From Myxococcales bacterium (GTDB lineage Bacteria; Myxococcota_A; Polyangia; Haliangiales; Haliangiaceae), in assembly GCA_016720595.1 (NCBI GenBank), contig JADKKI010000004.1:336535-400534 (forward strand): DNA of 64,000 nucleotides, given 5' to 3'. Shown piece by piece: positions 1 to 64,000 of this stretch. The position numbers were made by a program, and so were the translations under genes. Every line of letters begins with the position of its first letter. Position 1 is the first letter of the stretch. The notes beneath the pieces are model-generated. The model was not told the DNA's origin and ran no database searches. It saw only the letters and a program-made list of their open reading frames with translations.

Positions 1-93
1 TCCGAGGTCAAGCGCGGCCAGCTCGACACCGAGCTGTTCGACATCTTCCTGCAAGCGCGCGTCTGGGCGATCACGCAGCGCACCAGCTCGTAG
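1..93 (+). CDS. C-terminal fragment of a gene cut by the window edge, possibly an HD-type phosphohydrolase
   Basis: Only the last 30 codons are visible, in frame 1, ending at TAG 91-93. The tail contains GQLDTELFDIFLQARVW, which resembles the last helix of HD/HD-GYP phosphohydrolases, where a G-x-L/F-D-x-E-L pattern is followed by an amphipathic helix. The stop lies 2 nt before ybeY, so the two are probably co-transcribed. HD-domain genes are common upstream of ybeY in many bacteria. The family call rests on a short stretch and is tentative. Confidence 0.35.
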   Translation, partial: SEVKRGQLDTELFDIFLQARVWAITQRTSS

Positions 94-95
94 CC

Positions 96-563
96 ATGGG
101 CCTCGACCTGGCCGTCGACGACGAGGTCGCCATCCCGGTGGCGCTGCGCAGGCGCCTGGTCGCCGTGGTCGGCCGGATGGTCCGGGCGGCGGCGCGGACA
201 GATGGGCGCAAGGACCTCGAGGTCGGGCTGCGGCTGACCACCGACCGGGAGATCCGCGTGCTGAACCGCGAGTTCCGCGGCAAGGACAAGCCGACGGATG
301 TGCTCGCGTTCGCGCAGCGCGAGGGGCCGACTGGCGCGCTCCATCCCGAGGTGCTCGGGGACATCGTGATCTCCGTCGACACCGCGCGCCGCCAGGCCAA
401 GCGTGGCCTGCCCGCGGAGCTCCTGCACCTCGCCTCTCACGGCCTGTGCCACCTGCTCGGCTACGACCACCGCGACGACGCGGAGGAGCGCGTGATGAAC
501 GCGCGCGCGGCGGCCCTCCGCAAGGAAGCGCGCGGGCGCACGGGCAGGGTCAGCGCGGCGTAG
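96..563 (+). CDS. ybeY: YbeY, endoribonuclease / 16S rRNA maturation factor
   Basis: The 155-residue product has the length of the YbeY (UPF0054) family. The family signature is near the C-terminus: HGLCHLLGYDH gives the three histidines that bind the catalytic metal in the H-x3-H-x5-H arrangement. The upstream segment FRGKDKPTDVLAFAQRE matches the conserved K-x-T-D-V-L-S/A-F motif. In characterised bacteria YbeY acts in 16S rRNA 3'-end maturation and 70S quality control. The ATG at 96 is the first in-frame start after the preceding stop at 93, implying translational coupling. It ends 15 nt short of the convergent lipoprotein gene, leaving no room for a long terminator. Confidence 0.93.
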   Translation: MGLDLAVDDEVAIPVALRRRLVAVVGRMVRAAARTDGRKDLEVGLRLTTDREIRVLNREFRGKDKPTDVLAFAQREGPTGALHPEVLGDIVISVDTARRQAKRGLPAELLHLASHGLCHLLGYDHRDDAEERVMNARAAALRKEARGRTGRVSAA

Positions 564-578
564 CGCCGGCCGCCGCGT

Positions 579-2870
579 CTACTGGCACTTCAGCGGCGTG
601 CCGGTGCACGTGGTGGCCGCCGGGCACGACAGCATCGCGGCCGCGCCACCGGAGAACAGCGGCGAGCTGCACGGGGTCTGCGGGGCCACGGTGCCCTTGA
701 TCGTCAGCGTGTACGTGCCGGCCGCGCCGGTGTACCCGTCGACCAGCACGGCGTAGTTGCCCGGCAGGACGTTGGTCATCGTCACCTTCGACTGCAGGCC
801 CGGATCGCCGCTGTCGTCGTCACAGCCGACCTCGGCCGTGCACTGCGGGTCGCGGACGCTGAGGACGGTGTCGAACGAGGCGTTGTTGGTGTCGAGGATC
901 AGGGTCTGCACCGGCACGGGCAGCGACAGCGCGTACGCGACATCGGGGCCGGTCGCGCTGCCCTGGCAGACCGTGCTGGCGAAGTTGTTCGTCATGCCCA
1001 CCGTGGTGCCGGTGGTGACCGAGCTGGTGATCAGCGAGGTCGGGTTGGTCTCGAGGGTGCAGAACGCCTCGCTGGTGCCCGAGGCGGCCGCGCAGCCATA
1101 GTCCGCCGGCCAGTCGACGAGCGAGTCGGTGTCGTTGTCCGTGGTGTCGGCGCACACGGGGAGGGTCGCCGGGTTCGCCTCGGTGTCGTCGGCGACCGAG
1201 TCGCAGCCCGGGTCGAACGGGTAGTCGATCTTGCCGTCGCTGTCGTTGTCGAGGCCATCGCCGCACAAGGCGGGCTGACAGGTGCGTGAACCCGCGGTGC
1301 CCTTGCACGCGTACCCGGGGCCGCAGACCAGCGCGCCGGACTGCGCGAGGGCGCTCTCGCAGCTCGCGTTGTTCTGGATCTTGCCGGCGATCGAGATCGT
1401 GTACGCGCCGCTCGCCGTGCTCCAGCCATCGACCACGAAGAAGTACGAGCCGGCCGCGACGGTGTTGAGGTGCATCGCGGTGGCATCGCTGCAGGCGACA
1501 GCCGTGCCGCCGCAGGTGGAGTTGTAGAGCACCGTGGCGGTGTCCCAGAACGCCGGGTTCTGGTTGATGATGTTGAGGTCGAGGGACGACAGCGCCGGCA
1601 CGTCGAGCCGGTAGGTCTGGTCAGGTGCGGTGTGCGTGGTCGTCGAGGCGCAGCTCGGGTGCACGTCGTTGTTCGCGCCGATCGTGGTGTCGGAGGTCAT
1701 CGCCATCGTCAGGAGCGACACGCCGTCGGTGGTGATGCACGATTCGCTCGAATCGCCGGCCGCCATGCACGTGGTGTCCATCGGGTAGTCGGTCTTGGTG
1801 TCGAGATCGTTGTCGGCGCCATCGCCGCACTCGGGGCAGTTCGGGCCCACGCCGGGGCAGCTGTCGGCCTCGTCGTTGTCGTCGGGGGTGGTGCAGCCCG
1901 GATCGTCCGGATAGTCGTTCTTGCCGTCGGTGTCATCGTCGACGCCGTCCTTGCACTTGGGCTGCTGGCACGACAGCGCGCTCTGGCCGAGCGGGATCCG
2001 GCAGACCAGGCCCGGGCCGCACTCCGTGGTCATCGCGCACTGCGAGCCCTCGCCGGCGAACAGCTTCACCGTCATCGAGTACGCGCCGCTGATCGACGTG
2101 TCGTGCGCGCCGATGATGATGTAGTAATTGCCGGCGGCGAGCGAGGCGGTGACCTTGGACACGCCCGTCGTGGTGCCGGGGGCGTCGTCGTTGCACGCGA
2201 CCTCGGAGGTCGGCGTGGCGCAGTCGTTCCGACGGATGTCGATCACCGTGTCGGCCGTGGTGTTCGCGTCGTCGGTGGAGACCACCACGACCTTGGGCTT
2301 CTGGAGGTAGAGCTGGTAGGCCACGGCCGGAGCGCCGCCGCCGCCGCCGCACGGCGAGGCGATCATCGAGGTGCTCGTGGTGTCGAGCATGCCGTCGTCC
2401 GCGTTGGTGGTGGGCAGCGGCTTCACGACGAGGCCGGCGCCGCAGGCGACCGGGTTGTTGATCAGCTCGGTGGAGTCCGAGGCCGACGTGCAGCCCGAGT
2501 CGTTCGGGTAGTCCGTCGACCCGTTCATGTCGTCGTCCTTGCCGTTGCCGCACTCGGGGCAGTTCGGGCCGTTCGGGCAGTCGTCCTTCTCGTCGTCCTG
2601 CTGGGGCGCGAAGCAGCCCGGGTCGGCGGGGTAGTCGATCAGGTTGTCATTGTCGTTGTCGCGGCCGTCGCTGCAGGCCGGGGAGGGCGAGCTGTCCTCG
2701 GTCTCGTCGCTGGCGGAGATGCATCCCGGGTCCTCCGGGAAGTCGATCATGCCGTCGCCGTCGTTGTCGATGCCGTCATCGCACTGGACCTTGGGCTGGT
2801 CGTCACTGTTGCTCCCGCCGCCACAGGCGACGAGGACCGAGACCAGAATCGTGGCGATGATCGAGCGCAT
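579..2870 (-). CDS. Secreted lipoprotein with seven Cys/Asp-rich calcium-loop-like repeats and three PPC-like beta domains
   Basis: The 763-residue product starts with a lipoprotein signal (MRSIIATILVSVLVAC, lipid-anchor Cys16). Seven copies of a 21-residue module follow the pattern C-x-D-G-x-D-N-D-x-D-G-x-x-D-Y-P-x-D-x-G-C, for example CDDGIDNDGDGMIDFPEDPG. The D-x-D/N-x-D-G spacing resembles calcium-binding loops of thrombospondin type 3 or dockerin repeats, and the flanking cysteines probably pair. Three roughly 110-residue beta-rich segments between the repeats end in G-x-Y-x-[IV]-x-[VI]-x-G patterns, like bacterial pre-peptidase C-terminal (PPC) domains. It is probably on the outer membrane or cell surface. 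The domain arrangement is typical of myxobacterial surface lipoproteins. The function is unknown. Confidence 0.8.
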   Translation of the reverse strand: MRSIIATILVSVLVACGGGSNSDDQPKVQCDDGIDNDGDGMIDFPEDPGCISASDETEDSSPSPACSDGRDNDNDNLIDYPADPGCFAPQQDDEKDDCPNGPNCPECGNGKDDDMNGSTDYPNDSGCTSASDSTELINNPVACGAGLVVKPLPTTNADDGMLDTTSTSMIASPCGGGGGAPAVAYQLYLQKPKVVVVSTDDANTTADTVIDIRRNDCATPTSEVACNDDAPGTTTGVSKVTASLAAGNYYIIIGAHDTSISGAYSMTVKLFAGEGSQCAMTTECGPGLVCRIPLGQSALSCQQPKCKDGVDDDTDGKNDYPDDPGCTTPDDNDEADSCPGVGPNCPECGDGADNDLDTKTDYPMDTTCMAAGDSSESCITTDGVSLLTMAMTSDTTIGANNDVHPSCASTTTHTAPDQTYRLDVPALSSLDLNIINQNPAFWDTATVLYNSTCGGTAVACSDATAMHLNTVAAGSYFFVVDGWSTASGAYTISIAGKIQNNASCESALAQSGALVCGPGYACKGTAGSRTCQPALCGDGLDNDSDGKIDYPFDPGCDSVADDTEANPATLPVCADTTDNDTDSLVDWPADYGCAAASGTSEAFCTLETNPTSLITSSVTTGTTVGMTNNFASTVCQGSATGPDVAYALSLPVPVQTLILDTNNASFDTVLSVRDPQCTAEVGCDDDSGDPGLQSKVTMTNVLPGNYAVLVDGYTGAAGTYTLTIKGTVAPQTPCSSPLFSGGAAAMLSCPAATTCTGTPLKCQ

Positions 2871-2877
2871 GGGCCCG

Positions 2878-2907
2878 TCTGTAGCGAATGGTGAGACCCT
2901 GGGTCAA
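2878..2907 (-). promoter_or_regulatory. Candidate sigma-70-type promoter of the repeat lipoprotein gene
   Basis: Read on the minus strand there is TTGACC (2907-2902), an 18-nt spacer, and TACAGA (2883-2878). The -10 box ends 7 nt before the ATG at 2870, so transcription from it would begin at or next to the start codon. No Shine-Dalgarno sequence is visible before this ATG. The -35 match is good and the -10 match is partial (3 of 6). Confidence 0.35.
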
Positions 2908-2982
2908 GTACTGAATTCCCCGAGTGGATCCGACCTCACGTGTGCACACGCCGCGCATCACTGAACTGACTTCGGTGAGTGG

Positions 2983-4149
2983 CTACCCCACGTCGAATAA
3001 CAGGAACTTGAGGTATCTGCCTTCCGGAAACGCTGGCAGGACTGGGTGGTCAGACCCCGCCCCGCCAGCAAGTCTCAGCCGCACCGGCGTGCCGATCCCG
3101 GCGACGATCTCCAGCAGATCGGTCTCGGTCACGTGCGACGAGCACGAGGCGAGGGCGAACCTGCCACCCGCCTCGACCACGCCGAGCGCGGCCACGACGA
3201 GCTTGCGGTACGCCGACAGCGCGGCCGGGCGTGCCTTCTCGCTCGGCGCGAAGCTCGGCGGATCGACGATCACCAGGTCCCAGCGCCGGCCGCGCTTGGC
3301 CGAGCGGGCGAAGAACTCGAACGCATCGGTCGCGATCGTCTCGTGCCCTTCGGGCGGGAGGCCGGTGAGCACCACGTTGGCCTCGAGCGCGGCGATCGCG
3401 GGCGCCGCGATGTCCACCGAGGTGACCGTCGTCGCGCCGCCGAGCGCGGCATGGAGCGAGAACCCGCCAGTGTACGAGAACACGTTCAGCACGGAGGCGC
3501 CGCTCGCGTGGGTCCGGATCGTGCGGCGGTTGTCGCGCTGATCGAGGAAGAACCCGGTCTTCTGCCCGGCGCGCACGTCGACCTGGAACCGCGCCTCGTC
3601 CTCGTGGATCGGGATCAGCGCCGGCGGATCGCCGCGCCATGCCTCGCCGTGGGCGCGCTGGCCACGCTCGCCGCGGACCCACACGTGGGCGATGGTGACG
3701 CCGCCGCGCTCGAGGCCCGCGATCACGTCCGCGAGACGAGGGCGCCAGAACGCCGATGCGGCGGCGCCGTCGAACACGACCACCGCGGTGTCGCCGTAGT
3801 GATCGATCACGAGGCCAGGACAGTCATCGCCCTCGCCGTGGAGCAGGCGCACGCCCGTACAGCCGACGAGCAGAGGATCGCGAGCCCGGCGCAACGCGGC
3901 GGCCTCGGTACGCGCGCGGACCCAGCGCGCATCGATCGGGCGATCGACGACGAGATCGAGCACGCGCGCGCGGATCGGCGAGGTGGGATCCGCGAACACC
4001 GTGGCGATCGGACCGTCCTCGTCGACGACCGTGACGACGGTACCGGGGACCAGGCCCTTCGGCGGCGCGAGGGCGCGGTCGTAGATCCACGGGTGGCCGG
4101 CGCGGATCCGGGCCCGCAGCGGCTTGATGAGCCGCCAGCTGTCCTTCAC
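2983..4149 (-). CDS. RlmI/RlmK-like class I SAM-dependent 23S rRNA (cytosine-5) methyltransferase
   Basis: The 388-residue product has the RlmI-like layout: an N-terminal PUA-type RNA-binding region (ARIRAGHPWIYDRAL near the start), a central EEHEE-like domain, and a Rossmann methyltransferase. The family marker GQKTGFFLDQRDNR is followed by motif I (VLNVFSYTGGFSLHAALGG), the acidic SAM-binding strand (VTSVDIA), motif IV (VIVDPPSF) and a SCSSHV segment. These place it in the RlmI/YccW group that makes 5-methylcytosine in 23S rRNA. A GTG start at 4149 overlaps the stop of the upstream gene as GTGA, so translation is probably coupled. Longer in-frame starts lie inside the upstream gene and lack family similarity. 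Confidence 0.85.
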   Translation of the reverse strand: MKDSWRLIKPLRARIRAGHPWIYDRALAPPKGLVPGTVVTVVDEDGPIATVFADPTSPIRARVLDLVVDRPIDARWVRARTEAAALRRARDPLLVGCTGVRLLHGEGDDCPGLVIDHYGDTAVVVFDGAAASAFWRPRLADVIAGLERGGVTIAHVWVRGERGQRAHGEAWRGDPPALIPIHEDEARFQVDVRAGQKTGFFLDQRDNRRTIRTHASGASVLNVFSYTGGFSLHAALGGATTVTSVDIAAPAIAALEANVVLTGLPPEGHETIATDAFEFFARSAKRGRRWDLVIVDPPSFAPSEKARPAALSAYRKLVVAALGVVEAGGRFALASCSSHVTETDLLEIVAGIGTPVRLRLAGGAGSDHPVLPAFPEGRYLKFLLFDVG

Positions 4150-4988
4150 TTCAGCTGCGAATCGACGAGCTGGTACATGTGCGCGTAGCGGTTCAGCGAC
4201 TGCACGACGCCGTAGCCGTCCGCGAACCACAGCTGGTTGAGCCAGTCCGCCGGCATCTCGGCGGGCTTGAGGTCCGCTGACTTCGCGGTCTCGATGGTCA
4301 CGCGCCCGGTGGTCTTGATGACGATCTTCTCGGCCTTGTACGAGCCGGCCTTCGTGATGATCGACTCGGCATCCGAGGGCGTGGTGCGCCGCTCCATCTC
4401 CAGCTTGCCGCTGTTGAGCTTGGCGCCGGATTCGGGCGACGCGTTCTGCGTCCAGTGCGCGACGACATCCTCGGGCCACTCGGCCTCGCCGAACGCGCCG
4501 TTGGCGAGCTGCCAGCTCGTCCCCTTGCGATCGAACTTGTCGAACGTCAGACCCTGGTAGCCGCCGGGCTCACCGGCGAAGAAGAAGCTATCGGGGGAGA
4601 TATCGAACTTCTTCGCGTTGCAGGTGATCGTGGACTTCACGATCCGATCGTCCTGCAGGGGCTTCTTCGGATCGCGGGTCAGGTCGTAGGTGATCTTCTC
4701 TTCGAGCGAGACCACCGTGTCGGGGCCCTTCTGCTCGATGGTCTTGACCGTGATCGTGAACGTCTTCGGCGGCTGCGGCGCGATGCGCGCGACATCGGGG
4801 AGCGCGGGCAGCGGCGCGGCGACGGTGGTGTACGTCCACACGTTGCCGACCGCGAGCGGCAGGACCTTGACGCCGCACACCGTGCCCTTGGGGGCACCGG
4901 CCGCCGCCACCGCGCCGGCCTTGGGCTTGGCCGCCGCGACAGCAGGGACGAGGGTCAGGGCGAGCAGGGCGAGCGCTGGGATCCGCAT
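4146..4988 (-). CDS. Exported protein of unknown function
   Basis: The 280-residue product begins MRIPALALLALTLVPAVAAA, a classic Sec signal peptide with an AxA cleavage site and no lipobox. The mature part contains V-G-N-V-W-T-Y at its start, then mostly beta-strand-forming sequence, and ends in an aromatic-rich stretch (NRYAHMYQLV). V-G-x-x-W-x-Y segments occur in periplasmic beta-rich proteins of unknown function. An alternative ATG at 5003 adds five residues and weakens the signal peptide. It is the first gene of a two-gene unit with the RlmI-like methyltransferase (GTGA overlap). I cannot assign a function. Confidence 0.7.
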   Translation of the reverse strand: MRIPALALLALTLVPAVAAAKPKAGAVAAAGAPKGTVCGVKVLPLAVGNVWTYTTVAAPLPALPDVARIAPQPPKTFTITVKTIEQKGPDTVVSLEEKITYDLTRDPKKPLQDDRIVKSTITCNAKKFDISPDSFFFAGEPGGYQGLTFDKFDRKGTSWQLANGAFGEAEWPEDVVAHWTQNASPESGAKLNSGKLEMERRTTPSDAESIITKAGSYKAEKIVIKTTGRVTIETAKSADLKPAEMPADWLNQLWFADGYGVVQSLNRYAHMYQLVDSQLK

Positions 4989-5045
4989 CGGTAGCCCGGT
5001 CATACGGCACGTTCGGGCCCGGGTAAAGCGCCATGACCTCACAGG

Positions 5046-5498
5046 ATGAGGCGCCGAGGGCGCGCGCTGTCGCACCGAACCGCGAAGCGCGATGAACCGC
5101 CAAGCGCGACGAACCGCCAAGCGCGCCAGTGTTCACTTGCTGGCACTTCGGTGCCCCAGAGTTTACGAACCGCCAAGGCCGCCAAGGGCGCCAAGGTCAG
5201 AAGGTTATCGAACCTGTCGCGAGCTACCGCCCAAGGACGCGAACGCTCCATCGCGCTGGCTGGCACTTCGGTGCCCCGGAGTTTCAACCCGTCCCGCGGA
5301 CGCGGAGGTGCATGCGCAACGGACAAACATGGGGAGCCCGTGTCCTCGGTCGGGAGTCCGCGACGGGTCGAAAGACCTCTGACCTTGGCGCCCTTGGCGG
5401 CCTTGGCGGTTCGTCACCTCCGGGACACGGAAGTGCAAACCAGCGAACGGGTCACCTGGCGGTTCGCCCCTGGCGATTCACGCCTCGTCGCTTGGCGG
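5046..5498. repeat. Non-coding cluster of direct, inverted and short tandem repeats
   Basis: This 450-nt stretch contains no credible gene. A perfect 35-nt inverted repeat has arms at 5166-5200 and 5379-5413 (GAACCGCCAAGGCCGCCAAG on the left arm). A 25-nt direct repeat beginning CTGGCACTTCGGTGCCCC occurs at 5140-5164 and 5260-5284, differs at one base, and is exactly 120 nt apart; a degenerate inverted third copy lies near 5417-5450. Three tandem copies of a unit like GAACCGCCAAGCGCGA lie around 5080-5127, and inverted versions of it lie near 5457-5500. It sits between the start regions of minus-strand genes and could be a repeated intergenic element or a former mobile element. Confidence 0.75.
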
Positions 5499-6143
5499 TT
5501 AGCGCTCGCGGTTCTCGCGCTGCGCACCATAGACGCAGTTGGCGTCATTGGTGCCTTCGCACATCTTCGCGATCAGCGCGCGGAACCGGGCGTCCTTGCG
5601 CATCTCGGAGAAGTCCGGATCGAGGACCTGCTTGCGGCCGAGCAGCCGATCGAGGTGCTGCTCGACCTCGGCGTGCTTGCTCGGGTGCGGGCGCATCTGG
5701 AGCATGCGCGTCAGCAGGTTGATCGAGCACTGCTTGCGCCCGATCCGGGCGTACGCGGCGGCCAGGTTGTACGTGGCGGTCACGTTGTACGGATCCGCGC
5801 TGAGGGCGGTGATGAAGTGCTCGACCGAGTCCGAGATGTACTGCTCGCGCGTGGCGCGCTCGACCTCGGCGCTCTCGGCGGTGCGGAGCTCGCCCTTGGC
5901 CTGCTCCGCGAGCTTCGCGCCCTCGGGGATCGATCGCTCGGTGAACTCGATCGGCTTCAGCTCGCCGCTGTTGTTTTCGACGGGCTCGCAGTCCTTCTGG
6001 ACCACGTCCTTGACCACCGGCACCGGATCGGGCTCGGGGCGCAAGGGAGGCGGCGGGGCGGTGAGCTCCTGCTTCTCGTGACAGGCGGTCACGGAGGTGG
6101 TGACCGACGAGGCGAGCAGGAACAGGCAGAACAGGCGCTTCAT
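5499..6143 (-). CDS. TPR-containing lipoprotein, paired with the next TPR lipoprotein
   Basis: The 214-residue product carries a lipoprotein signal (MKRLFCLFLLASSVTTSVTAC, lipid Cys21) followed by a proline-rich linker. The central region has tetratricopeptide-like helices (SADPYNVTATYNLAAAYARI, then a second helix pair ending in LTRMLQMRPH). The C-terminal part contains DFSEMRKDARFRALI, a segment often following TPRs in myxobacterial proteins. It begins 3 nt after the preceding TPR gene stops, and the two share the Y-N-x-x-A-T/L-x-N/Q-L-A-x-A-Y-x-R pattern, so they look like a tandem duplication. A role as a periplasmic scaffold for the upstream motor proteins is an inference from position. 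Confidence 0.75.
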   Translation of the reverse strand: MKRLFCLFLLASSVTTSVTACHEKQELTAPPPPLRPEPDPVPVVKDVVQKDCEPVENNSGELKPIEFTERSIPEGAKLAEQAKGELRTAESAEVERATREQYISDSVEHFITALSADPYNVTATYNLAAAYARIGRKQCSINLLTRMLQMRPHPSKHAEVEQHLDRLLGRKQVLDPDFSEMRKDARFRALIAKMCEGTNDANCVYGAQRENRER

Positions 6144-6146
6144 GAT

Positions 6147-6728
6147 TTACCGGCCGATCGCGGCGATCGCGTCCTTGCGATAGCCCTTGAACCACTGCGC
6201 GTTGTCCGTCACCCGATCGATCGCGAGCTTTGCGCCCTTGGCGAACTTCGGATTTCCCTCGAGAGCCGAGAGGCGCTTCAGCATCGCGAGCGCACAGCCC
6301 TTGCGATACACGCGGTCGTACGCGATCGCGAGCTGCAGCGTCGCGTCGTGGTTGTACGGGTCCTTGTTGAGCGCGTTGCGGAACTTGTCGATGCTGACGC
6401 GGATCAGCTCGGCCTGACCGGCCGGGTCCTTCGCCTTGTCGGAGCTCTGCAGCGCGGTCTCGCCCTCACCGACGAGCTGGTTCGCGATGCCGGGCTGCGG
6501 ACGCGCCTTGGCGGGATCGCCGCGGAAGTCAGCGGCGCAGTCCTCGACGTACGGGATCTTGACCTCGGTCTCCGGCGGCTCGGGCGGCTTCTTCTTCTTC
6601 TCCGGGCTACGGAGCTTCTCCGGCTTCCCGCCATAGAGCGCCTGGCACCCGGTGAGCACCGTGGCAGCCCCGGTCGCGAGCATGAGGGCGCACGCGAGCA
6701 CGCGGACGCCAGAGCTTCCTCTACCCAT
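6147..6728 (-). CDS. TPR-containing lipoprotein
   Basis: The 193-residue product has a lipoprotein signal with the lipobox L-T-G-C at about residue 28 (ATGAATVLTGC). A lysine/proline-rich linker follows. A TPR-like region contains NKDPYNHDATLQLAIAYDRV, closely resembling the repeat in its downstream neighbour. I chose the ATG at 6728; an upstream TTG at 6764 would add a basic extension without improving the signal. The 84-nt gap upstream separates it from the membrane-protein gene on the same strand, so a single transcript from the ExbB gene is possible. Confidence 0.72.
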   Translation of the reverse strand: MGRGSSGVRVLACALMLATGAATVLTGCQALYGGKPEKLRSPEKKKKPPEPPETEVKIPYVEDCAADFRGDPAKARPQPGIANQLVGEGETALQSSDKAKDPAGQAELIRVSIDKFRNALNKDPYNHDATLQLAIAYDRVYRKGCALAMLKRLSALEGNPKFAKGAKLAIDRVTDNAQWFKGYRKDAIAAIGR

Positions 6729-6812
6729 GACCTCGACGGTAGCGCGACGCGGCGAGCGAATCAACGCGCCGGGCCCGGTGCCAGAGTCTGTGCGGCCGGT
6801 CGTCGCTGGCGG

Positions 6813-7541
6813 CTATGCCGGCTGACGGCCCAGGACGAAGCGCAGCATCGGGGCGGCGAACGGGGCCGCCGCCGCCACGAGGAGCGCGCCACCGAGGGCG
6901 GGGCGCAGCGCATAGAGGCCACTGGCGCCCATCCAGAGATCGGTTCCGGCGAGCATCACCATGAGCGCACCGGCGCCGCCCATCGCGAGGACGCCCCAGG
7001 TGCGGAGCTTCACCACGGCGCGGAACCCGACGCCGGCGAGGACGAGAGCGAGGATCGAGAGCACCATCGACGCGGTCTCGGGCTTGGGCATCAGGGCATA
7101 GAGCAGCACGAACGGCAGCGACACCCCGGCGCGGATCACCGAGCGGCCGAGTCGCTGCACGGCGTTCTCGTCCATGTGGAGCTTCTCGCGCCACGCCGTC
7201 TGCCCATCGTAGGGTCCACTCATCGCGTTGCCCCACAGGAACACCGTGGCGGCCAGGTGGGTACCGCCGACGAACACGAGCACCGGCTCTGCACCGAGCT
7301 GCCACATGCCGACCGCGGCGGTGATCACACCGTAGAGACCGACGCCGACGGCGTACCAGCGGGCCCAGAAGTACCCGGCGACCAGCGAGAAGAACGCCAG
7401 GCCATAGACGCCGGCGATCGCCGCGAACGCCTTGTTCATCTCGGGCGGGACCATCCCGACGAGGACGAGCATCCCGTACGCGAGGAAGTAGAACGCAAAG
7501 ACGGCGGCGGCCAGGGCGCGGCGTTCTCCAACGAAGCTCAT
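6813..7541 (-). CDS. Multi-pass inner-membrane protein of unknown function
   Basis: The 242-residue product has about seven hydrophobic segments, including AAAVFAFYFLAYGMLVLVG near the N-terminus, LAFFSLVAGYFWARWYAVGV, VLVFVGGTHLAATVFLWG and LVAAAAPFAAPMLRFVLG near the end. A soluble loop (about residues 107-130) lies in the middle. No catalytic motif was recognised. It lies 52 nt downstream of the second ExbD gene on the same strand and is probably part of that unit. This suggests an accessory role for the motor, but the sequence alone does not show it. Confidence 0.65.
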   Translation of the reverse strand: MSFVGERRALAAAVFAFYFLAYGMLVLVGMVPPEMNKAFAAIAGVYGLAFFSLVAGYFWARWYAVGVGLYGVITAAVGMWQLGAEPVLVFVGGTHLAATVFLWGNAMSGPYDGQTAWREKLHMDENAVQRLGRSVIRAGVSLPFVLLYALMPKPETASMVLSILALVLAGVGFRAVVKLRTWGVLAMGGAGALMVMLAGTDLWMGASGLYALRPALGGALLVAAAAPFAAPMLRFVLGRQPA

Positions 7542-7593
7542 GCTCCGAGTATAGCCGGCCGGCGGAGGCTGGCGAGCCCCAAGGCGCCCCCGG

Positions 7594-8172
7594 CTACTTG
7601 GCAGGCTTGAGCGGGAACGACTTCTGGACGATCAGGCGGAAGTGCTTGTAGCCGGCTTCCTTCTGCTTGGCCGAGAACATCACCTGCAGCAGCAGGCGGT
7701 ACGGCGTGGTCCGATCGGCGATGATCAGGAGCTCGGGCGGCGTGGCCTTGGCCGGATCGTAGCCCGGCTTCTGGCGGTGCAGCGCCTCTTCCTGCGCGTG
7801 GAGGGCGGCGAGGAAGTTGGTGAGGCGCGGGATCTTGATGCCCTGCGCGCCGCCTTCCTTCTCCGCGGCATCGACATCGCCGCTGTTCACGGAGACGATC
7901 GACTTGCCTTCGACGACGATGCCCGTCTTGGTGATGATCAGCGTGGACGCGCCCTCGGGGAGCTCGTCATTGGACAGCGACTTCGGCAACGAGACCGAGC
8001 CCGCGGTGAGCGCGGTGGCGCTGGTCGCTGCCTGGAAGATGAAGGCGACGAGCAAGATCGTCATCATGTCCATCATCGGCATGATGTTGAGGTGACGGAT
8101 CTCCTCGCCCTCGGGCACGCGCCCGACGGCCTTGCGGATGATTCGGCGCGCCTCGCGCTGCGTAAAGCTCAT
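7594..8172 (-). CDS. ExbD/TolR-family biopolymer transport protein (second copy)
   Basis: The 192-residue product has the ExbD/TolR layout: a short cytoplasmic N-terminus, a single transmembrane helix with the essential aspartate at its start (LNIMPMMDMMTILLVAFIFQ), and a periplasmic domain ending in the V-x-x-S-F type tail. In this family the helix aspartate carries protons through the ExbB/TolQ pore. It overlaps the preceding ExbD gene by 4 nt (ATGA at 8169-8172), so the two subunits are translationally coupled. Two ExbD-type proteins with one ExbB-type protein matches the composition of the myxobacterial AglR-AglQ-AglS gliding motor, but I cannot show that this cluster is orthologous to it. 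Confidence 0.85.
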   Translation of the reverse strand: MSFTQREARRIIRKAVGRVPEGEEIRHLNIMPMMDMMTILLVAFIFQAATSATALTAGSVSLPKSLSNDELPEGASTLIITKTGIVVEGKSIVSVNSGDVDAAEKEGGAQGIKIPRLTNFLAALHAQEEALHRQKPGYDPAKATPPELLIIADRTTPYRLLLQVMFSAKQKEAGYKHFRLIVQKSFPLKPAK

Positions 8173-8978
8173 TCGAATCCCGACGAGAACGCGATCTCGG
8201 GAAACAGGGCCATCTTCTTGGGATCGTAGCTGGCGCGCGCCGTGTCGTACAGCTTGCCATCCGGGGAGATGGGCTCCTTGGCCTTCTTCAGGTTTTCATC
8301 CTCGGTGGGGAGCGCACACGAGGTGACCTCGCTGCCGAACTCCGGGAGCGGGCACCGCATCGCGGCCATCGCCGAGACCACGGTCGAGTAGGGCACCGCG
8401 CCGTCGGCCTGGAGGATGATCTGATAGGTGTCGGCCTTGCGCTGCTTGCCGGCGTACCGCCGGGTGGCGATCTCGATCAGCGACTTGTTGAGCGCGCGGT
8501 AGTCGAACACCGGCTGGGGCTCGTCCTTGCTCGGCACGCAGCGCTGCTTCTGGCCATCGCACGCGTTGCTCTCGCACATGTACGAGCCATCGCAGGGGTC
8601 GCCGTCCTTGCCGGTGCGCTTGAACGACGCCTTGGGCGCGCCGAGCGTGCCCTCGAGCCCGCTCGCCGACCACAGGATCATCTCATCGCGCTTGATCGAG
8701 ACGAACAGCTTGAGCGGCTGGTCGTCTGGATTGGTGCTCGGCTGCGTGACATTGGTCGGCGACGGCGGCGCCTTGTCGGGCAGCGTCGTGTCGATCTGCA
8801 CGAGGATCAGGCCTGCCGACACGGAGGCCAGGAGGAACAGCATCAGGTTCGTGACCATGTCGAGGTAGGGGATGAGGTTGAGCTCGCCGCTCTCCATCTC
8901 CTCTTGCTCGATGTTCTCCTCGCGCCGCTTCACGGCGGAGCGAGTCTTCGATCGTACCCGCTGTGCGGAGTACTCCAT
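8169..8978 (-). CDS. ExbD/TolR-family protein with a Cys-rich periplasmic insertion
   Basis: The 269-residue product is longer than typical ExbD proteins (about 140 residues). A basic N-terminus leads into a helix containing the family aspartate (LNLIPYLDMVTNLMLFLLAS). The periplasmic part carries an insertion with four close cysteines in a C-x5-C-x4-C-x6-C spacing (GDPCDGSYMCESNACDGQKQ, then RC), followed by two more cysteines near EFGSEVTSC. Such clusters usually form disulfides. It ends in the ATGA overlap with the second ExbD gene. The insertion could contact a periplasmic or peptidoglycan partner; that is inference. Confidence 0.83.
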   Translation of the reverse strand: MEYSAQRVRSKTRSAVKRREENIEQEEMESGELNLIPYLDMVTNLMLFLLASVSAGLILVQIDTTLPDKAPPSPTNVTQPSTNPDDQPLKLFVSIKRDEMILWSASGLEGTLGAPKASFKRTGKDGDPCDGSYMCESNACDGQKQRCVPSKDEPQPVFDYRALNKSLIEIATRRYAGKQRKADTYQIILQADGAVPYSTVVSAMAAMRCPLPEFGSEVTSCALPTEDENLKKAKEPISPDGKLYDTARASYDPKKMALFPEIAFSSGFE

Positions 8979-8986
8979 CGTCGTGC

Positions 8987-9670
8987 CTACGCCGACTCGC
9001 TCACATCATCGGTGGGCGCGGCCGGCGCACGGCTCGCGGCCGGGGCAGCAGACGAACCCTCGGCGAGCAGGTTCTCGAACCGGAGGCTGAACGCCTCGAG
9101 ATCCGAGATCACCTTCTTCATCGCGGCGGACAGGAGCAGGTGACCGATCATGCAGATCAGCGCGATCGAGAGACCGAACGCGGTGTTGTACATGGCCTCG
9201 GAGATACCGTCCGACAGCTTCTTCTGGCGGTCTGCCGGGTTCGCATCGCCGATCGCGCCGAACGTACGGATGAGACCGGTGATGGTGCCGAGGAGACCGA
9301 CCAGGGTGGTGATGTTCGCGAGCGACCACAGGGCGCCGATGCGAGTCTTCACCTCGGGGACGGCATCCGTCATCGTCTCTTCCATCGCCTGGGCCACGGC
9401 GGCCTCGCCGCGGTGGAGGCGATTGAGGCCGGCCTTCGCCACACGGGCGACGGGCGCGGTGGTCGCGTCGCACAGCTTCTTCGCGCGGTCGACGTTGTTC
9501 GCCGAGAGCAGCTTCCTCAGCTGCTCCAGGAACGCCTTCGCGTTCAGGTGGCCGCGGCCGAGGAAGTAGATCGCACGTTCGACAATCAGGCCGATGACGA
9601 TGGCCAGAAAGAACGTGTTGACGATGAAGAAGGGCCCGCCCTTTTGGAAGAGTTCACTTAGCCAGCTCAT
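8987..9670 (-). CDS. ExbB/TolQ/MotA-family proton channel protein
   Basis: The 227-residue product has the three-helix ExbB/TolQ pattern: an N-terminal helix (FFIVNTFFLAIVIGLIVERA), a cytoplasmic loop, and two C-terminal helices. The second helix carries the conserved ANITTLVGLLGTITGLIRTF motif, and the third contains AMYNTAFGLSIALICMIGHL. In the family these form the pentameric proton pore around ExbD helices. A clear Shine-Dalgarno (AAGGA about 7 nt upstream) precedes ATG 9670. It is the first gene of the motor unit and has the best promoter candidate of the window directly upstream. Confidence 0.9.
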   Translation of the reverse strand: MSWLSELFQKGGPFFIVNTFFLAIVIGLIVERAIYFLGRGHLNAKAFLEQLRKLLSANNVDRAKKLCDATTAPVARVAKAGLNRLHRGEAAVAQAMEETMTDAVPEVKTRIGALWSLANITTLVGLLGTITGLIRTFGAIGDANPADRQKKLSDGISEAMYNTAFGLSIALICMIGHLLLSAAMKKVISDLEAFSLRFENLLAEGSSAAPAASRAPAAPTDDVSESA

Positions 9671-9723
9671 CGGTCGTTCCTTTGCCTCCGCGCGGGCCTA
9701 GGCCCCAAGCGCTGCTTGCGAAT

Positions 9724-9753
9724 GTTGTAGCGAGACCGCCAATACCGCGTCAA
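9724..9753 (-). promoter_or_regulatory. Candidate sigma-70-type promoter for the exbB-exbD-exbD unit
   Basis: On the minus strand TTGACG (9753-9748), an 18-nt spacer and TACAAC (9729-9724) lie upstream of the ExbB-type gene. The predicted leader is about 47 nt and includes the AAGGA ribosome-binding site. The box matches are 5 of 6 and 4 of 6. The surrounding 9671-9858 gap holds no gene that I can see. Confidence 0.5.
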
Positions 9754-9858
9754 GCAAACCGCCCGGGCCAATCGCGGAAATCACTCTTGCCAAACGATGA
9801 CTTACTGACAGAGGCGGCGCCAGATCGCCGTGCCGGTTAGTTGATCGTGAGGCGTTCG

Positions 9859-10392
9859 TTAGTTGTTTTGGGCGCCCTCTTCGATCCATCGAGTGACCGC
9901 ATCGAGCTTCTGGCAGCAGGTAACCACCCCACCGGCGTTCTGGGGCATGTAGCCGATCGAGGGAGGGGGCTCGGTGAGCGGCGGGTCGAACTGGGCGGGG
10001 GTGAGCTGGCGGAGCATGACCAGGAGGTAGCTCTGGGTCGGCATCATCGGGACGACCATCTTGGCCTTGCCCGTCAACGTCGGGCCCGCGGCGATCTGCG
10101 AGTCGACATTGACGAGACCCGCGAAGCTCTTGGTGGGCGAGAGGTCGAGCCGACCAGCATCGGTCATCGCGCCATTATGACACCCCGAGAACGTGCACTT
10201 GTTGAACACGTTCGCCTCGATCCACGCGAGATCGGAGTGCTGTGCAGCTTCCGTACACGCGGCGACGTCGGTGACAGCGCAGGTGCGGCTCGAGTACTCG
10301 ACGGGATCATCGAGCGTGATCCGGCAAGCGGAGATCCCGGCGAGGACGAGCACTGAGACGAGCGCGGGGACGATCACGCGGCGGCGCGACAT
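9859..10392 (-). CDS. Lipoprotein with a cytochrome-like C-x4-C-H motif
   Basis: The 177-residue product carries a lipoprotein signal ending in LAGISAC (Cys23). In the middle is NVFNKCTFSGCHNGAMTDAG, followed by RLDLSPTKSFAGLVNV. This resembles the start of the Planctomycete-type cytochrome C domain (heme motif, then G-x-L-x-L and an invariant hydrophobic pattern), although the spacing is C-x4-C-H rather than the classic C-x2-C-H. Myxobacteria have many such proteins. Whether heme is attached is uncertain. It ends 18 nt upstream of nothing co-directional except the PBP1A gene, whose stop lies at 10411, so both may be read from the same transcript. Confidence 0.6.
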   Translation of the reverse strand: MSRRRVIVPALVSVLVLAGISACRITLDDPVEYSSRTCAVTDVAACTEAAQHSDLAWIEANVFNKCTFSGCHNGAMTDAGRLDLSPTKSFAGLVNVDSQIAAGPTLTGKAKMVVPMMPTQSYLLVMLRQLTPAQFDPPLTEPPPSIGYMPQNAGGVVTCCQKLDAVTRWIEEGAQNN

Positions 10393-10410
10393 GCCGGCGA
10401 ACCTATCACG

Positions 10411-12909
10411 CTACAGGCAGGTGAGTGACGCGCACTTGACGGCTGGCGTGGGGAGTGTGGGCGGGGGCACGAGGTCATCGAACGACCGGATCTGCGGGCC
10501 CGAGAGGAACCGGCTCGGCTGCGTGCCTCGCACGAACGGCATCCACACCGCGGCCCCGGGATCGGCCGACACGCCCGCGGGATCGCCGCTCCACGGCTCG
10601 ACGCGCGCGAAGCTGACGTTCGGGGGCACGGGGAAGTCGCGGATCGCCGTGCGCGGGTGCGCCTTCTGCATGAACTCGACCCAGATCGGAACGGCCACGC
10701 CGCCGCCCGTGATCTTGTCGCCGATCGGCGTCGAGTCATCGCGGCCGATCCACACCGCGGCGAGGAGATCCGCGGTGAAGCCCGTGAACCAGACGTCGCG
10801 ATAGTTGGCCGACGTGCCGGTCTTGCCGGCGGCGGGACGGCCGAGGGTGCTCGCGTAGCGTGCGGTGCCGCGCTGCACGACGCCCTTCATCAGGTTGATC
10901 GTGACGTACGCGACCTCCGGCGAGATCACCTGCGGACCGAGCGGTTGATCCCGCAGATCGTCGACGACGCGGCCGGTGTTGTCGGTGACAAGATCGTAGA
11001 ACCGCGGCGTCACGCGTCGCCCACCCGACGCGATCCCTGCATAGCCGGCGGCGATCTCGAGGAGGGTCAGGTCCGGGGTGCCGAGGCTGATCGAGATGTG
11101 GCGCGGGATCGGGCTCTGGACGCCGAACCCGCGCAGGACCTCGATCAGGCGATCGAGGCCGAAGCTCACGACGAGCTGGACGCTGATCGTGTTGAGCGAG
11201 AACGCCAGGGCGGTCATCAGCGTGACGGAGCCCATGTACTTGTTGTCGTAATTCGCCGGCGTCCACACGCCGGTGGCGGTGGTCACCGAGAACGGTCCGT
11301 CGGTCATCCGCTCGACGGGCGTCTTGCCGGACTCGAGTGCGGCGGCATAGATGAAGGGCTTGATCGACGAGCCGACCTGACGCTTGGCCTGGGTCGCACG
11401 GTTGAACTGGCTGCCCGTCCAGTCATAGCCACCAACGATCGCGCGGACGCGACCGGTGGACGGCTCGATCACCACCATCGCGCCCTGGAGGACCGGGCGC
11501 TGCGCGAGGGTGACGGACACGCCGTCGGCGGCGAGGCGGACGGGCAAGAGATCGCCGAGCTTCACGGGCTCGCCCGTCTTGTCCCGGCGGAACGCGCGGA
11601 CGTCCTTCGCATCGACATCGGCGAGTGGCAGCCGCTTGGGGCCGAGATCGACGGTGACGCCGAGCCCGGACTTCGGGAGGTCGACGATCATCGCGCCATA
11701 GCGCTGCTCGGGGAGCAGCTGGTCGGCGAGCGCGCCGGTGTCGTCGCTGGCGCCGGTGAGCGGATGGGCCGGCCCCCCAGTCCAGGTCCCGCGCAGGGAC
11801 TGGGCGAGGGTGCCGATCGGGCCGCGGAAGCCGAGCCGGCGATCGAGGCCCTCGAGGCCGCGCCGCAGGGCGTTCTCGGCCGCCATCTGCATCCGCGTGT
11901 CGAGCGTGGAGTAGAACTTGAGGCCGCCCTTGAACAGATCGTGGTTGCCGTACTTCTTGGTCGCGATCTGCCGGATGGTCTCGACGAAGTACGGTGACGC
12001 GAGGTGGTTCAGGTCACTCTCGTCGACGAGCGAGATCGGCTCCGCGAGCGCGGCCTGATACTCGGCATCGGACAGGTACTGGTCCTCCCGCATGTGCCCG
12101 AGCACGTACTTCTGGCGCTCGCGGGCCAGGGCCATGTTGCGGTGGGGGGCGTACTTCGTGGGCGAAGCGACGAGGCCGGCGAGCATCGCCGCCTCGGCCA
12201 CCGTGAGGTCCTCCACCTCCTTGCCGAAATAGGTCTGCGCGGCGGCGCCGACCCCATAGGCGCCATGCCCGAGATAGATGTGGTTCAGGTAGATCGAGAG
12301 GATCTGCGCCTTGGTCAGCTCGCGCTCGAGCCGCACCGCGAGGATCAGCTCCTTCATCTTGCGGCGATACTTGAGGGACTTGCGGAGCTTCTCGTACTCG
12401 GGCGGCGACAGGCCGAGCGCGCCGACCTCTTCCTCGCCGACGAGCAGGGTCTGCTTGATGATCTGCTGGGTGATCGTCGAGCCGCCCTGCTTGATCGCGC
12501 CGTCGGAGCGGAAGTTGGTCCACGCGGCGCGCGCGATCCCCAGGAGGTCGAAGCCCTTGTGCTTGTAGAACCGGCGATCCTCGGCGGACAGGAAGGCCGC
12601 GGGGACGTGGGGCGGCATCCGCTCGAGAGCGATGATCCGGCGGTTCTCGATCGAGAACGCGCCGACCTCCTCGCCGTCGGAGGACAGGACCACGCTCTTG
12701 CGGTTCGGCTGGTAGTCGAGGAGCTCGGACAGGTCCTGTGGGAGCTCGTCGTTGATCGTGGTGACGGCGAGGTAGATCGAGGCGGCGCCCAGCGACGCCC
12801 CATAGATGAGCAACAGGAACGCCAGGCGGAACACGGACACGATCCGCAGTCGCCGGCGGCGGCGGCGTGGCCGGGGGCGATCAGCAGCAGGCCCCTTGTC
12901 CTCGGCCAC
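10411..12909 (-). CDS. Penicillin-binding protein 1A, bifunctional glycosyltransferase/transpeptidase
   Basis: The 832-residue class A PBP has an arginine-rich cytoplasmic N-terminus, one membrane anchor (FRLAFLLLIYGASLGAASIY), a GT51 glycosyltransferase and a transpeptidase. GT51 motifs are EDRRFYKHKGFD (catalytic Glu, about residue 108), GGSTITQQ and the RKMKELILA region. Transpeptidase motifs are S-S-I-K (nucleophile serine about residue 514), S-L-N and K-T-G-T (about residue 696). It polymerises and cross-links peptidoglycan in the periplasm. The only in-frame start is a GTG at 12909. It is divergent from the TPR gene at 12924, separated by only 14 nt, so the two promoters must lie within each other's coding sequence or overlap. 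Confidence 0.93.
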   Translation of the reverse strand: MAEDKGPAADRPRPRRRRRRLRIVSVFRLAFLLLIYGASLGAASIYLAVTTINDELPQDLSELLDYQPNRKSVVLSSDGEEVGAFSIENRRIIALERMPPHVPAAFLSAEDRRFYKHKGFDLLGIARAAWTNFRSDGAIKQGGSTITQQIIKQTLLVGEEEVGALGLSPPEYEKLRKSLKYRRKMKELILAVRLERELTKAQILSIYLNHIYLGHGAYGVGAAAQTYFGKEVEDLTVAEAAMLAGLVASPTKYAPHRNMALARERQKYVLGHMREDQYLSDAEYQAALAEPISLVDESDLNHLASPYFVETIRQIATKKYGNHDLFKGGLKFYSTLDTRMQMAAENALRRGLEGLDRRLGFRGPIGTLAQSLRGTWTGGPAHPLTGASDDTGALADQLLPEQRYGAMIVDLPKSGLGVTVDLGPKRLPLADVDAKDVRAFRRDKTGEPVKLGDLLPVRLAADGVSVTLAQRPVLQGAMVVIEPSTGRVRAIVGGYDWTGSQFNRATQAKRQVGSSIKPFIYAAALESGKTPVERMTDGPFSVTTATGVWTPANYDNKYMGSVTLMTALAFSLNTISVQLVVSFGLDRLIEVLRGFGVQSPIPRHISISLGTPDLTLLEIAAGYAGIASGGRRVTPRFYDLVTDNTGRVVDDLRDQPLGPQVISPEVAYVTINLMKGVVQRGTARYASTLGRPAAGKTGTSANYRDVWFTGFTADLLAAVWIGRDDSTPIGDKITGGGVAVPIWVEFMQKAHPRTAIRDFPVPPNVSFARVEPWSGDPAGVSADPGAAVWMPFVRGTQPSRFLSGPQIRSFDDLVPPPTLPTPAVKCASLTCL

Positions 12910-12923
12910 GGTATGCTCAGTCT

Positions 12924-15620
12924 ATGAGGTCTTGGCGCCGCGCGCACGCCGCCGTTACCGTCGCGATGCTCGCGATGGCCGCGGGCGCCCTCGCGCAGCC
13001 CACGATCCCACCCACGATCCCACCCACGATCCCGCCTGGGCCGACCGCGGAGACCGCCCTCCCAGCACCCCAGCCGGCAGGGAGCTCGCCGATCGAATCG
13101 AGCGACGTGCCCGACCTCCGCCCGGGACCGGCGAAGTTCGCCGTCGCGCCGTTCGAGAACCACGCCGGCGTTCGCGCGTTCGACTGGCTGATCGCCGGCG
13201 CACCATTCGAGATCGCCGAGAAGACCGAAGGCGTCCTCGGCCTCGAGGCCACGGGCGGCCCGCTGTACGTCGGTGCGGAGCCGGTGGCCGCCGAGGCCAA
13301 GGACGTCGTGGCCTTCGCGGCGGCCCGCGGCGCGACCTGGGTGGTGACCGGGTGGGTCGAGCGGCCCAACTGGGAGCTCAAGCTCGTGGTCACGTTGTGG
13401 AAGGTGACCGGCGCGGTGGCGACGGTGACGCAGGAGGCCCAGCGTCGTGGGCTGGTGCCGACCTATCACAAGCTCCTCGGCGAGGCGGTGGCCGAGGTGT
13501 GGAGGAAGGCCGGGATCAAGGTCGATGCCGAGGCCGCGGCACGGCTCGAGCGTCCGCTCGCGACCGACATCTATGCGGTGACGCTGCTCGGGCGTGGGCT
13601 CGGTCACTTCACCGGGGCGCTGTCGCCGAACACGCCGGCAGATCCCGCCGCGGCGAAGGCGTTCCGTGACGGTCAGCTGAAGCTCGCCGAGCACGATCTC
13701 GAGCGCGCCGTGTTCATCGATCCGAAGTGCTTCGAGGCGCAGCGCGCCGTTGGAGAGCTGTACAAGCTGATGGCGGCGCGCGGCGGGGACCCGAAGCTCA
13801 ATGCGCGCGCGGCAGGAAAGTTTGCCTACGCCAACGACCTCGCGCCCGAGGATCTCTCGTCGTTGCGAGCGGCGGCGATGTCCGCGGCCGATGCAGGCAA
13901 GCACGATCTCGCGCACATGCTGTTCCGCAAGCTCGTGACCTTGCGGCCGTGGGAGCTCGATGCGCGCTATCAGCTGGGGGCGGCGATGTGGCGGACCGGC
14001 GATGCCGCGGGCGCCGAGCATCAGCTGACCCAGGTCTCGGCCGCGCAGCCCAATCACCTGCCGGCGCGACGCGTGCTGGTGCTGATCCACGCCTCGCGTA
14101 GCGACACGCCGAAGCTGGTCGCGGAGCTCGAGGCGATCGCCGCGCGCGCGCCCGCCGATCTGGAGGTCAAGGCCGAGCTCGCCACGGGATACGGTGCGCT
14201 CGGGCGCTGGGATCGCGCGACGTCCACCCTCGAGGCGATCGCCGCCGCGCGCGCGCCCGATCTCGCGCTGTTGATGCGGATCGGCGACGGGCATCGCCGG
14301 CTGAAGGACCTCGACGGGGCGCTCGCCTGGTACATGCGTGCGAGCAAGCTCGCGCCCGACTCGAGCTTCCCGGGGTTCGCCCACGCGCAGGCCCTGCTCG
14401 ACGCCGGCAAGCTCGTGGAGGCGGCGCGCGTCTACACGGCGCTCCAGAAGTTCAAGGACGATCTGCCGGCGGCGGAGGAGGCGCTCGGTGCGATCGCGCT
14501 GATCCAGGGGCGCGCGAACGATGCCGCGTGGTACCTGCGCCGCGCCGTGCGCGAGGCACCGCGCAGCCTGCCGGGCTGGCGCACGTTGATCGCCGCGGAG
14601 CTCGCGCGCAAGGACCACGCGCTCGCGCAGACCGAGCTCGAGCGCGCACGCCTGGCGTGGCCCACCGACGGCATCCTCCACTACCTGGCGGGCGTCGCGT
14701 TCATGCAGGCGGAGCAGAAGCGCGAGGCGCGGATCGAGCTGGTGGCCGCCCTCGCAGCCCTGCCGACGTACACGCCCGCGCGGTCGGCGCTCGATGCGCT
14801 CGATGCCGGTGGTGGCTTCGCCCTGGCGTACGTCCCCGAGGTGGTGCGCCCGTGGGGAGATGCCGAGGCGCTGCAGGACACGCTGGATCGGTACGCGTTG
14901 ACGGCGACCACGATGGCCACGGTGCGCACCGCGTACCAGGCCCAGCTGCTCGCGCTCCTCGGCGCGCTCGGCAAGGGGCCGCAGGCACCGGGCAAGGGAC
15001 CGGCCGTGCGGTCGTGTCCGATCGGTCGCGTGGCGCCGATGTGGGCCGCGGCGCAGACCGAGCTCAAGCGGTACGAGCGGCTCGGGGTGGATCTCGAGGC
15101 CGGCTATCGCTACATCGCGCGGCACGATGATGCCGGTGCGATCGGAGGCCTGTTGCCGAATGGGCGCACGCAGCTGATCTCCGCGAAGAAGACGTTCCGC
15201 ACGGCGCTCGCTGACATCGGCGAGCTGCGCGGCGAGTTCTCGCGCGGCCTCGGGCCGGAGCTGCGCGCCGTGGGCTGCACCGATCGTCTGCTCGCCGCCG
15301 CGGTGGCGAGCCCGGACCGCTACCGCGCGATCGTCGAGGATCGGCCGGAGGAGATCCCGACGCAGGCGCCACCGCGCGCTCGGCCTCGCGCCACGTTCTA
15401 TGTCGACAACACGCGGTGCCCGGACCCCGTCGACGTCTGGATCGATGGCGCGCAGGTGGGGCAGGTCGCGCCCGGGCGGCGGAGCGCGCTGGTCTCCGAT
15501 GGTGGCGAGCGCACCCTGTGCTTGCTCGGCCCTGGCAGCGCGCAGTGTGGTGATCGAGGCACCGTGCGACAGGTCTATCTCCACGACGGGTGGAGCGTGA
15601 CGTTGCACTGCCCGAAGTAG
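12924..15620 (+). CDS. Exported TPR-repeat protein with an N-terminal TolB/CsgG-like domain
   Basis: The 898-residue product begins with a signal peptide (AAVTVAMLAMAAGALA) and then PTIPPTIPPTIPPGP, encoded by a 12-nt tandem repeat near 13000-13040. A domain starting FAVAPFENHAGVRAFDWLIA resembles the N-terminal part of TolB/CsgG/FlgO-like lipoproteins. About ten TPR helix pairs then run to roughly residue 640. The C-terminal region carries paired cysteines. I prefer ATG 12924 over an earlier start because the signal peptide begins there. It probably acts as a periplasmic scaffold. Its divergence from the PBP1A gene with 14 nt between starts suggests a functional link to the wall, but this is not proven. 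Confidence 0.75.
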   Translation: MRSWRRAHAAVTVAMLAMAAGALAQPTIPPTIPPTIPPGPTAETALPAPQPAGSSPIESSDVPDLRPGPAKFAVAPFENHAGVRAFDWLIAGAPFEIAEKTEGVLGLEATGGPLYVGAEPVAAEAKDVVAFAAARGATWVVTGWVERPNWELKLVVTLWKVTGAVATVTQEAQRRGLVPTYHKLLGEAVAEVWRKAGIKVDAEAAARLERPLATDIYAVTLLGRGLGHFTGALSPNTPADPAAAKAFRDGQLKLAEHDLERAVFIDPKCFEAQRAVGELYKLMAARGGDPKLNARAAGKFAYANDLAPEDLSSLRAAAMSAADAGKHDLAHMLFRKLVTLRPWELDARYQLGAAMWRTGDAAGAEHQLTQVSAAQPNHLPARRVLVLIHASRSDTPKLVAELEAIAARAPADLEVKAELATGYGALGRWDRATSTLEAIAAARAPDLALLMRIGDGHRRLKDLDGALAWYMRASKLAPDSSFPGFAHAQALLDAGKLVEAARVYTALQKFKDDLPAAEEALGAIALIQGRANDAAWYLRRAVREAPRSLPGWRTLIAAELARKDHALAQTELERARLAWPTDGILHYLAGVAFMQAEQKREARIELVAALAALPTYTPARSALDALDAGGGFALAYVPEVVRPWGDAEALQDTLDRYALTATTMATVRTAYQAQLLALLGALGKGPQAPGKGPAVRSCPIGRVAPMWAAAQTELKRYERLGVDLEAGYRYIARHDDAGAIGGLLPNGRTQLISAKKTFRTALADIGELRGEFSRGLGPELRAVGCTDRLLAAAVASPDRYRAIVEDRPEEIPTQAPPRARPRATFYVDNTRCPDPVDVWIDGAQVGQVAPGRRSALVSDGGERTLCLLGPGSAQCGDRGTVRQVYLHDGWSVTLHCPK
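13003..13041 (+). repeat. Short 12-nt in-frame tandem repeat coding for P-T-I-P
   Basis: Three adjacent copies of a unit like CCCACGATCCCA encode the PTIP repeats following the signal peptide of the TPR protein. They are in frame and change the length of a flexible linker. Confidence 0.6.
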
Positions 15621-15636
15621 CGTAAGGTTGCCGGCC

Positions 15637-16563
15637 ATGCCCATGCCGCAGCTGTGGTTCGCCTCTCCGCGCGTGTTGCCGCGCGCCGAGAAGCTCCACG
15701 GCCGCGTGGTCGTGCTCGATATCGCGTTCGCGGCCACCGTCGGGACCAGCGTCTCGTTCGACCTCGTCACCAAGCCGTTCCTCGATGGGCTCGGCACACG
15801 GCTCGCGGCGTGGGTGGATCATCACGATCACGAGCGCCACGTGCAGTTCGCCGACGATCCGCGGTTCGTGCTGGCGACCAAGGCGCAGCACGGCGCGTGC
15901 CCGGAGATGGTCACGGCGGAGCTGGTGCGCCAGACCGGGCCGATCGATTGCATCTGCACGCACGTGGATCTCGATGGCCTGTACGCCGCGGCCAAGTGGA
16001 TCATGGGCGGGGTGGAGCCGTACCCCGGTGCCGACGAGGACGCGCGTGCGGTGGACACGCGCGTGGGCACGCCGGGTCCGATCGCCACGCGGATCGATCG
16101 CGCGCTGCGCGCGAAGTTCCGCGACGATCAGCTCAAGCGCGCGGTGATCAGCTTCCTCGTCGACGGGCGCAGGCCCGGGGTCCACGATGATGTGATCCGG
16201 GAGGCGGCCGTGGAGTTCGATCGCCGCGACGCCAAGACCGTCGAGCTCGCGCAGCGGTTCACGATCCGCGGGCGCGTCGCCGTGGTGGACACCGCGGGCT
16301 CGTCGGGACAGTTCGACAAGACCGATCTGTTGCTCGCGGGGCAGGCGAGGGCGCCGGTCTCGATCGTGCGCGATTCGGGGATGCTCACGATCGCCGCGGG
16401 GTTCGACTCCGGCTGGGACTTCGTGGCGATGTTCGCGATCGGCGGCGGGATGCCCACGCGCGTGACGATCCCCGAGACCCGCCTCGACGACGTGATCGCG
16501 AAGATCAACGAGGCTCCCGAGCCCGTGCCACGCCTCGGGGGGAGCGGAGGCCCCGAGGAGTGA
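15637..16563 (+). CDS. DHH-family phosphoesterase-like protein
   Basis: The 308-residue product contains two clusters typical of DHH proteins: AAWVDHHDHERH near residue 53 and CTHVDLDGLYAAAKWIMGG near residue 105, plus VVDTAGSSGQFDKTDLLLAG in the C-terminal half. The DHH motif and H-x-D-x-D-G type motif bind two divalent metals in nanoRNases and related phosphoesterases. No DHHA1 substrate domain could be identified with confidence. ATG 15637 was chosen because TAAGG lies 9 nt upstream; a TTG at 15628 is possible. It overlaps the next gene by four bases (GTGA). Its substrate is unknown. Confidence 0.6.
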   Translation: MPMPQLWFASPRVLPRAEKLHGRVVVLDIAFAATVGTSVSFDLVTKPFLDGLGTRLAAWVDHHDHERHVQFADDPRFVLATKAQHGACPEMVTAELVRQTGPIDCICTHVDLDGLYAAAKWIMGGVEPYPGADEDARAVDTRVGTPGPIATRIDRALRAKFRDDQLKRAVISFLVDGRRPGVHDDVIREAAVEFDRRDAKTVELAQRFTIRGRVAVVDTAGSSGQFDKTDLLLAGQARAPVSIVRDSGMLTIAAGFDSGWDFVAMFAIGGGMPTRVTIPETRLDDVIAKINEAPEPVPRLGGSGGPEE

Positions 16564-17558
16564 CCCGGCTCGCGCTGATCGCCGTCCAGCTCGAGATCGA
16601 TGCCGACGTGACGTCGACACCGGAGCGCTATCGCGCGCATCTCGAGACCTCGGTCGAGCGCGCGGTGGACGCCGCCGGCCCCTCCGACGCACGCGTCGTG
16701 GTGGTCCCCGAGCTCGCGGGGCACCTCGCGCTCCTCGCGCTCGCACCTCCGGCCGCGCACCGGGCGAAGACGCTGAGCGCCGCCCTCGGCGCCGCGGCGG
16801 TGCGTCGGCCGTTCGATGTGCTGCGCGGTGTGGCGACGACGCGCCTCCTGGATCCGCGACACGCGGTGCTCGCGGCGCTGGCGCCGGACGGTGAACGGTT
16901 CTGGCGCGGCGTGTTCGGCCCGCTCGCACGCAAGCACGGGCTCTACCTGGTCGCCGGGTCACACCTCCGGCTCGGCCCGAGCGGCGATCTGACGAACGCC
17001 TCGTTCCTGTTCGCGCCGGATGGGCGGCTGCTGTCGACCACCGACAAGGTCAACCTCGTGCCGGGGATCGAGGACCGGGCGCCCCGGGCACTCGGCCTCG
17101 CGCGTGGCGAGGCGGACCGCCTGCCGATCGTCGACGCGTCGTTCGGGCGACTGTGCACGTTGATCTGCTACGACGGATTTCGCGAGCCGCACACGAGCGA
17201 GGAGCGGTTCGTGCCGCTGGGGCCGCGGCTCGCCGCGCGCGGTGGGGTGTCGGTGGTGGCGAACCCTGCGGCGAATCCGTGGCCGTGGCACGGGCGGTGG
17301 ATCCACGCCGAGCCCGACCACGCCGACGAGCCCGCGACCCGCGAGGAGCAGTGGCAGCGCGAGGGGTTGCCAGCGAGCCTCGCCGAGATGCCGTTCGCGC
17401 GCTGGGGCGTGACGGCGCACCTGGTGGGACACGTACTCGATCTGCGGTTCGACGGCCAGTCCGAGATCCTCGAGCGAGATGCGCGTGGCGTGCGGCGGAT
17501 CGCGCGCGCCGAGCACCCCGATCGCGGTGGGCACGTGACCGCGACGGTTACATGCTAG
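16560..17558 (+). CDS. Nitrilase/carbon-nitrogen hydrolase family protein
   Basis: The 332-residue product shows the Glu-Lys-Cys triad of the nitrilase superfamily: Glu in VVVPELAGH, Lys in STTDKVNLVPG, and Cys in LCTLICYDGFRE. The domain fills the whole chain, as in free-standing amidases of this superfamily. Substrate cannot be read from the sequence. It begins with a GTG that overlaps the upstream DHH-like stop as GTGA, so both are expressed together. The fold is certain; the reaction (amide or nitrile hydrolysis, or N-acyl transfer) is open. Confidence 0.85.
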   Translation: MTRLALIAVQLEIDADVTSTPERYRAHLETSVERAVDAAGPSDARVVVVPELAGHLALLALAPPAAHRAKTLSAALGAAAVRRPFDVLRGVATTRLLDPRHAVLAALAPDGERFWRGVFGPLARKHGLYLVAGSHLRLGPSGDLTNASFLFAPDGRLLSTTDKVNLVPGIEDRAPRALGLARGEADRLPIVDASFGRLCTLICYDGFREPHTSEERFVPLGPRLAARGGVSVVANPAANPWPWHGRWIHAEPDHADEPATREEQWQREGLPASLAEMPFARWGVTAHLVGHVLDLRFDGQSEILERDARGVRRIARAEHPDRGGHVTATVTC

Positions 17559-17568
17559 ATGGGTGGAT

Positions 17569-18516
17569 ATGACGTCTGAACGGCGCCCCCTGCACGTCAC
17601 CGGCGAGGAGCGCAGCCGCGCCGAGGTGGTGGCCGACACGCTGCTCGAGATGTACGTCGATCCAGCGGCGAAGGAGATGCAGCACATCGGCAGCTACGAG
17701 CTGCCGAGCGAGGCCGGCGTCGAGAACATCGTCGAGATGTGCCGCGCGCTGCTGTTCCCGGGCTATGCCGGCCCCGATGTCGCGGGCGTGCCCCGGCCCG
17801 AGCTCCGAGAGCTCGTCCGCCAGCGCGTCCGCGAGCTGCGCGTGGGGCTGCACCGGCAGGTCTATCGCGCGCTTCACCACAAGCGGCAGCAACAGCTCGG
17901 GCTCGCTGATCTCGAGTGCTCCGAGTGCGCGGGCAAGGCCGACGTGATCACCGATCGATTTCTCGCGAACCTGCCCGCATTGCGCGCGCGGATCCGCGAT
18001 GACCTGCGCGCGGCGTACGAGGCCGATCCGGCGGCGACGGGCGTCGACGAGATCCTGTTCTGCTACCCGGGGACGTACGCGATCACCGTGTACCGGATGG
18101 CCCACCTGCTCCTCCGCGAGGGCGCCGTGGTGGTGCCGCGCATGATGACGGAGCTCGCCCACCGCCGCACCGGCATCGACATCCACCCGGGGGCCGAGAT
18201 CGGCGCCTCGTTCTTCATCGACCACGGCACCGGCGTGGTGATCGGCGAGACCACGCTGATCGGCGATCGCGTACGGATCTACCAGGGTGTCACGCTGGGT
18301 GCCTTGACCGTGCCCCAGGGGGAGGCCCGCCCGGAGCACGGCAAGCGCCGTCACCCGACCCTGGAGGACGATGTGGTCATCTATGCGAACGCGACGATCC
18401 TCGGCGGCGAGACGGTGATCGGCAAGGGCTCGGTGATCGGCGGAAATGCGTTCGTGACGACCTCGGTCCCCGCGGGCTCCAAGGTCCCCGGGTCGAGCCG
18501 CACCCAGCGGCCCTGA
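17569..18516 (+). CDS. cysE: Serine O-acetyltransferase
   Basis: The 315-residue product has the alpha-helical N-terminal region of serine acetyltransferases and the left-handed parallel beta-helix of hexapeptide repeats in its second half. Family motifs are DEILFCYPGTYAITVYRMAH, HPGAEIGASFFIDHGTGVVI (catalytic His in the D-H-G-T segment), and GDRVRIYQGVTLGAL. It catalyses acetyl-CoA plus L-serine to O-acetylserine, the first committed step of cysteine synthesis. The extended N-terminus matches the EpsC-type long form. ATG 17569 is preferred over a GTG 6 nt upstream. It lies 10 nt after the nitrilase gene. Confidence 0.9.
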   Translation: MTSERRPLHVTGEERSRAEVVADTLLEMYVDPAAKEMQHIGSYELPSEAGVENIVEMCRALLFPGYAGPDVAGVPRPELRELVRQRVRELRVGLHRQVYRALHHKRQQQLGLADLECSECAGKADVITDRFLANLPALRARIRDDLRAAYEADPAATGVDEILFCYPGTYAITVYRMAHLLLREGAVVVPRMMTELAHRRTGIDIHPGAEIGASFFIDHGTGVVIGETTLIGDRVRIYQGVTLGALTVPQGEARPEHGKRRHPTLEDDVVIYANATILGGETVIGKGSVIGGNAFVTTSVPAGSKVPGSSRTQRP

Positions 18517-18598
18517 GCGGGCCCCGGGGGTGGGGCGGCGAGGCGGCGGGGCGTAAATTCCCCCTTGGACGCCAGCGTGTTAGACTTTTCCCGCGTTC

Positions 18599-20041
18599 AT
18601 GGCCGACGAGTCTGCGGCACGGCCGCGTACCAATACGCGCCTGAAAGGGGAGGCGCCACCGGGTCTTGACCACGGGGCGGGCGAGTCCCAGCGGCAGCGT
18701 ATTGGGCGCTACGAGGTCATGAAGACCATCGGCAAGGGCGCGATGGGCGTGGTCTACAAGGCACGTGATCCGCTCCTCGACCGGGTGGTCGCGGTGAAGA
18801 CGATCATGTCGCCGCAGGGCCAAGGCCGGCGCGTGCGCTCGGCGTTCCTCGAGCGGTTCCAGCGCGAGGCCAAGGCCGCTGCGAAGATGCAGCACCCCGC
18901 GATCGTCACGATCTTCGACGTCGGGGTCGACGAGGACTCTGGTGCGCCGTTCATGGTGCTCGAGTACCTGCCGGGCGAGTCGCTCGCAGATCGCCTCGAT
19001 CGCGTGCGCATCCCACTCGCGCGTTGCGTGCAGATCGCGCTGGATCTCGCGTCTGCGCTGTCGTTCGCGCACCGCCAGCGGATCGTCCACCGCGACGTCA
19101 AGCCCGCCAACGTGCTGCACGCCGGCGACAATCGCTGGAAGCTCGCCGATTTCGGCATCGCCCGGATGCCCGACTCCGATCTCACCCAGGTCGGCATCTT
19201 CATGGGAACGCCAGGCTACTCGCCGCCCGAGGCGATCCGTGAAGGCCGCTACACGCCGCAGGCCGACGTGTTCGCGTGGGGCGCCTGCTTCTACGAGCTG
19301 CTGTGCGGCCGGATCCCGTACGAGGGACCCGACACCAAGACCACCAACGGCTACGTGGTGCAGGGCAATGCGCCCTCGCCGACACGTCACGACCCATCGA
19401 TCCCCGAGCCGCTCGCGACGGTGACGATGACGGCGCTGATGCCCTCGGATCTGAAGCGGTTCAAGGATGCCTCCGAGGCGGAGCAGGCCCTGCGCGAGGC
19501 GTGGGATCGCTGCCTGACCCAGGGCCTGGTGCACCCCTCGGTGCTCGCGATGGAGGAGATGCCCCACGAGAAGGTCGGCGCGCGGATGCACGACGCTCGA
19601 GGTGCGGTGCCGCGCTCGGACGCGCACAAGGTGCCGGTCGGCACCGACTCCGACGAGCTGACCGCGATCGATGACGACATGGTGGCGAAGGCCCAGGCCA
19701 AGCTCGACGCCAAGTTGATGGTCGTCGAGAGCGCCAAGAAGAAGCGGGTCGGCGATGACGATCCCACGATGCTCCACGTTCGCGACGACAAGATCCCCAA
19801 GGGCCCGACCACGTCGCCCGGCATCGGGATTCCGCAGGTCAAGAAGTCCGAGTCGAGCCCGCGCAAGGTGCCGAGCGAGGCCGAGATCGTGACCGACGTC
19901 GTCGATGCGCAGAAGCCAGCGATCGGGAGCTCGATCGCGAACCGCAAGCGCTCGCGTGCGCCGCTGTTCATCCTGATCTTCTTGCTCCTCGTGGCCGCGG
20001 CGGGCTTCGGCCTGTACTACGCGGGCGTCATCAAGATCTGA
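18599..20041 (+). CDS. Eukaryote-like Ser/Thr protein kinase with a C-terminal membrane anchor
   Basis: The 480-residue product has a complete Hanks-type kinase domain (about residues 38-305): glycine loop IGKGAMGVVYKARD, catalytic lysine in VVAVKTI, HRDVKPANVL (catalytic Asp about residue 166), LADFGIARM and GTPGYSPPEAI. A charged linker follows, then a single transmembrane helix at the extreme C-terminus (LFILIFLLLVAAAGFGLYYA, about 455-476). Only about five residues remain beyond the helix, so there is no extracytoplasmic sensor, unlike PASTA kinases. Regulation must come from the cytoplasmic side or partner proteins. Confidence 0.92.
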   Translation: MADESAARPRTNTRLKGEAPPGLDHGAGESQRQRIGRYEVMKTIGKGAMGVVYKARDPLLDRVVAVKTIMSPQGQGRRVRSAFLERFQREAKAAAKMQHPAIVTIFDVGVDEDSGAPFMVLEYLPGESLADRLDRVRIPLARCVQIALDLASALSFAHRQRIVHRDVKPANVLHAGDNRWKLADFGIARMPDSDLTQVGIFMGTPGYSPPEAIREGRYTPQADVFAWGACFYELLCGRIPYEGPDTKTTNGYVVQGNAPSPTRHDPSIPEPLATVTMTALMPSDLKRFKDASEAEQALREAWDRCLTQGLVHPSVLAMEEMPHEKVGARMHDARGAVPRSDAHKVPVGTDSDELTAIDDDMVAKAQAKLDAKLMVVESAKKKRVGDDDPTMLHVRDDKIPKGPTTSPGIGIPQVKKSESSPRKVPSEAEIVTDVVDAQKPAIGSSIANRKRSRAPLFILIFLLLVAAAGFGLYYAGVIKI

Positions 20042-20252
20042 CGGTGGGGCGGGGGGCCGGGCCGCCGGGGGGGCCCCCCGGGGGGGGGGGGGGCAGGGGG
20101 GGGGGGCGGGGGTGGGGGGGGGGGGGGGCCGGGGGGGGGGGGGGCGGGGGGGGGGGGGGGGACGGGGGGGGGGGGGGGCCGGGGGGGGGGGGGGGGGGGG
20201 GGGGGGCAGGGGGAGGGGGGGGAGGGGGGGGGGGGCAACGAGGCCCCCGCGG
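20042..20252. repeat. Extreme poly-G tract between convergent genes
   Basis: From about 20044 to 20236 the plus strand is almost entirely G, broken only by scattered C, A or T bases. The longest uninterrupted run is 26 G (20181-20206). It lies between the stop of the kinase gene (20041) and the stop of the amino-acid oxidase gene (20253). Runs of this kind could fold into G-quadruplexes, but they are also the type of sequence that misassembles. The 211-nt gap holds no gene or obvious terminator. Confidence 0.9.
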
Positions 20253-21170
20253 TCAGGTCTCGACCAGCGCCACGACATCCTCGGCGCAGCCGTGGCACAG
20301 CGTGAACCCGGCGCCACCGTGGCCGTAGTTGTGGATCACCCGACCTTCGCGCTCGAGCCGGACCTCGAGCCGGTAGGGGCGCAGCCCGGTGCGTTCGCGG
20401 AGCACGCCGCCGACGGGAATGCCGAGCGCCGCTGCCTGCGCGAGGATTCGCCGCGAGACCTCCGGATCTCGAGCGGGGGCCGCGCCCGGCGGCCACGGGC
20501 GCGAGACGCCGCCGAGGACGAGCTCGTCGCGCCGCGGGATCACGTAGAAGATCTCGTCGGCATCGCGGTGATCGGTGACCGTGATCGCGAGGTCCACGCC
20601 GCCCGGGGCGGTCAGCACGATCTGGCCGAGGAGCGGGGAGATCAGCTCGTCGGGGACGAGCTCGCGCGCGCCGAGACCGCTGCAGTTGATCACGAGGTCC
20701 CCTGGCTCGGCCGCGAGGTCGGTCACCGTGCGGAGCTCGATGGTGGCGCGGAGCTGTGTGGTCAACCACGGCAGGAACCGCGCGGGCTCGACGCGCGGCG
20801 CGGCGAACTTCCAGGCGAGCGGTGCGCCGGTGACCGGCGCCGGTGCGCGGCTGACGTCGATCGCGGCGGCCCACCAGGGGCGCGGTGGATCCATGCCCTC
20901 GTCGCTCGTGATCTCGTAGCCGGTGAGGACGTCGATGCCGGTAGTCGGGTCGGCGGCCAGGCGCTCGAGCCAGCTCCGGGTGCGGCCCGCCCACACGGCC
21001 ACCTTGTCCGGCGGCCCGGCGCGGTAGGGGAACCAGACGGCCCCGGCGACATCCGAGGTGGTCTGGGCACCGGTCGAGCTGGCGACGATGCGGACGGTAT
21101 GGCCACGCTGTTCGAGCGCGAGCGCGGTGGTCAGGCCGATGACGCCGGCGCCGACGACGGTGATGTTCAC
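20253..21170 (-). CDS. FAD-dependent D-amino-acid oxidase family protein
   Basis: The 305-residue product begins with the ADP-binding signature NITVVGAGVIGLTTALALEQ and contains the DAO hallmarks GLRPYRLEV and VIHNYGHGGAGFTLCHG near the C-terminus, as in D-amino-acid oxidase and D-aspartate oxidase. These flavoenzymes oxidise D-amino acids to 2-oxo acids, ammonia and hydrogen peroxide. A GTG at 21170 is the only plausible start; the frame upstream lacks homology. It is convergent with the protein kinase gene across the poly-G tract and divergent from the TauE/SafE gene (81 nt). The substrate is not determined by the sequence. Confidence 0.85.
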   Translation of the reverse strand: MNITVVGAGVIGLTTALALEQRGHTVRIVASSTGAQTTSDVAGAVWFPYRAGPPDKVAVWAGRTRSWLERLAADPTTGIDVLTGYEITSDEGMDPPRPWWAAAIDVSRAPAPVTGAPLAWKFAAPRVEPARFLPWLTTQLRATIELRTVTDLAAEPGDLVINCSGLGARELVPDELISPLLGQIVLTAPGGVDLAITVTDHRDADEIFYVIPRRDELVLGGVSRPWPPGAAPARDPEVSRRILAQAAALGIPVGGVLRERTGLRPYRLEVRLEREGRVIHNYGHGGAGFTLCHGCAEDVVALVET

Positions 21171-21251
21171 GCCGAGAGCATAGCGCCATGGCGGCGCCGG
21201 CGCGCGATCCAGGTCGGCAGCCGGCCACGACATCGATGGTAGGTTCGCGAC

Positions 21252-21998
21252 GTGGATCCGCTCGTCATCGCGCTGTTGTCGGTGACAGCGCTGCTCGCGG
21301 GGACGGTCGACGCGATCGCCGGTGGCGGCGGCCTCATCACCCTCCCGGCGCTGCTCACGGCCGGGCTTCCGCCGCACCTCGCGCTCGGCACCAACAAGGG
21401 TCAGAGCGTCTGGGGATCGTTCGCCGCGCTGATCACGTTCTGGCGTGCCGGTCGCGTGGATCGCCGCCAGGCGCTGTACGCGTTCCCACTCGGGCTCGTG
21501 GGCTCGCTGGTCGGCGCCGAGCTGGTGCTCCTGATCTCGAAGGATGCGCTGCGCCCCCTCGTGATCGTGATGCTGATCGGCGCCGCCGTGCTGCTGCTGA
21601 TCAAGAAGCCGAGCCGGGACGAGGATGCGCCGACGCGCAAGGCCGCGGTGATCGCCGGTGTGCTCGCGCTCGTGATCGGCTGCTACGATGGCTTCTTCGG
21701 CCCGGGGACCGGGACGTTCCTGATCGTCGGCTTCGTGGCGCTGTGCGGGAAGAGCCTCGTGCGCGCGACCGCGGATGCGAAGGTCGTGAACTTCGCCTCG
21801 AACCTCGCGGCGGTCGCCGCATTCGCGCGCGAGGGCAACGTGCTGTGGCAGCTCGCGCTTCCGATGGCGGTGGGGCAGCTGTGCGGCGGCGTGATCGGTG
21901 CGCGCCTCGCGATCCGCGGCGGTGCGAAGTTGATCCGCGCCATGGTGCTCGTGATCTCGGGGGCGCTGGTGGTGAAGCTGGTGTTCGATCTCGTGTAG
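21252..21998 (+). CDS. TauE/SafE-family membrane transporter
   Basis: The 248-residue product has about eight hydrophobic helices in two related halves, each with a glycine-rich hallmark: GTVDAIAGGGGLITLPALLT in the first half and CYDGFFGPGTGTFLIVGF in the second. This is the signature of TauE/SafE permeases, linked to export of sulfite, sulfoacetate or other organic anions. A GTG at 21252 is the start. Its substrate cannot be predicted. It is divergent from the oxidase gene and followed closely by the zinc-ribbon protein gene (12 nt). Confidence 0.88.
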   Translation: MDPLVIALLSVTALLAGTVDAIAGGGGLITLPALLTAGLPPHLALGTNKGQSVWGSFAALITFWRAGRVDRRQALYAFPLGLVGSLVGAELVLLISKDALRPLVIVMLIGAAVLLLIKKPSRDEDAPTRKAAVIAGVLALVIGCYDGFFGPGTGTFLIVGFVALCGKSLVRATADAKVVNFASNLAAVAAFAREGNVLWQLALPMAVGQLCGGVIGARLAIRGGAKLIRAMVLVISGALVVKLVFDLV

Positions 21999-22010
21999 TA
22001 CGCTCGCGCC

Positions 22011-22668
22011 GTGGTGATGCGTGGGCCCGCGCCGTCGAGTGTCTGCCCGCGCTGTGGGGCCGAAGCGCCTCCTGCAGCCGAGCCGCTCGCGCATTGCGCG
22101 ATCTGCAAGCTCGCCTGGAATCCGAACGCGCTCGCCGTCGTGCGACCCGCCCGAGCGCCGGAGGACGATCTCGCTCTCGTGCCGGCGCCGTCGGGGCTCG
22201 TGATCACGCGCGAGCCCGGCGAGGTCTCCATCGGGTGGTCGTACCAGCGCCTCGGCGGGATCGGGTATCTGATCCTCGGCCTGGTCTGTCTGGCGATGCT
22301 CGTCGGCAACCTCGACACGCCCGGGGAGCGGCTCCTCGACATGTTCCTCCTCGGGGCCGCGGCCGTGGCCACGCTCTACATCGGCGCCGCCCGGATGGTC
22401 AGCCAGAGCACGCTGCAGATCGACGAGCGCCAGCTGCTGCTCCACCACGCGCCGCTGCCGCTGTGGCGCAGCGTGTGGGTCGGACGCAGCGAGGTTCAGG
22501 AGATCACCGTCAGGTCGACCGGCCACCAGCCATCGGCGTGGTCGGTCCTCGCGATCACGCCGCGCGGGGACGTCGAGATCGCGCGGTTCGGAGCCGGGAA
22601 TAGCGTCGCCGAGGCGGCCGCGAACTGCGTGGCCGACGTCGTGCGTGAGGCGATCGAGAAGCTTCCGG

Positions 22669-22676
<8 letters not shown>
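22011..22676 (+). CDS. Membrane protein with an N-terminal zinc ribbon
   Basis: The 221-residue product begins with a four-cysteine zinc-ribbon-like pair: C-x2-C (VCPRCGAEAPP) and C-x2-C (HCAICKLAW). Two transmembrane segments follow (IGYLILGLVCLAMLVGNL and LLDMFLLGAAAVATLYIGAA). The C-terminal half has a strand-rich region (STLQIDERQLLLHHAPLPLW) reminiscent of bacterial PH-like domains. The start is one of GTG 22011, GTG 22014 or ATG 22017. It overlaps the convergent lipA gene by 8 nt. It is not recognised as a known family. Confidence 0.6.
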
Positions 22677-23601
<925 letters not shown>

Positions 23602-23662
23602 CGAGGGATGGATACCCCACGAGGGGCCCGAACGCGAGCGGCTCGGGTAAGGTGGCAGGGGC

Positions 23663-25405
23663 ATGCGTCGCACCCTCCTCGTGTTGACCGTGGCCTGGGG
23701 CTGCAAGGGCCGCTCGCAGAGCGAGCCGGAGCTGCCACCGCCGCCGCCGAAGGTGATCCCGAACGCACCGGCACCCGCGGACCTCGTGCGGGCGAAGGCC
23801 ACGCTCGGTTGCTTGTTCGATCGGGCGCGGGATGCACGCGAGGTCCTGACGGTGCTCGCGGAGGAGGCCCCACTGCCGGTGGTCCGCCTCGCTGCGCTGA
23901 CGGCGATCGACCGCGCGCGCCAGGATGGCGAGAGCCCGGCCGCCGTGGTGATCGCGGATGCGATCAGCGTGCTCACCGAGATCGATGACTTCGATGGGCT
24001 CCGCACGGCGTTCGCGATGGCCGATGCTCGGCCGGCCCCCAAGGGAACCCGGATCGACCGCGACGCTCCGGCGCGTGCGCGGGTCGGCGCGCGCTCGACG
24101 CCTGAGGGCATCGAGCTCGAGCGGGTGGCCGTGATCCGCGAGACCGCGCTCGCCGGTGACCTGCCTACCGCCATGCGCATGTTCGCGCAGCTCACGCCAG
24201 GTGACCACGACGACAGCTACGAGCGGGAGCCGTACCTCGGGGCGCTCGTGGTGCTGGGAAAGCTCGACGAGGTTCGCGCCTTGATCGCGGCGGCCAAGCC
24301 CGAGGATCGCCTGAAGCTCACCGGGATATGGCTCGACGCGGTGCTCCGCCAGGGCGCGCCGATCAAGGACGCGCTCGCCGCGGCGCTCGCCGAACTAGCG
24401 GTCGCACCCGACAAGGGCGTCATCTACTTCCCGGAGCGGCAGGTGTTCCGGCGGGCGGCGCGGGTGAAGCGGGCAGGTGAGCTCGCGCCCCTGTATCGCG
24501 CGCTGTTCCTGCGGCTCGCGACCACCATCACGAGCCCGATCGCGCGCGCCGAGCTCGACGCCGATCTCGCCACGGCCCTCGACGATGCCGCGGCGCTGAA
24601 GCGCCTCGCTGCCGATCCTTCGCTCGCGACCCGGTTCGCCGTGCGCTCCGCGCCCATCGGGGCTGCGCTGGCCGCCGCGACCGGCCAGAAGTACCCGCTA
24701 CACGATCTCATCCGCCTGTGGGCGCGATCGATCACCCAGGACACCGATCCGGCGTTCGGGGCGCAGCTCGCCGCCAGCGTGTGCCCACCCGCGCGGCCGC
24801 CGGCCGCCGCACCCACCCCGGCAGCCCCGGGCCTCCACGTCGAGGTCAAGGAGAAGGCGCGCGGCAAGCGTCAGGAGTGCCGACTGCACGACGTGATCGT
24901 CCGGCTCACCGATGGCAAGCAGACGATCGAAGAGCAAGTGCTCGAGGGCGAGTGCCATGGCGCCTGCACCGCCGCCGACAAGCGCGCCGGCGAGGCGCAG
25001 CTCGCCGAGATCCAGAAGGCGATCGACAGTGGCGAGGCCAGCGAATCGCAGACCGACTACAACTTCACCGATTGCATCTACAGCGGACCGAACCCCGGGC
25101 GCATCGATCGCGTCGGCGATCGCGACGTGGCGTTGCTCGTCGACCACTACATCGGGGCCCACGACATCGACAAGGACCAGTACCGGATCGCGCTCGAGAT
25201 CTGCGGCGCGCTGTACCTCTCCGGGACGTTCGGCGGAACCTACGTCGGCGCCTGGGCGCTGGGCGAGCTCAGCCTGCGCGAGACCGTGGATCGGCGGCAG
25301 ATCATCGTCGACGGCAAGAGCGACCGTTGGCGCGGCGTGGTGTTCCGCCTGACGCTGCCGACCTGCCCGGGGCAGCCGACAGGCCAGGCCCTCGAGAGCG
25401 AGTGA
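23663..25405 (+). CDS. Large lipoprotein of unknown function
   Basis: The 580-residue product starts with a lipoprotein-like signal (MRRTLLVLTVAWGC, Cys14), then a proline-rich linker. The middle part (about residues 50-370) is alanine-rich and helical and looks like a repeat-containing solenoid without clear TPR spacing. The C-terminal region (about 390-580) has several cysteines (VKEKARGKRQECRLHDVIVR, LEGECHGAC, NFTDCIYSG, LEICGALY), suggesting a disulfide-stabilised domain. No known family is recognised. Its stop touches the convergent RCC1-like gene as TGATCA, with no base between. Confidence 0.65.
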   Translation: MRRTLLVLTVAWGCKGRSQSEPELPPPPPKVIPNAPAPADLVRAKATLGCLFDRARDAREVLTVLAEEAPLPVVRLAALTAIDRARQDGESPAAVVIADAISVLTEIDDFDGLRTAFAMADARPAPKGTRIDRDAPARARVGARSTPEGIELERVAVIRETALAGDLPTAMRMFAQLTPGDHDDSYEREPYLGALVVLGKLDEVRALIAAAKPEDRLKLTGIWLDAVLRQGAPIKDALAAALAELAVAPDKGVIYFPERQVFRRAARVKRAGELAPLYRALFLRLATTITSPIARAELDADLATALDDAAALKRLAADPSLATRFAVRSAPIGAALAAATGQKYPLHDLIRLWARSITQDTDPAFGAQLAASVCPPARPPAAAPTPAAPGLHVEVKEKARGKRQECRLHDVIVRLTDGKQTIEEQVLEGECHGACTAADKRAGEAQLAEIQKAIDSGEASESQTDYNFTDCIYSGPNPGRIDRVGDRDVALLVDHYIGAHDIDKDQYRIALEICGALYLSGTFGGTYVGAWALGELSLRETVDRRQIIVDGKSDRWRGVVFRLTLPTCPGQPTGQALESE

Positions 25406-26962
25406 TCAGCGCCGTTTCGCGATCCGCGCCGCGAACGGCTGTCGCTTCGCCGGATCGGGATCGAGCAGCTGGCCGCAGATCCACGTCTTGTCGACGCGCT
25501 CGACGACCAGATCGACGCCCCGGGTGAACGTGACGGCGCCGGTCTGGTCGTGCACCACCAGGGTCGCGCGGCGCGGGCCGGTGCCCTGGTAGCGACCGCG
25601 ATCGAGCGCTCCCTTCTTCGTGAGGCGCAGCTCGAACGCGTGCTGGCCCGCGCGCGCCGGTCGCGTGCCGGCGCGATAGCCCGCGGGCTCGAGCCGGAAG
25701 TCCGCGAACCACAGCTCGGCCCCGGCGCTGCCCGGATAGGCATATGCCGAGGCGACGGCGGCGAGCTCCCGATCCTCGGGTCCGCGGAGCCGCGTGGGTC
25801 GCTTGCAGCCCTCGGGCAGAGCGGCCCAGCTCATCTCCTCGCCGGCCTGCTGAACGCTGCGCAGACCATCGCTCGGCGGCGGCGGATCGTGGGAGGTGAC
25901 GCCCGCGAGCACCACGGGGCGCGGCCGATCGAGCAGCGTACCGTCGCCGAGCTGACCGCCGTCGTTGCCGCCCCAGCAAGCGATCTCGCCGGTGTCGAGC
26001 ACCGCGCACACCGAGCGTTCGCCCGCCGCGATCGAGCTCGCCTTGCCGGGCAGCTCGACGAGGCGGGGCGTCGTGCGATCTGCATCTGGCCCGGTGCCGA
26101 GCTGGCCGACGTCGTTCCAGCCAGTGCAGGCGACGCCCGAGCTCGTCAGATCGCAGCTGAAGTGATCGCCGGCCACGCGCTCGATGATGTTCGCGGGCCC
26201 ACGCCACGGCGACGCCTTGCCCCGCGCGTCCCAGCACACGAGCTCGCCGCCGCGGCGCCGGCCACAGCCAAAGCCGATCAAGGTCTCGAGATCGGTGAGG
26301 CCGGGGAGCACCGTCGCCTTGTCCGCGGTGAAGGCGGTGACGTGGCCGTCCCGATGAAGGGCGAGGCCGCGGCCCCCAAGCGTGTGGAGCGCCGTGATGT
26401 CGCGGAGCCGCGGGTTACTCTTCAGCGGACCGAAGGCATCGCCGGCGCGCGTGAGCACGTACGGTACGTCGTCGAGCACGCGGACATCGATCGCCTCGCC
26501 TTCGACCTCGAGATCCTCGAGAGGACCGAGCTTGGTGAGCTCGTCGAACGAACGCCTCACGTGACCATCGCTCGTGACCACGAAGAGGACGCCCTTGGGC
26601 GTGATGTCGAGGCCGACGGCGTTCGTGATCCCCGGCAGCTCCACCGGCGCCGCGGCCACCGCCGCTGCCGTGCCGTCCCACTGGCGGCCCCAGCATCGCA
26701 CGCGCCCATCGGCGCGCCGCGCGCACGCCACGCGACCCCGCACGGCGACCTGGAGGACCTTCGAGCTGACGCCAGGGGACGCGCTCGCCGGCGCTGCATC
26801 CGCGGGCGCGGCGCCCGCATCGTCCGGTGCGCGCGCGGCGTCGGTCACGACGATCGTCGCCGCCGCATCGGCAGGGCGTGCGCTCGCATCACCCGCGGGC
26901 CGCTCCTTCTTGCCGCCACATGCTGCGAGGAGCGCAGCCATGGCGATCCAGCGACGGTGCAT
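25406..26962 (-). CDS. RCC1-repeat-like lipoprotein
   Basis: The 518-residue product has a lipoprotein signal (MHRRWIAMAALLAAC, Cys15). Propeller-blade segments follow the RCC1 pattern: VACARRADGRVRCWGRQWDG, VCAVLDTGEIACWGGNDGGQ and a W-N-D-V-G-Q-L-G-T-G stretch, as in the regulator of chromosome condensation fold. Blades are fewer and less regular than in seven-bladed RCC1, so it may form an incomplete or atypical propeller. The C-terminal part is a separate, unidentified domain. It starts 8 nt after lpd stops (or 2 nt with an alternative GTG at 26968), so it probably rides on the PDH transcript. Confidence 0.7.
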   Translation of the reverse strand: MHRRWIAMAALLAACGGKKERPAGDASARPADAAATIVVTDAARAPDDAGAAPADAAPASASPGVSSKVLQVAVRGRVACARRADGRVRCWGRQWDGTAAAVAAAPVELPGITNAVGLDITPKGVLFVVTSDGHVRRSFDELTKLGPLEDLEVEGEAIDVRVLDDVPYVLTRAGDAFGPLKSNPRLRDITALHTLGGRGLALHRDGHVTAFTADKATVLPGLTDLETLIGFGCGRRRGGELVCWDARGKASPWRGPANIIERVAGDHFSCDLTSSGVACTGWNDVGQLGTGPDADRTTPRLVELPGKASSIAAGERSVCAVLDTGEIACWGGNDGGQLGDGTLLDRPRPVVLAGVTSHDPPPPSDGLRSVQQAGEEMSWAALPEGCKRPTRLRGPEDRELAAVASAYAYPGSAGAELWFADFRLEPAGYRAGTRPARAGQHAFELRLTKKGALDRGRYQGTGPRRATLVVHDQTGAVTFTRGVDLVVERVDKTWICGQLLDPDPAKRQPFAARIAKRR

Positions 26963-26970
26963 CCTCACGC

Positions 26971-28386
26971 TCAGAGATCGATCGCGTGGCCGAATGCCGC
27001 CTCGGTCGCGCCCTTGATGCTCTCGGCGAACGTGGGGTGCGCGTGGATCGTCGCGAGCAAGCTCTGCGCGTTGACCTCGGTGGTCTTCGCGAGCGTGAGC
27101 TCGGCGATCAGGTCGGTGACCGCCGGGCCGATCAGGTGCGCGCCGACCAGCGCCCCCGTCTCGGCGTGCCACATCACCTTCACGAACCCGGTGACGTCGT
27201 TGGCCGCGCGCGCCTTGGCGAGTGCGGTGAACGGGAACTTGCCGACCTTGATCGGGATGTTCTGCGCCTTCGCCTTGTCCTCCGTGAGGCCGACCGAGGC
27301 GATCTCCGGAGAGCAGTACGTACACGCAGGGATCGCGTCGTAGCGCACCGGCTCGGCGTGGACGTTCGCGATCTTCTCCGCGACGAACACGCCTTCCGCG
27401 GACGCGACATGGGCGAGGCCACGGCCGGTGACGTCCCCGATCGCCCACAGCCCGTCACCGCAGCGGTTCTCGCCGTCGACCTTGATGTACCCACGCTCGA
27501 GCGTGATCCCGTGCGGCTCGAGGCCGAGGTTCTCGATGTTGGCCTGGACACCAACGGCGACGAGCAGGATCTCGGTCTCGATCGTGACCTTGTCGCCGCC
27601 GTCCTTCGGCTCGGCGACGATCGTCACCTTGCCGCCGTTGTTCTTGGCGCTGGTCAGCTTGTGGCCGACGAGGCTCTTGATGCCGCGCTTTTCGAACGCG
27701 CGGGTCAGCTCCTTCGAGATGTCGAGATCCTCGTTGGGGACGAGGCGCGGCATGAACTCGACGATCGTGACCTCGGTCCCGAGGGAGCGATAGAACGATG
27801 CGAACTCGACGCCGATCGCACCAGCGCCGAGCACGACCATCGAGGCCGGGCGCTCGGGGAGCGTCATCGCCTTGCGGTACTCGATGATCCGCGTGCCATC
27901 GAGCTCGATGCCCGGCAGCGAACGCGCCCTGCAACCCGTCGCGAGGATCACGTGCTTGGCGGAGACGACTTGCTTGCCGTCGGCCGCGGTGACCTCGATC
28001 TGGTGGGGCTTCCACGCGCCCGCGCGCGGCAGGAGCTTCGCCGTCCCGGGGATCGACGCGATCTTGTTCTTCTTGAACAGGAAGCCGATGCCCTTGCTGA
28101 CCTTGTCGGCGATGCCGCGGCTGCGCGCGATGATCGCGGGGAAGTCGGCCTCGACGGAGCCGACCTTGATCCCGAACTCGTTCGCGTGCTGGAAGTGCTC
28201 GAGCACCTCGGCCGAGCGGAGGAGAGCCTTGGTCGGGATGCAGCCCCAGTTGAGGCAGATGCCGCCGAGGCTCTCGCGCTCGATGCATGCGGTGGACAGC
28301 CCGAGCTGGGCGGCGCGGATCGCGGCGACATACCCGCCGGGGCCCGAGCCGATGACGACGACGTCGTAGATCACCGGATCGCTCAT
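26971..28386 (-). CDS. lpd: Dihydrolipoyl dehydrogenase (E3)
   Basis: The 471-residue product has the pyridine nucleotide-disulfide oxidoreductase layout: FAD-binding GSGPGGYVAAIRAAQLG, redox-active pair GGICLNWGCIPTKALL, NAD-binding VVLGAGAIGVEFASF, and the C-terminal dimerisation domain with catalytic H-A-H-P-T-F-A-E. It reoxidises dihydrolipoyl groups of E2 with NAD. It overlaps pdhC by 4 nt (ATGA), so the E3 is made together with its complex. It probably also serves the 2-oxoglutarate dehydrogenase complex, since no second E3 gene is seen in the window. Confidence 0.95.
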   Translation of the reverse strand: MSDPVIYDVVVIGSGPGGYVAAIRAAQLGLSTACIERESLGGICLNWGCIPTKALLRSAEVLEHFQHANEFGIKVGSVEADFPAIIARSRGIADKVSKGIGFLFKKNKIASIPGTAKLLPRAGAWKPHQIEVTAADGKQVVSAKHVILATGCRARSLPGIELDGTRIIEYRKAMTLPERPASMVVLGAGAIGVEFASFYRSLGTEVTIVEFMPRLVPNEDLDISKELTRAFEKRGIKSLVGHKLTSAKNNGGKVTIVAEPKDGGDKVTIETEILLVAVGVQANIENLGLEPHGITLERGYIKVDGENRCGDGLWAIGDVTGRGLAHVASAEGVFVAEKIANVHAEPVRYDAIPACTYCSPEIASVGLTEDKAKAQNIPIKVGKFPFTALAKARAANDVTGFVKVMWHAETGALVGAHLIGPAVTDLIAELTLAKTTEVNAQSLLATIHAHPTFAESIKGATEAAFGHAIDL

Positions 28387-29753
28387 AGGGCGAGGGATTC
28401 CGGCTTCTCGAACAGCTCGCCGAACGCCTGGAGCCAGCGAGCGCCGAGGGCGCCATCGATCACCCGGTGATCGCACGACATCGTGACCGTCATCCGCTTG
28501 CCGGCGACGATCTGCCCGTCCTTGGCGATCACGGGCTCGTCGACCGTGGTGCCGACCGCGAGGATGCCGGCCTCCGGCGGGTTGATGATCGCGGTGAAGC
28601 GCTCGATGTTGTACATGCCGAGGTTCGACACGGTGAACGTGGAGCCGCTGATCTCGTGGCCCTTCAAGGCGCGCTTCTTCGCGCGATCGGCCAGGTCCTT
28701 GACCTCGGCGGCGATCGCCCCGATGCCCTTCTGATCGGCGTTGCGGACGACGGGGGTGACCAGACCATCCTCGATCGCCACGGCGACGCCGACGTGGACC
28801 TGGTGATAGTGCCGGATCGCCTCGCCCTCCCAGCTCGCGTTGCACTCGGGCACGCGGCGCAGCGCGAGCGCCACCGCCTTGATCACGAGATCGTTGACGC
28901 TGACCTTGCCGCGATCACCGAGCAGCTCGTTGAGCCGGGCCCGGAACGCCATGAGCGGCGCCGCATCGAGCTTCCGCATCAAGTAGAAGTGCGGGACATC
29001 GCGCTTGGCCTCGGTGAGCCGCGCTGCGATTCGCTTGCGCATGTTGCTCGCGGGCACGTCCTCGTACTCGCCGGCGCTCGCGTCGGGGGCCATCTGCCGC
29101 GGGGTCCGTACAGCGATCGCCTGGGTCGGCTGATCCTCGAAGGCGGGGGCCTCGTCGGGAGCATGGCCGTTGGCCTTGGCGGTTCCGCCCTCGGCGGCGA
29201 GCTTCACGTCGCGCTCGACGATCCTGCCGCCAGGACCCGTGCCGGCCAGGGTCCTCAGGTCGATCCCCAGCTCGATCGCGAGGGTCTTGGCGAGCGGCGA
29301 GGCGAGGAGCTTGCCCGCGCCTGCAGGGGCGGTGGCAGGGGCGGGCGTGGGAGCTACCTTCGCGACCGCGGGTGCCGGTGCGGCGGGGGCGATGGCAGAC
29401 TTCGCGACCGCGGGCGTCGCTGCGACGGCCGGCTTCGCGACCGCAGGCGCTGGCTTCGCGGGCGCGGGCGCGCCGCTGGCCGAGGCTTGCGCGAGCAGCG
29501 CGGTGATGTCTTCACCGGCGTTGCCGATGATCGCGACGGGCGCGCCGAGCTTGACGGTGTCGCCCTCCTTGACGAGGAACTTGAGCAGGACGCCCGAGTC
29601 CTCGACGTTGAAGTCCATGTTCGCCTTGTCCGTCTCGACCTCGGCGATCAGATCGCCGGGAGCGACCTTGTCGCCCTCCTTCTTGGTCCAGCGGACGAGG
29701 ACGCCTTCCTCCATCGTCGGAGACAGCTTCGGCAAACCGAGGATCTGAGCCAT
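28383..29753 (-). CDS. pdhC: Dihydrolipoyllysine acetyltransferase (E2 of pyruvate dehydrogenase)
   Basis: The 456-residue product has one N-terminal lipoyl domain with the lipoylation site in VETDKANMDF (Lys about 43), an alanine/proline-rich mobile linker, a peripheral subunit-binding domain (LAIELGIDLRTLAGTGPGGR), and the acyltransferase domain ending in the catalytic DHRVIDGALGARWL. The N-terminus (MAQILGLPKLSPTMEEGVLV) is typical of E2p from PDH complexes rather than of succinyltransferases. It starts 5 nt after pdhB stops. The lipoyl domain is a substrate of LipA. Confidence 0.94.
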   Translation of the reverse strand: MAQILGLPKLSPTMEEGVLVRWTKKEGDKVAPGDLIAEVETDKANMDFNVEDSGVLLKFLVKEGDTVKLGAPVAIIGNAGEDITALLAQASASGAPAPAKPAPAVAKPAVAATPAVAKSAIAPAAPAPAVAKVAPTPAPATAPAGAGKLLASPLAKTLAIELGIDLRTLAGTGPGGRIVERDVKLAAEGGTAKANGHAPDEAPAFEDQPTQAIAVRTPRQMAPDASAGEYEDVPASNMRKRIAARLTEAKRDVPHFYLMRKLDAAPLMAFRARLNELLGDRGKVSVNDLVIKAVALALRRVPECNASWEGEAIRHYHQVHVGVAVAIEDGLVTPVVRNADQKGIGAIAAEVKDLADRAKKRALKGHEISGSTFTVSNLGMYNIERFTAIINPPEAGILAVGTTVDEPVIAKDGQIVAGKRMTVTMSCDHRVIDGALGARWLQAFGELFEKPESLAL

Positions 29754-29758
29754 GTGAG

Positions 29759-30748
29759 TTACTCCAGATACAGAGCGCGCTTGACCGCAGCGACGACATC
29801 GGGGACCTGGGGTTGCACCTGGTCCTCGAGGTTCTTCGCATACGGCATCGGAACGTCATCGCTACAGACCCGCTCGATCGGGGCGTCGAGCGCATCCATG
29901 CACAGCCGCTGCATCTGATACGCGACCTCGGCGCCGAACCCGGCGACCGGCCAGCCTTGCTCGACGATCACACATCGCCCGGTCTTCTTGACCGAGGCCG
30001 CGAGCGTGTCGACATCGAGCGGGCGCAGCGTGCGGGGATCGACGACCTCGCACTCGATGCCGTCCTTGGCGAGCGCGGCGGCCGCGTCCATGCACGTCCA
30101 CACCATCTTCGACCACGCGATCAGCGTGATGTCCTTGCCCTCGCGCTTGATGTCCGCGACGCCGATCGGGATCAGGTGATCGTCAGGGCCACCCTCCGGG
30201 ACCTCCCACGTCGTGTTGTAGAGGGTCTCGCCCTCCATGAACACCACCGGGTTGTTGTCGCGGATCGCCGTCTTCAGGAGGCCCTTGGCGTCCTTCGCCG
30301 TCGACGGCATCACGACCTTCAGGCCGGGCACGTGCGCGTAGTAGCTCTCGAGCGCCTGCGAGTGCTGCGAACCGACCTGCACCGCGGGCCCGCTCGGGCC
30401 ACGGAACACGATCGGGATGTTGTACTGCCCACCGCTCATCTGGAAGATCTTCGCGGCGTTGTTCACGATCTGATCGATCGCGACGAGCGAGAAGTTGAAC
30501 GTCATGAACTCGATGATCGGACGGAGGCCCACCATCGCGGCGCCCACACCGATGCCGGCGAAGCCCATCTCGGCGATCGGTGCGTCGACGATGCGTCGCT
30601 CGCTGAACCGCTGGAGCAGGCCCTGCGTGACCTTGTACGCGCCGTTGTAGTGCCCGACCTCCTCGCCCATCACGAACACGTTGGCGTCGCGCTCCATCTC
30701 CTCGCGCATCGCCTGGTTGAGCGCTTCTCTGTAGCTGATGACGGCCAC
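29759..30748 (-). CDS. pdhB: Pyruvate dehydrogenase E1 component, beta subunit
   Basis: The 329-residue product is a typical 2-oxoacid dehydrogenase E1 beta: N-terminal pyrimidine-binding domain with ISYREALNQAMREEMERD and FVMGEEVGHYNGAYKVTQG, conserved GFAGIGVGAAMVGLRPIIEF, and a C-terminal transketolase domain. Together with pdhA it binds thiamine diphosphate and decarboxylates pyruvate. It starts 4 nt after pdhA stops, and the order pdhA-pdhB-pdhC-lpd is a complete complex operon. Confidence 0.95.
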   Translation of the reverse strand: MAVISYREALNQAMREEMERDANVFVMGEEVGHYNGAYKVTQGLLQRFSERRIVDAPIAEMGFAGIGVGAAMVGLRPIIEFMTFNFSLVAIDQIVNNAAKIFQMSGGQYNIPIVFRGPSGPAVQVGSQHSQALESYYAHVPGLKVVMPSTAKDAKGLLKTAIRDNNPVVFMEGETLYNTTWEVPEGGPDDHLIPIGVADIKREGKDITLIAWSKMVWTCMDAAAALAKDGIECEVVDPRTLRPLDVDTLAASVKKTGRCVIVEQGWPVAGFGAEVAYQMQRLCMDALDAPIERVCSDDVPMPYAKNLEDQVQPQVPDVVAAVKRALYLE

Positions 30749-30752
30749 CGGC

Positions 30753-31760
<1,008 letters not shown>

Positions 31761-31812
31761 CGGTGCGGTCACCACGGGGCGGACCATACCCGATCCGAGG
31801 CGCCGTGCTGAC

Positions 31813-32262
31813 TTACAGGCGCAGATCCAACACGGCCGTGCCCGAGGCATCGATCGTGCGCGTGTCCGAGACCCCGCCCTCGACCCCGAGCTCGACCTGA
31901 CGGAACCGGGTCGGCAGCTTGTCGACCGTGAACTGGCCGTTCTTGCACGGCACGGGGGCGTAGCCGAGCGTGTCGCCGGAGTCGTTCCCGATGAACGAGA
32001 TGTACAGATCGGGGTGGGTCCCGCAGGAGGCGACGCCCGCGGCCGCGCCGCGGATCGTCCACGTGGCGGTGACGCTGCGGACCTGCGAGGCGGCGGCGCA
32101 CATCTCGTCGCGCGCACAGACCTCGCTGCCACTGCAGTCGCTGTCGAGCTGGCACTCGCCGCCGGAGGACGAGCTGAGCGGGCACCCGGCGAGCGTGGCG
32201 ACCAGGGCGGCGGCCCAAACAGGGCCGACGAGGGGGAGACGTGGTGATGGCCTACTCGACAT
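31813..32262 (-). CDS. Small Cys-rich lipoprotein
   Basis: The 149-residue product has a lipoprotein signal with lipobox L-A-G-C near residue 27. A short Cys-rich stretch follows (GGECQLDSDCSGSEVCARDE), matching the C-x-x-D-x-D-C-x-x-x-x-x-C pattern often seen in myxobacterial lipoproteins. The rest is beta-strand-forming (VTATWTIRG to the end, LDLRL). It overlaps the end of the PHP-domain gene by 11 nt. No function can be assigned. Confidence 0.65.
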   Translation of the reverse strand: MSSRPSPRLPLVGPVWAAALVATLAGCPLSSSSGGECQLDSDCSGSEVCARDEMCAAASQVRSVTATWTIRGAAAGVASCGTHPDLYISFIGNDSGDTLGYAPVPCKNGQFTVDKLPTRFRQVELGVEGGVSDTRTIDASGTAVLDLRL

Positions 32263-33643
32263 AGAACGGCGACGCGTAGATCCAGGGTAGCTCGACCTCG
32301 GCCATGGCGGTGCCGAGATCGTGCAGGTACGGCCCGAGGTGCGAAGGTGTGATCGTGATCTCCACGCGATAGGCCCCGGGCGCGCCGAGGTGCGCCATGA
32401 AGCTGCTCACGCCATGGGCGATCTCCACGGGGCCGCTCGCGCTGATCCAGATCACCTTGCCGGTGATCGTCGGAGCGGGCAGGGACGGATCGAGATTCCG
32501 GACCGTGGGCACGTCGACGGTCAGCATGGCGCCTTCCGTGCTCGCGATGGTGCCGCCGAGCTCGACGATGGCCCCCGACGGCGTCTGGGCATACGCATCG
32601 AACCCTTCGGGTGTTCCGAGCAGCTCGAACGCGGCGAACATCCGTCCCGCCTTCAACGCGGCCTCGATCTGATCGACGTCGTGGGGATCCTGAACGAGCG
32701 CCATGTTTCCAAACCAGCGCAGCACGCGGCGATACGAGTCACCACGCTCGCCATCGGCCATCACGACCGGGATCGCGTTCTGATGGGCGTCGCTGCCGGC
32801 GGTGACCGCGATGTGCTTGCCCTCACCGAGCAACGTCTGCCACTTGTCGATCGCCGGCTGGTTGGCCGAGAAGAAGGCGAGCATCGCGAGATCGGGCTCG
32901 GGGTGACCGGGCTGCGTGTCGGCGAACTCGACGGCGGCCGCGATCGCGCCAGCCGACGGGAGACCCAGGTAGTCCTTGCGGATGTTCGGATCGATGTTCG
33001 CGTGCAGGTTGTAGACCTCGATGCCGTCCGGGGTGACCTCGCGGAGGATCTCGAGCGTCTTGCTCTCGGTGTGCGCGACCCAGACCAGGCCCCCCGCGGC
33101 GCGGTAGGCGGCGGACGTGGCAGCGTCGTTGCCGTTGTAGAGCGCGTGCCTCTCCGGGAGCGTGCCAGGGAGGTGGTGGTCGAGCATGATCGGCATGAGA
33201 TCGTTCTCGCCGCCGATCGTCACCAGGACCTGATGGCCGTCCTCGCAGAGGATGCGTGACGCGATCTGCTCGCCACCGCGCATCACCGGCTGATCGGTGC
33301 CGCGCATACTGAACAGCTTCGTGAAGTCCTCGTCGGCCATCGTGTCGTCATGGTCGGTGAGGTTCGCGAAGTCGATGTGATCGGTGCACAGCGCGGCGCG
33401 CAGGTCGGCGAGGCACTGCTCGTCGGGTTGGCCGCCGGGACGGGGCATGCCATCGCAGGCGTCGTGGGAGTAGGGTGAGTGAAGGTGCACGATCCCACGC
33501 GCTGGTGTGAGCCCGCGGTGGACGCCCAGCACGCTGGCCTCGGGCAGGCTGCGATCCCACGCAGGGAGGGCCGGAGCAGCGGGATCTCCGCACCCCCCGC
33601 ACCCCAGCAGCACGGCCAGCCCGATCCAGGTGCACGTCCTCAT
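32252..33643 (-). CDS. PHP-domain metal-dependent phosphoesterase lipoprotein
   Basis: The 463-residue product has a lipoprotein signal (MRTCTWIGLAVLLGC). PHP-fold motifs are RGIVHLHSPYSHDACDG (first His cluster), FANLTDHDDT, VWVAHTES and a final IAVTAGSDAHQN. These histidines and aspartates bind two or three metals in PHP phosphoesterases. A domain of about 100 residues follows at the C-terminus (TVRNLDPSLPAPTITGKVIW onward), of unknown fold. PHP enzymes are usually cytoplasmic, so an exported anchored form is notable. It is divergent from the gene at 33758. Confidence 0.8.
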   Translation of the reverse strand: MRTCTWIGLAVLLGCGGCGDPAAPALPAWDRSLPEASVLGVHRGLTPARGIVHLHSPYSHDACDGMPRPGGQPDEQCLADLRAALCTDHIDFANLTDHDDTMADEDFTKLFSMRGTDQPVMRGGEQIASRILCEDGHQVLVTIGGENDLMPIMLDHHLPGTLPERHALYNGNDAATSAAYRAAGGLVWVAHTESKTLEILREVTPDGIEVYNLHANIDPNIRKDYLGLPSAGAIAAAVEFADTQPGHPEPDLAMLAFFSANQPAIDKWQTLLGEGKHIAVTAGSDAHQNAIPVVMADGERGDSYRRVLRWFGNMALVQDPHDVDQIEAALKAGRMFAAFELLGTPEGFDAYAQTPSGAIVELGGTIASTEGAMLTVDVPTVRNLDPSLPAPTITGKVIWISASGPVEIAHGVSSFMAHLGAPGAYRVEITITPSHLGPYLHDLGTAMAEVELPWIYASPFYVE

Positions 33644-33757
33644 CGTCGGGCGACTCTATACCCGGCCTCCGAGGCACGCCACGACCGTCAGCCCGGGGTG
33701 AGTTGGGGTAGCCGCGTCGCGCGACCCCGCCGACGATGCTACATTCAGTGCCTTACC

Positions 33758-34243
33758 GTGCCAGTCCAGTGGGGGACGTTCGGTCAACTGCTGCTCGTCA
33801 TCATGATGGGCTGCACCCCCGTGCCCGCTCCAGCGAAGCCGGTGTACGTGCCCGGGAGCAAGGTGTGGGCGGTGTTGCCCGCCGAGAGTGACGCGTTCCC
33901 GATCGCGGCACGCGCGGCGAGCGAGCGGCTCCGACGCGCACGCGTCAAGGGGATGGACGAGCCCCAGGTGTCCAAGGTCTCGCTCGAGGTCGTCCAGCTC
34001 TCGATCGAGTGCGTGGAGCGTACCCCTGCCTGCTACGAGGCTGTCGGCCGGTCACTCGGCTCGAACCAGCTGTTGTTCGCCGAGATCGATGAAGGTCCGA
34101 AGAAGCAATCGATCAAGGTCACCGTGACGTTGTTCGACGTCGACGCCAAGAAGCGCAAGAAGGCCGCGATCAAGGTGTTCGCGAGCGAAGAGGACGTGGT
34201 GTGGGGCGTGGCCGACGTGGTGGCCGAGGCCACCAAGCCGTGA
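33758..34243 (+). CDS. Lipoprotein, TolB/CsgG-like N-terminal fold likely
   Basis: The 161-residue product starts at GTG 33758 with a short leader (QLLLVIMMGC, Cys19 approximately). The N-region has no basic residue, so the signal is atypical. The body contains SKVWAVLPAESDAFPIAARA, LQLSIEC-like and RTPACYEAVGRSLGSNQLLF, and VTLFDVDAKKRKKAAIKVFA. The C-V-E-x-x-x-x-C-Y-x-A-V-G-x-x-L segment is common in myxobacterial proteins of the TolB/CsgG-like type. The GTGA overlap with the following gene indicates a two-gene operon. A role in envelope assembly or sensing is possible but unproven. Confidence 0.65.
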   Translation: MPVQWGTFGQLLLVIMMGCTPVPAPAKPVYVPGSKVWAVLPAESDAFPIAARAASERLRRARVKGMDEPQVSKVSLEVVQLSIECVERTPACYEAVGRSLGSNQLLFAEIDEGPKKQSIKVTVTLFDVDAKKRKKAAIKVFASEEDVVWGVADVVAEATKP

Positions 34244-36477
34244 GCAACCCGACCAAGCCTGCGGCCGACGACGAAGCGCTCGAGATGGATGCGATGGACC
34301 TCGAGGAGTGGGAGCGCGATCAGCTCACGCCTCAGGCTCCCGACGGCAAGCTCACGGAGCTCCTGAAGCAGGCCGCCGCGATCCCCGCGGAGCCGCGCCG
34401 CACGACACAATCCCTCGCGCGCGTGCTGTCGAAGCAGCAGCAGAGCGCACCTCCGCCACCGCCCGGGGCGCTCGACGCGGCCACGGTGCGGGCTCCGCCG
34501 CCGACGTCGACGATCATCGCGCGCGAGAAGGTCCGCACGCCCGCGGCCGGGGTCGCGACCGTGCGCCGCGATCAGACCCCGCCTCCTTCGCCACCATCGG
34601 GCAACCAGTTCGATGCCGCGACGGTGCGGACCCCACCCCCGACGTCGACGATCCAGAGGCAGCGCGACGACGCGAAGACGCCGGGCGCAGGCACGCCGGC
34701 GATCGTTCGCACTCAGACGCCGCCCGCAGGGACGCCGGCGATCGTTCGCACGCAGACGCCGCCCGCAGGGACGCCGGCGATCGTTCGCACTCAGACGCCG
34801 CCCGCAGGGACGCCGGCGATCGCGCGGACGCAGACCGCACCGGTGCGACCACCTCCGACGCCAGCGGCTGGAACGCCGATGCCCGTCAAGAGCGCGACCC
34901 CACCGGTGGGAACGCCGAAGGTCGAGGAGTCCGAGGGCTGGGCACTGCCCGACGATGTCGAGGACTCGGACTGGAGCTCGATCAGCGCGGCGGTGACGCC
35001 GGCGCCGGCTCCGATGCCACCTCCGACGCCGCCCAGGCCCGCACCGGCTCCGCCCGCGCGCCCGGCCGCCAAGGTGGCGGCCGTGACCGCAACGCCGGTG
35101 GCCGAACCGTCTCCCGCGAAGCCAGCCGTGGTCGCGCCACGGCCCGTCGTCGACGCGCCAGCGCCAGCGCCCGTGCAAGTCGCTGCCGCGCCGGCCTCGG
35201 AGCCCGAGCCCGCGTTCGTCGCCCTCGCGTCGCCGATGTCGGTGGCGTCGTGGCCGCTCCCGGAGCTGTCGCCCGCACCGGTGAGCACGCCTGCGACGCC
35301 CGTGAGTGCCCCTGCGCCGGTCGTCGAGCCTGCGAAGGTCGCGGCTGCACCGCCGGTCGTCGAGGTTGCGAACGTCGTGGTTGCGCCGCCTGCGGTCGTC
35401 GATCACGAGGTCGCGCCGCCGTCGATGTTCCCGCCCGAGCCATCCGTGGTGATCGCGCAGGAGCTCGCGCCGATCCCGCCGACGCCGCAGCAGCGCCCAC
35501 GCGCCCAGCCCGCCCCGGTGGTCGCGGCACCGCAACCAGCTCCCGCGATGCCCCCGATGCCGACGACGGCACCGGTGCCGCCGGCGCCAGCGGTCATCGC
35601 GCCTGCTCCGGTGCACGTGCCTGCTCCCGCGCCGTTCGCGGCTCCGCGCGACGAGCGCTGGAACCAGACCGACTCGTTGCCGATCGTTCGCCCACCGACC
35701 TCGCGGCGTACGGTCGCGATCATCGGCGGCGTGGTCGCGCTGTTCGCGGTGGTGATCATCGTGGTCGCCACCCGCGGTCCCAAGTCCGAGAAGCCCGAGC
35801 CGCCCGTGGTCGCGAAGCACGATCCAATCCCCACGCCGGGTTCGGCCGAGACTCCGCCGGGTGATGACACCTCCGCGGGCTCCAGTGCAGAGACGCCGCC
35901 CGAGGCCGCGGGTTCCGGATCGGCGACCGAGCCGACGGGCAACACGCCGACCGAGCCGACGGGCAAGACGCCGACCGAGCCGACCGGCAAGACACCGACC
36001 GGCAAGACGCCGACCGACACGAACCCGACCGGCACGACGCCGACGCAGACAGGCACCCAGACCGGCAGGAAGACCGGGACCCAGACGGGCACGAAGACCG
36101 GAACCCAGACGGGCACCCAGAGACGGGGCACGAAGACCGGAACCAAGACGATCGGCACCAAGACCGGCAACGAGACCGGGACCACCGTTGGAAAGGCCGC
36201 GGCTCCCACCGCGGAGAGCCTGGCCAAGGCGAAGGCCGCCTACGATGCGGGGAACGCGAAGCTGTTCGCGGGAAACTACGAGGCGGCGATCACGGCGTAC
36301 AAGCAGGTGATCGGGTTCGGCTCGTCGGTGGGCTACCGCGGCCTCGGGCTCGCGTATGCGCAGCAGGGCAACCGCGCGAAGGCGGTCCAGGCGTTCCGCT
36401 CGTATCTGAGTGCAGCGCCGGGCGCCAAGGATGCCGATGCGATCCGCCGCCGCATCGCGGCGCTGTCGGCGCCTTAG
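34240..36477 (+). CDS. Transmembrane protein with a Pro/Ala-rich cytoplasmic arm, a Thr/Gly-rich linker and a C-terminal TPR-like domain
   Basis: The 745-residue product starts at a GTG overlapping the upstream stop (GTGA). Residues 1-480 are acidic then proline/alanine-rich, and include four copies of a 13-residue unit G-T-P-A-I-V-R-T-Q-T-P-P-A. A single transmembrane helix follows (VAIIGGVVALFAVVIIVVAT, about 490-512). After it is a long Thr/Lys/Gly linker (PTEPTGKTPTEPTGKTPTGK and TGTQTGTKTGTQTGTQ), then a C-terminal TPR-like segment (AKAAYDAGNAKLFAGNYEAA and YRGLGLAYAQQGNRAKAVQA). The arrangement suggests a periplasmic TPR on a flexible tether. Partners are unknown. Confidence 0.7.
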   Translation: MSNPTKPAADDEALEMDAMDLEEWERDQLTPQAPDGKLTELLKQAAAIPAEPRRTTQSLARVLSKQQQSAPPPPPGALDAATVRAPPPTSTIIAREKVRTPAAGVATVRRDQTPPPSPPSGNQFDAATVRTPPPTSTIQRQRDDAKTPGAGTPAIVRTQTPPAGTPAIVRTQTPPAGTPAIVRTQTPPAGTPAIARTQTAPVRPPPTPAAGTPMPVKSATPPVGTPKVEESEGWALPDDVEDSDWSSISAAVTPAPAPMPPPTPPRPAPAPPARPAAKVAAVTATPVAEPSPAKPAVVAPRPVVDAPAPAPVQVAAAPASEPEPAFVALASPMSVASWPLPELSPAPVSTPATPVSAPAPVVEPAKVAAAPPVVEVANVVVAPPAVVDHEVAPPSMFPPEPSVVIAQELAPIPPTPQQRPRAQPAPVVAAPQPAPAMPPMPTTAPVPPAPAVIAPAPVHVPAPAPFAAPRDERWNQTDSLPIVRPPTSRRTVAIIGGVVALFAVVIIVVATRGPKSEKPEPPVVAKHDPIPTPGSAETPPGDDTSAGSSAETPPEAAGSGSATEPTGNTPTEPTGKTPTEPTGKTPTGKTPTDTNPTGTTPTQTGTQTGRKTGTQTGTKTGTQTGTQRRGTKTGTKTIGTKTGNETGTTVGKAAAPTAESLAKAKAAYDAGNAKLFAGNYEAAITAYKQVIGFGSSVGYRGLGLAYAQQGNRAKAVQAFRSYLSAAPGAKDADAIRRRIAALSAP
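34690..34845 (+). repeat. In-frame 39-nt tandem repeats, four copies
   Basis: Four adjacent copies of a 39-nt unit code for the 13-residue G-T-P-A-I-V/A-R-T-Q-T-P/A-P-A repeat in the cytoplasmic arm of the membrane TPR protein. The second and third copies are nearly identical at DNA level (GGGACGCCGGCGATCGTTCG shared), so the number could vary between strains. Confidence 0.7.
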
Positions 36478-36490
36478 ACGCCCTTGGACC

Positions 36491-37696
36491 TCAGCGCACG
36501 CCGCGCCGCCGCACGAAGGCGAAGAAGCACAGCGTCTGTGCACCGCCGATCGTCGCGATCGTCGCCCACATCGCCGCGTGATGCGCGCCGATCGTATCGA
36601 GGAGGATGCCGCCGACGAGCGGGGCGAGCGCGATGCCGAACATCTGACAGAACCCGACCACGCCATAGGTCCGTCCTCGGCGCGCGGGATCTGCGACCTC
36701 GGCGATCGCGGTCTGGTGCGCGGGATCGAAGATCACCTCCGCGCCGGTCAGCGTGATCATCGCGAGCGCGCCGCCCGCGAACCCGGTGCCGGCGCCGATC
36801 AGCCCGAACCCGATCGCATCGAGCAGGGAGGCCCACGGCAACGTGGTGCGGACCCCGAGGCGGCGGATCAGCTGCAGCGCGGGGAACTGGAGCAGCAGCA
36901 CGCCGAACCCGTTGATCGAATAGAGCAGCCCCACGTCGGACTTCGCGAGGCCGAGCTCGTCGGTCATGTAGATCGAGAACGTCGAGAACATCTGGGTCTC
37001 GAGCAGCGCGCACAGGAACGTCCCGGCGAGCAGCAGGCGGAGCACCGGATCTCGCAGCCCCTCGCGGAGCGCGGCGCCGACGGGCTCGGACACGGTCGCC
37101 GCGGCGGTGGAGCGCTTGACCGGATCCTCGATCCGCATGGTGACCAGCGCGGCGAGGATCATCCCGCCGGCGGCGATGTAGAACACCACCCCGTACGGCA
37201 CCACGAGCGTGAGCAGCCCACCCAGCGACGGGCCGATGGCCCACCCGAGGTTGGTGCCCATGCGCTGCAGTCCGAACGCCGAGATCCGTTGATCTTCGGT
37301 GCACACGTCGGCGACCAACGCATACGCCACCGGCTCGAAGCAGCCGCGGAGCGCGGAGGTCACGACCATGTTGGCCGCAAGACTCCACAGCGGTGCATCG
37401 AGGGCGATCTGGGTACCGAGGAGCGCGATGAAGCCGCTGCGCACGAACAGCGCGGTGGTGATCAGCGGGCGGCGGCCGATCCGGTCCGAGAGGTTCCCCG
37501 CCCAGGCGCTGGTCGCCGACTGGCACAGGTTCGCGGTCAACGCGATCAGGCCGTATGACCACGCCGGATAGCCTCGGGTCTCGACGACATAGATGCCGAG
37601 GAACGTCATCACGAGGGACAGGCCCATCGTGTTGACGGCCCGCGCGAACGCCATCTGCCAGACCCGCTTGTCGAGGCCTGCCCAGCTACGGCGCAC
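36491..37696 (-). CDS. Major facilitator superfamily transporter
   Basis: The 401-residue product has about 12 hydrophobic helices and the MFS motif A in loop 2-3 (GNLSDRIGRRPLITTAL). Conserved G-x-x-x-G-P segments occur in helix 5 (GTNLGWAIGPSLGGLLTLVV), typical of drug:proton antiporter-type members. Substrate cannot be assigned. It is divergent from the QueD-like gene with only about 22-43 nt between start codons, and follows the TPR protein on the opposite strand. Confidence 0.88.
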   Translation of the reverse strand: MRRSWAGLDKRVWQMAFARAVNTMGLSLVMTFLGIYVVETRGYPAWSYGLIALTANLCQSATSAWAGNLSDRIGRRPLITTALFVRSGFIALLGTQIALDAPLWSLAANMVVTSALRGCFEPVAYALVADVCTEDQRISAFGLQRMGTNLGWAIGPSLGGLLTLVVPYGVVFYIAAGGMILAALVTMRIEDPVKRSTAAATVSEPVGAALREGLRDPVLRLLLAGTFLCALLETQMFSTFSIYMTDELGLAKSDVGLLYSINGFGVLLLQFPALQLIRRLGVRTTLPWASLLDAIGFGLIGAGTGFAGGALAMITLTGAEVIFDPAHQTAIAEVADPARRGRTYGVVGFCQMFGIALAPLVGGILLDTIGAHHAAMWATIATIGGAQTLCFFAFVRRRGVR

Positions 37697-37739
37697 GGGG
37701 CTTTCCTAGCATGCACAGGTGGGCTACAACGCCGCGGCG

Positions 37740-38102
37740 ATGCGTACGCGGCTGGAGCGGATCTACCGGTTCGAGGCGGCACACTTCCTTCCGAAGGTGC
37801 CGGCGGGCCACAAGTGCGCGCGCATGCACGGGCACAGCTACTCGGTCGAGGTCGTGATCGATGGCGAGATCGATCCCGAGCGAGGCTGGGTGATGGACTT
37901 CGCGGAGATCGACGAGCACGCCGGCCCGCTGGTCAAGCAGCTCGATCATCAGGTGCTGAACGAGATCGACGGCCTGGCCAATCCCACGAGCGAGCTGCTC
38001 GCCGTGTGGTGGTGGCACAAGCTCGCGGCGAGCCTCCCAGGGCTCGCCGAGGTGGTGGTCTCCGAGACCCCGACCTCGCGCTGCATCTACCGAGGCGGGT
38101 GA
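37740..38102 (+). CDS. 6-pyruvoyl-tetrahydropterin synthase / QueD-family enzyme
   Basis: The 120-residue product has the family's zinc-binding histidines in YRFEAAHFL and ARMHGHSY, catalytic Cys in AGHKCARMH, and the C-terminal SETPTSRCIY glutamate. The LDHQVLNEI segment is also conserved. Enzymes of this family make 6-carboxy-5,6,7,8-tetrahydropterin (QueD, queuosine path) or 6-pyruvoyl-tetrahydropterin. I prefer ATG 37740 because MRTRLERIYRFEAAHFL matches the usual N-terminus; a GTG at 37719 would add seven residues. It is followed after 3 nt by the next gene. Confidence 0.88.
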   Translation: MRTRLERIYRFEAAHFLPKVPAGHKCARMHGHSYSVEVVIDGEIDPERGWVMDFAEIDEHAGPLVKQLDHQVLNEIDGLANPTSELLAVWWWHKLAASLPGLAEVVVSETPTSRCIYRGG

Positions 38103-38105
38103 GCC

Positions 38106-38837
38106 TTGGATTACCTCGTCGCGATCGTCGCGGCAGGGCTCCTCGTCGTCGTCCGCGAGCTCGTCCGCCTGGGCGTCTGGAGGGCGACCAAGCAGGTGGT
38201 GTTCGCGCTGCTGGCGGCCAACGCCGCGAGCTACGTGGCCGCGGCCGGCGTCGCCTTCGGGTTCTACGCCTGGCATGGCCACACCGTGGGGCACCGCACG
38301 ATCGTCACCGAGGCGCTGCCCGGATTCGATGCGGTCGGTAAGCTCGAGCCAGGTGACGTCATCCTCGCCGTGAACACCGAGGCGATCGACGGCGACCTCG
38401 TCGAGCGCGTCAACCTCGGGCAGGGCGCGCCCGTGATGCTGACCATCGAGCGTGGGGGCCAGACCCGCGAGGTGATCGTCGAGCCCAAGCGGGGCCCGGA
38501 GGGGAAGAGCTGGCTCCTCGGGATCCGTAAGTCGATCGTGCCGGTCGTCGAGCGAGACCTCGGGGAGGCGTTCCAGCGCGCCACCACGTTCCCGATCGAC
38601 GACATCTCGGTGATGATCGGCCAGGTGCGGGGCTCGGTCGGCGGCTCCGATGACGCGGAGGTCGGAGGACCGACGCGGATCATCGACGAGTTCGTGGTGG
38701 CCCGGCCGAGCTTCCTCGCGCGCATGTGGCCCCTTTGGATGCGGTTCGGGGTGTTCGCGATGCTCGCGATGTTGATCGTCGACGTGATCCGCTTCGCGCG
38801 GCTGACGCGGCTCGCACGCACGCCGCCACCCCGGTGA
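38106..38837 (+). CDS. Degenerate RseP/site-2-protease-like membrane protein with a PDZ domain
   Basis: The 243-residue product starts at a TTG, 3 nt after the QueD-like gene. The first helix (YLVAIVAAGLLVVVRELVRL) aligns with the first helix of site-2 proteases, where I/V-x-V-H-E-x-x-H supplies the zinc ligands; here the sequence is VVVRELVRLG, with both histidines replaced by arginine. A PDZ domain follows (FDAVGKLEPGDVILAVNTEA), then VGGPTRIIDEF, resembling the G-G-P-x-x-I segment before the third helix, and a final hydrophobic helix (FGVFAMLAMLIVDVIRF) without the N-x-x-P-x-P-x-L-D-G motif. So it looks like a catalytically dead relative. It could bind or regulate a protease substrate. Confidence 0.6.
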   Translation: MDYLVAIVAAGLLVVVRELVRLGVWRATKQVVFALLAANAASYVAAAGVAFGFYAWHGHTVGHRTIVTEALPGFDAVGKLEPGDVILAVNTEAIDGDLVERVNLGQGAPVMLTIERGGQTREVIVEPKRGPEGKSWLLGIRKSIVPVVERDLGEAFQRATTFPIDDISVMIGQVRGSVGGSDDAEVGGPTRIIDEFVVARPSFLARMWPLWMRFGVFAMLAMLIVDVIRFARLTRLARTPPPR

Positions 38838-38849
38838 TACGCTGGCGGC

Positions 38850-39725
38850 GTGGGTGCCAACCTCCGCGTCGTCACGCTGAACTTCTGGGGCACCGAGGCG
38901 CCGCTCGAGCAGCGCCTCGCGCTCGCGATTCGCCAGCTCGTGTCCCTCGCTCCGGACGTGGTCTGCCTCCAGGAGGCGCGCCCGCTCGATGGCGTCTCCG
39001 GCGTCACCACCGCGGAGCGGATCGCGCAGGGGCTCGGGATGACCGCGCACTACGCGACGGCGGTGAGCTGGGCCGACGGCGCCCACGGCAAGCTGCCAGC
39101 CGGGCAGGAAGGGCTCGCCGTGATCGCGCGCTCGATCCTCGAGACCCGCACGTTGGCGCTCCCCGAGGCGCGGCCGGCGGACGCACGGCTGCTGCTCTCC
39201 GCGCAGGTCGCCACCGATGGTGGTCCGGTCTGGGTCCACACCACGCACCTCCACTATCGGCTCGATGACGGGCTCGCACGCGAACACCAGGTCCTCGCGA
39301 TCGACGACGCGATCCGCGGGCTTCGCACCGACACCAGTCCGCCGCAGATCCTGTGCGGGGACTTCAACGCCACCCCGGACTCGGACGAGATTCGCTACCT
39401 CCGCGGCCTGACCACGCTCGCCGGGCGCCGGACGCACTTCCAGGACGCCTGGCTGCGCCTGCACCGCGAGCCCGGCCCCGGAGACGGCCCGTCCGAGGGC
39501 ATCACGTGGTCGAGCGAGAACCGGCTGACCCGGCCCCTGCGCTCCCTCGATCTCGATCGGCGGATCGACTACGTGTTCGTGACCAGCCGCAAGAAGGATG
39601 GCCGCGGCACCATCCACAGCTGCCAGGTCGCGCTCACGGAGCGCGAAGGCGAGGGCGACGCGGCGATCTGCGCGAGCGATCACTACGCGGTGATGGCCGA
39701 CGTCCAGGTCGTCCCGAACGCCTGA
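38850..39725 (+). CDS. Endonuclease/exonuclease/phosphatase (EEP) family protein
   Basis: The 291-residue product has all EEP superfamily motifs in order: LRVVTLNFWG (Asn), DVVCLQEARP (metal-binding Glu), VHTTHLHYR (His region), LCGDFNATPDSDEIRYL (Asp-x-Asn), RRIDYVFV, and ICASDHYAVMADV (catalytic Asp-His pair). The fold covers DNA-repair nucleases, sphingomyelinases and inositol phosphatases; no signal peptide is visible, and the substrate is not clear. It starts with GTG 38850, 12 nt after the PDZ protein gene, and is convergent with the glutathione peroxidase gene. Confidence 0.85.
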   Translation: MGANLRVVTLNFWGTEAPLEQRLALAIRQLVSLAPDVVCLQEARPLDGVSGVTTAERIAQGLGMTAHYATAVSWADGAHGKLPAGQEGLAVIARSILETRTLALPEARPADARLLLSAQVATDGGPVWVHTTHLHYRLDDGLAREHQVLAIDDAIRGLRTDTSPPQILCGDFNATPDSDEIRYLRGLTTLAGRRTHFQDAWLRLHREPGPGDGPSEGITWSSENRLTRPLRSLDLDRRIDYVFVTSRKKDGRGTIHSCQVALTEREGEGDAAICASDHYAVMADVQVVPNA

Positions 39726-39771
39726 TCCCGAGCAGGAGCTCCGCTGGCGATCGACCGGAGAGCGGGGCAGG

Positions 39772-40458
39772 TCAGTGCGGCAGCGCTTGCTCGATCGCCG
39801 CGATCACGGCCGGATCGTTCGGCGTGACCTCGGGATCGAAGCGCGTGATCTTCGTGCCATCGGCCGAGACCACGAACTTCTCGAAGTTCCACCGGATGTC
39901 TCCGGTGTGGCCGCCGGCATCGGCGAGCGGCGTGAGGGTCTTGTAGATCTCGTGACGGCCGGGTCCGTTGACCTCGACCTTCTCCATCATCGGGAACGTC
40001 ACGCCGTACGTGGTGGAGCAGAACGTCTCGATCTCGTGGGCCGACCCGGGCTCTTGCTTGCCGAACTGGTTGCACGGGAACCCGATCACGGTGAAGCCCT
40101 TGGACGCGTACTTCTTCTGCAAGGCCTCGAGGGTCGAGTACTGCGGGGTGAGGCCGCACTTGCTCGCGACGTTGACGAGGAGCAGGGCCTTGCCCTTGTA
40201 CGCGGCGAGGTTCGTGTCCTGACCCTGGAGGGTCTTGATGGCGGCGTTCCACATGGGGAGATCCTTGGCGACGGTGATCGGGGCGGGCGCGGTGCCCGCT
40301 GGTGGCAGGTTGGCGGGGTCGGCCGCGGCAGCGGTGGGGCCGGCAATGGGAGCGATGGGAGCGTTGGGCGCGATCGGCGCCAAGTCGTGCCCGGGCTCCT
40401 TCTTCGAGCACGCCCCGACGGTGGCGAGGGCGAGGGCAACGGCGACGAACCTGCGCAT
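39772..40458 (-). CDS. Glutathione peroxidase-family lipoprotein
   Basis: The 228-residue product starts with a lipoprotein signal (MRRFVAVALALATVGAC) and a Pro/Ala-rich linker, then a glutathione peroxidase domain. Motifs are LLLVNVASKCGLT (peroxidatic Cys in the N-V-A-S-K-C context), FPCNQFGKQEPG (resolving-region Cys) and WNFEKFVV (conserved Trp-Asn). The active residue is cysteine, not selenocysteine. An exported anchored glutathione peroxidase would act on peroxides or lipid hydroperoxides at the envelope. ATG 40458 is preferred over a GTG at 40467. Confidence 0.88.
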   Translation of the reverse strand: MRRFVAVALALATVGACSKKEPGHDLAPIAPNAPIAPIAGPTAAAADPANLPPAGTAPAPITVAKDLPMWNAAIKTLQGQDTNLAAYKGKALLLVNVASKCGLTPQYSTLEALQKKYASKGFTVIGFPCNQFGKQEPGSAHEIETFCSTTYGVTFPMMEKVEVNGPGRHEIYKTLTPLADAGGHTGDIRWNFEKFVVSADGTKITRFDPEVTPNDPAVIAAIEQALPH

Positions 40459-40519
40459 GGGTGGCACCGTACAATAATGAGCCGCACGAGCAAGGGGTTT
40501 GCTATACAGCGCGGTCCCG

Positions 40520-43483
<2,964 letters not shown>

Positions 43484-43607
43484 TCGTTCGGGCCGTTCCG
43501 CTGGGGTTGCACGACCTACAGGGATCCGCCAGGTTTGCGCGATCGTTGCCACTGATTTCTGGTCTGGTGAGGTGACGGGACGTGGCGATCCGCCGTCTCC
43601 TGTTGGG

Positions 43608-44213
43608 GTGGAAGCTTGGCGTCGGTTGATCTCGTGTATGGCGCTGACCGCGGTCGCGGGCTGCTCGTTCGCGCTGTCTGCTCCCGATCCGAACCGCCCC
43701 AAGGCCAGTGCGCCCGAGTGCGATACCGGCAAGGGGCTGGTCGGGCTCGACGGCCTGGTCGGCGGCTCGCTCGCGGTGGCGGGGCTCGCCCTGCTGGGCA
43801 ATGACGAGGCGTCCGGTGCCGCGATCACCGGCCTGCTCGGCGTCGCGTTCATCGCCTCTGCGGTCCGTGGCAACACGGCGGTCAACGAGTGCCGCACCGC
43901 GATCGCCGCGTACCACATGCAGCCCTACGACCCGGGGCCAGAGGAGCCGCAGCTCGCCGACGAGCGACCGCGGGTCCGGCCGCGCACGCAGCCCGTGGTC
44001 AAGCCCCCGCCCCAGCCGGCGACGATCATGCAGCCGCCCGTCGATCCGTACGCGGACGCCGAGCCCGAGGTGTTTGCGAAGCCGTCGCCGACCAGGCCCG
44101 CGCCGATCCGGCCCACGCCGACCAAGCCCGCGCCGGCCAAGCCGGTCCCGACCGGACCGGCACCGGCCGCCGAGGTCGCGGACTGGAAAGACTTCTGGAC
44201 GGAGGTGCCGTAG
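43608..44213 (+). CDS. Lipoprotein leading the four-protein outer-membrane operon
   Basis: The 201-residue product has a lipoprotein signal (EAWRRLISCMALTAVAGC) from a GTG at 43608; an internal ATG at 43638 would lose the basic N-region. Two hydrophobic glycine-rich stretches follow (GLVGGSLAVAGLALLG and GAAITGLLGVAFIASAV), then a long proline-rich C-terminal arm (PTRPAPIRPTPTKPAPAKP). The extension could reach through the wall. It ends 1 nt into the next gene (TAGTG), so translation is coupled. No similar family was recognised. The upstream 124-nt gap (43484-43607) may hold the operon promoter, but I see no strong box pair there. Confidence 0.68.
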   Translation: MEAWRRLISCMALTAVAGCSFALSAPDPNRPKASAPECDTGKGLVGLDGLVGGSLAVAGLALLGNDEASGAAITGLLGVAFIASAVRGNTAVNECRTAIAAYHMQPYDPGPEEPQLADERPRVRPRTQPVVKPPPQPATIMQPPVDPYADAEPEVFAKPSPTRPAPIRPTPTKPAPAKPVPTGPAPAAEVADWKDFWTEVP

Positions 44214-45814
44214 TGCGGACCCCGATCGCAGTCCTGCTCGCCATCGCGCTCGCAGCGAGCGCGCCGACGCGTGCGCTGGCCGACGACGAGATCGTCCGGG
44301 GCAGCGTGGTCAAGGTCGAGCAGCAGGAGATCTATGTCAGCCTGGGCGCCAAGCAGGGCGTGGGCGATGGCGCCGCGCTCCGGCTCAAGCGCACGGTCCG
44401 GCTCAAGCATCCGGTGACGCGTGCCACCGTCGAGGACTGGGTGCCGATCGGCTCCGCGACGGTCACCCAGGCCGGCCAGACGCTGTCCCGCGCGGTCGTC
44501 GGCGATCTCGTGGCGTCGATCAAGACCGGCGACGTCGTCGAGGTGCTGATCGATCGACCCGACCGCACGACCTCCACCCCGAACCCCACGCCGACGCCGA
44601 CGCCGAATCCAACGCCGGTGGGACCACCGACGGATCCGGCGACCGTCGAGGTGCTCGGGGTGTTCGCGTCGCAGACCGGCCAGCCGCTCGAGGCCCGGAT
44701 CGCGGGCTGGGAGCGCTATCTGTCGACGCGTGGCGGGTCACCGTACGCGGAGGCGATCCGCCACGACGTCGACACGCTCCGCGACCTGCGCGATCAGCTG
44801 CGCCCGGTGACGTCGAGCACGAGCACCGAGCTCGTGACGACGGTCCAGCATCATCCCGCTAGCTCGGCGAACCCGGGCGCAGATCTGCCGCTGGTGTTCG
44901 TCCTCGAGCAACCCGAGCGCGTCGCGAGTGCGTTCCTGCACTACCGGATCCGCGGCGCGCGCACGTACCACAGCCTGCTCCTGGTCCGCGAGCACGACAT
45001 CTACCTGCGCGGCGTCATTCCGGCACAGTTCGTCGCGGCGCCGGGCCTCGATTACTTCGTCGAGGTCTCGACGCCCTCGGGCCGCTCGGGCCTCGCCCTC
45101 GGCTCGCCGGCCCAGCCGATCGCGCTGTCGGTGGCGCGCCCGCCGCTGACCGATCAGTTCGGCGCCGCGCCTGGCCTGTCCAGCGTGAAGATCGCCGCCG
45201 ACTATCTCGACTTCGCGAGCCTCGACAAGCGCGCCGGTGATCGCACCGACAAGATGATCACCGCGAACGTCGACTTCATCTATCGGCTGCGCAGCATCGT
45301 GCAGGCCATCGGGGTCGGCTATGGCGTCTACTCGGGGACCGGCGGCTACGCCGATCGCGAGTGGTCGGCCGCCGATCCAGCGCCGCGCTCCGGCTTCCAG
45401 TACGGCTATGCCGACGTCGAGCTCGGAGGCAAGACCGAGCGCGTCCCGCTCTCGGTCGGGAGCAAGCTGATCGCGGGCGTCGGCCGTGACGGCTTCGGCC
45501 TCGGCATCGAGGGTCGGTTCCGGATCGGCAGCCGCGATGCGACCAACCTCATGTTCGTGGCTCGCTCGGTCGAGCAGGTCGGGTTTCTCACGGACATCCG
45601 GTTCGGGGCCCGGCCAGCGCGCAAGCTGCTCGTCGGGATCTCCGTCGGTGCCACCAATCAACCCAATCGTGGCGATGTCGGCGTCAAGCTCGGCACCGAG
45701 CTCGAGTGGATCGGCTTCTCGAACGTCTCCGTGATCCTCCGGGGCTCGTGGCAAGGCCGCGACATCGACCACGGCGGCCTCGGTGGCGGCGGTGGCCTGG
45801 GGTTCTACTGGTGA
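44213..45814 (+). CDS. Predicted outer-membrane beta-barrel protein, operon copy 1 (paralogue of the 46857 gene)
   Basis: The 533-residue product has a signal peptide (VRTPIAVLLAIALAASAPTR, then ALA). An N-terminal domain resembles FlgT-C-like modules (VKVEQQEIYVSLGAKQGVGD, then KTGDVVEVLI). A helical linker, an Ig-like region ending in APGLDYFVEVSTPSG and a C-terminal segment of alternating amphipathic strands follow (VDFIYRLRSIVQAIGVGYGV). The chain ends in G-L-G-F-Y-W, an aromatic terminus typical of BAM-assembled barrels. Its counterpart at 46857 has the same domains in the same order. Function is unknown; export and membrane insertion are inferred. Confidence 0.75.
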   Translation: MRTPIAVLLAIALAASAPTRALADDEIVRGSVVKVEQQEIYVSLGAKQGVGDGAALRLKRTVRLKHPVTRATVEDWVPIGSATVTQAGQTLSRAVVGDLVASIKTGDVVEVLIDRPDRTTSTPNPTPTPTPNPTPVGPPTDPATVEVLGVFASQTGQPLEARIAGWERYLSTRGGSPYAEAIRHDVDTLRDLRDQLRPVTSSTSTELVTTVQHHPASSANPGADLPLVFVLEQPERVASAFLHYRIRGARTYHSLLLVREHDIYLRGVIPAQFVAAPGLDYFVEVSTPSGRSGLALGSPAQPIALSVARPPLTDQFGAAPGLSSVKIAADYLDFASLDKRAGDRTDKMITANVDFIYRLRSIVQAIGVGYGVYSGTGGYADREWSAADPAPRSGFQYGYADVELGGKTERVPLSVGSKLIAGVGRDGFGLGIEGRFRIGSRDATNLMFVARSVEQVGFLTDIRFGARPARKLLVGISVGATNQPNRGDVGVKLGTELEWIGFSNVSVILRGSWQGRDIDHGGLGGGGGLGFYW

Positions 45815-45822
45815 GGGCGATC

Positions 45823-46857
45823 ATGAACACACGGTCGTTGATCCTGGCCGCGTTCGCGGTCCTCGGCATGCGCACGGCAGGTGCCGCACCGGTGCGGCAC
45901 GTTCCCCCGGCGGACGTGATCGCAGGCTCGAACCTCGAGCTCGTCGCCGAGGCGCCGCCGGCCACCCCGAAGCTGGTCGCCCACTTCCGCAACATCGGGA
46001 TGGGCCCGTTCGCCACCCTCGAGCTGGTGCGGCGCGACGACGCGCACTGGGTGGCGGTGGTTCCTGGCGCGCAGGTGATCGCGCCCGGCATCGAGTACTA
46101 CATCGACGCGGGGGACACCCCGGTGTTCGCCACACCGCAGTGGCCGCACACCATCCCGGTCAATGCGAGCGAGAGCGCCGAGCGCCGCATGCGCGATCTT
46201 GGCCGGATCGCGAACCATCGCTCGCGGATCCACACCTCGGGTGAGTGGGTGGACTACGGCACGCGCACGATCTCGGGCCAGAAGCTCATCGATCGCTACT
46301 ACCGGCTGGACGCGGACTTCTCGTACCGGCTGCTCGCGTATCCGCTCGAGGAGCTCCGCGTGGGGTTCACGCGGCTCCTCGGTGACACCGAGTCGACCGA
46401 TCCGATGGTCTGCTCGCAGCCGTGCACCGCGCAGGCCGGCTATCGCGTGGGTGGCTGGTTCGAGCTCGGCCTCGCACCGATCGAGGGCGTGCGGCTCGAT
46501 GGACGGATCCTGGTGATGGCCACGCAGACCGGCTTCAAGGTCGGTGGGCGGATCGAGGGGCGGCTCGGCGTGCTCGATGCCAGCCACGTCGCGATCGGCT
46601 TCGAATCGATGGCCGACGTCGGCGTCAACGGCTACTTCCGGCTCGGCTGGGGCACGGTGCCGGGCTTGCCGATGGCGGCCACCGTCGAGATCACGAACAT
46701 GCCTGACAACGATCGGCCCACCGGGGTTCGGCTCTACTACGACATCGCACGCGCCATCGGCCACGACGTACGGATCGGACTCCGGGTCGGGTACGCGGCG
46801 CGCAACCAGGCCGTCGCCGGCTTCACGGGCGGCGCCAACGCCACGGTGGACTTCTGA
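45823..46857 (+). CDS. Predicted outer-membrane beta-barrel protein, operon copy 2 (related to the 48617 gene)
   Basis: The 344-residue product has a signal peptide (MNTRSLILAAFAVLGMRTAG), an Ig-like domain with the VIAPGIEYYIDAGD strand, and a barrel-like C-terminal part (DADFSYRLLAYPLEELRVGF, then repeated 9-11-residue strands). It ends in N-A-T-V-D-F, again an aromatic terminus. The start at 45823 has GAGG 6 nt upstream; a GTG at 45811 overlaps the previous stop. It shares the P-G-x-E-Y-Y-I strand with its operon relatives. It has no FlgT-C-like domain, so it is the shorter partner type. Confidence 0.72.
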   Translation: MNTRSLILAAFAVLGMRTAGAAPVRHVPPADVIAGSNLELVAEAPPATPKLVAHFRNIGMGPFATLELVRRDDAHWVAVVPGAQVIAPGIEYYIDAGDTPVFATPQWPHTIPVNASESAERRMRDLGRIANHRSRIHTSGEWVDYGTRTISGQKLIDRYYRLDADFSYRLLAYPLEELRVGFTRLLGDTESTDPMVCSQPCTAQAGYRVGGWFELGLAPIEGVRLDGRILVMATQTGFKVGGRIEGRLGVLDASHVAIGFESMADVGVNGYFRLGWGTVPGLPMAATVEITNMPDNDRPTGVRLYYDIARAIGHDVRIGLRVGYAARNQAVAGFTGGANATVDF

Positions 46858-48608
46858 TGCGCACCCACCTCCTGGTCTCGTGCCTCGTCCTTCTGACGAC
46901 ACGCATCGCGGTGGCCGAGCCGATCGTGCTCGCGATCGACGGCACGGACATCTACGTCGATCTCGGCGCCCGCGATGGCGTGGGCGCCGGCACCGAGCTC
47001 GAGCTATTGCACGAGGTGATCGCCAAGGACCCGCGCACCGGCGCGACCTTGAAGGATCAGTTCGCGCTCGGCACCCTCGCCGTTGCTCGGAGCGGCGACA
47101 AGCTCAGCGTGGCGCATGCGGATCCCGAGCTCGCCAAGCGCGTACTCGCAGGGGATCACGTGCGGCTCGTCGGTGCGCCGCGGAAGTTCGTCGATCCGTG
47201 GGCGGCGCAGGTCGAGGCGAGCCGCGTGCTGTCCGGTACGCCCGTGGTGGGCCCTTCGCCCACGCCGGGTGCCCCGCAGGCGGATCATGTCGGGCTCGCG
47301 CAGAAGGCGTGGCTCGATACCCTCGGGAAGGCCCCGGAGGCGAGGATCCAGCGCTGGACGGAGCTCCTCGCGGCGGATCCGAAGACGCCGTACCGAAAGG
47401 TGATCGACAACGAGATCCTCTCGCTCCGCGAGCAGATCACGCAGCGCGATGACGCGCTCACGCGCGCGAAGAGCCAGCGCACCGACGATCGCAATCCGCG
47501 GATCGCCCGCCTCGCCGAGGAGCTCGCAGCGAGCGGAGGCACGAATCCACGCTCGATCCTGGCGATGGCGCCGCTCCACCGTGCAGTCCCCGGGCAGCCG
47601 ATCCAGCTCGCGTTCCTCGTGCGGATGCCGTCGGCGATCGGGCAGGCGTGGCTGTTCGTGCGGCCTCCCGGCGAGCCCGGGTTTCGTCGCCTCGATCTGA
47701 TCCCCGATGGTGACTCGTACCTCCGCGCGACCATCGATGCGGCGATGGTCCGCACACCCCGGCTCGAGTGGTACGTCGAGGCGTCGTCGCGAGGCGGGGC
47801 ACGCGAGGTCTCTCCGGTCCTCGGTTCGCAGGAGGAGCCGATGAGCACCACGATCGATGCGGTGGTCACCGAGGCGCCGATCGAGCCGAATCGCTCGCAC
47901 ATCGATGCGCACGTCGACTACGTCGACTTCGACGGCAAGCTCGACAAGGGCTTCGACCAGTACTACCAGGCCGAGATCGACTTCATGTACCGGTTCCTCG
48001 ATCCGGTGTACGCGGTGCGGCTCGGGTTCGGGACGATGTCGGGGACCGGCGGTCCCAAGGACATCATCGATGCGGACACCACCGACCAATGTCTCGACGC
48101 GACGGGCAGCTACCGCTGCCGCAAGGTCACGTTCTCGTACGTGTACACGGAGTTCGAGTATCGGCTCCGCCCCAATGTCGCGCTCATGGTGCGGCCACAG
48201 GCGGGCCTCCTCACCACCGATTCGATGCCCGGGATGGAGAACAATCGGTGCGCCAACGCGATGGACGTCGAGGGCTGTGGATTTCACACCCGGTTCGGTG
48301 GACGAGGGCGGATCCGGTTCGGCAACGAGGCGGGGACGAACCTCATCATCGGCGCGGGCTTCACCAAGGGCGTGGGGACGCTGCTCGAGGCGGCGTACAA
48401 CTGGCTGCCGAGTCCGGTGGTCCCGATCCAGCTCACCGTGCAGGTCACCGACATGCCGGTCCCCGAGAATTTCGGCGTCCGCCTGATCGGCGACGTCGGC
48501 TGGCGCAAGCTGTCCTGGTTCTACCCGTCGTTGCGGCTGTCCTATCAGGCGCGCGACATCGATCACGCGGGGTTCTCGGGCGGCCTCGCGATGAACTTCG
48601 ACTGGTGA
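46857..48608 (+). CDS. Predicted outer-membrane beta-barrel protein, operon copy 3 (paralogue of the 44213 gene)
   Basis: The 583-residue product overlaps the previous gene by 1 nt (TGATG). It has a signal peptide (LLVSCLVLLTTRIAVA), the FlgT-C-like domain (AIDGTDIYVDLGARDGVGAG), a helical linker (EARIQRWTELLAADPKTPYR), an Ig-like region, and a C-terminal barrel (AEIDFMYRFLDPVYAVRLGF, then TMSGTGG). It ends in M-N-F-D-W. The DFMYR...GFG...SGTGG barrel segments match those of the 44213 gene, which shows the two are paralogues. Function unknown. Confidence 0.75.
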   Translation: MRTHLLVSCLVLLTTRIAVAEPIVLAIDGTDIYVDLGARDGVGAGTELELLHEVIAKDPRTGATLKDQFALGTLAVARSGDKLSVAHADPELAKRVLAGDHVRLVGAPRKFVDPWAAQVEASRVLSGTPVVGPSPTPGAPQADHVGLAQKAWLDTLGKAPEARIQRWTELLAADPKTPYRKVIDNEILSLREQITQRDDALTRAKSQRTDDRNPRIARLAEELAASGGTNPRSILAMAPLHRAVPGQPIQLAFLVRMPSAIGQAWLFVRPPGEPGFRRLDLIPDGDSYLRATIDAAMVRTPRLEWYVEASSRGGAREVSPVLGSQEEPMSTTIDAVVTEAPIEPNRSHIDAHVDYVDFDGKLDKGFDQYYQAEIDFMYRFLDPVYAVRLGFGTMSGTGGPKDIIDADTTDQCLDATGSYRCRKVTFSYVYTEFEYRLRPNVALMVRPQAGLLTTDSMPGMENNRCANAMDVEGCGFHTRFGGRGRIRFGNEAGTNLIIGAGFTKGVGTLLEAAYNWLPSPVVPIQLTVQVTDMPVPENFGVRLIGDVGWRKLSWFYPSLRLSYQARDIDHAGFSGGLAMNFDW

Positions 48609-48616
48609 GGATGACC

Positions 48617-49753
48617 ATGAAGCTCACCACCACGATCCTCAGCTGCCTCGGCGTCGTGCTCCTCGTGGGCGCAGCGAACGCCCAGGCTCCCACGGCGCGT
48701 CCATCGGCTCCGCCACCACCGACTCCGCCGCCAGCAGCGGCTCCGCCCACAGCAGGACCGGAGACCGGGGCGCCGGCCGCACCGCACTCGCTCGTCATCC
48801 ATGTCGCCCCACTGTCGAGCCGTGCGGGCGCCCCCGTCGAGCTCGAGGCGATGCTCGATGCCCCGTTCGCGGAGAAGCTCACCGCGCGCTGGCGGGCGGT
48901 CGGCGAGGGCGAGTGGCATGACGTCGCGTTCGAGCGCTCGAGCGCCGGAGGCTGGTACGCGAGCCTGCCCGCGGCCGTCTCGCCCGGCCTCGAGTACTAC
49001 ATCCGCGGGGTCGATGCGAACGGGGCCGAGGTAGCGCACTTCGCGTCCGCGACGGCGCCGCACATGGTCCGCGTCGATCCGGCACTCTACGACCGGCTCG
49101 AAGATCTCGATCGTCGGCGAGAGCTCGATCAACGCGATCAGATCGCGATCGAGGTCTCGGGGCACAACTTCGGCAACCGCTACGACCTGCCGGATCGGTT
49201 CGTCCGGGGTGAGGCCACGTACACGCATCGGCTGTGGCGCCAGCTCCACCACATCGCGTTCGGGTTCGGGACGATCTGGGGCAAGACGCCCGTGTCGTCG
49301 ACCCCCGACGATCACATGTCCGGCTACCTCAACAACGGCATGCGCTACGGGTTCGGCGAGGTCCGCGTGCGCGTTCATCCCTCGGTGTTCCTCGACGGTC
49401 GCGTGGCGCTCGGGGTCAGCCAGGATGGCTTCGATGGCGGGGTCCGAGGTCAGATCATCTTCGGGAAGCCGTGGCGCTCGTCGCTGTTCATCGGGGGCGA
49501 GGCGATCGGAGACCTCAAGGCGACCGCATGGGTCCGCCTGCAGTGGGACACGGCAGCGCCGTTCCTGATGGGTGCGTCGATCGTTCGCACCAATCTCCCG
49601 GGCGTCGTGATCAGCTCGGCCGGGCTCTATATCGCGTACGACGTCGCCTATCGGGTCGCCAACCGATTCACGCTCAAGGCCCAGGTGTCGTACGGCGCGC
49701 GCGACGGCGCGTCGCACATCGGTGGCGGGCTGGCGACCGCCGTAGACTTCTGA
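48617..49753 (+). CDS. Predicted outer-membrane beta-barrel protein, operon copy 4 (related to the 45823 gene)
   Basis: The 378-residue product has a signal peptide ([20 protein letters not shown]), a proline-rich segment, an Ig-like domain with [15 protein letters not shown], and a barrel-like region ([20 protein letters not shown]). It ends in T-A-V-D-F. ATG 48617 was chosen over 48611 because GAGG lies 6 nt upstream, the same spacing as at 45823. It is the last gene of the operon; pdxJ begins 31 nt later. Function unknown. Confidence 0.72.
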
Positions 49754-49784
49754 TCGGACCTCGCGCGCGTGGTATGACGCCGGC

Positions 49785-50543
49785 GTGGCGATCAGCCTGT
49801 CGGTCAACCTGAACAAGGTCGCGTTGCTCCGCAACTCGCGCGGCGGCGGCAACCCGTCGCCGAAGCTCGCGGGGCAGACCTGTCTCGATGCCGGCGCCTA
49901 TGGCCTGACCTTGCACTGGCGACACGACAACCGGCACACCCGCGCCGACGACGTACGCGTGCTGCGCGCGCTGTGTGCCGAGCGCGGTGCCGAGTTCAAC
50001 CTCGAGGGCGACGATCGCGAGGAGCTGATCGCGCTGGCGATCGAGCTCCAGGTCTCCCAGTTCACGCTCGTACCGGTCAAGCCTGGCGAGGTCACGAGCG
50101 ATCACGGGTGGGACGTGCCGGCCCAGCACGGCTTGATCGCGCCGATCATCGCGCGCCTCAAGGCCGCCGGCATCCGCACCGCGATGTTCATGGACTGCGA
50201 GCCCCAGGCGATGGCCGCAGCCGCGGCGACCGGCGTCGATCGCGTGGAGCTCTACACGGAGCCGTATGCGGCCTCGTTCGGGAAGCCGCAGTTCAAGGAG
50301 GAGCTGGATCGCGTGCAGCGCACCGCCAAGGCCGCGGCCGCGGCCGGCCTCGCGGTCAACGCGGGCCACGATCTCAACCTGCGCAACACGCCGCTCCTCG
50401 CGCGCATGGTGCCGGAGATCGTCGAAGCCTCGATCGGGCACGCCTTGCTCGCGGATGCGCTCTACATCGGGCTCGCGGAGGCGGTGCGGCGGTACGTGCG
50501 CGCGTGCAAGGGCGACGCTGTCGATGCGCCTGTCACGCAGTAG
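49785..50543 (+). CDS. pdxJ: Pyridoxine 5'-phosphate synthase
   Basis: The 252-residue product is a TIM-barrel of the usual PdxJ length. Family segments are [20 protein letters not shown], the [16 protein letters not shown] active-site region, AEFNLEGDD (catalytic Glu), and [14 protein letters not shown] (catalytic His region). It condenses 1-deoxyxylulose 5-phosphate and aminoacetone 3-phosphate to pyridoxine 5'-phosphate. The N-L-N-K variant in place of N-V-D-H is seen in some bacterial PdxJ lineages. It starts with GTG 49785 and overlaps the next lipoprotein gene by 20 nt. Confidence 0.93.
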
Positions 50544-51165
50544 CTTCGTGGTGGTGTTCGCGCTCGCGGGATGCCCCGGGACGCGCACCGCGGGGACGCC
50601 CGCGTGTCCGATGGATCGCACCGTCGTGATCTCCTCGCAGGAGGATGTCGGCCGGTTCGCGGCGTGCACCACGGCGAGCAGCCTGACGATCCGGACCGGC
50701 GCGACCATCGACCTGGCTCCGCTCCGCGGGCTCGAATCGATCACGGGCGATCTCGCGATCGGACCGACGGTGGGGATGGAGGAGGTGGCGTTCGCCGAGC
50801 TCCGCGAGATCCGCGGCACCGTCAAGATCGCCAGCAACGGCTCGCTGCGGGGCATCTTCCTGCCGCGGCTCGAGCGTGCCGGGCGGATCGAGATCGAGGC
50901 CAACGCGTCGCTGACCACGATCGCCTTGCCGCGTCTCGAGACCACGAGCGGCTCGATCTTGATCCTCGAGAACGGCGTGCTCGAGCTGATCGATCTCTCG
51001 GTGCTCGCCACGGTTGGCAAGGATCTGGTGATCGTCGACAACCCCGTGCTGACGCTGATCGAGGCGGGCAAGCTCGCGCAAGTCGTCGACCTGCGCGTCG
51101 AGGGAAACCGCAAGCTGCCACCTGACCAGGTGGACGGGATTCGCGCGAAGACACCACCGCCGTAG
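50524..51165 (+). CDS. Lipoprotein with receptor L-domain-like repeats
   Basis: The 213-residue product has a lipoprotein signal ([17 protein letters not shown]). The mature part is a series of about 20-25-residue strands with the pattern L-x-I-x-x-x-x-x-L-x-x-I-x-L-x-x-L ([20 protein letters not shown], then [20 protein letters not shown]), which is the receptor-L-domain / leucine-rich solenoid spacing. It overlaps pdxJ by 20 nt in another frame. Surface recognition is possible but not shown. It ends 18 nt before sucA. Confidence 0.68.
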
Positions 51166-51183
51166 CGAGGTATCCTCCCCGCC

Positions 51184-54051
<2,868 letters not shown>

Positions 54052-54072
54052 TCGGCGGGGTAGCATGCCCCC

Positions 54073-55332
54073 ATGGCGGATCTGGTCGTACCTCAGCTTG
54101 GTGAATCGATCTCGGAAGCAGTCGTCGCACGCTGGCTCAAGCAGGTCGGTGATGCGGTGGGTGTGGACGAGCCGATCGCGGAGCTCGAGACCGACAAGAT
54201 CACCGTCCAGCTGCCGTCGCCCGTCGCGGGGGCGCTCGCAGAGCAACGCGCGAAGGTCGGCGCCACGGTGAAGGTCGGCGAGGTGATCGGTGCGGTGACC
54301 GCGGGCGCGGCCGGCAAGGCCGTCCTCGTCACGCCGTCGACGCCCGCGGCTGCTCCGGCGCCGCACGTGGGCAAGCCGATCGAGCCCCCGAACCAGCCCA
54401 CGGGGCGTCAGCCCGTCGTCGGTGGTGGGCACCTCGTCGCGGCGCCCGCGGCGGTGACTGCCGCGCCGCCCCCGGTGGTCGCCAAGCTCGACAAGGACGC
54501 ACTGCTGAAGCTCACCCCGTCGCAGCGCGCGAGCGCCCGCGAGTCCGGATCGCTGCCCGCGCCTCCGAGCAGCATCTCGTCTGCCGCGCCACCGAGTGGT
54601 GCGAGCGAAGCGGCGCGGCTCGCCGCGGTGGATCCGCGCGACGAGATCGTGCCGATGTCGCCGCTGCGCAAGCGCGTGGCCGAGCGGCTGGTGCAGGCGC
54701 AGCACGAGAGTGCGTCGCTGACCACGTTCAACGAGGTCGACATGACCGCCGTCATGGACCTGCGCACGAAGTACAAGGAGACCTTCGAGAAGAGCCACGG
54801 CGTGAAGCTCGGGTTCATGTCGTTCTTCGCGAAGGCGTGCGTCGCCGCGGCCAAGCTGTACCCCGGGCTCAATGCCGAGGTGGTGGGCGGCAACATCGTC
54901 TACAAGAAGCACTACGACTTCGGGATCGCGGTCTCCACGCCGAAGGGCCTCGTGGTCCCCGTGCTCCGCGAGGTCGATACGCTGTCGTTCGCCGGGATCG
55001 AGAAGGGCATCCTCGCCCTCGCCGACAAGGCCAAGACCGGCAAGCTCGCGCTCGCGGATCTCTCCGGCGGCACGTTCAGCATCACGAACGGCGGGATCTA
55101 CGGCTCGATGATGTCGACCCCGCTGCTCAACTACCCGCAGACCGGCATCCTCGGCATGCACAACATCGTCAAGCGCGCCCTCGTGATCGACGACGAGATC
55201 AAGGTGCGCCCGGTGATGTACCTGGCGTTGTCGTACGACCACCGCGTCGTCGACGGCAAGGAGGCGGTCTCGTTCCTCGTGGCCGTCAAGGATCGGCTCG
55301 AAGCTCCCGAGCGGATGCTCGTCGAAGTCTGA
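54073..55332 (+). CDS. sucB: Dihydrolipoyllysine succinyltransferase (E2 of 2-oxoglutarate dehydrogenase)
   Basis: The 419-residue product has one lipoyl domain (LVVPQLGESISEAVVARWLK and ELETDKITVQLPSP, lipoylated Lys about 42), an alanine/proline linker, a peripheral subunit-binding region (TPSQRASARESG), and the acyltransferase domain with SYDHRVVDGKEAVSFLV near the end. It transfers succinyl groups to CoA. An E3 gene is not adjacent, so the lpd of the PDH operon probably serves both complexes. Its lipoyl domain would be modified by LipA. Confidence 0.95.
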   Translation: MADLVVPQLGESISEAVVARWLKQVGDAVGVDEPIAELETDKITVQLPSPVAGALAEQRAKVGATVKVGEVIGAVTAGAAGKAVLVTPSTPAAAPAPHVGKPIEPPNQPTGRQPVVGGGHLVAAPAAVTAAPPPVVAKLDKDALLKLTPSQRASARESGSLPAPPSSISSAAPPSGASEAARLAAVDPRDEIVPMSPLRKRVAERLVQAQHESASLTTFNEVDMTAVMDLRTKYKETFEKSHGVKLGFMSFFAKACVAAAKLYPGLNAEVVGGNIVYKKHYDFGIAVSTPKGLVVPVLREVDTLSFAGIEKGILALADKAKTGKLALADLSGGTFSITNGGIYGSMMSTPLLNYPQTGILGMHNIVKRALVIDDEIKVRPVMYLALSYDHRVVDGKEAVSFLVAVKDRLEAPERMLVEV

Positions 55333-55558
55333 GCGTCAGCGGCAATGCCGCTCGATCTCTGCCTTGACGGGGGGGCGCGGGGGCGCTGCTCGGCCCGGTC
55401 CGGTTCCTTGCCTGGTCCTCGACGTGACAGACTTCCCAGGCTGCCTCTGAAGGAGGCGTTGCCGGACGGACCGGCGAGGTCGACGTCCAAGGTAGCGTTC
55501 ATGTTCAGGTTCACGTCGACGTCCAAGTCGACGTTCCTTGTCTGAGCGTCATCGGCTC
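55333..55558. repeat. Non-coding gap with short GTCGAC-centred repeats
   Basis: This 226-nt gap between convergent sucB and the propeller lipoprotein gene holds no credible gene. GTCGACGTCCAAG occurs twice (near 55478 and 55512) with extra GTCGAC copies, and the 17-nt sequence GTCTGAGCGTCA/GCGGC-like flanks both ends (near 55328 and 55542) as a near-perfect direct repeat. I see no known element. Confidence 0.5.
55338..55352 (+). terminator. Possible hairpin after sucB
   Basis: AGCGGC-AAT-GCCGCT is a six-base-pair stem with a three-base loop directly after the sucB stop. No T-run follows, so intrinsic termination is doubtful. Confidence 0.3.
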
Positions 55559-56863
55559 CTAGCGAACCGGGCGCACGACGATCGCCGCGCCGCCCATCGG
55601 ATCCTTCGGCGCCGCGAGCTCGGTGCCCGCGATGGTCGTCGCCGCGGTGTGCGCGACGCCGGCGATCCACCCGCCGGGCACGCTGCCGAGCGCCGTGATC
55701 TCCTCGCGTCCAGGGCCGCCGACCTGCCAGCTGCCGACCACGCTGCCGTGAGCATCGAGCGCCGCCACGAACGCATCGTCGCCACCCCCCGCCGTGAGGC
55801 TGCGATCGCCGAGCGGGAGAGCTCCGGAGAAGAAGCCGGCGACCACCACGCGATCGCCCACCGCGGTGATCGCGCGGAGGCCATCGAAGTCCGCTCCGCC
55901 GATCAGCTGGGCGTGGCTCGCGGCGCCGTCCTTGGTCCACCACGCGACCAGGCCATCGGCCTCACCCTGCGCGACGAGATCGAGGCCCCCGACATGCACG
56001 GTGTCGCGCGCATTCGCCGCGACGACGATCCGCCCTCCTGCGTCGATCGCCACGCCTGCGACGGAGTCGTCGAGCTTGCCCCCGAACGAGGCGGCCCACT
56101 TGCGGGCGCCCGTGCGGTCGTCGAGTTCCGCCACGAAGCCATCCGCGTAGGGAGCGCGCTCGTCGAACGCGGGCAGGGGAATGCCGTGGAGCTCGCCGCC
56201 CGGTGCGAACGTCCCCGCGATCGCGACGCGTCCGTCGCGGGCATCCACGCCCTGGATGCTGTCGGCGCCGGGGCCACCGATCCGCACCACCCACCCGGGC
56301 TGCCCGCTGGCGCCGAGTCGCGCCACGAAGCCATCGGACTTGCCGGCGCTCGACACCACGGAGCTCCCGATGCGAAGCGTGCCGCTGAACGCGCCGCCGA
56401 CGATCACGCCATCGGCGGTTCCCACCAGCGTCCCGATGGTGGCCCACTCGCTCGACTCGATCGCGGTCTGCCAGCGCGGGGCGCCGCTCGCTGCGTCGAG
56501 CACGAGGACCATCGCCCCGGGCTCGCCGCGGATCGGCCGATCGGCGACGGTGCCGCTGCCGCTCAGGGTGACGAACACGAGCGACCCGTGCTGGGCGAGC
56601 GGGCCTGCCGTTCCGGCGATCCGCGCTTGCCACTGGAGCTGCGTGCCGCGGCGCGCCTCGATCGTCGAGTTGCCCGCGGCGGCGAGCGCGACCACGGACA
56701 GCACGCCATCGCTCGCGATCCCGCGGAGCGACATCGCATCGCGCCCGATCTCGAGCGTCGAAGGATCGGCCGCCCGATCACGCGGCGAGCGCGGACCTGG
56801 GCAACCACCGAGCGTGGCTACAGCGCCGAGCGCGAGGACCGCGACGGCGCTGGGTTGGAGCAT
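55559..56863 (-). CDS. Beta-propeller lipoprotein (PQQ/SBBP-like repeats)
   Basis: The 434-residue product has a lipoprotein signal with lipobox L-G-G-C at about residue 21. The mature part consists of recurring blades with G-x-D-G-F-V-A-x-L-D and I-A-G-x-F-S/A-x-x-L patterns (SDGFVARLGASGQPGWVVRI, AYADGFVAELDDRTGARKWA), as in bacterial SBBP/PQQ-type propellers. It lies 17 nt after rpmB on the same strand and may be read through from the ribosomal genes. Function is unknown; surface binding is plausible. Confidence 0.75.
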   Translation of the reverse strand: MLQPSAVAVLALGAVATLGGCPGPRSPRDRAADPSTLEIGRDAMSLRGIASDGVLSVVALAAAGNSTIEARRGTQLQWQARIAGTAGPLAQHGSLVFVTLSGSGTVADRPIRGEPGAMVLVLDAASGAPRWQTAIESSEWATIGTLVGTADGVIVGGAFSGTLRIGSSVVSSAGKSDGFVARLGASGQPGWVVRIGGPGADSIQGVDARDGRVAIAGTFAPGGELHGIPLPAFDERAPYADGFVAELDDRTGARKWAASFGGKLDDSVAGVAIDAGGRIVVAANARDTVHVGGLDLVAQGEADGLVAWWTKDGAASHAQLIGGADFDGLRAITAVGDRVVVAGFFSGALPLGDRSLTAGGGDDAFVAALDAHGSVVGSWQVGGPGREEITALGSVPGGWIAGVAHTAATTIAGTELAAPKDPMGGAAIVVRPVR

Positions 56864-56880
56864 TGTTGGGAACGCTCGGG

Positions 56881-57117
56881 CTAGAGCTTCTCGCCGCGAG
56901 CACGCAGCTCGGCGAGCACCGTGGGCAGACCGAGCTTGTCGATCCGACGCATCCCACGCGCTGACACCTTGAGGGTGATCCAGCGCTTCTCATCCTCGAG
57001 CCAGAACCTCTTGTTCATGAGGTTCACCTCGAACCGCCGCTTGGTGTGGCGGTTCGAGTGACTGACGTTGGAGCCGACGAGCGGCCGCTTCCCGGTGACC
57101 TGACAAACACGCGACAT
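56881..57117 (-). CDS. rpmB: 50S ribosomal protein L28
   Basis: The 78-residue product starts [20 protein letters not shown], the L28 signature, and continues with [20 protein letters not shown]. The single cysteine near the N-terminus is that of the zinc-lacking form, since the second half has no C-x-x-C. It is a component of the large subunit. It lies 11 nt after rpmG in the usual rpmG-rpmB pairing (here in that order on the minus strand). Confidence 0.96.
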
Positions 57118-57128
57118 CGCACGTCTCC

Positions 57129-57302
57129 TTAGATCTTCGACTCTTTGAATTCGACGTGCTTGCGAACAACGGGGTCGTACTTCTTGAGTACGAGCTTGTC
57201 CGGCGTACGCTTTCGGTTCTTCGACGTCGTGTAGAAGAAGCCGGTGTCGGCGGTCGACACGAGCCGAATCAGCTCGCGTCCAGATTTACCCTTTTTGGCC
57301 AT
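57129..57302 (-). CDS. rpmG: 50S ribosomal protein L33
   Basis: A 57-residue open reading frame starts at ATG 57302 ([20 protein letters not shown]) and ends at TAA 57129. The middle contains [20 protein letters not shown] and the end [17 protein letters not shown], the L33 consensus. It lacks the C-x-x-C pairs of the zinc form. GGAG lies 7 nt upstream of the ATG. The gene is very short but the match is strong. Confidence 0.95.
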
Positions 57303-57325
57303 GGCGAAACTCCGGGAGGGCCGGA

Positions 57326-57355
57326 CTTATGCCATGCGGACCGCGAACATGGCAA
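57326..57355 (-). promoter_or_regulatory. Candidate promoter of the rpmG-rpmB unit
   Basis: On the minus strand TTGCCA (57355-57350), an 18-nt spacer and CATAAG (57331-57326) precede rpmG by about 24 nt. Box matches are 5 of 6 and 4 of 6, and the leader would include the GGAG ribosome-binding site. Confidence 0.4.
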
Positions 57356-57369
57356 GGGTCGCGTACACC

Positions 57370-59238
<1,869 letters not shown>

Positions 59239-59350
59239 CAGGCCCGCTTAGTAGCACAGCTTACGGCCGCCCAACACGCCGGGATCGCAAAGGTTTCCGT
59301 GAGGATCGGCGATGACTTGACCCTTTGATCCGCGGGGGTGTACTTCGCCC

Positions 59351-62300
59351 GTGCAGGCCCTCGGTAACTTCATTGGAGGCGCGTTCGTCGCTCCCTCCGG
59401 TAAGGCGCTCGTCTCCCGGAACCCCGCGGCGGATGGCGCCGTGGTGTTCGAGACCGGATACACGGTCAGTGCGGTCGCGGAGGCCACCGCGGCGGCGGGT
59501 GCGGCCCAGCCCGGGTGGGCAAGGCTCACGCAGGCCGCGCGGGCCGCGCACCTCGAGGCCTTCAAGCAGCAGCTGGCTGCACGTGCCGATCAGCTCGCCG
59601 ATGCGATCGTGATCGAGACCGGAAAGCTGCGCACCGAGGCGAAGCTCGAGGTGCAGACGCTGCTCAACCGCTTCGACCTCGTGAAGACCGCGATGGCCGC
59701 GGATCTCAAGCCGGGGCAGGTGGCGCCCGGCGAGCACCTTCGCTACGCGGCGCTCGGCGTCGTCGGCGTGATCGGCCCGTTCAACTATCCGATCCACCTG
59801 TGTCACGCGCACGTGGTCCCCGCGCTGCTCGCGGGCAACACGGTGGTCATCAAGCCGAGCGACATCACGCCGCTGTGCGGGCAGCGCTATGCCGAGGCCG
59901 CGCATGCGGCGAAGCTGCCCGCGGGCGTGCTCAACGTGGTGGTCGGCGCGGGAGAGGTCGGCGCGGCGATGGTCGAGGCGCGCGAGCTCCGCGGGCTGGC
60001 TTTCACCGGGAGCTGGGCGGTGGGCCGCCGGATCCTCGAAGCAGCACTCGATCGTCCCGAGCTCCTCGTCGCCCTCGAGATGGGCGGCAAGAACATGTGC
60101 GTGGTGCTCGACGACTGTGCGCTCCGCCAGGCAGTGCACGAGGTCGCCGTCGGTGCGTGGCTGTCCGCCGGGCAGCGGTGTACCGGGACCGAGCGCGTGC
60201 TCGTTCACCGCAAGATCGCGGATCGCTTCCTGCCCGCGCTCGCGCAGGTCGCGCGCGGCCTCCGGTTCGGCAACCCCGAGGATGCGAGCATGTTCGCCGG
60301 CCCGCTGGCCACGCATGGCGCACTGACCAAGCTCGAGCTGGCGATCGAGACCGCGCGGAAGGCCGGCGCCGAGCCGCTCGTCCCCGGGCAGAAGCTCGCC
60401 GGCGGGTACTACCGGACCGCCTCGATCCACCAGCTCCCCGACGGCGTGCACCACGTCCCGGGCTACACGGACCACGAGGTGTTCGGCCCGGATCTGTGCG
60501 TCGAGATCGTGGACTCGGATGACGAGGCGATCAGCGTGATCGAGGCGAGCCGCTATGGCTTCGCGAATGCCGTGTTCACGGCGTCGCAGGCGCGGTTCGA
60601 GGAGTTCGCCGCGCGAACGCGCTCGGGTATCCTCAACCGGAATCGCTCCACCAACCTCGCGAGCCCGAAGCTGCCGTTCGGCGGCGTCGGTCGCAGCGGC
60701 AACTATCGCCCGGCCGGCGCGTGGGCGCACCGGAACCTCACGGTGCCGGTGGCGATCCTCGAGAACCCTCTCGGCGCGGTCACGCCCCACCCGCAGCTCG
60801 CCGCGCTGATCCCGTCGATCGATCTCGACCGGCTCGATCAGCAGCACGCGCAGGAGGAGGCGGTCGAGATGTCCCGCCGCCTCGTCGATCTTCCGCGGCC
60901 CATGCAGATCACGCGGCCCACGGGCGGCAAGCTCCCCACCAGCGAGGCGCTGCTCGCGCGGCTGTACGCCGGTGATCGCGTCCCGAAGGAGAAGAAGCCG
61001 CCGGTGTTCGATCACCTGCGATCGGCCGGGCCGTGGATGGTCTCCGTCGATGCGGAGCCGCTCGCGATCCTCGATGGCATGAGCCAGACCGCGACGGTGG
61101 TCGGTGGGTTCGCCGAGGACCCCGTCGTCCGCGCGTACACCGAGGGCGAGTTCGGCGACACGCTCGTCGAGAACGAGGACACCGCACTCGGCGAGACCTG
61201 GGCAGCAGCGGAGTATGCATCGACGTTGCGGCAGCTCGTGCCCGGCCTGCCGCACGTCACGTTCGTGGCGTCAGGCGCCGAGGCCAACGAGAAGGCGATG
61301 GCGCTGTGCCGGATCAACTGCGCGCGCAAGGACGCCACCAAGGTCCTCGCGTTCGACGGCAGCTTCCACGGCCGCTTGCTGCTCGCGCTCCACGCGACGC
61401 ACTCGCCGAGCAAGCGGGCGCCGTTCGAGATCGCGGGCTATCAGACCCAGTTCGCACCGTTCCCGGTGTGGGGCGCGCCGGGGGACGAGCCGCTCGCGCC
61501 GAGCGGGTTCTACGCGGCGGCTGCGACCGGGCAGATCGAGGAGCTCCAGGAGCGGTTCGGCGATGCGAAGGATGATGCGCTGCTCGCGGCCGAGGTCGCA
61601 TCGCTCGCGGCGGTGCACGCGGCGTTGCGAACCGGCGAGTACAACTGCTGCATCATCGAGCCGATGCAGTCCGAGGGTGGCGATCGCTATGCCACCGAGC
61701 GGTTCTTCCGCGCGCTGCGGCTGCTCACGCGGTTCCACAACACGTTCCTCGTGTTCGACGAGGTCCAGGTCGGGTTCGGCCTGGGCGGCCCGTTCGCGTG
61801 GCACTCCAAGTTCCGCCTGCTCAACCAGCGGGGGCAGCCGGACTATCCGGATGCGGTGACGTTCGCGAAGCGCGCGCAGGTGGGTGTGGTGATGTCGCGG
61901 TTCGCGGATACCGAGCACGCGAGCGCGCACAACGCCTCGCTCGTGCGCGGGCGGATCCATGCGGACATGGTCTCGACCAGCCACAACGCCGAGCGCATCG
62001 AGAAGCTCGTGCATCCTCGTTTGGCGCAGCTCGCGCGCGCGTATCCGCACCTGGTGCAGGCGCCGCGCGGCACCGGCTATGCCTTCGCATTCGAGCTCCC
62101 GACGGCGGCGCAGCTCGAGGCACTGATTGGCCAGCGGTTCTGGCGCGGCGGCATCGTGTTCGCGGCAGGGACGCGCACGGCGCGCTGGCGGTTGTCGGAT
62201 AGCTTCCTCGCGCGCGAGATCGATCTGCTGTTCGAGACGATCCGTCGCTCGTTGTCGTGGATCGATGCGCACGAGGGGCGCAAGCCGCCGGAGTGGGAGG

Positions 62301-64000
62301 ACCAGGTCGTGCCGGTGCCAGCTGCCGCGCCGGCCGCACCGGCGACCCCCGCGGTCAGTTATCGCCTGGTGCCGCACGTCGAGGCGATGAGTCACCTGCC
62401 GGCGATCCTCGACATCGAGTATCAGGTCTACGAGCCCGCGCGCCGAACGCCGCCGGCCGAGATCCGTGCCGCGATCGAGGATGCCGAGGGTTCGCTGATC
62501 GTCGCGGAGGCTCCGAGCCCGAGCGGGCAGGTGCAGCTGGTCGCGTTCGCGATCGGTGCGCCGCTCGAGCAGTGCAAGGACGTCGAGGGTCCGGACGATG
62601 ACCCGATGCTCGGCAAGAACAACACGATGTACTCGGTCTCGATCACCGTGGCGCCGACGTTCCAGTCCTCCGGCATCGGCCGCAAGCTGAAGGAGCAGCA
62701 GCTCCGTGATGCTGCCGCGCGGACGCGTCCCGATGGGACGCTGCGCTACCGCTACGTGACCGGGCGCAACCGCGTGGGTAAGACGGCGCAGATGATGTAC
62801 CTGAACCGCGTGTTCGGTGCGCACGTCGTCACGATCCTCACCGGGCAGTACGAGGATCCGGAAGGGCAGGCGATCTACTACCGGATCCCGCTCGGTCCGC
62901 TGACGCCGGATCCGGTGGTCAAGCAGGAGGTGCTGCGCCGTCGTGCCGCCGCCACGCACCACGAGGACGAGGTGACGTTCGATCTCGCGTCGGGGCTCAC
63001 CAAGCCGTTCTCGGTTGCACCGGCGACGCTGACCAACCTCGAGGAGCAGGGGCTGCTCTACGGGCCCGCGGTCAACAAGCTGACGCTCATGAACTACGTC
63101 ACGCCGGGTGTGGTCCGCGCGCTCGAGTGGATCGGCTCGCTGATGCCAGAGCTCCCGCACCTCTACCTGACGTCGTCGCGGGACGAATCCGTGGACAAAG
63201 CGATTCGCCTGATCCGGGTCACGCGCAAGACCGGGCAGGTGGCGATCGGACTCGCGGGTGGCTACTACGGCCACACCGCGGCGTCGTGTCGCTCGCTCTC
63301 GGACCCCGAGGTCCACAATGGCGGCCCCGGGCACTTCGCGTGGCCGCGGGTCCCGCACCCGGCGATCGCGGGCACGGCCGCGACGATCAGCGCGCTCCGT
63401 GCCGCCGTGGATGCGGCGGGCGGCAAGGACAAGATCCTCGGCTTCTTCTACGAGCTCGTGCAGGAGCGCACGGGTCACGTGCTCCCGCCGGACTTCCTCA
63501 CCGCGCTCGCGGCCCTGCGCACCGAGCTCGAGATCCCGCTGATCGCGGTGGAGACGACGACGCACACCTACCGGAGCGGCAAGGGGCCGTTCCTGTCGAC
63601 CGCGCTGGGTCTCATCCCCGACGTGCTCGTGTGGTGGGGCGGCGGCCAGACCGGCTATCTCCACTGCTCGACCAAGTGGTACGTGGGCACGCCCTTGACC
63701 CTGGTCTCGACCTGGGATGGTGACGAGCTGTCCTTGATCCGCCAGCACCACCACCTCCGCGCCGCGCGTCACCTCGACCTCGCGCCGGGCATCGCGGCGC
63801 TCGATGCCGCCCTCGCGAACGTCCCCTCTGCCGGCCTCGGCGCCTACCGCGTGATCTCGGCGGGGGACAAAGCACCGGCCCTCGCGGAACAGCTCGCCGA
63901 CCGTGGCCTCGTCGTCCGCCGGTTCCCGGGCGGACGGCTCGGCATCATCCCGGCCCTCGATCAGGTCGAGGCCGCCGCCCGAGCAATGGGGACGCTTTCA
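59351..64000 (+). CDS. Four-domain fusion: AstD-like aldehyde dehydrogenase, lysine-6-aminotransferase-like domain, GNAT, and a degenerate aminotransferase (partial at right edge)
   Basis: A single frame stays open from GTG 59351 (an in-frame stop at 59318 excludes an earlier start) to the window edge, giving 1550 codons without a stop. Residues 1-475 are an aldehyde dehydrogenase of the AstD (succinylglutamate semialdehyde) type: GPFNYPIHL, LVALEMGGKN (Glu243), SAGQRCTGTERV (Cys277), and LPFGGVGRSGNYRPAGAWAH. Residues about 500-975 are a class III aminotransferase close to lysine 6-aminotransferase: SGAEANEKAM, EGGDR, LVFDEVQVGFGLGG (Asp803) and DAVTFAKRAQVG (Lys840). Residues about 1000-1150 are a GNAT domain (SVSITVAPTFQSSGIGRKLK). 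Residues about 1230-1550 are a second aminotransferase fold lacking both catalytic residues (WWGGGQTGYL at the lysine position). The GTG start and lack of a nearby -10 box leave the promoter uncertain. Confidence 0.85.
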   Translation, partial: MQALGNFIGGAFVAPSGKALVSRNPAADGAVVFETGYTVSAVAEATAAAGAAQPGWARLTQAARAAHLEAFKQQLAARADQLADAIVIETGKLRTEAKLEVQTLLNRFDLVKTAMAADLKPGQVAPGEHLRYAALGVVGVIGPFNYPIHLCHAHVVPALLAGNTVVIKPSDITPLCGQRYAEAAHAAKLPAGVLNVVVGAGEVGAAMVEARELRGLAFTGSWAVGRRILEAALDRPELLVALEMGGKNMCVVLDDCALRQAVHEVAVGAWLSAGQRCTGTERVLVHRKIADRFLPALAQVARGLRFGNPEDASMFAGPLATHGALTKLELAIETARKAGAEPLVPGQKLAGGYYRTASIHQLPDGVHHVPGYTDHEVFGPDLCVEIVDSDDEAISVIEASRYGFANAVFTASQARFEEFAARTRSGILNRNRSTNLASPKLPFGGVGRSGNYRPAGAWAHRNLTVPVAILENPLGAVTPHPQLAALIPSIDLDRLDQQHAQEEAVEMSRRLVDLPRPMQITRPTGGKLPTSEALLARLYAGDRVPKEKKPPVFDHLRSAGPWMVSVDAEPLAILDGMSQTATVVGGFAEDPVVRAYTEGEFGDTLVENEDTALGETWAAAEYASTLRQLVPGLPHVTFVASGAEANEKAMALCRINCARKDATKVLAFDGSFHGRLLLALHATHSPSKRAPFEIAGYQTQFAPFPVWGAPGDEPLAPSGFYAAAATGQIEELQERFGDAKDDALLAAEVASLAAVHAALRTGEYNCCIIEPMQSEGGDRYATERFFRALRLLTRFHNTFLVFDEVQVGFGLGGPFAWHSKFRLLNQRGQPDYPDAVTFAKRAQVGVVMSRFADTEHASAHNASLVRGRIHADMVSTSHNAERIEKLVHPRLAQLARAYPHLVQAPRGTGYAFAFELPTAAQLEALIGQRFWRGGIVFAAGTRTARWRLSDSFLAREIDLLFETIRRSLSWIDAHEGRKPPEWEDQVVPVPAAAPAAPATPAVSYRLVPHVEAMSHLPAILDIEYQVYEPARRTPPAEIRAAIEDAEGSLIVAEAPSPSGQVQLVAFAIGAPLEQCKDVEGPDDDPMLGKNNTMYSVSITVAPTFQSSGIGRKLKEQQLRDAAARTRPDGTLRYRYVTGRNRVGKTAQMMYLNRVFGAHVVTILTGQYEDPEGQAIYYRIPLGPLTPDPVVKQEVLRRRAAATHHEDEVTFDLASGLTKPFSVAPATLTNLEEQGLLYGPAVNKLTLMNYVTPGVVRALEWIGSLMPELPHLYLTSSRDESVDKAIRLIRVTRKTGQVAIGLAGGYYGHTAASCRSLSDPEVHNGGPGHFAWPRVPHPAIAGTAATISALRAAVDAAGGKDKILGFFYELVQERTGHVLPPDFLTALAALRTELEIPLIAVETTTHTYRSGKGPFLSTALGLIPDVLVWWGGGQTGYLHCSTKWYVGTPLTLVSTWDGDELSLIRQHHHLRAARHLDLAPGIAALDAALANVPSAGLGAYRVISAGDKAPALAEQLADRGLVVRRFPGGRLGIIPALDQVEAAARAMGTLS

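Follow-up and report, generated by a model that had tools for sequence, protein, structure and literature searches.

The 64,000-nucleotide stretch of Myxococcales DNA analysed here (the window) ends in a giant fusion gene that is real and conserved, and whose single polypeptide probably holds three enzymes, not four: an aldehyde dehydrogenase (ALDH), an N-acyltransferase of the GNAT type, and a single class III aminotransferase that comes in two parts, AT1 and AT2. All of its parts come from known superfamilies; the novelty lies in a GNAT domain placed between complementary aminotransferase halves, with the ALDH in front. As an explanation of the whole, we lean towards a composite aminotransferase taking part in diamino-acid catabolism via N-acylated intermediates. 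The first-pass annotation of this DNA had described a frame running from position 59351 to the window edge without a stop. This frame is indeed nearly whole in the window, and its stop was located one codon past the edge. From N- to C-terminus it encodes an AstD-like ALDH, the class III aminotransferase AT1, GNAT and the degenerate aminotransferase AT2. The features used below are listed here, LAT being the L-lysine 6-aminotransferase Rv3290c and AstD the N-succinylglutamate 5-semialdehyde dehydrogenase.

59351..64000, + strand: fusion gene, 1550 of 1551 codons, the last codon and the stop lying just beyond the window
59390..60742, + strand: AstD-like ALDH domain (residues 14-464)
60077..60079, + strand: ALDH Glu243, read from the sequence
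60179..60181, + strand: ALDH Cys277 (in GQRCTG), read from the sequence
60989..62248, + strand: AT1, the half of the class III aminotransferase that holds the catalytic residues (residues 547-966)
61757..61759, + strand: AT1 Asp803 (LAT Asp271), in 52 of 52 alignment rows
61868..61870, + strand: AT1 Schiff-base Lys840 (LAT Lys300), in 51 of 52 rows
62348..62914, + strand: GNAT domain, inserted between both aminotransferase halves
62936..64000, + strand: AT2, the class III aminotransferase half without a catalytic Lys
63632..63649, + strand: WWGGGQ of AT2 at the expected catalytic-Lys site, with no Lys in 52 rows
63707..63724, + strand: STWDGD loop of AT2, like the S329-T330-W331 loop of LAT that serves the partner's PLP, and missing in AT1

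The four-part order had been read from the window alone, and it recurs in related genomes: all four parts lie in one open frame in 26 of the 48 loci read. An assembly join or a frameshift is rejected as the source of the fusion. Both PF00171 and PF00202 were matched by 116 of the 120 homologues listed (644 were found), and the order was kept in 10 genome-contig loci from Deltaproteobacteria, Kofleriaceae, Myxococcales, Sandaracinaceae and Polyangia records, one of them cut by a contig end. In the wider sample, 57 of 377 Myxococcota genomes matched residues 490-1550 at E<=1e-20 and are called carriers below, a count that includes three genomes with ordinary aminotransferases only (G068, G097, G256) and one with a GNAT match only (G032). 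The 48 loci come from G001-G010 and 38 further genomes; they cover 41 of the 57 carriers, leaving out 16, and seven genomes besides; a second piece of G117 that has no GNAT (L089) was set aside from the count. AT1, GNAT and AT2 share one frame in 43 loci. The ALDH is an adjacent separate gene in five loci and absent by the limits used in 15, a partial ALDH at a contig start (L079) being left uncounted; one locus (G032) has ALDH fused to GNAT alone, and in L006 the sequence reads ALDH-AT1-GNAT up to its contig end. In a quick tree, the forms without ALDH and the split forms each fell on one side of a branch with a support of 100, while the branch of the fused group reached only 54. Four split forms (L066, L070, L081, L090) have additional segments ahead of AT1 and again between it and GNAT. 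Long antisense frames, such as one of 833 aa opposite 61271-63772, were discounted as a consequence of high G+C content; at several loci antisense frames are open as well, and these were excluded by similarity. As to precedent, the first-pass annotation knew of no described enzyme with this order, and none was described among the open-access papers listed on the domain combination, on beta-lysine or on the kamA/yod genes.

The individual domains could be placed in superfamilies, and no part of the fusion, GNAT included, scored above an equivalog cut-off among the families listed (25 of 107 and 25 of 67). The ALDH belongs to its superfamily by profile search (PF00171, E 2.9e-107) and has Glu243 and Cys277, which as in the family would be the general base and the catalytic Cys. 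The earlier reading of an AstD-like dehydrogenase is supported. AstD is its nearest named relative (solved structure 3ju8, E 2.5e-74), and the domain is closer to AstD than to succinic semialdehyde dehydrogenase. Its score against the AstD equivalog TIGR03240, 317 bits, lies under the cut-off of 579.3, and unlike AstD it is joined to other enzymes. Against L-piperidine-6-carboxylate dehydrogenase it scored lower still, 195 bits.

AT1 is a class III aminotransferase by profile (PF00202, E 2.8e-39) and by its Asp and Schiff-base Lys. It was compared with its relatives in an alignment of 52 rows. Besides the window, this includes 24 of the loci L021-L050 (30 in all, of which the partial L041, L042 and L047-L050 were omitted), together with 12 longer gene calls and 15 of the 343 proteins listed by the protein searches. 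An Arg aligned with LAT Arg170 is found in 50 of 52 rows and one aligned with LAT Arg422 in all 52, and a Glu aligned with LAT Glu243 (the Glu switch) is among the invariant positions. The fold and active-site residues of AT1 thus resemble those of LAT and of eukaryotic-type GABA aminotransferase, and the likeness to lysine 6-aminotransferase claimed from Lys840 and Asp803 extends to the acting Glu and Arg residues of that enzyme. At the same time, AT1 falls outside the lysine 6-transaminase equivalog TIGR03251 (122.1 bits, cut-off 520.8), with the eukaryotic-type GABA transaminase family close by at 103 bits.

LAT is a homodimer whose sites are built from both subunits (PMC9780415); in the M. 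tuberculosis enzyme the partner subunit contributes Asn328, Ser329 and Thr330, the last of which holds the PLP phosphate. In a phmmer alignment with LAT, AT1 has no counterpart to this loop (STWGGN). The corresponding STx.G motif is present in AT1 in 0 of 52 rows, and STW.G is present in AT2 in 51. Conversely, AT2 has no Lys at positions 934-950 of the piece comprising residues 490-1550, in any of the 52 rows. The only row without STW.G in AT2 (L078) is also the only one without DEVQ and AK[RK] in AT1, although its halves, each taken whole, still score well (86 and 156 bits for AT1, in two pieces, and 198 bits for AT2). Outside the alignment, L085, L086 and L088 have neither DEVQ nor STW.G, with partial AT1/AT2 remains in L085 (33 and 66 bits) and marginal ones (<10 bits) in L086 and L088. 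In all four of these loci the GNAT domain is intact (182-214 bits), and G221, G178, G197 and G379 are genomes in which GNAT was kept and the aminotransferase motifs were lost. DEVQ and STW.G each occur in 51 of 52 rows, and the argument from joint loss rests on these two since AK[RK].Q is found in just 40 of 52 intact rows. This loss of the AT1 and AT2 motifs together, while GNAT stays, points to one functional unit that is kept or lost whole. A predicted model of AT1-GNAT-AT2 (residues 490-1550) reached a pLDDT of 93.3 and a pTM of 0.93, values at which the arrangement of the three domains relative to each other counts as confidently predicted.

We consider it likely that AT1 and AT2 form one composite aminotransferase. 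The two would pack within one chain as a pseudo-dimer with a single PLP site, an interface that we infer from the pTM and the motifs. To this site AT1 would bring its catalytic Lys and Asp together with the Glu switch and the two Arg residues, and AT2 the STWDGD loop, while GNAT would sit between the halves. The fourth part, which the first-pass annotation took for a further aminotransferase fold and called a pseudo-aminotransferase, thus does not appear to be a separate activity; as read from sequence, it is probably the missing half of the AT1 site. Unlike LAT, the fusion has two unequal halves in one chain, with GNAT between them and at most one site per pair. Halves or subunits that lack the Lys and support the site of the other half are known from two fold-type I PLP enzymes, the glycine decarboxylase P-protein and serine palmitoyltransferase, which differ from the fusion in belonging to other PLP families and in having no attached GNAT or ALDH. 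If the composite site is real, a two-site homodimer has been turned into a one-site single chain, the freed half becoming a scaffold for pathway enzymes, and the loci that lost both motif sets are natural variants showing which parts depend on each other. Alternatively, AT2 could be a ligand-binding or scaffold domain in its own right, with AT1 pairing across chains as an ordinary homodimer; in favour of this, AT2 has invariant residues of its own (E912, G818, W966, D967 and D969 in the numbering of the 490-1550 piece, 52 of 52 rows). This we consider improbable: an AT1 homodimer would have no STW loop at either of its sites, and an independent AT2 fits poorly with the joint loss of motifs.

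The GNAT domain is a member of its superfamily by profile match and by fold, fold comparison having matched solved structures where the profile of the GNAT alignment matched none by sequence. Family searches with 49 GNAT rows (E<=0.01) were checked for two named acyltransferases: the beta-lysine N6-acetyltransferase AblB/YodP (presumably TIGR03827) was absent from the 10 families hit in one search, and the succinyltransferase AstA (presumably PF04958) from the seven hit in another.

The window ends before the operon to which the fusion appears to belong, and the operon is known from relatives only. In relatives whose contigs extend further, the genes after the fusion often include a C45 autoproteolytic acyltransferase/hydrolase (NF040521, scoring above its cut-off), another class III aminotransferase (ATc1) and subunits A and B of a SCOT-like 3-oxoacid CoA-transferase (TIGR02429 and TIGR02428). 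The best NCBIfam match of ATc1 is PRK06062, under its cut-off, and its best solved relative is taurine:2-oxoglutarate aminotransferase (277 bits, the next at 232). Within 6.5 kb downstream in the 48 loci, C45 was found 21 times, ATc1 29, subunit A 25 and subunit B 19 times (on the other strand in four); where there is room of 7 kb or more (34 loci), the corresponding numbers are 15, 22, 18 and 15, and in nine of these 34 all four partners are missing downstream. In L063, L064, L065 and L084 a C45-type gene was recognised by clustering but scored below the limit and was not counted. Elsewhere the partners lie apart from the fusion: C45, ATc1, A and B are grouped on a contig other than that of the fusion in G296, as are C45 and ATc1 in G008 and G010, and in G187 and G364, where the fusion lies on a chromosome-size contig, C45 is ~12 kb and ATc1 ~57 kb away. 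Relatives of C45 scoring above 170 bits occur in 28 carriers and three other genomes (31 in total); at E<=1e-25 they are found in 61 genomes, of which 30 are carriers and 31 are not, both being counts that ignore kinship. Its use as a marker for this pathway alone is weakened by these 31 non-carriers and by G371, G109 and G316, which have close relatives without the fusion. In genomes without the fusion, the C45 relative lies near an AmpG-like transporter (L148, L149) or a UppP-like gene (L150), as judged by eye from protein starts. We consider it likely that the operon genes share one pathway. The conserved operon provides a testable gene set for a diamino-acid pathway in Myxococcota.

As to which pathway, the combination of GNAT, an acyl-hydrolase, two aminotransferases, an ALDH and a CoA-transferase fits a pathway in which a diamino acid undergoes acylation and is then degraded and freed. 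The first-pass annotation saw no obvious place for GNAT in its lysine path; an operon that contains an acyl-hydrolase, a second aminotransferase and a 3-oxoacid CoA-transferase gives it one, in a route through N-acylated diamino acids. For such a route the operon content is a better fit than for a conversion of lysine into 2-aminoadipate; we infer both the substrate and the step order from the genes. Beta-lysine is a tentative choice of substrate, indicated because transamination of a beta-amino acid gives a 3-oxo acid. In the version that we favour, doubtful as it is in its full detail, lysine 2,3-aminomutase would convert lysine to beta-lysine, GNAT would acylate the 6-amine and ATc1 would yield the 3-oxo acid, to be cleaved by CoA-transferase and thiolase; the C45 enzyme would then deacylate 4-acylaminobutyryl-CoA to GABA, AT1/AT2 would convert GABA to succinic semialdehyde and the ALDH would oxidise this to succinate. 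The same genes could also act in the order GNAT, AT1/AT2, ALDH, C45, ATc1 and CoA-transferase, via 3-oxoadipate, and this order suits better an ALDH that is nearer to AstD than to succinic semialdehyde dehydrogenase.

The acetylated route of Pseudomonas and of the B. subtilis yod cluster ends with GABA transaminase and succinic semialdehyde dehydrogenase, both replaceable by common enzymes. The loci without aminotransferase motifs suit this route, as they keep GNAT near CoA-transferase genes (downstream in L078, L086 and L088, on the other side in L085), and ATc1 is also present in three of these four. As would be expected for acetylated beta-lysine, a CoA-transferase and a class III aminotransferase accompany the acyltransferase (subunit A in 25, subunit B in 19 and ATc1 in 29 of 48 loci, within 6.5 kb). 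An acyltransferase, a class III aminotransferase, a two-subunit CoA-transferase and a deacylase stand together in B. subtilis kamA-yodPQRST and in the Pseudomonas route, the same enzyme classes as in the fusion and its operon. The differences are that no GNAT row falls in the AblB/YodP family, that the aminomutase is unlinked and that the deacylase is of the C45 class, the B. subtilis cluster having YodQ. KamA and YodT of that cluster are treated in PMC6522883. Relatives of lysine 2,3-aminomutase turned up in each of 10 carriers searched, always below the family cut-off, and are near-universal in the Myxococcota sample (345 of 377 genomes), at least two copies being found in 44 of 57 carriers vs 94 of 320 others (counts that ignore kinship). 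The neighbourhoods read around the fusion contained no such relative, and KamA is rejected as an operon member; in the Kofleriaceae-type genomes read it adjoins HhH-GPD, NUDIX and QueG-like genes. A beta-lysine multienzyme that carries GNAT and ALDH on a split aminotransferase with a composite PLP site, and in which the C45 Ntn-hydrolase is the 4-acetamidobutyryl-CoA deacetylase, is unlikely to be right in every part; to our knowledge, no gene has been assigned to that deacetylase. G032, with a 685-aa ALDH-GNAT fusion without AT halves (L087 9733-11790, - strand), a C45 gene ~12 kb off and no close ATc1 (the best at 34% identity), is explained well by neither order.

In favour of a scheme like the AST pathway, this genome retains ALDH-GNAT and C45. 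In that scheme GNAT would acylate the alpha-amine of ornithine or lysine, AT1/AT2 would transaminate the far amine, the ALDH would produce the N-acyl acid and C45 would free glutamate or 2-aminoadipate, so that the GNAT, aminotransferase and ALDH joined in one chain would act one after the other. The ALDH is closest to AstD and the C45 family includes acyl-hydrolases, both in keeping with such a scheme. We nevertheless regard it as unlikely, as it has no need of ATc1 or the 3-oxoacid CoA-transferase, AstA is not among the families matched by the GNAT rows, and the four genomes that lost the aminotransferase motifs still hold GNAT.

The conversion of lysine to 2-aminoadipate with channelling, the first choice of the first-pass annotation, would make AT1 a lysine 6-aminotransferase feeding the ALDH and leave side roles for GNAT and AT2. 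It is improbable: the LAT family score (122 bits against a cut-off of 520.8) has GABA transaminase near it, L-piperidine-6-carboxylate dehydrogenase is outscored by AstD (195 vs 317 bits), the C45 hydrolase, ATc1 and CoA-transferase are left without a role, and GNAT alone is intact in the four loci without aminotransferase motifs. An N-acylated route had been named at that stage only as an alternative, for succinylated or acetylated diamines. The degradation of acylated putrescine or cadaverine to GABA or 5-aminovalerate would employ the same enzyme classes in one operon (acyltransferase, amine transaminase, aldehyde dehydrogenase, deacylase), but is very improbable given a SCOT-like CoA-transferase and the retained equivalent of LAT Arg170 (50 of 52 rows), a residue that binds the lysine substrate by bidentate bonds (PMC9780415) and is unexpected for a diamine without a carboxylate.

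Several neighbours of the fusion within the window recur at other loci. The divergent gene at 57370-59238 (- strand) encodes FHA, GAF and SpoIIE phosphatase domains, and has relatives at 13 of the 48 loci, so the gene may be connected with control of the fusion. Just upstream of the fusion, 2-oxoglutarate dehydrogenase E1 and E2 are encoded at 51184-55332 (+ strand), with E1 relatives in six and E2 relatives in seven of the 48 loci. PdxJ, an enzyme of PLP biosynthesis, is encoded at 49785-50543 (+ strand), ~9 kb upstream of the PLP enzyme, and also occurs in three of the 48 loci.
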